Origin: Gemmatimonadales bacterium
Lineage (GTDB): Bacteria > Gemmatimonadota > Gemmatimonadetes > Longimicrobiales > Gaopeijiaceae
Direction of reading: 5' to 3'
Length of the DNA: 34,652 nt
Assembly (NCBI GenBank): GCA_007692665.1
Contig: REBP01000241.1
Location: 1-34,652 of the forward strand
The translations under genes were made by a program, and so were the position numbers. The notes beneath the pieces were generated by a model. The model did no database searches. It worked only from the letters and a program-made list of their open reading frames with translations, and was not told the origin of the DNA. Shown here one piece after another: positions 1 to 34,652 of this stretch (the stretch's first letter is position 1; each line of letters begins with the position of its first letter).

Positions 1-530
<530 letters not shown>

Positions 531-550
531 ACTCAGAGCAAGAGAGAACG

Positions 551-1102
551 ATGCAGACGATCGAGAAGGTTCGCCAGAGGATGGAAGAGGCGCTGGAAGC
601 CGTTCGCCGGGAGTTCGGAACGGTCCGCACCGGGAAGGCCACACCGGCCCTCCTCGACACGGTCCGTGTGGACGCGTATGGTGCGAAGATGCAGCTGAAC
701 CAGGTCGCCAGCGTCAGCACGCCGGAAGCGGCCCTGCTGCTGGTCCAGCCCTTCGATCGCAGCCTGATCGGCGAGATCGAGAAGGCGATCCAGTCGGCGG
801 GGCTCGGGCTCAACCCGGCGAACGACGGCCAGGTCATCCGGGTCCCCATCCCGGCGCTGAACGAGGAGCGTCGGAAGGAGTACGTGAAGCTTCTGTCGAA
901 GATGGCGGAAGAAGGCCGCGTCTCGATCCGGCACGCGCGACGGGAGGGGAACGAGGAAGTGAAGTCGCTCCAGAAGGATGGCGAGATCTCCGACGACGAC
1001 GCGCACCGCGCCACCGACGAGATCCAGAAGCTCACCGATCGGCACATCTCCATGCTCGACGAGGCCCTCGCTGCGAAGGAGAAGGAGGTCATGACGGTCT
1101 AG
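551..1102 (+). CDS. frr: Ribosome recycling factor
   Basis: Splits the post-termination ribosome together with EF-G. The protein is 183 residues, against a usual 185. The open frame extends further upstream inside pyrH, but the ATG at 551 gives the canonical start MQTIEKVRQRMEEALEAV and follows a purine-rich stretch (agagaga). Typical segments are VRTGKATPALLDTV in the three-helix bundle, RVPIPALNEERRKEYVK in the hinge and second domain, and SIRHARREGNEEVK. It lies 20 bases after pyrH and 59 bases before uppS, probably in one transcript. Confidence 0.97.
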   Translation: MQTIEKVRQRMEEALEAVRREFGTVRTGKATPALLDTVRVDAYGAKMQLNQVASVSTPEAALLLVQPFDRSLIGEIEKAIQSAGLGLNPANDGQVIRVPIPALNEERRKEYVKLLSKMAEEGRVSIRHARREGNEEVKSLQKDGEISDDDAHRATDEIQKLTDRHISMLDEALAAKEKEVMTV

Positions 1103-1161
1103 GGTTTCTTCGCCCCGGCTGCCGTCGTACTGCCCCCCGAAACCCGGAACGCCCCGCCTTC

Positions 1162-1911
1162 ATGACCGACGTCTCTCCTACTCCCGACTTCCGGGCCTCG
1201 CCCGTGCCCAGGCACGTTGCCGTCATCATGGACGGCAACGGGAGGTGGGCCCGCGAACAGGCCCTTCCACGCCAGGAGGGACACAGGGCCGGAATGGAAG
1301 CCGTCCGGGAGGTCATTCACGGCGCGGCTGAAGCGGGCGTGGAAATCCTGACCCTGTTCGCCTTCAGCACGGAGAACTGGTTCCGCCCCGAGGAGGAGAT
1401 CATGGCGCTGATGACGCTTCTCCAGCTCTACGCCGACCAGGAGAAGGACGAACTGCGCGAACGGAACATCCGGGTGCGGGTCCTCGGCGACCTGTCGCCG
1501 CTGGCTGCGCCGGTGCGCGATGCGATCCGGCGGATCGAGGAGACGACGAAGCAGGGCTCACGCCTCCTGGTCAACCTCATGGTCTCGTATTCCGGTCGGG
1601 CCGAAATTCTCCGCGCGACCCGTTCGCTGGCGCGCCGGGTGGCGCTCGGGGAACTGGATCCCGACGACATCGACGAGGCGGACCTCGACGCCGCCCTCGA
1701 CACCTGCGGGCTGCCGGATCCGGACCTCCTGATCCGGACCTCCGGTGAGTTCCGCATCTCGAACTTCATGCTCTGGCAGCTGGCCTACACGGAACTGCAC
1801 ATCACCCCGGTCCTCTGGCCGGACTTCACGCGCGAACACCTGTTCGAGGCCGTCTGTGAATTCCAGCGGCGCGAGCGACGCTTCGGCCGCGTGACATCTC
1901 CCGCCTCTTGA
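1162..1911 (+). CDS. uppS: Undecaprenyl diphosphate synthase (cis-prenyltransferase)
   Basis: Condenses isopentenyl diphosphates onto farnesyl diphosphate to make the C55 carrier used for peptidoglycan and surface polysaccharides. The protein is 249 residues, normal for the family. HVAVIMDGNGRW near residues 18-29 contains the catalytic Asp24, followed by FAFSTENWFRP, and the C-terminal LLIRTSGEFRISNFMLWQLAYTE is the conserved diphosphate-binding end. No good Shine-Dalgarno sequence is visible before the ATG, which was chosen because the catalytic motif follows after the usual short N-terminus. Its TGA overlaps the TTG of cdsA. It supplies the lipid carrier pathway also served by dxr two genes on. 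Confidence 0.96.
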   Translation: MTDVSPTPDFRASPVPRHVAVIMDGNGRWAREQALPRQEGHRAGMEAVREVIHGAAEAGVEILTLFAFSTENWFRPEEEIMALMTLLQLYADQEKDELRERNIRVRVLGDLSPLAAPVRDAIRRIEETTKQGSRLLVNLMVSYSGRAEILRATRSLARRVALGELDPDDIDEADLDAALDTCGLPDPDLLIRTSGEFRISNFMLWQLAYTELHITPVLWPDFTREHLFEAVCEFQRRERRFGRVTSPAS

Positions 1912-2843
1912 CCGCCGCCGGTCGCGAGGCGGACAGGAGAGAAGCATCCCCTCCTCCGCAGCCGAAGAAGAGTGACCTTCCGACCCGGCTCCTGGTGTCG
2001 GCCGTGGGGATCCCGCTGGGCTTCCTGGTCGTATGGTCCGGGGGCTGGGTCCTCCTCCTGACCCTCCTCTTCCTGGCCGTGGTCGGAACGCACGAGGTTC
2101 TGGGCTTCGCCCGGGCCCGGGGGGTCCAGCCCTTCGCCGCCCTGGCACTTCCGGCGGCCGGGCTGCTCCTGCTGTCCACGATCCTCTCCGGTGGCACGGT
2201 GCAGGGCTGGTCCTACCCGGCGCTGGGGATCGTGACCGGTTCGGCGCTCCTGGCCCTTGCTGCCGCCGTCTTTCTTCGCGGACCCGAAGGAAATCCTCTC
2301 GCAGCCGCGGCCGTGACCGTCCTGGCCCCGCTCTACGTGGCGGTCCCGCTGGCCTTCGGTTGGTTTCTCCGGCATCACCCGGCCGCGGACTGGAGCGCGC
2401 CCGGGTGGGCGGGGACGGGGCTGGTCCTGCTCCCGATCATCGCGACATGGCTGGGGGACACCACGGCGTATTTCGGGGGCCGCGCCATGGGGCGCCGAAA
2501 GCTTCTGCCCTCGGTGAGCCCCGCGAAGACCGTGGAAGGCGCCTTCTGCGGCCTCGGCGGCGCCGTTGCCGGCGCGCTTCTCGTCGTGGGGGTGTTCTTC
2601 CCGCTCATGGGGGGCGCCGAGCCCCTGAGCCTCGGCGCCGCGGCCGTCCTGGGCCTGATCATCGGGGCCGTGGCCCAGGTCGGTGACCTCGCGGAATCCG
2701 CCCTCAAGCGGGAAGCCGGAATCAAGGACTCCGGGTCGATCCTGCCGGGACATGGGGGGGTGCTCGACCGGTTCGACGCCATCCTCTTCACGCTGCCCCT
2801 GACCTGGCTCCTTCTCCCCTTCTTCCTGGCGAACGGCCTGTGA
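1908..2843 (+). CDS. cdsA: Phosphatidate cytidylyltransferase
   Basis: Integral membrane enzyme making CDP-diacylglycerol from phosphatidate and CTP, the branch point for phospholipids. It is 311 residues, somewhat long because of a charged N-terminal tail of about 25 residues. It has several hydrophobic segments and the family signature near residues 264-293, seen as SALKREAGIKD, then LPGHGGVLDRFD. The most upstream in-frame start is TTG at 1908, overlapping the uppS stop in a TTGA arrangement that suggests translational coupling. No later ATG or GTG fits before the first membrane segment. It ends with a GTGA overlap into dxr. Confidence 0.94.
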   Translation: MTAAGREADRREASPPPQPKKSDLPTRLLVSAVGIPLGFLVVWSGGWVLLLTLLFLAVVGTHEVLGFARARGVQPFAALALPAAGLLLLSTILSGGTVQGWSYPALGIVTGSALLALAAAVFLRGPEGNPLAAAAVTVLAPLYVAVPLAFGWFLRHHPAADWSAPGWAGTGLVLLPIIATWLGDTTAYFGGRAMGRRKLLPSVSPAKTVEGAFCGLGGAVAGALLVVGVFFPLMGGAEPLSLGAAAVLGLIIGAVAQVGDLAESALKREAGIKDSGSILPGHGGVLDRFDAILFTLPLTWLLLPFFLANGL

Positions 2844-4039
2844 GCGACGTCCAGGAGAGACCCATCAGGGTGGCCATCCTCGGGTCCACGGGCTCCATAG
2901 GGAAGAGCGCCCTGGAGGTGCTCGCACGACATCCGGGCCGCTTCGAGGTGCGTGCCCTCGCGGCGAATCGTTCGGTAGACCTCCTGGCGGAACAGGCGAC
3001 CCGCTTCGCCGTGGGACGCGTGGTGGTGGCCGACGACGCGGTCTTCGGGCGCATGGGCCACCTCCCCAGGGGCTGGGTCTCGGGGCGTGAGGCCGTCGTG
3101 TCCATCGTGGAGGACCCTGAGGTGGATGTGGTTCTGAACGCGCTGGTGGGGTTTGCCGGGCTCGAGCCCACCATCCGGGCACTTCGGGCCGGGAAGCGGG
3201 TCGCCCTCGCCAACAAGGAGTCCCTTGTCGCCGGTGGGCCCCTTGTCCTGGAAGCCCGCGACGCGGGGGGGGGAACGCTTGTCCCCGTGGATTCGGAGCA
3301 CTCGGCCATCCTCCAGTGCCTGGAAGGCTCCCGGGATGGAACGGTGCAGCGGCTGATCATCACGGCGTCCGGCGGACCCTTCCGCGGGCGGAGTGCGCCG
3401 GACCTCGCGTCGGTGGGTCCCGCCCAGGCGCTTCGGCATCCGACGTGGTCGATGGGCGCCAAGATCACCATCGACTCGGCAACCCTTGCCAACAAGGCCC
3501 TCGAGGTCATCGAAGCTCATGTGCTCTACGGACTTCCGTACTCCCGCATCGAGGCGGTGGTGCACCCGCAGTCCATCATTCACTCGTTCGTGGAGTTCGT
3601 GGATGGATCCGTTCTGGCACAGATGGGGTTTCCTGACATGGAACTCCCCATTCTCTATGCCCTCACGTGGCCGGAACGCCTGGGCGATGCGCAGCTTCGC
3701 ACCTTCGATCCACTTCGGTCCTCGCCCCTGACCTTCGAGGCGCTGGACGAGGCGGCGTTTCCGCTCTTTCGCGTCGGTGTGGATGCCGGCGAGCGAGGAG
3801 GCGTGGCTCCCACGGCGTTCAATGCGGCCAACGAAGTCGCCGTGGAAGCCTTCCTGAGCGAGAGAATCTCCTTTCCTGCCATGGCCGACGCGGTATCGGC
3901 TGCGGTGGAAGGGGTCGGATCCCGGGACCTCCGGGAGCTGGATGACGTGAGAGAAGCGGACGGCGCGGCGCGTCGGATCGCCCGAGAATGGATCACCCGC
4001 CAGGAGGCAAGGGCCTCCGGAGCTGCCCCGCACAAATGA
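2840..4039 (+). CDS. dxr: 1-deoxy-D-xylulose-5-phosphate reductoisomerase
   Basis: Second enzyme of the MEP isoprenoid pathway: rearranges and reduces DXP to 2-C-methyl-D-erythritol 4-phosphate with NADPH and a divalent metal. The protein is 399 residues, normal length. The NADPH-binding ILGSTGSIGKSALEV is near the N-terminus, followed by LANKESLVAGG, the metal-ligand region PVDSEHSAI, ITASGGPFRG, and the active-site stretch beginning HPTWSMGAKITID. It starts at GTG, sharing four bases with the cdsA stop, and ends in an ATGA overlap with rseP. Its product line feeds farnesyl diphosphate to UppS, encoded two genes upstream. Confidence 0.97.
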   Translation: MSDVQERPIRVAILGSTGSIGKSALEVLARHPGRFEVRALAANRSVDLLAEQATRFAVGRVVVADDAVFGRMGHLPRGWVSGREAVVSIVEDPEVDVVLNALVGFAGLEPTIRALRAGKRVALANKESLVAGGPLVLEARDAGGGTLVPVDSEHSAILQCLEGSRDGTVQRLIITASGGPFRGRSAPDLASVGPAQALRHPTWSMGAKITIDSATLANKALEVIEAHVLYGLPYSRIEAVVHPQSIIHSFVEFVDGSVLAQMGFPDMELPILYALTWPERLGDAQLRTFDPLRSSPLTFEALDEAAFPLFRVGVDAGERGGVAPTAFNAANEVAVEAFLSERISFPAMADAVSAAVEGVGSRDLRELDDVREADGAARRIAREWITRQEARASGAAPHK

Positions 4040-5487
4040 CGATTCTTGCCACCCTCGTGGTCCTCGGCGTACTCATCTTCGTCCACGAACTGGGTCACTT
4101 CTGGGCCGCACGTTCCGTCGGGGTCCGGGTGGAGCGTTTCTCCATCGGGCTGGGGCCCCGCGTGTACGGGTTCCAGCGTGGAGACACCGAGTACGTCATT
4201 TCCGCGATTCCCCTCGGGGGCTACGTGAAGATGGCGGGGATGGACGACGAGGTCATGGAGAAGATCGAAGGGGGGAAGGCCCCTCCCCACGGGTCCCAGG
4301 CGGACGAGGCCTACCCCGCCGCCCCGGCTGCACCGGCGACCCTCCCCGGCCCCGAATCGCCGCGGGACTCCACCGGTGACTTCGACTCGAAGCCGGTATG
4401 GGCCCGGGTCTGGGTGATCTCGGCGGGGGTGATCATGAACTTCCTGTTCGCCTTCGTCGCCTACACCGCGGTCGCGGGCCTCTGGGGGAGTGCGGAGCCG
4501 GACACGCTCCGCGTGGGCGACGTCCGGACGGAGCTCCTTGCCCCGGGGACCTCGGCCCTGTCGGACGTTCCCATCGGCGCGGAGCTCACCGGGATCGGGG
4601 CCCGGACCCCGGCCCACTGGGGGGAGGTGCGGGAAGCCCTCCTGGACCTGCCCGCCGGTCCCGTGGAAATCCGTTTCGCGGCGGGGGCTGCCGCGGCCAC
4701 CGGACCGCAGGCGGGCGCCGTCGAGATCACCATTCCCGAGGACCGGGCGGACCGGATCAGGGTCGCGCAGGCCCTCGAGTACTGGATCGACCCCGTCGTG
4801 GGAGGGATCGAGCCCGGGACCCCGGCCTCGCGGGCGGGGCTTCGTACCGGGGACCGGATCCTGGAGGTCGATGGCGAGGCCGTGGAGCGATGGTTCCCCT
4901 TCACGCGCATGATCCAGGATCGGCCGGAGCGTGCGTCGATCCTCCTGGTCGAACGCGATGGGGAGCGACTCGAACTCGAGATCACCCCCGGCTCCGCCCA
5001 GGGGGAAGACCCCTTCACCGGAGAGATCCGGACCATCGGTCGCATCGGCGTGCTTCCCGAGCCCCCGCCCACGGCCTGGGCGCGCCTCGGCCCCGCCGAC
5101 GCGGTGGTTTTCGGGGCTCGGCAGACCTGGGGGATCACCGTCTTCATCGTCGAATTCCTGGGACAGCTGGTGACCGGCCAGGCATCCCCGCGGAACCTGG
5201 GAAGCATCGTGACCATCGGAGAGATCTCGGGGCAGGCTGCGGCCGCCGGGCTCCCGGAATTCCTGTCGTTCATGGCGCTGCTCTCCATCAACCTCGCCAT
5301 CCTGAACCTGCTTCCCATCCCGGTTCTCGACGGTGGTCACCTGGTCTTCCTGGGCCTGGAGGCCGTGCGGGGTCGACCGGTCTCGGTGGAGCAGCGGATG
5401 CGCTGGAGCCAGGTCGGGTTCGTCGTGCTCATCGGGATCATGGTGCTGGCCCTGGGGAACGACTTCATGCGGTTGTTCGGCCTGTGA
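4036..5487 (+). CDS. rseP: Site-2 zinc metalloprotease RseP
   Basis: Intramembrane metalloprotease that cleaves anti-sigma factors and remnant signal peptides. The protein is 483 residues. The zinc motif HELGH is at residues 17-21 in the first membrane helix, and the third-ligand motif NLLPIPVLDGGH is near residues 425-436. Two periplasmic PDZ-like regions lie between; the second, beginning GGIEPGTPASRAGLRTGDRI, is the clearer one. A Pro/Ala-rich insert (about residues 85-110) follows the first cytoplasmic segment. The ATG at 4036 overlaps the dxr stop. The open frame starts earlier, but that extension lies inside dxr. The next gene begins within the rseP stop codon. No sigma or anti-sigma gene is present here. 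Confidence 0.95.
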   Translation: MTILATLVVLGVLIFVHELGHFWAARSVGVRVERFSIGLGPRVYGFQRGDTEYVISAIPLGGYVKMAGMDDEVMEKIEGGKAPPHGSQADEAYPAAPAAPATLPGPESPRDSTGDFDSKPVWARVWVISAGVIMNFLFAFVAYTAVAGLWGSAEPDTLRVGDVRTELLAPGTSALSDVPIGAELTGIGARTPAHWGEVREALLDLPAGPVEIRFAAGAAAATGPQAGAVEITIPEDRADRIRVAQALEYWIDPVVGGIEPGTPASRAGLRTGDRILEVDGEAVERWFPFTRMIQDRPERASILLVERDGERLELEITPGSAQGEDPFTGEIRTIGRIGVLPEPPPTAWARLGPADAVVFGARQTWGITVFIVEFLGQLVTGQASPRNLGSIVTIGEISGQAAAAGLPEFLSFMALLSINLAILNLLPIPVLDGGHLVFLGLEAVRGRPVSVEQRMRWSQVGFVVLIGIMVLALGNDFMRLFGL

Positions 5488-6146
5488 TGACCGCGCCACG
5501 CTCCCCGGCGAGGGTGCCCCGGACGGATCGGGGTCGGCGGCGTGGCTCCCCGGACCCGGTGCGCCCGGGCGGGATGCGCACGGTGCTGGTGGTCCTGGCC
5601 GGCCTCGTCCTGGCCTCGCCCTCGCCGGCGCCTGCGCTGGCCGCAGGGGCCTCGCCGGGGCCGACCGCCGTACCCACGGCGGCGGGGCTGCGCGGTCCCC
5701 CGGCGGATTCCACCGCGCTGGTGCGCATCGAGCGCATGGGCGGCTTTGCGGGCATCCACGAGAGCTGGACGCTGCACGCGTCGGGGCAGATCTGGTTCCT
5801 GCCCATGCCCGGCGTCGAAGCCTCGCTCCTTCGCACGCTGGGAGCCGAGCTGATGGAGCAGGTCCGCGGAGCCGTCGGGGCGAGTCCGGGTCGAGGTCCT
5901 GCCTGGGCGGCGGGGGTCGAATGCTCGGACTGCTTCGTCTACCGAATCGTGGTGATGGGGCCCGGCTCCGCGAGGGACATCATGGTGGGGGAGCACCGAC
6001 TCGCGGAAGCCTCGGCTGAACTCCGGACCCTCGTGGGACTGGTTGCCGGTGTCGGGCCGCCGCCGCTCTCCCTGCCGGGGACCCCGGGTCCGGGCATTCC
6101 GGGTCCGGCGGGCACCTCGCGCACCCCCCCTGCTCCGGCCGACTGA
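5487..6146 (+). CDS. Secreted protein resembling emfourin (M4 protease inhibitor) domain
   Basis: Encodes 219 residues from the ATG overlapping the rseP stop, or 190 from the ATG at 5574, which begins a clean signal peptide (MRTVLVVLAGLVLASPSPAPALAA). The first 29 residues are Arg/Pro-rich, so the later start may be right. The mature part opens with VRIERMGGFAGI and later has CFVYRIVVMG and ELRTLVGLVAGV. That pattern (GGFAGI, an F-x-Y strand, a terminal helix) is what I recall for emfourin, the protealysin inhibitor family; this is from memory, not a search. The C-terminus is Pro/Gly-rich. No M4 peptidase is encoded in the window. It is probably exported, and translational coupling to rseP suggests an envelope-proteolysis role. 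Confidence 0.6.
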   Translation: MTAPRSPARVPRTDRGRRRGSPDPVRPGGMRTVLVVLAGLVLASPSPAPALAAGASPGPTAVPTAAGLRGPPADSTALVRIERMGGFAGIHESWTLHASGQIWFLPMPGVEASLLRTLGAELMEQVRGAVGASPGRGPAWAAGVECSDCFVYRIVVMGPGSARDIMVGEHRLAEASAELRTLVGLVAGVGPPPLSLPGTPGPGIPGPAGTSRTPPAPAD

Positions 6147-6171
6147 GTCCCCGAGGGGATCCCGGCGGCAC

Positions 6172-6996
6172 TCAGAGCAGGGAAAGCTGTCCGGTGTGCC
6201 CCGCCGAAGTCCTCAGCTCCAGGAGGTCGAGCAACTCCGTGGGCGCCTCCTGGCAGGCCACGCCGAGCCAGCCCCTCCACCTCGCGTTCTCCAGGACCGC
6301 GCCCACCACCGCGCGGGCGCGCTCCGGGTCGTTGCACGATGCCGAGAGGTGCGCGAGCAGAACGCCCGCCAGCCCCGGATGCACGAGCTCCGAAAGAAAC
6401 CGCGCCGCCGCGTGGTTGGACAGGTGCCCGTGGGAAGACGCGATCCGCTGCTGGACCGAGGGGGGATAGGGTCCGATCCGGAGAAGGCCCTCGTCGTGAT
6501 TGGCCTCGAGGATCAGGAAATGGCACCCCGAAAGGGCGTGCCGAACCCCCGCCGAGGGTCGTCCCAGGTCGGTGGCGACGCCCACCCGCGTTCCGCAGCA
6601 GGTGGAGGTGACGGTAACCGCGATGGGATCCACCGCATCGTGAACCGTGAGAAACGGCTCGAAGCGGAAGGCCCCGATCTCGAAGGGTCGCCCTGCCGAG
6701 TATTCCTCCACCTGTTCCGTCCCTCGAAAGAGCGCGGTGGTGGCCTCCCGGGTGGCCGGGGTGAGGTAGACGGGCGTGCCGTAGCGGCGGGCGAAGACGC
6801 CGGCTCCGCGCGTATGGTCGCCATGCTCGTGCGTCACGACGAGGGCATCGATCGACCCGGGATCCACGCCGAGGATCTCCAGGCGTTCCGCAAGCTGGCG
6901 GCCCGAGAAGCCGGCGTCCACCAGGACGCGCGTGCCCCCGGTCTCGAGGTAGGTGGCATTCCCCCGGCTCCCGCTCCCCAGCATCGCGAGCTTCAT
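6172..6996 (-). CDS. YycJ/WalJ-type metallo-beta-lactamase-fold hydrolase
   Basis: A 274-residue cytoplasmic metallo-hydrolase. It starts MKLAMLGSGSRGNATYLE, the usual opening of the YycJ group, and carries the dinuclear zinc motif HEHGDH at residues 56-61. A later SSHGHLSNHAAARFL supplies further metal-ligand histidines, and GVATDLG fits the acidic ligand position. Family members are predicted nucleases or phosphodiesterases; the substrate is not established. The ATG at 6996 overlaps the stop of the upstream GlmU-like gene by four bases, so the two are co-translated. The frame stays open upstream inside that gene but has no family sequence there. It converges with the emfourin-like gene across 25 bases. 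Confidence 0.88.
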   Translation of the reverse strand: MKLAMLGSGSRGNATYLETGGTRVLVDAGFSGRQLAERLEILGVDPGSIDALVVTHEHGDHTRGAGVFARRYGTPVYLTPATREATTALFRGTEQVEEYSAGRPFEIGAFRFEPFLTVHDAVDPIAVTVTSTCCGTRVGVATDLGRPSAGVRHALSGCHFLILEANHDEGLLRIGPYPPSVQQRIASSHGHLSNHAAARFLSELVHPGLAGVLLAHLSASCNDPERARAVVGAVLENARWRGWLGVACQEAPTELLDLLELRTSAGHTGQLSLL

Positions 6997-8288
6997 GGCT
7001 CCCCGTGGGTCGCTTCCCACAGCTTCACGAGGGCGCCGCGTTCCGAGTCGGAAAGCTCTGCGTCCCGCCGTGCCATGGCTCTTCCCGCCACCGTGAGGAA
7101 AGCCTCCAGACGGCAGGCGGTGAGGTTCTCGCCGGCGCCCCACGAGAAGGGGGGGACCCAGCGAGGGGGCAGACCGGCACCGGCAAAGAGCGTGGAGCCT
7201 GCTCCCACAACGGTTCCCGTGTTCAGGAGGGTTCCGATTCCGGTCTTCACGTGGTCACCCAGGAGCACTCCGATCTTGAGGAGCCCCGTATCCTCGGTCT
7301 CCGTGGCCGAAAGGGGGACACGCACGGACCCATAGGTGTTCTTCAGATCCGAGTTCGTCGTGAAGGCCCCGAGATTCACCCACCGCCCCAGGACGGCGTG
7401 GCCCAGGTAGCCGTCGTGGGCCTTGTTGCACCATCCGTTGAGGACGGAGGCCTCGATCTCGCCCCGAAGGCGGCAGACCGGTCCGGCGGACAGGTTCGAG
7501 AAGATGCCGCCCTGGAGGCGACTGTGGGCTCCGATCCACGCCGGCCCCTCGACGCGGGTGAGGGCCTGGACCCGGACCCCGTCGCCGAGGTGAATGGGAC
7601 CCTTTCGGGCATCGAGAACCACCTGTGGGTCCACCTCCACGTCGGCGCCGACGGTCACCGGGTAGGAGCCCAGCACGAAGACCCCGGGGGGAAGGGGGGA
7701 AAGTGGCCGGGCGGCAGAGGGTGGGGCGTCGAGGAGGTCCCGCGTGATCCGCTCCCCGTTCTGCTCCATGAGCTCCCAGGGGGAGGCGAGCACCGAGCCG
7801 TGGATCACGAACTGTCGAAACTCCCGACCGTCGGGGTCGCCGCGATTGCCGCGATCGCCGGAGGGCGGCAAGAGGTCGGGCCCCGACAGGGGGAACCTGT
7901 CGGCGGATCCCGCCACGTCGCCGGAGGCCGTGACGAGTGCGAGGGGGCCATGCACACCGGCCCGGAGCCGGGCGACGATGGCCTCGACGGGAATGCGCCG
8001 GTCCGGCACGAAGCGCGGGTCCACCCGGATCTCGAAGATCGCAGGGTCCTCGGCCTCCCCCGCGTCGCGAAGGTCATGGTCGATGGAACCCACCGCCTGC
8101 ATCCCGGCGGCCTCCTCGATCCGTGCCTCCAGCGTCTTCGTTCCGAAGAGGAGGCCGCCGAGGGAGCGGGTTTCCGCGAAGGGGGCCCATCGCCGCCCCT
8201 CGTCGCCGTCGGGGCCCAGCCGGACCCGGAGCCGGACCTGGCCGTCGGCGCGCGGGGTCGGAGGGGAGCGGGGGTCAGAGCTGGCCAA
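6993..8288 (-). CDS. GlmU-like nucleotidyltransferase / left-handed beta-helix acyltransferase
   Basis: A 431-residue protein of the alternative GlmU-like group. The N-terminal half looks like a degenerate sugar-1-phosphate nucleotidyltransferase (WAPFAETRSLGGLLFGTKTLEARIE). SPWELMEQNGERITRDL follows, and then a left-handed beta-helix with hexapeptide periodicity, including IHLGDGVRVQALTRVEGPAWIGAHSRLQGG. GWCNKAHDGYLGHAVLGRWVNLGAFTTNSDLKNTYG is the acetyltransferase-like active region. The likely role is UDP-N-acetylglucosamine or related nucleotide-sugar formation, but the exact substrate is unproven. The best start is TTG at 8288, overlapping the response-regulator gene by 14 bases; no better start was seen. 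It overlaps the YycJ-like gene by four bases. Confidence 0.8.
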   Translation of the reverse strand: MASSDPRSPPTPRADGQVRLRVRLGPDGDEGRRWAPFAETRSLGGLLFGTKTLEARIEEAAGMQAVGSIDHDLRDAGEAEDPAIFEIRVDPRFVPDRRIPVEAIVARLRAGVHGPLALVTASGDVAGSADRFPLSGPDLLPPSGDRGNRGDPDGREFRQFVIHGSVLASPWELMEQNGERITRDLLDAPPSAARPLSPLPPGVFVLGSYPVTVGADVEVDPQVVLDARKGPIHLGDGVRVQALTRVEGPAWIGAHSRLQGGIFSNLSAGPVCRLRGEIEASVLNGWCNKAHDGYLGHAVLGRWVNLGAFTTNSDLKNTYGSVRVPLSATETEDTGLLKIGVLLGDHVKTGIGTLLNTGTVVGAGSTLFAGAGLPPRWVPPFSWGAGENLTACRLEAFLTVAGRAMARRDAELSDSERGALVKLWEATHGEP

Positions 8289-8679
8289 GGATCTCGTCCA
8301 CGCGGTTCAGGAACTTCTTCGGCGAGAACGGTTTCGTGATGAAATCCGTGGCGCCGAGCCGGAAGGCTTCCTCCCGGTCCACGTCCTGACCCTTCGCAGT
8401 GAGGATCACCACCGGAATGTCCTTCCGGTGCGGGAGCCGTTTCAGTTCCTCGAGAAGCTCGAGACCCGTGGCCTCCGGCATCATGATGTCCATGAGGATG
8501 AGGTCGTACGGCGTGTCCCCCTGCAGCCTGACCCTGGCCTCTCCCCCGTGGATCGCCACGTCCACCCTGAACCCCGATTCCTCGAGGAGCGTGACCAGGA
8601 TCCGGCGGATGTGGGGCTCGTCTTCCGCCACCATGATCCGGAGCGAACCGGCGGGGCGAGGCGGCGGTGCGTCGGCCAT
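8275..8679 (-). CDS. Single-domain response regulator (CheY-like receiver)
   Basis: A 134-residue receiver with no output domain. The acidic pocket is AEDE (Glu19, Asp20), the phospho-acceptor is Asp64 in ILMDIMMPE, and Thr94 and Lys116 complete the site. The ATG at 8679 was chosen because GGAG lies six bases upstream; the ATG at 8691 is possible and adds four residues. The frame continues much further upstream, but across the promoter region. It heads a three-gene minus-strand operon and is driven by the promoter at 8765-8793. A histidine kinase without an adjacent regulator lies in the divergent operon at 10872-12068 and is a candidate partner (inference). Confidence 0.9.
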   Translation of the reverse strand: MADAPPPRPAGSLRIMVAEDEPHIRRILVTLLEESGFRVDVAIHGGEARVRLQGDTPYDLILMDIMMPEATGLELLEELKRLPHRKDIPVVILTAKGQDVDREEAFRLGATDFITKPFSPKKFLNRVDEILGQL

Positions 8680-8764
8680 TGCGAACTCCATCGGGTGCGG
8701 AGACGACTGGAGGATCGGCGGAAAAGCGAGCGGACAGCGGCCCTCCTCACCGGTGGGCGGCGGG

Positions 8765-8793
8765 AACCTACCCGGCGGGCGGTGTAAAGTCAA
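8765..8793 (-). promoter_or_regulatory. Sigma70-type promoter for the response-regulator operon
   Basis: On the minus strand, TTGACT (8793-8788) and TAGGTT (8770-8765) are separated by 17 bases. This predicts transcription starting near 8758, about 80 bases before the ATG at 8679. The boxes stand out in the GC-rich context. Assigned by pattern only. Confidence 0.6.
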
Positions 8794-8794
8794 G

Positions 8795-8810
8795 GAAACC
8801 GGGGGGTTTC
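8795..8810. promoter_or_regulatory. Palindrome between divergent promoters, candidate shared operator
   Basis: GAAACC, then GGGG, then GGTTTC: a perfect 6-bp inverted repeat with a 4-bp centre. It sits between the two -35 boxes (8788-8793 on the minus strand and 8815-8820 on the plus strand), where one bound protein could affect both promoters. The regulator is unknown. The response regulator encoded next to it has no DNA-binding domain. Confidence 0.5.
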
Positions 8811-8814
8811 GGGG

Positions 8815-8844
8815 TTGACACTCCCCTCCCCGCCCCGGTAGCGT
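8815..8844 (+). promoter_or_regulatory. Sigma70-type promoter for the lipoprotein-serS-kinase operon
   Basis: A consensus TTGACA (8815-8820), an 18-base spacer and TAGCGT (8839-8844). The predicted start near 8851 is 37 bases before the GTG at 8888, or about 130 before the alternative GTG at 8981. The -35 box is perfect and the -10 box weaker. Confidence 0.6.
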
Positions 8845-8887
8845 ACGAGTCTCCCGAGTTCGATCCTTTCGGCCCCCCGGACGATCC

Positions 8888-9568
8888 GTGACCCCTGACC
8901 GCACCCTGTCCCGTACCGCCCCGTCCAGCGCCCGGCCCTGCGCTCCTTCCGGCGTATCGGCCTCCGCCGCACCGGCACCGGTGAACCGCGCGCTCCCGCG
9001 TACCCGGGTCCCTCGCGTCCTCCTTGGCGCGGCCCTCGTGCTGCTGGTCTCGGTGCTGCCGGCCTGCGGCGACGACCCGTTCCTCTTCCGGTGGACCGAG
9101 AACCCCAGGGAAGCCTTTCTCTATTCCCTGGACCGGGACGAGAGGAACCGACCCTCCGCCTTCGAGATGGCGCAGGGCCGCCGGATCGTGCTGGAGAGCG
9201 CGGCGGCCGCCGGGCTCTGGGATTTCGCCCTGGACACCCGCGACGGCGTCCTGGTCTTCCTCCCCCCCCGGTCCGTCGGGGTCCAGTCCCGGGCCGGGAT
9301 GGTCGAGTTTCCGGACACGCGGTACGACGAGGTCCTGATGGCCCCCGGCGACACGGCGGCCTACACGACGCGGGAGCCGCTGCCGGTGCGCATGGGCTCG
9401 ATCTATGTGGTCCGGACGCGGGAACAGCCCGGGGTCTTCGGGCAGACCTGCGTCTACTACGGCAAGGTGCAGCCCCTGGAGATCGATCCGGTGGCGGGGA
9501 CCCTCCTTTTCCGCTTCGACACGAGCCCCGACTGCAACAATCCGAGTCTCGTTCCGCCGGGGAGCTGA
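8888..9568 (+). CDS. Lipoprotein of unknown function
   Basis: A 226-residue protein from GTG 8888. A hydrophobic stretch (VLLGAALVLLVSVLPAC) ends in a lipobox with the lipidated Cys at residue 60. The GTG at 8981 would give a textbook 28-residue signal (Cys29) and may be the true start; neither has a clear Shine-Dalgarno. The mature part opens GDDPFLFRWTENPREAFLYSLDR and has LWDFALDTRDGVLVFLPP, IYVVRTRE and CVYYGKVQPL, with a Cys pair near the end (CVYY, DCNN) that may form a disulfide. The pattern reminds me of lipoproteins common in Gemmatimonadota, but I know no function. It is first in an operon with serS three bases on. Confidence 0.8.
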   Translation: MTPDRTLSRTAPSSARPCAPSGVSASAAPAPVNRALPRTRVPRVLLGAALVLLVSVLPACGDDPFLFRWTENPREAFLYSLDRDERNRPSAFEMAQGRRIVLESAAAAGLWDFALDTRDGVLVFLPPRSVGVQSRAGMVEFPDTRYDEVLMAPGDTAAYTTREPLPVRMGSIYVVRTREQPGVFGQTCVYYGKVQPLEIDPVAGTLLFRFDTSPDCNNPSLVPPGS

Positions 9569-9571
9569 GTC

Positions 9572-10849
9572 GTGCTTGACCTCAGGCTCCTCCGGAGCGA
9601 TCCGGAGACGGTTCGCCGTGCTCTCTCTCGCAGGGGCGGAGACACCGGCGCGGGCGTCGTGGACGAACTCCTGGCTCACGACGAGCGGCGGCGGGCGGCG
9701 ATCACCGAGGTGGACGCGCTCAAGGCGGAGCGAAACGAGGCCTCCCGCAAGGTGGGCGAGATCAAGCGGGCCGGCGGTGACGCGGAAGCCCTGATCCTCC
9801 GGACGCGGGCCGTGGGAGAGCGGATCTCGGAACTGGACCGGGTCGTGGCGGCCTCCGACGAAGCCATCGGCGACCTGCTTCTGGCGACGCCCAACCTTCC
9901 GGACCCCGCCGTGCCCGAGGGTGGGGTGGAGTCGAACCAGGTCATGCGCGCCTGGGGAGATCCGGTCCAGCACCCGTTCGCGGCGCTTCCGCACTGGGAA
10001 CTCGGGGAGCGCCTGGGACTTCTGGACCTGCCCGGTGGTGCAAGCATCTCGGGCTCCGGTTTCCCGGTTCTGCGGGGGCGGGGTGCGCGGCTCCAGCGCG
10101 CCCTCATCGACTGGATGCTGGACATCCACACGGAGAACCACGGCTACGAGGAACTCCGTGTTCCCTACCTGGTGACGCGGGAGAGCATGATCGGGACGGG
10201 ACAGCTCCCCAAGTTCGAGGAGGAATCGTACCTCGCCGAGCGGGACGGACTCTGGCTGATCCCCACGGCGGAGGTGCCCGTCACGAACCTCCACCGGGAC
10301 TCGATCCTCGATGCGGGGGAACTCCCCCTTCGCTACACCGCCTACTCCCCCTGCTTCCGGCGGGAGGCGGGCGCTGCGGGGAAGGACACGCGGGGACTCC
10401 TCCGGGTGCACCAGTTCGACAAGGTCGAGCTCGTGCGGCTCGAGCGCCCCGAGCGTTCGGCGGATGCGCTGGAGGAACTCACCGCCGAGGCCGAGTCCAT
10501 CCTCCAGAAGCTGGGCCTGGCGTACCGCGTCCTGCGCCTTGCCGCCGGGGACCTCGGGTTCTCCGCCCGCATGACCTACGACCTCGAGGTGTGGGCGCCG
10601 GGTGTGGAGCGCTGGCTCGAGGTTTCGTCGTGCTCGAACTTCGGCGACTACCAGGCCCGCCGGACCAACCTGCGGTACCGTCCGGAGCCCGGAGCGAAGC
10701 CCGAGTTCCTGCACACGCTGAACGGCTCCGCCCTCGCCCTCCCCCGCCTGATCGTGGCGCTCCTCGAGACGTACCAGGAGGAGGACGGGTCGGTGACCCT
10801 TCCGGAAGTGCTCAGGGACCGGACGGGCATGACCCGAATCGAGCCCTGA
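9572..10849 (+). CDS. serS: Seryl-tRNA synthetase
   Basis: Charges tRNA-Ser in the cytoplasm. The protein is 425 residues, the usual size. The N-terminal coiled-coil arm for tRNA binding spans about residues 25-105. Class II motif 2 is FRREAGAAGKDTRGLLRVHQFDKVEL and motif 3 is NGSALALPRLIVALLETYQ. The serine and ATP site includes PTAEVPVTNLH. The GTG at 9572 has GGAG seven bases upstream, overlapping the end of the lipoprotein gene three bases before. The histidine kinase starts 22 bases downstream, an unusual partner for a synthetase that probably just shares the transcript. Confidence 0.97.
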   Translation: MLDLRLLRSDPETVRRALSRRGGDTGAGVVDELLAHDERRRAAITEVDALKAERNEASRKVGEIKRAGGDAEALILRTRAVGERISELDRVVAASDEAIGDLLLATPNLPDPAVPEGGVESNQVMRAWGDPVQHPFAALPHWELGERLGLLDLPGGASISGSGFPVLRGRGARLQRALIDWMLDIHTENHGYEELRVPYLVTRESMIGTGQLPKFEEESYLAERDGLWLIPTAEVPVTNLHRDSILDAGELPLRYTAYSPCFRREAGAAGKDTRGLLRVHQFDKVELVRLERPERSADALEELTAEAESILQKLGLAYRVLRLAAGDLGFSARMTYDLEVWAPGVERWLEVSSCSNFGDYQARRTNLRYRPEPGAKPEFLHTLNGSALALPRLIVALLETYQEEDGSVTLPEVLRDRTGMTRIEP

Positions 10850-10871
10850 CCGGCGGGCGGGGGCCGGGCCG

Positions 10872-12068
10872 ATGGTGAGGATGCGCTGGTCCCTGGTCCT
10901 GGCCCTCGCCTTCCTGGCGATCCTGGGGTGGTACCTGCTCTACACGGAGCAGATCGTCCGCACCTTCCGGGCCGACGTGACCACGATGACCCGCATGTAC
11001 GCCGAGGTCCAGGCGGGGCTCCAGGACCCCGAACCCGGAGGAACCACTGCGGCGCTGGCCCGCCTCCAGGACATCATTGTCGAGTCGGGCCTCCCCCTCG
11101 TGCTGTCGAGCCAGGGCGACACGATCATCGGGGCGGTGAACCTCCCCTTCGAGGCCGATCTCTCGACACCCGAAGGCCAGGCCAGGGTGCAGCTCTACAT
11201 CCGGAGGCTCGAGGCCCGGAACCCGCCCGTGGGGGATCCGGAGATCGCGCGAATCCACTACGGCGACCCGCCGGAGCTGCAGCGTCTGCGGTGGATCCCC
11301 TGGCTCCAGGTCACGGGGCTCCTCCTCACCTTCCTGGTGGGGGTCCTCGTGGTCCGGGCCCAGCGCCGCGCCGAGACCGACCAGGCGTGGACGGCCATGG
11401 CCCGGGAACTCGCCCACCAGCTGGGCACGCCGATCTCGTCGCTCCAGGGCTGGCTCGAGGTGCTCAGGCTCCCCCACGGCGAGCGTCCGGGTGAACTCGG
11501 CGACCCGGTCATCGCCGCCGAGATCGGCGAGGACGTGGAACGCCTGGAGCGGGTGAGCCGCCGCTTCGAACTCATCGGCCGGGAGACTCCGCTCCGTTCT
11601 CTCCCCCTGGCCCAGGTCACCGGCGCCGTGGAACGCTACCTGAGGGCCCGCATGCCCCGCCTGGGGCCGGGGGTCGCGCTCGAGGTCCGCATGCCCTCCG
11701 ACCTCCCCGACGTGCAGGGGAGCGAGGTCCTCCTGACCTGGGCGCTGGAGAACATCGTGAAGAACGCGCTGGACGCGCTGGCGGGGCAGGGGGGAGAGAT
11801 CCGCATCGAGGGGTTCCATCGGGAGCCGGAATGGGTGATCCTGATGATCGAGGACAACGGCCCCGGCATCGACCCGGTGGTCCGGGACCGGATCTTCGAG
11901 GCGGGGGCCACGACGAAGTCGAGCGGGTGGGGCGTGGGGCTCGCCCTCTCGCAGCGCATCGTCGAGCGGGTTCACGGCGGTACGCTCCGGGTGGCCCGCA
12001 CCGGTCCCGAGGGCACCGCCTTCGAACTCCGCCTCCCGGTTGCCGCCGCTCCGGCAGCCACCGCCTGA
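10872..12068 (+). CDS. Membrane sensor histidine kinase
   Basis: A 398-residue kinase with membrane helices near residues 6-24 and 142-163 and a small extracytoplasmic sensor region of about 115 residues between them. There is no obvious HAMP or PAS domain. The phospho-acceptor is His182 in MARELAHQLGTPISSLQGWLE. The ATPase has ENIVKNALDAL (N box), DNGPGID (G1), IFEAGATTK and GWGVGLALS (G2). All catalytic motifs are intact. No response regulator is adjacent on this strand; the nearest is the one-domain regulator of the divergent operon at 8275-8679. The signal sensed is unknown. It follows serS by 22 bases. Confidence 0.92.
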   Translation: MVRMRWSLVLALAFLAILGWYLLYTEQIVRTFRADVTTMTRMYAEVQAGLQDPEPGGTTAALARLQDIIVESGLPLVLSSQGDTIIGAVNLPFEADLSTPEGQARVQLYIRRLEARNPPVGDPEIARIHYGDPPELQRLRWIPWLQVTGLLLTFLVGVLVVRAQRRAETDQAWTAMARELAHQLGTPISSLQGWLEVLRLPHGERPGELGDPVIAAEIGEDVERLERVSRRFELIGRETPLRSLPLAQVTGAVERYLRARMPRLGPGVALEVRMPSDLPDVQGSEVLLTWALENIVKNALDALAGQGGEIRIEGFHREPEWVILMIEDNGPGIDPVVRDRIFEAGATTKSSGWGVGLALSQRIVERVHGGTLRVARTGPEGTAFELRLPVAAAPAATA

Positions 12069-12174
12069 CGCGGGCCGAAAACCCGCCGCTGCGCGCCGCA
12101 CCGGGGCCGTCGCATCCCCCGGATACCGCCTTCGCGACCGTTCCTCACCACCTCTTCCCACCCTGAACCCCCGG

Positions 12175-14547
12175 ATGCGGGTGAATCTCTTCGACCACGA
12201 AACCACCGACGCCGTGCTGGCCCGGACTTCCGAGACGATGAACCCCGAGCAGCAGGAGGCCGTGGAGCACGTGGAGGGTCCGATCCTGGTCCTCGCCGGC
12301 GCCGGGTCCGGGAAGACGCGGGTGCTGACGGTGCGGATCGCGCGACTCATCGCGGAGCACGGGGTGCCTGCGGACCGCATCCTGGCGGTGACCTTCACGA
12401 ACAAGGCGGCGGGAGAGATCCGGGCCCGCATCCGGCGGTTCCTGGGGCGCGACCCGGTGGGGATGTGGATGGGGACCTTCCACTCGCTGGGCGCCCGGCT
12501 CCTCCGGCGGCACGCCGAGCTCCTGGGGTGGGATTCGACCTTCACGATCTTCGATGCCGAAGAGAGCCTCCGCGAGATCAAGCGGATCATGGACCGGGAG
12601 CAGCTCGACCCGAAGCGGTGGAAGCCCCAGGCGGTGCGTTCTGCCATGTCGGATGCCAAGAACCAGCTGGTGGGGCCCGACGCCTTCGTGGCGCAGCACG
12701 CCGACGGCTTCGACTTCTTCCTGAAGACGGTGGCGAAGATCTACCCGGCCTACCAGGCCTCGCTCCGGGAGCAGAACGCCTTCGACTTCGACGACCTGCT
12801 TGTGAAGCCGGTGGAGCTCTTCCGCGACCACGAGCAGGTGCTCGAGCGGTACCGGGAGCGGTTCGCCTTCATCCTGGTGGACGAATACCAGGACACGAAC
12901 CGGGCCCAGTTCCTCTTTCTCGAGATGCTGGCGGCGAAGCACCGGAACATCATGGTGGTTGGAGATGATGACCAGTCAATTTATGGCTGGCGCGGGGCCG
13001 ACGTGCGGAACATCCTGGACTTCGAGAAGACCTACCCCGGCGCCCGCGTGATCCGCCTCGAGCGCAACTACCGCTCCACCGGGAACATCCTGGCGGCGGC
13101 GAACGAGGTCATCCGGCGGAACCTGCAGCGGAAGGAAAAGACGCTCCGGACGGACCGGGATGCCGGGGAGTCCCTGGTGCTCGTGGAGTGCGCCGACGAG
13201 CGCGACGAGGCCCGCTGGATGGTGGAGGAGATCGAGACGCGCCGAAGCCAGGACGCGTCGATCCCCTACCAGGACTTCGCCATCCTCTACCGGACGAACG
13301 CCCAGTCCCGGGCGCTGGAGGATGCGTTCCGGAGGCGCGGCGTGCCGTACCAGATCGTCGGGGGCGTGCGCTTCTACGAGCGGCGGGAGATCCAGGACGT
13401 CCTGGCCTACCTGCGGCTCATCTCGAACCCCCGGGATGCGGCCGCCTTCCAGCGCATCGTGAACGTGCCGAAGCGGGGGATCGGGGCCACCTCGCAGAAG
13501 CGCTTCCAGGGGTGGGCGGTGGAGGCGGGGGTGTCGCCGCTGGAGGCAACGGAGCGACTGGACGAGGTGCCGGACCTTCCCCGGGCCGCCCGGAACTCGC
13601 TCCAGGGGTTCGGGGAGCTGATCCGGCGCTTCTCGATCCGGGCCACACAGGTGTCGGTGGGGACGCTCCTCGAGGAACTGCTGGAGGAACTGGACTTCCT
13701 GGCCCAGCTGCGCGCCGAGGGTCCGGAAGGGGAGGACCGGGCCGAGAACGTGAAGGAGCTCGTGGCCGGCGCCCTGGACTTCGACGCCGAGCTCGAGGAG
13801 GAGTGGGGCGACGAGACCCCGCCCGATACCTTCACCGAGCTGGACCTCTTCCTGCAGCAGGTCGCGCTGGTCACCGACCTGGACCGGGCGGACGAGGACG
13901 CGGACACCGTCACCTTCATGACGCTCCACAACGCGAAGGGGCTCGAGTTTCCCACGGTGTTCCTGGCCGGGCTAGAAAACGGCCTCTTCCCCATGGGACG
14001 CGCCTTCGACGACCCGGCCCAGCTCGAGGAGGAGCGCCGGCTCTTCTACGTGGGCGTGACCCGGGCCGAGGACCGCCTCTTCCTGAGCTGGGCCCGGGAA
14101 CGGCGGCGGGCCGGGGACTTCATGATGTGCACGCTCTCCTCCTTCGTGTCGGATATTCCCGAGGAGCTGCTGGTTACCCGGCGGACGCCGCACCTGGAGG
14201 CCCAGACCCGCACCTTCGACGCCCGGGATCGGAGCGGAGGTCGGACCGGGGAGTCCGGAGGATTCGGAAGCTCGCTGGGGGCCGCGCGCGCGGCCAAGGG
14301 CGACCCCTCGGAGGGTCGGGCCTCGGCGCGGCGGGCCGCCGAGCGGGAGCGCACCTTCGAGGAGGGGCTGAACCAGGACGCGCCCCACCTGGTGCCCGGC
14401 GAACGGGTGAGCCACGCGACCTTCGGATCCGGCACCGTGAAGGGGGTCTCGGGCTTCGGGCGCGACTTGAAGGTCACGGTGGACTTCGACGGCGTGGGCG
14501 AGAAGAAGCTCCTGGCCCGCTACGCGAAGCTGGAGCGGGATTTCTGA
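12175..14547 (+). CDS. pcrA: UvrD/PcrA-type superfamily 1 DNA helicase
   Basis: A 3'-5' ATP-driven helicase for repair and removal of stalled complexes; 790 residues, close to PcrA and UvrD. Walker A is AGAGSGKTRVL near residue 40, Walker B VDEYQDTN near 235, then GDDDQSIYGWRGA. Motif V is TFMTLHNAKGLEF, and VGVTRAEDRLFLSWARE is motif VI. The C-terminus has a PcrA-like tail, GERVSHATFGSGTVKGV with DFDGVGEKKLLARYAKL, an RNA-polymerase-binding Tudor-like domain in relatives. The ATG at 12175 gives MRVNLFDHETTD; the ATG at 12238 (MNPEQQEAV) is possible. The 106-base gap after the kinase has only a 5-bp hairpin without a T tract. A codon patch at 12958-12988 is reported separately. Confidence 0.94.
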   Translation: MRVNLFDHETTDAVLARTSETMNPEQQEAVEHVEGPILVLAGAGSGKTRVLTVRIARLIAEHGVPADRILAVTFTNKAAGEIRARIRRFLGRDPVGMWMGTFHSLGARLLRRHAELLGWDSTFTIFDAEESLREIKRIMDREQLDPKRWKPQAVRSAMSDAKNQLVGPDAFVAQHADGFDFFLKTVAKIYPAYQASLREQNAFDFDDLLVKPVELFRDHEQVLERYRERFAFILVDEYQDTNRAQFLFLEMLAAKHRNIMVVGDDDQSIYGWRGADVRNILDFEKTYPGARVIRLERNYRSTGNILAAANEVIRRNLQRKEKTLRTDRDAGESLVLVECADERDEARWMVEEIETRRSQDASIPYQDFAILYRTNAQSRALEDAFRRRGVPYQIVGGVRFYERREIQDVLAYLRLISNPRDAAAFQRIVNVPKRGIGATSQKRFQGWAVEAGVSPLEATERLDEVPDLPRAARNSLQGFGELIRRFSIRATQVSVGTLLEELLEELDFLAQLRAEGPEGEDRAENVKELVAGALDFDAELEEEWGDETPPDTFTELDLFLQQVALVTDLDRADEDADTVTFMTLHNAKGLEFPTVFLAGLENGLFPMGRAFDDPAQLEEERRLFYVGVTRAEDRLFLSWARERRRAGDFMMCTLSSFVSDIPEELLVTRRTPHLEAQTRTFDARDRSGGRTGESGGFGSSLGAARAAKGDPSEGRASARRAAERERTFEEGLNQDAPHLVPGERVSHATFGSGTVKGVSGFGRDLKVTVDFDGVGEKKLLARYAKLERDF

Positions 14548-14587
14548 TGCGGGGGAGGGGTGGAGGTCGGCGCACGGAGTCACCGGG

Positions 14588-15634
14588 GTGAGTGACCAGC
14601 CCCGCATCGACGTCGGCCTCAACGCGGTCATCGTGGCGGTGACGGACGAGCGGCCGAGGGTGCTGACGCTCCGTGGCCCCGATCCCGCCGACCCGGAGGG
14701 CAGGGCGGCCGACCTCCTCCCCTACGGTCCACTGGACCCCGGGGGCGACCGGACCCTGGAACTGACCCTTCGCGGATGGGTCCGGAACCAGGCCCGCCTC
14801 GAACTCGGCTACGTGGAGCAGCTCTACACCTTCGGGGACCGGGGGCGGCTCAAGGGTCAGCCACTGGAGGGAGAGCGGCTCGGGGCAGAGCCAAGCGGGG
14901 CATGGCCACGCGAGACACGGCCACCCGAGGCACAGCCACCCGAGGGGGAGCCACGCACCCTCTCCGTGGCCTACCTCGCCCTGGCCCGGGAGCGGGCTTC
15001 GCGGACCCCCGCCGGCGTCCACTGGCAGGAGGTCTACGCCTACCTGCCCTGGGAGGACGGCAGGAAGGGTCGCCCCGAACTCTTCGATCGTTTCCTCGTT
15101 CCGCGCCTCGAAACATGGATCCGGAGCGCCGGGAGCCGCCGGGAGCGGGACGAGCGAAGGGACCGGGCCGCCGTGGGCTTCGGGCTCTTCGGATCCGACT
15201 GGGACGGGGACCGGGTGCTGGAGCGCTATGAGCTCCTGTACGGCGCGGGGCTCGTACCCGAGGCCGGACGGGACCGCGGCATCACCTCCGACGCCGGGGA
15301 CCTCGTCCCCGGGCGGCCCATGGGAGCGGACCACCGGCGCATGCTGGCCACCGCGCTGGGCCGGATCCGCGGGAAGATCCGGTACCGACCCGTGGTCTTC
15401 GAACTCGTCCCCCCCCACTTCACCCTGCTCCAGCTGCAGCGGGTGGTGGAGGCGCTTTCGGGCGTGCGGCTCCACAAGCAGAACTTCCGGCGCCTGGTGG
15501 AACGAGGGGGACTGGTGGAGGGAACCGGGGACTACGAGAGCGATACCGGCGGCCGGCCGGCCGAACTCTTCCGTTTCCGGCGCGAGGTCCTCCGGGAGCG
15601 GCGTGCCCCGGGTGTGGGCCTTCCGGGAGCATGA
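14588..15634 (+). CDS. Nudix-like NAD biosynthesis regulator with winged helix (NadQ/NrtR type)
   Basis: A 348-residue protein opening RIDVGLNAVIVAVTDERPRVLTL. A Nudix-like fold covers the first two thirds (PYGPLDPGGDRTLELTLRGWV, LGYVEQLYTFGDRGR). The Nudix box REXXEE catalytic pattern is missing, so it is probably a ligand sensor, not a hydrolase. A winged helix lies near residues 277-335 (FTLLQLQRVVEALSG, LHKQNFRRLVERGGLV, GRPAELFRF). This layout matches the COG4111 predicted NAD regulators and the wider NrtR group (from memory). It sits 215 bases before nadABC with a palindrome in the gap. It is probably a repressor of nadABC responding to an NAD-related metabolite (inference). Residues 102-123 are an imperfect repeat insert. 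The start is GTG 14588. Confidence 0.82.
   Translation: MSDQPRIDVGLNAVIVAVTDERPRVLTLRGPDPADPEGRAADLLPYGPLDPGGDRTLELTLRGWVRNQARLELGYVEQLYTFGDRGRLKGQPLEGERLGAEPSGAWPRETRPPEAQPPEGEPRTLSVAYLALARERASRTPAGVHWQEVYAYLPWEDGRKGRPELFDRFLVPRLETWIRSAGSRRERDERRDRAAVGFGLFGSDWDGDRVLERYELLYGAGLVPEAGRDRGITSDAGDLVPGRPMGADHRRMLATALGRIRGKIRYRPVVFELVPPHFTLLQLQRVVEALSGVRLHKQNFRRLVERGGLVEGTGDYESDTGGRPAELFRFRREVLRERRAPGVGLPGA
14890..14958 (+). repeat. Imperfect 15-bp tandem repeat inside the NAD regulator gene
   Basis: Four copies plus a part-copy of a 15-base unit of the form gccacccgaggcaca, at 14890-14904, 14905-14919, 14920-14934, 14935-14949 and 14950-14958. It encodes a Pro/Glu/Arg-rich pentapeptide repeat (WPRET, RPPEA, QPPEG) in a loop of the Nudix-like domain. 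The frame is kept whatever the copy number. Confidence 0.8.
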
Positions 15635-15784
15635 GCGGAAGGCACGCGCAGGACGCTCGCAGGCGGAACCCGCACGGGCGGGGGGAGGGGCGGCGCCCCA
15701 TCCGCATCCCGATCCGCCCGGACCCCTGGCGCGGAATCTGCGTGACACTTCCGTGACGCCCGGATCGTGAGTACATTCCGAAGT
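15635..15784 (+). other. Intergenic stretch before the nadA control region
   Basis: About 150 bases with no convincing gene. Its one visible structure is a direct repeat of CGTGAC spaced 11 bases apart (15741-15746 and 15752-15757), one helical turn, and a possible -10 TACATT at 15772-15777 without a good -35. It may hold the nadABC promoter or a second activator site. Nothing here is firm. Confidence 0.3.
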
Positions 15785-15809
15785 CGGCGGTCACTCGCCG
15801 CACTTTTTT
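15785..15809 (+). terminator. Short GC hairpin with T tract before nadA
   Basis: CGGCG (15785-15789) and CGCCG (15796-15800) flank a 6-base loop, followed after three bases by TTTTTT (15804-15809). It looks like a small intrinsic terminator for the regulator transcript, 150 bases after its stop and just ahead of the nadA operator. It would also work as an attenuator if nadABC transcription starts upstream. The stem is only 5 bp. Confidence 0.5.
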
Positions 15810-15818
15810 CATCCCTAA

Positions 15819-15837
15819 TATGCTCAATTTGAGTATA
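15819..15837. promoter_or_regulatory. 19-bp AT-rich palindrome, candidate NAD-regulator operator
   Basis: TATGCTCAATTTGAGTATA: two 9-base arms round a central T, eight of nine pairs matching (one G/A mismatch). It lies 12 bases before the nadA ATG at 15850 and overlaps a possible -10 TAATAT (15816-15821). In such GC-rich DNA a palindrome this AT-rich is unlikely by chance. The regulator encoded directly upstream is the obvious binder (inference). A dimeric winged-helix protein here would block RNA polymerase. Confidence 0.72.
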
Positions 15838-15849
15838 AGTGAGGAAGCC

Positions 15850-16848
15850 ATGGTCCCCGCGACCGCAGAAGCACTGACCGACAGGCTGTACGAGCGGGTC
15901 AGGGACGTGATCCCCGAAGCGGAGTGGGTGATCCATGCCCCGCTGGTGGCACGCATCCATGAGCTCAAGAAGGAGCGGAACGCGGTCATCCTCGCCCACA
16001 ACTACCAGACGCCCGAGATCTTCCACGGGGTCGCCGACATCGTGGGCGACTCGCTGGCGCTGGCACGCGAGGGTGCGCGGGTCGAGGCCGACGTCATCGT
16101 GCTGGCCGGGGTGCATTTCATGGCCGAGACGGCCAAGATCCTGAGCCCGGAGAAGACGGTCCTGATCCCGGACCTCCGGGCGGGATGCTCCCTGGCCGAT
16201 TCCATCACGGGCGCCGACATCCGGGAGCTGCGGAAGCGGTACCCCGGGGTGCCGGTGGTCACGTACGTGAACACCTCGGCCGACGTGAAGGCCGAAAGCG
16301 ACATCTGCTGCACGTCGTCCAACGCCGTGGAGGTGGTGGAGTCCCTCGGCGTGGACCGGGTGATCTGCCTCCCCGACCAGTACCTCGCAAAGTGGGTCGC
16401 GACCCAGACCGACGTGGACATCATCTGGTGGGATGGAGCCTGCGAGGTCCATGAGCGGTTCACCGGCGAGGAGATCCGGCGGTACCGGGAGAACTTCCCC
16501 GGCGCGGTGATCCTGGCGCATCCCGAGTGCCCCCCCGACGTCCTCGAGGAGGCCGACTACGTGGGCTCCACGGCGGGCATGACGAACTGGGTGCGGGAGC
16601 GGCAGCCGAAGCAGGTGGTCATGATCACCGAGTGCTCCATGAGCGACAACCTGGCGGCGGAGAACCCCGAGGTGGACTTTGTCCGCCCCTGCAACCTCTG
16701 CCCCCACATGAAGCGCATCACGCTGGAGAGGATCGTCCACGCGCTCGAGACGATGCAGTACCCGGTGGAGGTGGCGCCGGACGTCGCCGCGCGCGCCCGG
16801 GTCGCCGTGGAACGCATGCTTGCCGTGGGCCGGGGATCGGGCGGGTGA
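15850..16848 (+). CDS. nadA: Quinolinate synthase A (4Fe-4S)
   Basis: Condenses iminoaspartate with dihydroxyacetone phosphate to quinolinate, the second step of de novo NAD synthesis. The protein is 332 residues. The three cluster cysteines are Cys113 ([11 protein letters not shown]), Cys198 ([12 protein letters not shown]) and Cys284 ([10 protein letters not shown]). AHNYQTPEI and [13 protein letters not shown] are substrate-site segments. The ATG at 15850 is preferred: GAGGA lies just upstream, and the earlier in-frame ATG at 15820 is inside the palindrome and adds only [10 protein letters not shown]. It overlaps nadB by four bases and is followed by nadB and nadC in the usual pathway set. 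Confidence 0.96.
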
Positions 16849-18551
16849 GACCTCCCCTGGAGGCGGATCTCGTCGTCGTGGGCTCGGGGGTGGCCGGACT
16901 CGCTGCGGCGCTGGCGGCGGCCTCGGAGGCGGAGTTCGCAGGGGGGATCCGGATCCTCCTGCTCACACCGGGACGCTTTGGCGGCGACGGTGCGTCGACG
17001 CTCGCCCAGGGGGGAATCGCAGCGGCCGTGGATCCGGGGGACTCTCCGGCGCTTCATGCCCTCGACACGCGGCGGGCGGGCGCGGGACTGACGGTCGCCG
17101 AGCGCGTGGGGATCCTTGCTGCCGAGGGCCCCGAGCGGGTGCGGGAACTCGCACGCATGGGGGTGCGCTTCGACAGGGAGCCCGGCGGGGCGCTGGCGCT
17201 GGGGCTCGAGGGAGCTCACTCCAGGCGGCGCATCGTCCACGCCCTGGGGGACCGGACCGGCTGGGAGGTCACCCGCGTGCTGGCCGAGGCAGCGCTTCGG
17301 TGCCCGGGCCTGAGGATCCTGGAGGGAGCCCACGTCACCGACCTGATCCTGAATTCCGGTCCCGCGGGGTCGGTAACGGGCGGGGGGCCTGGACGCCGCC
17401 CGGTGGCAGGAGTCCGGTACCTGGACCCCGACGGGGAGACGGGTGAGGTCCACGCCCCCCTCACCCTCCTCGCCACGGGGGGAGCCTGCCGGCTCTTTCT
17501 CCGCACCACGGCCCCCCACTTCGCCCTGGGCGACGGCCTCGCCCTGGCAAGCCGGGCGGGGGCGCGGCTGGAGGGCATGGAGTTCGTCCAGTTCCACCCG
17601 ACGGCGCTGCGGGTGGATGCGGACCCGTTGCCTCTCGTCACCGAGGCGCTTCGGGGGGAGGGCGCCGCCCTGGTCGATGGGTCGGGGCGCCGGCTCTTCG
17701 ACCCGGATGCGGACGGCCCTGCGCCGGTCGGCGCGGCGTCCGGCGACCTGGCGTCCCGGGCCGAGGTGGCGCGCCGTCTCTGGCTCGCGATGCAGGAGGG
17801 CGTCGAACCCTTCCTCGACGCCCGGAAGGCCATCGGAACCGCGTTTCCCGATCGGTTCCCGGGAGTCTACAGGCTCTGTCTGGCCCATGGCATCGATCCC
17901 GTTCGAGACCTCGTTCCCGTGACCCCGGCCGCCCACTACCACATGGGGGGGGTGGCCGTGGACGCATGGGGCCGCTCCACGGTGGCCGGCCTTCGGGCCG
18001 CCGGGGAGGTGGCCTCGGCGGGCATCCATGGGGCAAACCGGCTCGCCAGCAACTCCCTCCTGGAGGGGCTTGTCTACGGGAAACGCGCGGGGCAGGGGGC
18101 GGTGCGGGACCTGGTCGACGGTTGTCCCGACGGGCGGGCTCCGCTCGGGTCGCCCGCGCCCTGCGAGTCGCGCCCGCCGGCCGAGTCGCGAGCCATCTCC
18201 CTGGCCCCCGCTCCGACGGCTCGCCCCGACGCCGACCTCCTTGCCGAGGTTCGGACGCTGCTCTGGGAAGGGGTGGGCGTCGTTCGCGATGCCCGCGGAC
18301 TCCGGGGCGTCCTCTCCGGGCTGGAGCGCATCGAGGCCGAGGCGAACCGGCCGGGGCAGCCGGGGCAGGGGCCGGAGGAGGGCGCGGCGCCCTCGGGGGC
18401 GATTGCCCGCGCGGTTCTCGTGGGCCGGGCCATGGCGACGGCCGCCCTGGCGCGCGACGTGTCGCTGGGGAGCCATCTCCGGAGCGATTCCCGCGTGGAA
18501 GCCCCGAGCCGGTCGATGGCGCGGCACACCCTGGCCCGCCTGGTGTCCTGA
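16845..18551 (+). CDS. nadB: L-aspartate oxidase
   Basis: FAD enzyme oxidizing L-aspartate to iminoaspartate, which NadA uses. It is 568 residues, slightly longer than the usual 530-540. The FAD motif [16 protein letters not shown] follows the start, then [42 protein letters not shown], and the C-terminal [15 protein letters not shown] with [20 protein letters not shown]. The GTG at 16845 sits in a GTGA overlap with the nadA stop and places the FAD motif nine residues in; the longer open frame runs inside nadA. Extra Pro/Ala-rich residues between the capping and C-terminal helical domains explain the length. The stop overlaps the nadC ATG by one base. Confidence 0.95.
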
Positions 18552-19447
18552 TGCTGCCCATCCTCTACGAAGCCCTCGTGGATGCCGCGCTCCGTGAAGA
18601 TCTCGGTCGGGGGGGCGACCTCACGAGCGAGGGCACCATCCCCCCGGGGACCCGCGCCCGGGGCGAGATCGTCGCGCGGAAGGGCGGCGTGGTGGCCGGC
18701 CTCGACGTGGCCCTGCACGCCCTCTCCCGGCTGGACCCGGTGCTTCGTGTCCGGCGGTTCCACGCCGACGGGGGCAGGGTTCAGGACGGGGCCGTGCTGG
18801 CGGGCCTCGAAGGTGACGCCCGGGCCCTCCTCGCCGCGGAGCGGACGGCGCTGAACCTCCTCGGACACCTGTCCGGAATCGCTACCGCGACCCGGGAAGT
18901 GGTGACTCTCCTCGAGGGTACCCGCGCCAGGGTGGTGTGCACCCGGAAGACCACGCCCGGACTGAGGTCCCTGGAAAAGTACGCGGTTCGCATGGGCGGG
19001 GGCGCCAATCACCGAACGGGGCTGGATGACGGCATTCTCATCAAGGACAACCACCGACGCGTCGCCGGAGGTGTCAGGCCGGCGGTGGAGGGCGCGAGGG
19101 GTCGGGCCGGGCACATGGTCCGCATCGAACTCGAGGTGGACACCATCGGGGAACTCGAGGAGGGGCTGGCGCTCGGGGTCGACGCCTTTCTCCTGGACAA
19201 CATGACCCTCGAGGAGCTTCGAGAGGCGGTGCGGGTGACCGACGGTCGCGCGGTCCTCGAGGCATCGGGGGGGATCACCCCGGGCCGGGCCCGCGCCGTG
19301 GCTGAAACCGGCGTGGATCTCCTGAGCCTGGGGTGGCTGACGCACAGCGCGCCATCGCTTGACGTCGCCCTGGATCTGACGCCGCTCGACGGGCCTCCTC
19401 GCACGAGTTCTCCGGACGCTGCCGCCCCGTCCTCCGGGGGTCCGTGA
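18551..19447 (+). CDS. nadC: Quinolinate phosphoribosyltransferase
   Basis: Converts quinolinate and PRPP to nicotinate mononucleotide with release of CO2. The protein is 298 residues; family members are usually near 285. Seen are the N-terminal ALREDLGRGGDLTSEG, AERTALNLLGHLSGIAT, and the active-site run from TRKTTPGLRSLEKYAV through GGANHRTGLDDGILIKDNH. Later, EASGGITPGRARAVAETGVDLLSLGWLTHS is the phosphate-binding end of the barrel. The last 30 residues are Pro/Ser/Ala-rich and beyond the normal end. The ATG overlaps the nadB stop. It completes aspartate to NaMN; nadD and nadE are not in the window. Confidence 0.96.
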   Translation: MLPILYEALVDAALREDLGRGGDLTSEGTIPPGTRARGEIVARKGGVVAGLDVALHALSRLDPVLRVRRFHADGGRVQDGAVLAGLEGDARALLAAERTALNLLGHLSGIATATREVVTLLEGTRARVVCTRKTTPGLRSLEKYAVRMGGGANHRTGLDDGILIKDNHRRVAGGVRPAVEGARGRAGHMVRIELEVDTIGELEEGLALGVDAFLLDNMTLEELREAVRVTDGRAVLEASGGITPGRARAVAETGVDLLSLGWLTHSAPSLDVALDLTPLDGPPRTSSPDAAAPSSGGP

Positions 19448-19543
19448 CGCCTGGGCGGGCACGGATTTCGTGCGCCCCGGCGGCCGCGGCGGCGGTGGGG
19501 ATCGGGGTATCGGGGTGGGGTCGAGCGAGGCCTTCGCACGGTC

Positions 19544-19572
19544 TGGACTTTCCGGCACGAATCCCCTATGAC
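19544..19572 (+). promoter_or_regulatory. Possible promoter placing transcription at the ZrgA-like ATG
   Basis: TGGACT (19544-19549), a 17-base spacer and TATGAC (19567-19572), four matches of six in each box. Transcription would start about seven bases later, at or beside the ATG at 19579, which has no Shine-Dalgarno. That would make a leaderless transcript. The preceding 100 bases contain only a short ATCGGGGT tandem (19501-19516). Confidence 0.35.
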
Positions 19573-19578
19573 TAGCAC

Positions 19579-20259
19579 ATGACACGACACGATGGTTTTC
19601 GGCGAGCGGCCGTCCCGGCCGCCTTTCTCGCGGCTGCCCTCACGGGGTGCGGCGGCGAGGAGTCCCCCCGCCCCCTGGGGCAGGAAGGCGCCCACGAACA
19701 CGGTGTGGCGAGGGTGAACCTTGCCGTGGACGGGACCCGGGCCACGATGGCGTTCCGTGCGCCCGCGACCGAGATCTACGGCTTCGAGCGGGCCCCGGTT
19801 ACCGATGAGGAGCGGGATCGGCGCCGCGCTGGTCTGGAGGCGGTGGAGACCCGCATGGGCGAGGCCATGATCTTCGAGCCCGGGCTGGGATGCGAGGTCG
19901 TCATCCGGGAGCGGGGGTGGGATGGCGAGACGGAAGCGGAGCATGGGGACCACGACGACCATGCCCACCCGCACGATCATGATCACGACCACGCCCCTGA
20001 CGACGCACACGCTCACGACCACGACCATGACGGCGATGTCGACGGGCCTGACCATGATCGTGCCGCGCACGGGGCCGGGGGACACCTGGACGTGGAGGCG
20101 GTCTTCGATGTCCGATGCGAGGCACCTCTCCCCGGCACTCGACTGCGACTGGCTTTCGGAGAGGTCTTTCCCGGGATCGTGGACGTGGATCTCCAGGTGG
20201 CGAGCGGCCGGACCTTCGGCGGGCGCTACCGGGCGTCGGGGGTGGAAGTGGAGCTGTGA
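19579..20259 (+). CDS. ZrgA-type (DUF2796) His-rich zinc-binding lipoprotein
   Basis: A 226-residue envelope protein. The lipobox LTGC puts the lipidated Cys at residue 24. The mature N-terminus EHGVARVNLAVDGTRATMAFRAPATEIYGFERAP matches the DUF2796/ZrgA family, whose Vibrio member is zinc-regulated and linked to zinc uptake (from memory). A His/Asp loop near residues 118-166 holds about 15 histidines, and GCEVVIRE plus DVRCEAPLPGTRL give a likely Cys pair. The probable role is periplasmic zinc binding. No ABC zinc transporter is nearby, and I see no Zur-like palindrome upstream. The end overlaps the GTG of the PAP2 gene by four bases. Confidence 0.8.
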   Translation: MTRHDGFRRAAVPAAFLAAALTGCGGEESPRPLGQEGAHEHGVARVNLAVDGTRATMAFRAPATEIYGFERAPVTDEERDRRRAGLEAVETRMGEAMIFEPGLGCEVVIRERGWDGETEAEHGDHDDHAHPHDHDHDHAPDDAHAHDHDHDGDVDGPDHDRAAHGAGGHLDVEAVFDVRCEAPLPGTRLRLAFGEVFPGIVDVDLQVASGRTFGGRYRASGVEVEL

Positions 20260-21047
20260 GCACGAGTGCAGCGGCCCCTGCGGTTTCCCCCTTGCCGGCG
20301 GTCCTCGAACACCCCCTCGTCCGTTTCGCCGTCGTTGCGGCTGCGGCCGTCGCACTGGCGCATGGCCTGGATGCGTGGGCTCAGCAGTACGTCGTCGACA
20401 CCGACATCTACGACGGTGACTTTGGCCGGCTCCTGAGGGTCATGGGGTTCTACCCCCTCTGGCTCATGGCCGCCACGGCCCTGTTCCTCACGGACTGGCC
20501 CCGCATCCGCGAAGGCGCCAGTCGAAGGTGCTGTGCCCGGCGCGCCGCCATGATGGTGGTGGCTCCGGCGCTGTCAGGGGTCTTCGCCGAAGTCGGAAAG
20601 GTCCTGCTCCGGCGGCTGCGCCCGGGGGCAATTCCAGGAGAATACGCCTTTCGCTCCTGGGCGGAGCGCCCCTTCTACAGCGGGGGGCTCGGGCTCCCGA
20701 GCAGCCACACCATGGTTGCGTTCGCCGCGGCAGCCATGCTGGCCCGGCTCTTTCCCCGTGCCGCTCCGGTCTGGTACCTGCTTGCCGCGGGCTGCGGACT
20801 GAGTCGTGTGGCCGCAGGGGCGCACTACCTGAGCGACGTGACGGTGGCAGCGGTCCTGGGATGGGCGACGGCCTGGCTGGTGTGGCGGTGGATGAGACCC
20901 GCCTCGGGGGGACGGGATCTTTCTCCGGGCTCTCAGCTTCCCCCCAGCATGGACTCCGTTGCGGCTGCATTCGGATCCACCGATGCCCAGTCGGCGGGCC
21001 TGCCGAAGGACTCGATCTCCCTCTCGACGGCAACCCCGCGGCGATAG
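20256..21047 (+). CDS. PAP2-family membrane phosphatase
   Basis: A 263-residue integral membrane protein with five or six hydrophobic segments. The three phosphatase motifs are present: KVLLRRLRP, LPSSHTMVAF and SRVAAGAHYLSDV, with the catalytic His in the last. Likely substrates are lipid phosphates such as undecaprenyl diphosphate or phosphatidate; the sequence does not decide. The GTG at 20256 overlaps the ZrgA-like stop, so the two are coupled. After the last helix (LGWATAWLVWRWM) some 48 residues without family likeness continue, and most of this tail is antisense to the end of the convergent glycosyltransferase (115-base overlap). An older stop may have been lost. Confidence 0.85.
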   Translation: MSTSAAAPAVSPLPAVLEHPLVRFAVVAAAAVALAHGLDAWAQQYVVDTDIYDGDFGRLLRVMGFYPLWLMAATALFLTDWPRIREGASRRCCARRAAMMVVAPALSGVFAEVGKVLLRRLRPGAIPGEYAFRSWAERPFYSGGLGLPSSHTMVAFAAAAMLARLFPRAAPVWYLLAAGCGLSRVAAGAHYLSDVTVAAVLGWATAWLVWRWMRPASGGRDLSPGSQLPPSMDSVAAAFGSTDAQSAGLPKDSISLSTATPRR

Positions 21048-21793
21048 CGGCGCACCTTGTAGCTGGCGTCCCCGGACAGCGGGTTCCGCAGAAAGTTCTT
21101 CAGGTGGATGTGTGCACGGCGAATCGGCCCGGCCCGAACCTCCGAGGGGTTGGGGCGGTCCAGCGGATTCTCCGGGTCCTCCGAACTTCGCCGGAAGAAG
21201 CAGAGGTGAAGGAGCCGCAAGTCGCAGGATTCCCACGCCTGGGCCCGATCGAGGTGCAGAACGCGGGAACGACTCCACCCCTTCCGGAACTTCATGCCGT
21301 TCCCATGAAGCCGTTCCCGGTTCGATTCCTTCCAGGAAGCCAGGGCGCCAAAATTGTAGAGCTTGGTCACGCTCGGCGCCGGTGGGGTGGGGTAGCCGGT
21401 GGCCCGGCCCCCTTCGGGGTCGAGAGACGTGGTGTGCAGGCTGTGACCTGCGAGAGACCACCACCGGTCGAACTCCCCCGCGAGGATCCGGGGCCGGAGC
21501 CGTGACAGCCCCTCGGGGTCATAGACCTCGTCCCCGTCGACACCGATCACCCACACGCGCTCCCCTGCAAAGCCCTCGACGAAACGGTGACTGGTGTTGG
21601 GGTCCTCGGTTCGATGGACCGTCACCCACGGGAACCGGCCCCGGAGCGCTTCGAGGCGTGGGGCCGTCTGGTCCATGGACCCGTTGTCCACGACGATCAG
21701 CTCGTCGCAGAACCCCGCAACGTTGGCCAGCGACCACGCCACGAAGTTCTCCTCGTTCCTGAGAAGGGCGATTCCGATGATGCGTCGGTCCAC
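20933..21793 (-). CDS. Family 2-like glycosyltransferase
   Basis: A 286-residue protein from the GTG at 21793, preceded by a strong GAGAGGGAG Shine-Dalgarno. The N-terminus DRRIIGIALLRNEENFVAWSLANVAGFCDELIVVDNGSMDQT is a GT-A nucleotide-sugar fold, and WVIGVDGDEVYDP supplies the metal-binding acidic motif. The rest (HTTSLDP, KLYNF, HLDRAQ) resembles the group often annotated as glycosyltransferase 2 or SPBc2-type; sugar and acceptor are unknown. The frame extends upstream to 22012, but the extension crosses the intergenic region and has no likeness. Its 3' end overlaps the convergent PAP2 gene. It stands alone, not in a polysaccharide cluster. Confidence 0.8.
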   Translation of the reverse strand: MDRRIIGIALLRNEENFVAWSLANVAGFCDELIVVDNGSMDQTAPRLEALRGRFPWVTVHRTEDPNTSHRFVEGFAGERVWVIGVDGDEVYDPEGLSRLRPRILAGEFDRWWSLAGHSLHTTSLDPEGGRATGYPTPPAPSVTKLYNFGALASWKESNRERLHGNGMKFRKGWSRSRVLHLDRAQAWESCDLRLLHLCFFRRSSEDPENPLDRPNPSEVRAGPIRRAHIHLKNFLRNPLSGDASYKVRRYRRGVAVEREIESFGRPADWASVDPNAAATESMLGGS

Positions 21794-21833
21794 CGCGGAC
21801 TCCCTCTCGACGGTCGGGGGGGGAGAACGGCGA

Positions 21834-21860
21834 AGACAGGGATCGGGGCGGACCCTGTCT
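21834..21860. promoter_or_regulatory. Inverted repeat upstream of the glycosyltransferase gene
   Basis: AGACAGGG (21834-21841) and CCCTGTCT (21853-21860) are perfect 8-base arms round an 11-base spacer. It lies 40-67 bases before the glycosyltransferase GTG in a 267-base divergent intergenic region. It could be an operator or, in the leader, a hairpin. No T tract follows on either strand. Confidence 0.4.
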
Positions 21861-21967
21861 GCGCCCGTGCGCATGAATGCAGATATCCCCGCGGCGATGG
21901 TGGCGCAACCCTTCGGAAGATCCGAAGCATCGGCAGGTCTGCGGCGTCCCGCACGAGAAGAAGGATC

Positions 21968-21973
21968 TTGACA
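21968..21973 (+). promoter_or_regulatory. Lone -35-like box upstream of the VOC gene
   Basis: A consensus TTGACA lies 88 bases before the VOC gene. The expected -10 position (21991-21996, AAGGTT) is poor, so this is a weak promoter candidate only. Confidence 0.25.
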
Positions 21974-22060
21974 CCGAAGATCCACCGAAGAAGGTTTGGA
22001 CATGGAACGCATCCGAACATTCCACGTTCCGCGGGATCACCCACGCCAGGGAGGTACACC

Positions 22061-22534
22061 GTGACCGAGCCATCCCGCCCCAGCCCCGTTCCCGAGGGGT
22101 ACCACACCATTACGCCGTACCTCTACGTGAAGGGTGCCGCCGAGGCCATCGAGTTCTACCGGAGAGCCTTCGGAGCCGAGGAACTCTTCCGGCTCGAAGG
22201 CCCGGGGGACCTCATCGGGCATGCCGAGATGCGAATCGGCGACTCTCCCTTCATGCTCTCCGACGAGTTCGAGGCATGGGAAAACCGCTCTCCTCTCAGC
22301 CTGGGGGGCTCTGCCGGCCTCATGATGGTCTATGTTGCCGACGTGGATGCGGCGTTCGCCCGGGCCCTGGAGGCAGGCGCCACACAGGTTCGACCGCCCG
22401 AGAACCACTTCTACGGAGACCGCGCCGGCACGCTGGAAGACCCATTCGGTCACCGCTGGACGCTCTCGACGCACGTGGAGGACGTGCCGCCCGACGTCAT
22501 GTCCGCCCGGATGAAGGAGATGTTCGGGGGCTGA
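22061..22534 (+). CDS. VOC (glyoxalase/PhnB-like) protein
   Basis: A 157-residue single-module VOC protein starting at GTG 22061, six bases after AGGGAGG. VPEGYHTITPYLYVKGAAEAIEFYRRAFGAEELFRLEG is the typical PhnB-like opening, and YGDRAGTLEDPFGHRWTLSTH the typical end carrying the metal-site residues. The group includes demethylmenaquinone-type and glyoxalase-like proteins, many of unknown activity, so no substrate is assigned. It ends 82 bases before pyrD on the same strand. Confidence 0.88.
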   Translation: MTEPSRPSPVPEGYHTITPYLYVKGAAEAIEFYRRAFGAEELFRLEGPGDLIGHAEMRIGDSPFMLSDEFEAWENRSPLSLGGSAGLMMVYVADVDAAFARALEAGATQVRPPENHFYGDRAGTLEDPFGHRWTLSTHVEDVPPDVMSARMKEMFGG

Positions 22535-22616
22535 ACAGCCTTGCCCCGGCGCTGGGGAATTCCGAGCTTTCCCCTGAGCCCCCGAGTCTCCAGCGGAGAA
22601 TCCAGAGAGGGACCGC

Positions 22617-23732
22617 ATGCTTCCCTTCCTCTACCGTCGCGTCCTGAAGCCGATCCTCTTCCGGTTCGACCCGGAGGCGGTGCACGATGCCTTTGTATCC
22701 CTTGGCGAATTCCTGGGGAGGTCGGGCGTCGGCCGAGGCCTTGTGTCTTCGCTCTACGGATACCGGGGGCCCGACGCATCGGTGACGGTCGATGGCCTCC
22801 GGTACCGGACCCCGGTGGTCCTGGCCGCCGGCTTCGACTACAACGGGCGCCTCCTCCGGATCCTGCCCACCATGGGCTTCGGGGGCGTGGAGGTCGGCTC
22901 CGTCACGGCTCTTCCCACTCCGGGCAACGAGCCCCCACGCATGCGGCGAATGGTGCGCTCGCGGGCCATCGTGGTCAACAAGGGTCTCATGAACGAGGGG
23001 GTCGAGGTGATCTCCCCTCGCCTGGCGCAGACCCTTGCGCCTTCGGACTTCGTGGTGGGCGTGAGCATCGCGCGGAGCAACCGGGAGGAGGCTGCGACCG
23101 AGGCGGGGGGGATCGAGGACTATGCCCGCTCCCTGGAGACGCTCGTGCAGGAGGACGTCGGAGACTTCTACACCATCAACATCTCCTGCCCCAACGTTCA
23201 CGGTGGCGAGAACTTCGCCGAGCCGGAACGACTCCGGAAACTCCTCCGGCGCCTTGGGCAGGTGGAACACGACCGCCCCGTCTATGCCAAGATGCCCATC
23301 AATCCTCCCTGGGAGGCGTTCCGGCGGATGGGTGACGTCATCGAGGAGGCCGGGCTTCACGGCCTGGTGATCGGGAATCTGAACAAGGACTACGAGAGCG
23401 CCCTGCATCAGGACGAGGCCCCCGATTCCTTCCAGGGAGGGCTCTCCGGACTTCCCTGCCGGGAACGCTCCACCGAACTGGTGGCCCGGAGTCGGGAGGC
23501 GTGGGGGCAGCGATTCACCCTCATCGGGTGCGGTGGAATCCTGTCGGCGGAGGATGCCCTGGACAAATTCCGCGCCGGCGCCGACCTGGTCCACCTCATT
23601 TCCGGGATGATCTTCACGGGCCCCCACCTGATGGGAGAGATCGCCGAGGCGTGGGCGAGGGAGATCCGGGAGGGTCGCCTCGCAGCATCCAGGGGGGCGA
23701 CAGGCTCAAGGTCCTCCAGCTCCAGCAAATGA
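22617..23732 (+). CDS. pyrD: Dihydroorotate dehydrogenase, quinone type with unusual active site
   Basis: Oxidizes dihydroorotate to orotate in pyrimidine synthesis. It is 371 residues, class 2 sized, with the N-terminal helix typical of the membrane-bound quinone class (LYRRVLKPILFRFDPEAVHDA). FMN-barrel segments include PVVLAAGFDYNGRLL, GVEVGSVTALPTPGN and LIGCGGILSAEDALDKFRAGADLVHLISG. Two residues differ from E. coli-type class 2 enzymes: the base position is Cys191 (NISCPN), as in class 1, and Tyr75 replaces the Lys of GFDKNG. ATG 22617 follows GAGAGGG. The C-terminal tail is Ser-rich. It is probably a divergent membrane enzyme, with a DHODH-like protein of other function as the alternative. 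Confidence 0.85.
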   Translation: MLPFLYRRVLKPILFRFDPEAVHDAFVSLGEFLGRSGVGRGLVSSLYGYRGPDASVTVDGLRYRTPVVLAAGFDYNGRLLRILPTMGFGGVEVGSVTALPTPGNEPPRMRRMVRSRAIVVNKGLMNEGVEVISPRLAQTLAPSDFVVGVSIARSNREEAATEAGGIEDYARSLETLVQEDVGDFYTINISCPNVHGGENFAEPERLRKLLRRLGQVEHDRPVYAKMPINPPWEAFRRMGDVIEEAGLHGLVIGNLNKDYESALHQDEAPDSFQGGLSGLPCRERSTELVARSREAWGQRFTLIGCGGILSAEDALDKFRAGADLVHLISGMIFTGPHLMGEIAEAWAREIREGRLAASRGATGSRSSSSSK

Positions 23733-23783
23733 GCGACGGTGGTGCGCCCGGACATCGTCGGTCCCCCAGACCAGGAGAACCCC

Positions 23784-24143
23784 ATGTATCAGGCGTTGGC
23801 ACGGAGTTCAGGAAACGTTCTCGGATACCGGTGCAGTGACCAGATCACCGGGGCCGAGGTCCGGGAGATCCACCGCGAGATCCGGGACGCGATCGAGGAG
23901 CACGGCCAGGTTCGATTCCTGATTCACATCGGGGATCTGGATCTCCCCACGGCGAAGGCGGTCTGGGAGGACTTGAGGCTCCTGCCGGTCTACGTCGCCG
24001 ACGTGGAACGCTACGCCATCGTGGGTGACGCGAAATGGCAGGAGTGGTTGTCGGGGATCACCGACCGGCTCACCCGCGGCGAAGCGCAGCATTTCCCGGC
24101 GGACCGGCTCGACGAAGCATGGGACTGGGTCCGAGAATCGTGA
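23784..24143 (+). CDS. SpoIIAA-like (STAS-fold) protein
   Basis: A 119-residue small cytoplasmic protein. It starts at ATG 23784, with AGGAGA five bases upstream; the frame begins earlier but that part has no likeness. The body DAIEEHGQVRFLIHIGDL, KAVWEDLRLLP, VERYAIVGDAKWQEWL and AWDWV follows the SpoIIAA-like family, which is related to STAS anti-anti-sigma folds but usually lacks the phosphorylated Ser. Function is not known; relatives are linked to stress or membrane binding. It sits 51 bases after pyrD and 76 bases before pfkB. No anti-sigma kinase is nearby. Confidence 0.85.
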   Translation: MYQALARSSGNVLGYRCSDQITGAEVREIHREIRDAIEEHGQVRFLIHIGDLDLPTAKAVWEDLRLLPVYVADVERYAIVGDAKWQEWLSGITDRLTRGEAQHFPADRLDEAWDWVRES

Positions 24144-24219
24144 CCGCGCCCGATGCCTGCACCGCGACGTCCTCCCGGACTGGAGGCCGAGGACCTCTCC
24201 CCTGATCGAGGAGGCTGGA

Positions 24220-25155
24220 TTGAAGCACATCGTCACCCTTACCGTGAATCCCACCATCGACAAGAACACACGGGTCAAACGGGTCCGGGCGGGAGAGAAG
24301 CTCCGATGCGAGTCCCCCCGCCGCGAGCCTGGAGGCGGGGGAATCAACGTCTCCCGGGCAGTCCACCGGCTTGGGGGTCGGTCCCTGGCCCGCTATCTCG
24401 CGGGAGGAGCCACGGGGACGATCCTGGAGTCCCTTCTGGACAGGGAAGGTGTGGAACATGAACCCATCCCCATCGAGGGGTGGACCCGGGAGAACCTGGT
24501 CGTTTCCGAAGAAGGCTCGGACGATCAGTACCGTTTCGGGATGCCGGGGCCGGAGGTTTCCGTGGAGGAGTGGAAGAAGGTGCTTGATGGACTCGAAAGG
24601 CTGGATCCTGTCCCCGCCTACCTGGTGGCCAGCGGCAGCCTTGCGCCCGGAATGCCCGGAGACTTCTACGCCCGGGTGGCCCGGATCGTGCGGGAACTGG
24701 GCGCCCGACTCGTCGTGGATACCTCCGGCGCCCCCCTCCGCGAGGCGGTGGAAGCGGGGGCCTTCCTGATCAAGCCCAACATCGCAGAGTTCCAGGAGCT
24801 GGCGGGTGAGGAACTCCCCGATGAACGGGCGCAGAGGGAGGCCGGTCGGGAGATGATCGGGCGAGGATCCGTTCACGCCATCGCCCTTTCCCTCGGTCGG
24901 GGCGGCGCCCTTCTCATCACGGAGGAGGGGAGCGAACCCATCCGCACCCCCACCGTTCCCATCCGGAGCAAGGTGGGGGCGGGAGACAGCATGGTCGCGG
25001 GCACGGTCCTGGCGCTGGCCCGGGGGGAGGAACTTCGGGCGGCGGTCCGCTTCGGGGTGGCGGCGGGAGCTGCAGCGGTCATGACCGAGGGAACGGAACT
25101 CTGCCGCCGCGAGGATGCGGAACGACTCCACACTGGAATGGAGGAGGAGGGATGA
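24220..25155 (+). CDS. pfkB: PfkB-type 6-phosphofructokinase / sugar kinase
   Basis: A 311-residue ribokinase-fold kinase very like E. coli PfkB (309). Seen are MKHIVTLTVNPTIDKNTRV, GEKLRCESPRREPGGGGINVSRAVHRLGG, AGGATG, WTRENLVV, YRFGMPGPE, and the catalytic-base motif KVGAGDSMVAG near the C-terminus. Fructose 6-phosphate is the likely substrate; 1-phosphofructokinase and tagatose kinases are close relatives. The start is TTG 24220, five bases after a strong AGGAGG. The longer open frame overlaps the SpoIIAA-like gene and lacks likeness. The ATG of the trehalose fusion overlaps its stop, coupling hexose phosphate supply to this kinase. Confidence 0.9.
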   Translation: MKHIVTLTVNPTIDKNTRVKRVRAGEKLRCESPRREPGGGGINVSRAVHRLGGRSLARYLAGGATGTILESLLDREGVEHEPIPIEGWTRENLVVSEEGSDDQYRFGMPGPEVSVEEWKKVLDGLERLDPVPAYLVASGSLAPGMPGDFYARVARIVRELGARLVVDTSGAPLREAVEAGAFLIKPNIAEFQELAGEELPDERAQREAGREMIGRGSVHAIALSLGRGGALLITEEGSEPIRTPTVPIRSKVGAGDSMVAGTVLALARGEELRAAVRFGVAAGAAAVMTEGTELCRREDAERLHTGMEEEG

Positions 25156-28100
25156 GCGGAGGAGACGCAGAGCCCACCGGCAGCACTGCCTACCGAGCCG
25201 CGATCCTGGACATGGACGGAGTCCTGACCCGGACCGTGGACCTTCATGCCCGGGCCTGGAAGGCCATGTTCGACGAGTTTCTCGCGGGTCAGGCGGCGGG
25301 GGACAAGGCATTCGAACCCTTCGACATTGATGCGGAATACCGGGAGTTCGTGGACGGCAAGCCGCGCCTCGACGGCGCCCGGAGCTTCCTCGAGTCCCGG
25401 GGGATCGAACTCCCGGAGGGAGATCCCGGCGATCCGGCAGGCGCAGGGACCCTGTGGGGTCTCGGGAACCGGAAGAACGAGCAGTTTCAACGTTTTCTGA
25501 AGGAGGACGGGGTTGGGGTATTCCCCGGCGCCGAGGAACGGGTCAGGGCGTGGCGAGAGGCGGGCCTGCGGATCGCCCTCGTCACCTCCAGTCGGAACGG
25601 AGCTGCCGTCCTCGAGGCGGCGGGGCTTTCCGACCTCTTCGATGTCGTGCTGGAGGGAGAGGAAGCGGCGGAGCTGGAGCTCCCGGGGAAGCCGGCGCCG
25701 GACCTCTTCCTGGAGGCGGCGCGACGACTTGGCGTGGCCCCGGAAGAGGCTTTCGTGGTGGAGGACGCCGTGGCCGGCGTCCAGGCGGCCCGGGCCGGGG
25801 GATTCGGACGGGTGGTGGGGGTGGCCGGGAAGAGCCGGGACGCGTTGCTCTCCCATGGCGCCGACATCGTGGTCCAGGGGCTCGGTGAGCTGGAGCTGGC
25901 CTCCCTTGACGGTGGGAACGGGGCCGCCCCGCCGCCGACACGACCCGCCATGGAGCACCTGGACGAAGTGCTCGAGCGCATGACCCGTGGGCGCCTCGCC
26001 CTCTTCCTCGATTACGACGGCACCCTGACGCCGATCGTGCGGCGCCCCGAGAAGGCCACCCTCTCCCCGGAGATGCGGGACCTGCTGGAGCGACTGGCCG
26101 ACTCCGTCACCGTGGCGGTCGTGAGCGGTCGCGACCTGGCGGATGTCCAGGACATGGTCGGGCTCGAGAGCCTCCAGTACGCGGGGAGTCACGGCTTCGA
26201 CATCGCCGGGCCGGACGGATTGCGAATGCAGCACGAGGGTGCGAGGGAAAGCCTCCCCGTACTGGACGAGGCGGAGGCGGAACTCGGCCGGGCACTCACG
26301 GGGGTCCGGGGCGCCCGTGTGGAGCGGAAGCACTTTGCCATCGCCGTCCACTACCGGGACGTGCCCGAGGAGGAGGTAGATCGGGTGGAAACCGCCGTGG
26401 ATGACGTGCTGGCGCGACGCAGCGGTCTTCGGAAGAAGGGGGGGAAGAAGATCTTCGAGCTGCAGCCCGACGTGGCGTGGGACAAGGGACGGGCCGTGCT
26501 GTGGCTCCTGGAGAAGCTGGAGCTCTCGTCTCCGGACGTTGTTCCCGTCTACATCGGGGACGACGTCACCGACGAAGACGCCTTCGAGGCGCTGCGGGAG
26601 GTCGGCCTGGGCATCCGGGTGGGCGCCGAAGGAGAGGAGACTCGGGCCCACTACACCCTTCCCGACACGGACGGCGTGGAGGCTCTGTTCCGGGAACTGA
26701 CGAAGCAGATGGAGCAGCGCGAAACGCCCGCCCGCCCTCACCGGGAGATGCATCCATGGGAACTGGTCTACCGGGAATGGCGTCCCGGGGAGCAGCCCCT
26801 CCGGGAAGCCCTGTGCGCCCTGGGAAACGGTCACCTGGTGACCCGGGGGGCGTTCGAGGAGCGTCCGGCGGGCGGGGTGCACTACCCTGGGACCTACCTG
26901 GCCGGAGGGTACAACCGGATGGAGTCCGAGGTCTCGGGCCGACTCCTGGTGAACGAGGACCTGGTGAACTGGCCGAACTGGCTCCCCCTCACCTTTCGGC
27001 CCCAGGGGGGCGACTGGCTCGACCTCGAGGCCGTGGAGCTCCTGGACTTCGAGGTCCGCCTCGACGTGCGGCGGGGTCTGCTCACGCGCCACGTCGAGTT
27101 TCGGGACGGCGACGGACGTGAGTTCGCCCTCTCCAGCCGACGCCTGGTGTCCATGGCCCTTCCACATCTTGCCGCAGTCGAGTGGCGGCTGCGACCCCTC
27201 AACTGGTCGGGAACCCTGGAAATCCGATCCGCCCTGGACGGATCGGTGATCAACGACAACGTGAAGCGGTACCGCGAGCTCCGGCAGGATCACCTGGAGG
27301 TCCTGGGGTCGGGATGGGAGGGGGAGGACGGAATGTACCTGACGTCCCGGACCCGGCAGTCCCGGGTCGAGATGACCCAGGCCGCCCGGACCCGGGTGTT
27401 TCGGCGTGAACCCCAGGGAGGGGAGGTTCCCGCCCCCCTCCACCGGCATCCCGAGGCCGACTCGAAAGCCGTGGCCCACGTCCTGGAGGTGTCCTGCCGC
27501 GAGGGGGAGGAGTTGCGGGTCGAGAAGGTGGTCTCCATCCGGACGAGTCGGGATGCAGCCATCAGCGAACCGGAGGTCGCTGCCCGCCAGGACATCCGGC
27601 GGGCCGGCACCTTCGACGAGCTTCTCCGGGACCACGAGGTCCAGTGGCGCCACCTGTGGGGGCTCTTCGATATCGACCTTCAGGACGGGGACGTCCAGAC
27701 GCAGCTCATCCTCCGTCTGCACCTGTTTCACCTCGTCCAGACCGTGTCTGTCCACACCATCGAACGGGACGTCGGCGTTCCCGCCCGGGGATGGCACGGA
27801 GAGGCCTACCGGGGACACATCTTCTGGGACGAGCTCTTCATCTTTCCCCTCCTGGTGCTTCGCATCCCCGAACTCGCCCGCTCCCTCCTCATGTATCGCT
27901 ACCGGCGACTGAGCGAGGCTCGTCACATGGCGCGGGAGGCCGGCTACCGGGGGGCCATGTTCCCATGGCAGAGCGGGAGCGACGGCCGGGAGGAGACCCA
28001 GGTGCTTCACCTGAATCCCAGGTCCGGCAGGTGGCTGCCCGATACCACCCATCTGCAGCGTCACGTGAACGCGGCGCTTGTCTTCAACCTCTGGGAGTAC

Positions 28101-29162
28101 GTGGAGACCACCGACGACCAGGAATTCCTGGCCTACTACGGTGCGGAGATGATCGTGGAGATCGCACGCTTCTGGGCGAGCCTGGCCACCTGGGATGCGG
28201 ACCGGGATCGATACGTGATCCACGGCGTGGTGGGTCCCGACGAGTTCCACACCGATGATCCCCATACCGAGAAGCCGGGGCTCGACAACAACGCCTACAC
28301 GAACGTCATGGCCGCCTGGGCCCTGCGCTGTGCCGGACGGGCGCTGGAGCGGCTGGACGGGGAACGGAGAGAGCACCTGGTGGAGGAACTGGAACTCGAG
28401 GAGAGCGAGGTCGTGCTCTGGGACGAGATCAGTCGGAAGCTCCTCATCCCGTTTCATGGGGAGAACATCATCAGCCAGTTCGAAGGCTACGAACAGCTGA
28501 GGGAATTCGACTGGGCGGAGTATCGCGAGCGGCATGGTGACATCCAGCGCCTCGACCGCATCCTGGAAGCCGAGGGGGACGACGTCAACCGCTACAAGGC
28601 CAGCAAGCAGGCCGATGTCCTGATGCTCTTCTTTCTCTTCTCGCCGGAGGAGCTCGAGGAACTCTTCGGGCACATGGGCCATGAGTTCACCCCGGAAATG
28701 ATCCGGCGCAATGTGGATTACTACATGGAGCGTACCTCCCATGGATCCACGCTCAGCCGCCTGGTCCACTCCTGGGTTCTGGCCCGTACCGACCGGGAGC
28801 AGGCCTGGTCCCTGTGGCAGGAAGCGCTCCGCAGCGACATCGAGGACGTCCAGGGGGGCACCACGCAGGAGGGCATCCACCTGGGGGCCATGGCCGGGGC
28901 CGTGGATCTGATCCACCGGGGCCATGCCGGGCTGGAGATGCGGGAGGACACGCTCTGGTTCAACCCCCTCCTCCCCCTGGAGCTGGAACGGGTCCGGATG
29001 CGCATGTGCTACCGGGGGCACTGGCTCACCGTGGCCATCGAGAGAGCCCGTCTCACCGTGACCTTTGACCGGGGAAGGGCTGCCGCCGTTCGGGTGGGCG
29101 TCTGCGGGGAGGTGGTGACCATGGAGCAGGGGGAGTCTCGCACCTTCAACCTCTCAACCTGA
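25152..29162 (+). CDS. Fusion: beta-PGM-like HAD, trehalose-6-P phosphatase, GH65 phosphorylase/hydrolase
   Basis: A 1336-residue, three-domain protein. Residues 15-245: HAD of beta-phosphoglucomutase type (ILDMDGVLT, Asp20 and Asp22; TSSRNG; GKPAPDLFLEAARRLG). Residues 275-520: trehalose-6-phosphate phosphatase (LDYDGTLTPI, Asp287 and Asp289; AVVSGRDL; GSHGFDI; YIGDDVTDEDAF). Residues 530-1330: GH65 (catalytic-acid candidate Glu1031 in GPDEFH; phosphate-loop candidate HGSTLS at 1197-1202; KQAD at 1152-1155). No signal peptide. The domain order and length match M. tuberculosis OtsB1 (Rv2006), as I recall it. Likely flow: trehalose-6-P to trehalose, then by phosphorolysis to glucose and beta-glucose-1-P, then glucose-6-P; a hydrolase or another disaccharide is possible. 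All three sites look intact. ATGA overlap with pfkB. Confidence 0.9.
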   Translation: MSGGDAEPTGSTAYRAAILDMDGVLTRTVDLHARAWKAMFDEFLAGQAAGDKAFEPFDIDAEYREFVDGKPRLDGARSFLESRGIELPEGDPGDPAGAGTLWGLGNRKNEQFQRFLKEDGVGVFPGAEERVRAWREAGLRIALVTSSRNGAAVLEAAGLSDLFDVVLEGEEAAELELPGKPAPDLFLEAARRLGVAPEEAFVVEDAVAGVQAARAGGFGRVVGVAGKSRDALLSHGADIVVQGLGELELASLDGGNGAAPPPTRPAMEHLDEVLERMTRGRLALFLDYDGTLTPIVRRPEKATLSPEMRDLLERLADSVTVAVVSGRDLADVQDMVGLESLQYAGSHGFDIAGPDGLRMQHEGARESLPVLDEAEAELGRALTGVRGARVERKHFAIAVHYRDVPEEEVDRVETAVDDVLARRSGLRKKGGKKIFELQPDVAWDKGRAVLWLLEKLELSSPDVVPVYIGDDVTDEDAFEALREVGLGIRVGAEGEETRAHYTLPDTDGVEALFRELTKQMEQRETPARPHREMHPWELVYREWRPGEQPLREALCALGNGHLVTRGAFEERPAGGVHYPGTYLAGGYNRMESEVSGRLLVNEDLVNWPNWLPLTFRPQGGDWLDLEAVELLDFEVRLDVRRGLLTRHVEFRDGDGREFALSSRRLVSMALPHLAAVEWRLRPLNWSGTLEIRSALDGSVINDNVKRYRELRQDHLEVLGSGWEGEDGMYLTSRTRQSRVEMTQAARTRVFRREPQGGEVPAPLHRHPEADSKAVAHVLEVSCREGEELRVEKVVSIRTSRDAAISEPEVAARQDIRRAGTFDELLRDHEVQWRHLWGLFDIDLQDGDVQTQLILRLHLFHLVQTVSVHTIERDVGVPARGWHGEAYRGHIFWDELFIFPLLVLRIPELARSLLMYRYRRLSEARHMAREAGYRGAMFPWQSGSDGREETQVLHLNPRSGRWLPDTTHLQRHVNAALVFNLWEYVETTDDQEFLAYYGAEMIVEIARFWASLATWDADRDRYVIHGVVGPDEFHTDDPHTEKPGLDNNAYTNVMAAWALRCAGRALERLDGERREHLVEELELEESEVVLWDEISRKLLIPFHGENIISQFEGYEQLREFDWAEYRERHGDIQRLDRILEAEGDDVNRYKASKQADVLMLFFLFSPEELEELFGHMGHEFTPEMIRRNVDYYMERTSHGSTLSRLVHSWVLARTDREQAWSLWQEALRSDIEDVQGGTTQEGIHLGAMAGAVDLIHRGHAGLEMREDTLWFNPLLPLELERVRMRMCYRGHWLTVAIERARLTVTFDRGRAAAVRVGVCGEVVTMEQGESRTFNLST

Positions 29163-29170
29163 ACCTCCGG

Positions 29171-32100
29171 TCACATCTCCCTGGACCGCCGCCGGAGCGC
29201 CTGCCTCCGAACGGCCCCTCGATCGAGCGCACCCGCGAGGGGAGAATCGGGGTCTTCCGCCCGGCCCTGGTCTGCCAGGAAGCGGGCCAGGGAACGGACG
29301 GTCGGAAAACGGAACAGGTCCGTGATGCGGATGTCCAGGTCGAAGTCCTCCCGGATGCGCCCGTGCACCTGCACGGTCAGCAGGGAATGTCCCCCCAGGT
29401 CGAAGAAATTCTCGTCGAGTCCCACCTCCTCGAGGCCCAGCAGTTCCTTCCAGATGGATGCGACCCGGCGGACAACCCGCGCGGGCGGTTCACGCCCCTC
29501 CCTTCGAGGCTCCGAAGCAGGTCGAGGCCCTGGACCGGGCGGGGTCGTGCGACCGGGCGGGGTCGTGCGACCGGTATCCGTTGGCGTCCTGGTGGGTGCA
29601 GGGAGGGCCTTCCGGTCGACCTTGCGGTTGGGGGTCAGCGGAAGGCGGTCGAGGAGGGAAAAGGAGGACGGCACCATGATGGCGGGGAGCGAGGCGGTCA
29701 GGGCCGATCGGACTTCGGCCTCGAGGCGTCCGGGGTCGGACGAAGGACTGGCGGCCACGAGGTAGGCGGAGAGCCGCTGGTCACCGGGGGCAACCTCGCG
29801 GAGGACCACTGCGGCGTCGGCGATGCCCGGGTGGGCCTGGATGACTGCCTCGATTTCACCGAGTTCGATCCTGTGCCCCCGCACCTTCACCTGCTGGTCG
29901 TTGCGCCCGAGAAACTCGAGCACGCCGTCCGCCCGGTACCGGGCCCGGTCTCCGGTTCGGTACAGGCGAGGACTCCATGCGGGGGCATGACCCTGGACCT
30001 CGTCCAGCGTGCCGGGGGGGGCGCCGGACAGCGACGCGAAGGGGTCCGGAAGGAACCGTTCCGCCGTGAGCTCGGGGCGCCCCAGGTATCCCCGCGACAC
30101 GCCATCTCCGCCGATGAACAGCTCGCCCGGAACGCCCACGGGAACCGGGCGGAGGGCCTGGTCGAGAACGTAGAGCGAGGTGTTCGCAATGGGCCGGCCC
30201 AGGGGCACGATTCCGTTCTCCGGAGGGTGCGTTTCCGTAACCTCGAAGAATGATGACCAGATCGTGGTCTCGGTCGGACCGTACATGCTGAGGACACGTT
30301 CTCCGGTGAGGTCGCGGAGTTCCCCGGCCAGCGCCGAAGGGAAGGCCTCTCCGCCGACGAGGAAGACGGGGAGCCCCCGGAGTGCGTCCCGTGTCTCGGA
30401 GTCGGCGAGGAGCATGCGGAGCTGGGAGGGGGTGCACTGGATGTGGGTAACGCCCTCGGTCCTCACCGTCGCGGCAACGGAGGCCGATGGCGCGGATCGC
30501 CGCCTTCCCTCCCCGGGCCCGTCGGCGGCGATCTCGCGGCGCACGCGCGACAGCAGCGGCAGGTGATCCAGGACCTGCGGGGTTGCCACACCGAAGTCGA
30601 TGAGACAGGCGATCTCGTCCACCCCGATCGCATGGAGTTCCCTGGCCACGCTCACGCAGCGCTCGGGGGTTCCGAAAAGCCCCGATGTCTCGAAGTACCG
30701 GTTGAAGGCGAACTCCAGGAGCGCGTCGAGATCCTCGTCCGAGAGCTGGCTGAATTCGTCGCCCCGGGCGACGGGCTCCTTCCCGGTCCCTCTGCGGTAG
30801 GCCGTCCACGAGGCTGCGAAGTTCCGGATCAGCCCCACGGACGAACGCAGGTACGCCTTCATGGGCTCGCGCACGGTCTCCCGGACGAACTCGTCCGTTT
30901 CGCCCACGAAGGTGTGGAGCATGAGCGTGACGTGACCCTCGCCGGGTCGGTGTCCGGCCTCGACCCAGGCTTCGTGGTACGCCCGGATTCGCTCCTCCAG
31001 CTCCCCGGGCGTCTGTCCGAGAAGGTGAGTGAGCACACGGGCGCCGATCCGGCCCGCCTCCCGGTACGTGTCCACGTTTCCGGCGGTGGTCACCCAGAGG
31101 GGCAGTTCGGGTTGCACGGGGCGGGGAAGGATTCCCACCTCGACGTCCCTTCCGTCGGGACCCGGGAAGGCCACCTTCTCACCTCTCCACAGCCGCCGGA
31201 GCGTTTCGGCGTTCCGGTACATGATGGCTTTCCGGTCGGGGTGGTTCTCCGGTGCCAGGAGGAAGTCGTCAGGGTGCCAACCCGAGGCGATGGACATCCC
31301 GACCCTTCCGCCCGACAGGTTGTCGACAACCGCCCAGTCCTCGGCGACCCGCACGGGATGGTGGAGGGGGAGCACCACGCTCCCTGCCCGGATGCCCACG
31401 CGGCGCGTCACGGCCGCCACGGCAGCGCCGGTCACGGCAGGATTCGGGTAGAGGCCACCGAAGGCGTGAAAGTGTCGTTCCGGGGTCCAGACGGCGCTGA
31501 ACCCCTCGGTGTCCGCGAACTTCGCGCCCTCGAGGAGGAGGCGATACCGGGCATCCTCGTCCTGCCCGGCGTCGCTCGCGAAGTAGAAGAGGCTGAACTC
31601 GAGAGACTTCCGCCGGTCCGGGTCCGGGTCGTCGTTCGGGCCGCCCGGCCCGAGGAGGAAGGGCTCGCCCGGCGCCCCATCCGGGCCCATGTCCTCCTGG
31701 TGGAGGACGAGCCGGAGTCCCCGCGAGAGGGGCCAGAACAGTTCGAGCACCGAGATGTCGAAGGAGAGACTCGTGATCGAGAGCCAGGCACCCTCCGGCT
31801 CCGAGGGCTCCCCGCCGTTGCCCGGCCCGCCCGGTTCCGTGCCGCCTCGTGCCGAAACGCCGAGGACCCGGTCCATGGCAATGAGGAAGTTCACGACGTT
31901 CCGGTGTTCCACGGCGACCCCCTTCGGTTGCCCCGTGGACCCGGACGTGTAGATGACATAGGCCAGGTCGGCGGGTCCGGCCCCTGCGCCCGTCTCGCCG
32001 GCGGTTCCTGGTGCTGCTCCCGGGGTCGAGAGGATCGCATCCCGGTCCCGGTCAAGGAGGATCTCGATGACGCCCGGAGCGTCGAGCGCGCCCCGCGTCG

Positions 32101-33874
32101 CACGTGTCGCCACCAGCGCCCGAAGGCCGGCATCCCGGGTCATGTAGTTGAGGCGTTCGACGGGGAAGGCCGGGTCAAGGGGTACCCAGGCGGCGCCGAT
32201 CCGAAGGATCCCCAGCAGCGTGGCCACCTGGTCGATGGAGCGGGGAAGCGCCACGCCCACGAGATCGCCTTCCCTCACGCCCAGCCCCTTCAGGTGGCCC
32301 GCCAGGCGTCCTGCGAGCACGAGGAGTTCGTGGGCGGAGACCCGGGCGCCGCCGCAGACCACCGCGGTTCGGTCCGGCCCTGTTCGGAGGCTCTCCGTCA
32401 CGAGACCGTGGAGCGTGAGGCCGGGGGGGACGGGGTGGTCCGTCCGGTTCCATTCCTCCAGGACCAGCCTGCGCTCCCCGGGGGAAAGGAACTCGAGTTC
32501 ACCGAGGGTGGCTTCAGGGCGTGCCGCCATCTCGCGAAGGACCTGGGCCACGTGGCCCAGGAGCAGGTCGGCCTCGTCGTCACCCAGGCGGTCCCGGTCG
32601 TGGGCGAGCTTCAGGTGCAGCTGCTCTTCGCCGTAGGCGTAGAGGGTCAGGGGATACGTGGTCCGCTCGAGAAGTTCGAAGTCCCGGTTCGACCAGCGGC
32701 CTCCGCCGTCCTCCGCGGCGCCGGCGGCGCCCTGAACCTGGGTCCGGAGACGGGCATGATCGTAGACGATGAGACTTTCGAAGAGGGGAAGGCCGGAGGG
32801 TACCTCGCTCCACTGCTGGATCCGGACAAGGGGGGTCTGCTCGAAGGGACGGCGGGCCCGCTCTTCGTCCTGGAGCTCCGAGAGCCACCCGCGGACCGCC
32901 TGCGCCGGGTCCAGGCGGGCGCGGACCGGGAGGGCGTTGATGAGAACGCCCACCATCTCCCGGGCCCCCCGGGGCCCCGACGAGCGGCCGGAGCAGACGG
33001 TCCCGAACACCACGTCATCCTCTCCGGCGTGACAGCCGAGCACCATGGCCCAGGCTCCATGCACCTGGCTGTGAAGGCGGATCCCCGTCTCCCGGCCGAC
33101 AGCCCTGAGGGCCCCGGTCACCTGGTGGTCGAGGCGAGTCGAAGTCTCCCGGCGCGCTCCCCGTCCTGCCCCGGGCCTCCCGGTGCCCTGGAGAATGGAA
33201 ACGGGGATGCGGTAGCCCTCGAGGTACCGCGTCCAGAACGCCTGGTCCCCCTCCCCGTCGCGGGAGCGCTCCCAGGCCACGAAGTCCCGGAAGGGAGGGG
33301 AGGTCCTGGAGGCTTCGGCCCTCGAACCCGGGACCCCGTCGTAGTGGTCGAAGACGGTGCGGAGGACGAGGGGGAACGACCGCCCGTCCATCAGGATATG
33401 AGGGAAGGTCCACACGAGCCGGTGGTCCGCCTCGCCCAGGCGGAAGAGGGTCAGCCGAAGGAGGGGCGGACGACGAAAGTCGAAAGGGGTACGGCGATCC
33501 TCCTCGAGAAAGGCGGCGATCCGGGACGCCTGTGCTTCCGATTCGAGGCCCGAAAGGTCACGGAGTTCAACCTCCGGTTCCACCGGCGACTCGTGCTGTA
33601 CCGGGGCCGGGACACCGATCCACTCGAAGGACGCCCCAAGGCGGGGGTGACGGCCCGCAGCGTGCTGCCACGCCTCGCGCATCCGGTCCGGCTCCACCGG
33701 GTGCCGGAGCGTGCAGACGATCTGCTCCAGGTCCACGCCCGACGCCGGCTCGGAGACGTGGTGAAAGAGCATCCCCTCCTGGAGCGGCGTGAGGGGGAAG
33801 CGTTCTCGCACGGGCGCCTGGTCTGCCGCCGATCCTGACTCCCCCCTGGCCGCCTCTGTCCTGTCTGCGTTCAC
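29171..33874 (-). CDS. Single-module NRPS: C, A with inserted luciferase-like monooxygenase, PCP
   Basis: A 1567-residue module. Condensation domain, residues 20-450: FPLTPLQEGMLFHH, then PHILMDG (catalytic-type His159; the first His of HHxxxDG is Pro). Adenylation starts near 460: YTSGSTGQPKGV, FDISVLELF (Asp706), MYGPTETTIWSS near 1195, GVSRGYLGRPELTAERF and NRKVDRKAL. A luciferase-like monooxygenase (755-1115: EFSLFYFASDAG, WTPERHFHAFGG, GRVGMSIASGWHPDDF) sits between A4 and A5. PCP near 1460-1540, phosphopantetheine Ser1497 in LGGHSLLTV. By hand alignment to GrsA the pocket is D-I-L-Q-L-G-M-I-W-K, a glycine code. No thioesterase, PKS or PPTase nearby, so it must work in trans. The GTG at 33874 has a weak upstream GGGA; GTG 33901 is an alternative. 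Confidence 0.92.
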   Translation of the reverse strand: MNADRTEAARGESGSAADQAPVRERFPLTPLQEGMLFHHVSEPASGVDLEQIVCTLRHPVEPDRMREAWQHAAGRHPRLGASFEWIGVPAPVQHESPVEPEVELRDLSGLESEAQASRIAAFLEEDRRTPFDFRRPPLLRLTLFRLGEADHRLVWTFPHILMDGRSFPLVLRTVFDHYDGVPGSRAEASRTSPPFRDFVAWERSRDGEGDQAFWTRYLEGYRIPVSILQGTGRPGAGRGARRETSTRLDHQVTGALRAVGRETGIRLHSQVHGAWAMVLGCHAGEDDVVFGTVCSGRSSGPRGAREMVGVLINALPVRARLDPAQAVRGWLSELQDEERARRPFEQTPLVRIQQWSEVPSGLPLFESLIVYDHARLRTQVQGAAGAAEDGGGRWSNRDFELLERTTYPLTLYAYGEEQLHLKLAHDRDRLGDDEADLLLGHVAQVLREMAARPEATLGELEFLSPGERRLVLEEWNRTDHPVPPGLTLHGLVTESLRTGPDRTAVVCGGARVSAHELLVLAGRLAGHLKGLGVREGDLVGVALPRSIDQVATLLGILRIGAAWVPLDPAFPVERLNYMTRDAGLRALVATRATRGALDAPGVIEILLDRDRDAILSTPGAAPGTAGETGAGAGPADLAYVIYTSGSTGQPKGVAVEHRNVVNFLIAMDRVLGVSARGGTEPGGPGNGGEPSEPEGAWLSITSLSFDISVLELFWPLSRGLRLVLHQEDMGPDGAPGEPFLLGPGGPNDDPDPDRRKSLEFSLFYFASDAGQDEDARYRLLLEGAKFADTEGFSAVWTPERHFHAFGGLYPNPAVTGAAVAAVTRRVGIRAGSVVLPLHHPVRVAEDWAVVDNLSGGRVGMSIASGWHPDDFLLAPENHPDRKAIMYRNAETLRRLWRGEKVAFPGPDGRDVEVGILPRPVQPELPLWVTTAGNVDTYREAGRIGARVLTHLLGQTPGELEERIRAYHEAWVEAGHRPGEGHVTLMLHTFVGETDEFVRETVREPMKAYLRSSVGLIRNFAASWTAYRRGTGKEPVARGDEFSQLSDEDLDALLEFAFNRYFETSGLFGTPERCVSVARELHAIGVDEIACLIDFGVATPQVLDHLPLLSRVRREIAADGPGEGRRRSAPSASVAATVRTEGVTHIQCTPSQLRMLLADSETRDALRGLPVFLVGGEAFPSALAGELRDLTGERVLSMYGPTETTIWSSFFEVTETHPPENGIVPLGRPIANTSLYVLDQALRPVPVGVPGELFIGGDGVSRGYLGRPELTAERFLPDPFASLSGAPPGTLDEVQGHAPAWSPRLYRTGDRARYRADGVLEFLGRNDQQVKVRGHRIELGEIEAVIQAHPGIADAAVVLREVAPGDQRLSAYLVAASPSSDPGRLEAEVRSALTASLPAIMVPSSFSLLDRLPLTPNRKVDRKALPAPTRTPTDTGRTTPPGRTTPPGPGPRPASEPRREGREPPARVVRRVASIWKELLGLEEVGLDENFFDLGGHSLLTVQVHGRIREDFDLDIRITDLFRFPTVRSLARFLADQGRAEDPDSPLAGALDRGAVRRQALRRRSREM
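29533..29574 (-). repeat. 18-bp direct repeat in the NRPS linker
   Basis: Two exact copies of gaccgggcggggtcgtgc (29533-29550 and 29551-29568) and the first six bases of a third. On the coding strand it gives RTTPPG twice, in the flexible linker between the adenylation and carrier domains. It probably arose by slippage and keeps the frame. Confidence 0.85.
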
Positions 33875-34119
33875 CGTGCACCGTTCCCGTGTTGCCGTCA
33901 CCGGATGAAGGCGATGCCGAGGCAGGGCGGGTCCGACCGTTGGAACGGAGGGGCTCCGATCCGAGCGCTGGATCCGCGCGGGGCTCGACCCGGGGCAGGG
34001 TGACGGATTCCCCGGGGGCCGGCCTGGGTTCCGAAAGGCGCCGGCAGGAAGAGTCCCTGGAGGCCAACGTAATCCCGCCGGGCACCCGGGCGACAGGGTC
34101 CTGTTTTCCCACTCCGGGA
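33875..34119. other. 245-base gap upstream of the NRPS gene
   Basis: The spacer between the gamma-glutamyltranspeptidase-family gene (upstream, same strand) and the NRPS start. The NRPS frame stays open through it but encodes only low-complexity Pro/Arg-rich sequence. No consensus promoter, clear terminator or palindrome was seen on the minus strand, so the two genes may share a transcript or use an unusual promoter. Confidence 0.4.
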
Positions 34120-34652
34120 TCAGTACGCCAGCGCCGCCCCCTCCCTCCGCATGTCGGCCCCGGTGCGGAGAACCCCCTGGGGAGTACGCCAGATGACCTG
34201 GAGGTTTCCGAAGGGGGCGGTCCACCCCTCCCGCATCGCCAGTTCATGCCCCCACCCCTGGAGCCGTGCGCGGCCCGAGGCCGGGTAGCGGTCCTCGAGA
34301 AGGAGCACCCGGCCATCGTCGCTCCGGAAGCGCGGCGCCTCGGCCGCTGCCTGGGGGCCGTAGCCGGAGAGAAGGAGATGGAGGAGCCCCTGCGCCACCG
34401 TCTGGGACTGCCCATGTCCGCCCGGCGTCCCGATGGCCACCTCGAACCGTCCCGCTCCGTCGGTGACCATGGTGGCCATGAGCGTGTGGAACGGCCGCTT
34501 CCCTGGCGCGACCTGGTTCGGGTGCCCGGGCTCCAGCGTGAACCCGGCCCCCCGGTTCTGGAGGACGATGCCGGTGGACGGTTCCACGAGGCCGGAGCCG
34601 AAGCTCGAGAAGAGGCTCTGGATCCAGCTCACGGCGTTGCCGTCGGCGTCCA
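34120..34652 (-). CDS. Gamma-glutamyltranspeptidase-family protein, 3' part (start beyond the window)
   Basis: The C-terminal ~177 residues of an Ntn-hydrolase, open to the window edge; the GTG at 34632 is internal. The visible run VDADGNAVSWIQSLFSSFGSGLVEPSTGI, then LQNRGAGFTLEPGHPN, APGKRPFHTLMATMV, GTPGGHGQSQTVAQGLLHLLL and EAPRFR belong to the small subunit of gamma-glutamyltranspeptidases, with the Gly-Gly oxyanion region in PGGHGQ. The catalytic N-terminal Thr would lie before the window. The protein should be exported and act on glutathione or other gamma-glutamyl compounds, but many family members have unknown substrates. It is upstream of the NRPS; a joint role is not shown. Confidence 0.9.
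   Translation of the reverse strand, partial: DADGNAVSWIQSLFSSFGSGLVEPSTGIVLQNRGAGFTLEPGHPNQVAPGKRPFHTLMATMVTDGAGRFEVAIGTPGGHGQSQTVAQGLLHLLLSGYGPQAAAEAPRFRSDDGRVLLLEDRYPASGRARLQGWGHELAMREGWTAPFGNLQVIWRTPQGVLRTGADMRREGAALAY

Follow-up and report, generated by a model that had tools for sequence, protein, structure and literature searches.

Divergent promoter pairs arranged back to back are common in bacteria. Promoters of the E. coli type may also carry UP elements, which are A/T patches upstream of the -35 box about one helical turn apart. In E. coli the C-terminal domains of the RNA polymerase alpha subunit bind roughly at such positions, and the distances used below are those of E. coli work. 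Bidirectional promoters form a further class, for which two reports describe a shared -10 element with transcript starts at a distance of 7-25 bp from each other, 18 in the usual case (PMC12825309, PMC10268837). The locus studied here resembles ordinary back-to-back pairs in that two promoters lie on opposite strands with their upstream parts facing each other, but a mere 21-23 bp separate its -35 boxes, and the length and content of the gap between them are kept family-wide, while other parts of the phylum have related forms. It is also like bidirectional promoters, since a short piece of DNA would drive divergent transcripts and polymerase binding could be mutually exclusive (PMC12825309, PMC10268837). 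However, about 93 bp would separate the starts expected from the -10 positions (near 8758 on the minus and near 8851 on the plus strand), and the two promoters have no core element in common, so that, judged by these predicted starts, the locus does not appear to belong to the bidirectional class in the form described there. With UP elements it has in common A/T patches upstream of the -35 boxes, about one turn apart and conserved at a fixed distance from them; in contrast, the patches are here only 2-3 bp long and lie in G/C-rich DNA between two promoters, and alpha binding is putative. The locus is rightly classed with plain back-to-back divergent promoters, as either strand has predicted -35 and -10 elements at accepted spacing and the -35 boxes face each other. 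What stands out is the age and the fixed spacing of the pair and not a new principle. Literature searches returned nothing joining Gemmatimonadota with a divergent promoter, nothing joining Gemmatimonadetes with seryl-tRNA synthetase and histidine kinase, and nothing of direct bearing on Gemmatimonas start sites.

An earlier note on this DNA had described two divergent promoters flanking a perfect palindrome, at which a single factor could set both operons together. All elements that it named were found by sequence inspection where it had placed them and with the letters it had given (Table 1), the spacer being 17 bases long in the minus and 18 in the plus promoter. The palindrome is indeed nearly centred, with one base (8794) to the minus -35 box and four (8811-8814) to the plus -35 box. 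A strict sigma-70 consensus scan of 8200-9400 listed zero sites, because TAGGTT and TAGCGT are poor matches to TATAAT. The pattern TTGAC-N16-19-GGTAGNNTTC occurs at four other places in the genome and the promoter type itself is therefore not special. Back-to-back TTGAC boxes as a common genome arrangement were considered and rejected, with four forward matches including the studied locus versus two in a reversed control. Among the neighbouring genes, the response regulator showed no second domain by Pfam, and no DNA-binding domain, and the lipoprotein matched no known family in Pfam or NCBIfam. An Rfam search of 8250-9600 at E up to 1 gave no structured RNA match.

Table 1. Promoter elements and neighbouring genes, with positions in the window, i.e. 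the whole 34,652-nt stretch of DNA that was analysed
Feature	Position	Strand	Remarks
GlmU-like UDP-GlcNAc diphosphorylase/acetyltransferase	6993-8288	-	NCBIfam TIGR03991 above cut-off; gene after regulator
Response regulator, receiver domain only	8275-8691 (start 8691 or 8679)	-	Pfam Response_reg E 1.6e-29
Minus -10 TAGGTT (plus-strand letters AACCTA)	8765-8770	-	Letters checked; faces response regulator
Minus promoter spacer, 17 bp	8771-8787	-	Conserved TTTACACC adjoining TTGAC of -35
Minus -35 TTGACT (plus-strand letters AGTCAA)	8788-8793	-	Letters checked; exact GTCAA in relatives
Gap between -35 boxes, 21 bp	8794-8814	.	Conserved core G.AA....cgggG.TTT.CGGGG
Palindrome GAAACC-GGGG-GGTTTC	8795-8810	.	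Present; chance-level, not kept in relatives
Plus -35 TTGACA	8815-8820	+	Letters checked; kept in relatives
Plus -10 TAGCGT	8839-8844	+	Letters checked; faces lipoprotein-serS-kinase
Probable lipoprotein, first gene of plus operon	8888-9568	+	From N-terminal sequence, not prediction tool
serS, seryl-tRNA synthetase	9572-10849	+	TIGR00414 above cut-off
Sensor histidine kinase	10872-12068	+	Pfam HATPase_c E 4.3e-21; HisKA below cut-off

For the comparison with relatives 121 loci were carried forward and 113 used, after eight without a lipoprotein match at E 1e-3 had been omitted; weak or partial matches were included in part (not, e.g., G003, G032, G026, G034, G036, G038, G044, G085). Of 121 family genomes, 114 have a relative of the lipoprotein; the close relatives named are Gemmatimonadota MAGs. 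The regulator is divergent and adjacent in 70 of the 113 loci, and 43 loci are without it. Where several box pairs fitted one locus, the pair closest to a 22-bp gap was chosen. Exact GTCAA...TTGAC boxes 18-23 bp apart were present in 65 of the 70 regulator-bearing loci, 63 of them with a gap of 21-23 bp (38 at 22, 20 at 21, 5 at 23, and one each at 20 and 18); the remaining five comprised two loci without boxes in range and three with one mismatch. Gap length had a mean of 21.68 bp and a standard deviation (sd) of 0.77, while the distances to the two genes varied with sd 25.9 and 28.2. A minus -10 of the form TA...T stood 16-18 bp from the -35 box in 65/65 loci (TAGGTT in 60/65), and a plus -10 of this form at 16-19 bp in 41/65, the other 24 retaining two of the three key bases. 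In a conservation profile of 64 of the 65 exact-box loci (gap 20-23), mean column information was 0.87 for the gap, about as high as the 0.84 of the minus promoter, and dropped to 0.19 (plus spacer) and 0.06 (outer flank); the loci were chosen by exact boxes, so that box conservation is there by construction, which does not hold for the -10s and the gap. In contrast to the plus spacer, the minus spacer is conserved, with values of 0.87-0.95 for most columns of GG.GTAAA. At locus L003 from the same genus, the minus -10, minus -35 and plus -35 were each identical in 6/6 bases and the plus -10 in 5/6, as compared to 12/18 in the plus spacer and 30/51 in the upstream DNA.

Exact boxes also occurred in 26 of the 43 loci without the regulator (gap 15-32 bp, 21/26 at 20-23). 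In most of these box-bearing loci a sugar-nucleotidyltransferase-like frame could be read downstream, the start of which usually resembles, judged by its motif, that of a mannose-1-phosphate guanylyltransferase. A more distant set, hand-picked from 80 loci returned, consisted of 10 Gemmatimonadota records (serS identity up to 60 percent), five from other phyla and five within the family. The boxes were kept in 7/10 of the distant Gemmatimonadota records, with gaps of 21, 21, 22 and four of 14 bp, and in 0/5 serS loci of other phyla. Since the boxes are intact in the four records with 14-bp gaps, the 21-23 bp geometry is not required phylum-wide. The two divergent promoters of the earlier note are thus borne out by strong comparative evidence, i.e. 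exact boxes in 65/70 loci, a fixed gap and -10s in register; the pair is conserved far beyond chance and both predicted promoters are strongly supported. With boxes, -10s and fixed gap kept across a large Gemmatimonadota group, this is most likely an ordinary but unusually old divergent pair. Promoters can seldom be traced across such protein divergence, most regulator matches among the relatives sharing about 50-70 percent of residues.

The palindrome, on the other hand, is the wrong element to chase, which corrects the earlier finding; most likely it arose by chance from conserved GAAA-like and TTTC-like stretches, and not through upkeep of pairing, and has no role of its own. Dinucleotide shuffling of the 80-bp interval produced a 6-base inverted repeat with a loop of 3-8 in 618 of 2000 trials, and shuffling of the 21-bp gap did so in 779 of 2000; the whole window holds 100 such repeats, or 0.23 per 80 bp. 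At L003 the arms read AAAACC and GCTTTC: 10/12 arm bases are the same, 2/6 pairs are broken and none is compensated, which is the very outcome that the earlier note had named as refuting its proposal of a palindrome bound by one factor. The alignment of relatives that it had suggested as a check gave no sign of upkeep, as 12 near relatives (own locus included, 21-bp gap) had 33 pairs versus 32.9 by column shuffle, a value reached in 1198 of 2000 shuffles. Among 87 other exact-box loci the arms paired in 2.18 of 6 positions versus 2.04 (sd 0.07) with random partners; the excess is small and the test does not correct for relatedness. Full pairing in the palindrome register was seen in 2/87. The genome scan for further copies, likewise suggested, covered exact matches in 4.23 Mb and found the pattern once, at the studied locus, and not at all in a reversed control. 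The palindrome was also listed as terminator-like on the minus strand, and this was rejected: it has six pairs, one such element was found versus 0.5 expected, and it lies upstream of both expected starts.

That the palindrome serves as an operator at which one dimeric factor controls both operons is a reading which we regard as very improbable. The repeat is exact, nearly centred and unique in the genome, at L005 another exact 6-bp repeat stands in a shifted register, and some 6-bp repeat is present in 5/88 loci versus 2.1 expected. Against this stand the uncompensated breaks at L003, the missing covariation in the clade, a frequency at chance level and the lack of a second copy; the arms appear neither kept nor changed together, and copies at other targets were not found, although a factor with one site would also give a single copy. 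Sequence comparison has largely refuted this reading. The broader proposal of one shared control survives in part, as gap bases are constrained and a shared control region is plausible, but the palindrome as its device fails.

The conserved gap has A/T patches at positions 3-4 and 14-16, where the A/T fraction was 0.90-1.00, though loci with a 21-bp gap had 0.65 at position 16. It was low at most other positions outside 5-7; positions 8-13, and those from 17 or 18 to the plus -35, are mostly G/C. The patches, AA on the side of the minus -35 and TTT on that of the plus -35, are 11-12 bp apart, about one helical turn, and would fall near -43 and -54 from the plus promoter and near -38 and -50 from the minus promoter. 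A sequence-only model of the core (R1, built from 65 sequences) found one significant place in the own genome (E 2e-12; next 0.58). Of 121 phylum genomes 21 matched at E up to 0.05; strong matches occurred once per genome and lay at the studied locus by coordinate comparison, and weak ones (E 0.02-0.05) were found in G218, G165, G141 and at a second place in G107. Stricter filters in this search lose weak matches, and some family genomes (e.g. in g36 and g11) had none. The core is single-copy and therefore not a widely used operator. No exact genome copy of the gap sequence TTTYCGGGGTTGAC was found. That the gap might be generic promoter context was rejected, as TTTYCGGGGTTGAC with up to one mismatch occurs at four places including the studied locus, with TTGAC in only one of the other three. 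A long inverted repeat GGKGT...ACMCC with covarying letters, promising at first, was unsupported on the tree.

Because the patch positions approximate the alpha C-terminal domain sites of E. coli, we favour, tentatively and with somewhat less than even confidence, a pair of back-to-back housekeeping-type promoters with the gap as one shared upstream platform. Ordinary RNA polymerase would read each promoter from the starts given above, and the conserved gap would be a single upstream platform common to both. At the plus promoter the AA and TTT patches would be suitably placed for the proximal and distal alpha C-terminal domain sites, and at the minus promoter the fit would be approximate; the two promoters would compete for the gap or become co-tuned by it. 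The comparison supports the predicted promoters, gap length, conserved patches and single copy; what we infer is alpha binding, competition or co-tuning, and the start sites. A shared platform is consistent with the exact boxes (65/70), the narrow gap (sd 0.77), the -10s in register and the information in the gap compared to the plus spacer (0.87 vs 0.19), as well as with the conserved A/T patches, the single-copy core and the retention of boxes in 7/10 distant Gemmatimonadota versus 0/5 from other phyla. It is weakened by the lack of exact copies of TTTYCGGGGTTGAC, since a gap that is only an alpha site might be expected to recur at other strong promoters, by the 14-bp gap between intact boxes in four distant records, and by the conserved minus spacer (TTTACMCC), which alpha binding would leave unexplained.

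As the minus spacer is conserved as well, the main rival to the shared platform is a dedicated transcription factor that would bind the core (GGKGTAAAGTCAAG.AA ... TTT.CGGGGTTGAC) and not the palindrome, covering the minus -35, minus spacer and gap and setting both operons. We consider such a factor possible but rather unlikely. Conservation reaching into the minus spacer and not the plus spacer, a core seen at this locus alone, as expected of a one-site regulator, and a gap length fixed within the family would fit it, while the local response regulator is without a DNA-binding domain and no candidate regulator was found. The pairing of GGTGT with TTGACACC and of GGGGT with TTGACCCC perhaps reflects only lineage inheritance; on the tree, supported branches gave three independent pairs, few of which differed in the second trait, and the sign test was powerless. 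Less probable still would be two independent promoters lying close by chance, with no coupling, and with a gap that is conserved merely for the upstream contacts which each requires. Both promoters are intact at 14-bp gaps in the four distant records and the boxes persist beside a different divergent gene in the 26/43 loci without the regulator, as independence would allow. However, the gap is held to sd 0.77 while the gene distances drift, and with about 93 bp between the expected starts two polymerases would hardly fit without contact. With gaps of 14 and 20-23 bp, the pair offers a well-aligned natural series in which to ask whether polymerases that face each other cooperate, block one another or act independently.

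Taken to its furthest, the shared platform would make the 45-bp core a single-copy switch, family-wide and with relatives elsewhere in Gemmatimonadota. Opposed polymerases would share one pair of alpha patches, so that the tRNA-synthetase/sensor-kinase operon and the gene opposite to it, be it a lone receiver regulator or a sugar-nucleotide gene, would be expressed in fixed ratio or in alternation, with no dedicated regulator. We regard this extension as improbable. Joint control of regulator and kinase as a two-component pair is unproven, because the regulator is receiver-only and the boxes persist when another gene replaces it.

In the loci of relatives the lipoprotein directly precedes serS wherever serS is visible. 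In many relatives a sensor kinase downstream of serS is again accompanied by a receiver-only regulator on the other side of the promoter pair, and the kinase at 10872-12068 and the regulator at 8275-8691 may be partners. Upstream of serS in the distant Gemmatimonadota loci L171, L176, L177 and L189, the -35 boxes are exactly 14 bp apart and both -10s are present by eye. A clade of 26 rows with GGGGTAAAGTCAA (L006, L010, L012, L014, L048 and others) has a plus -10 region like GGCACCTTTC or GAACTTC and not GGTAGTCTTC. In genus g36 (L064, L074, L093, L100, L107) the plus -10 (TAGAAT or alike) lies a few bases before the lipoprotein ATG, a position that suggests a leaderless transcript in this genus.
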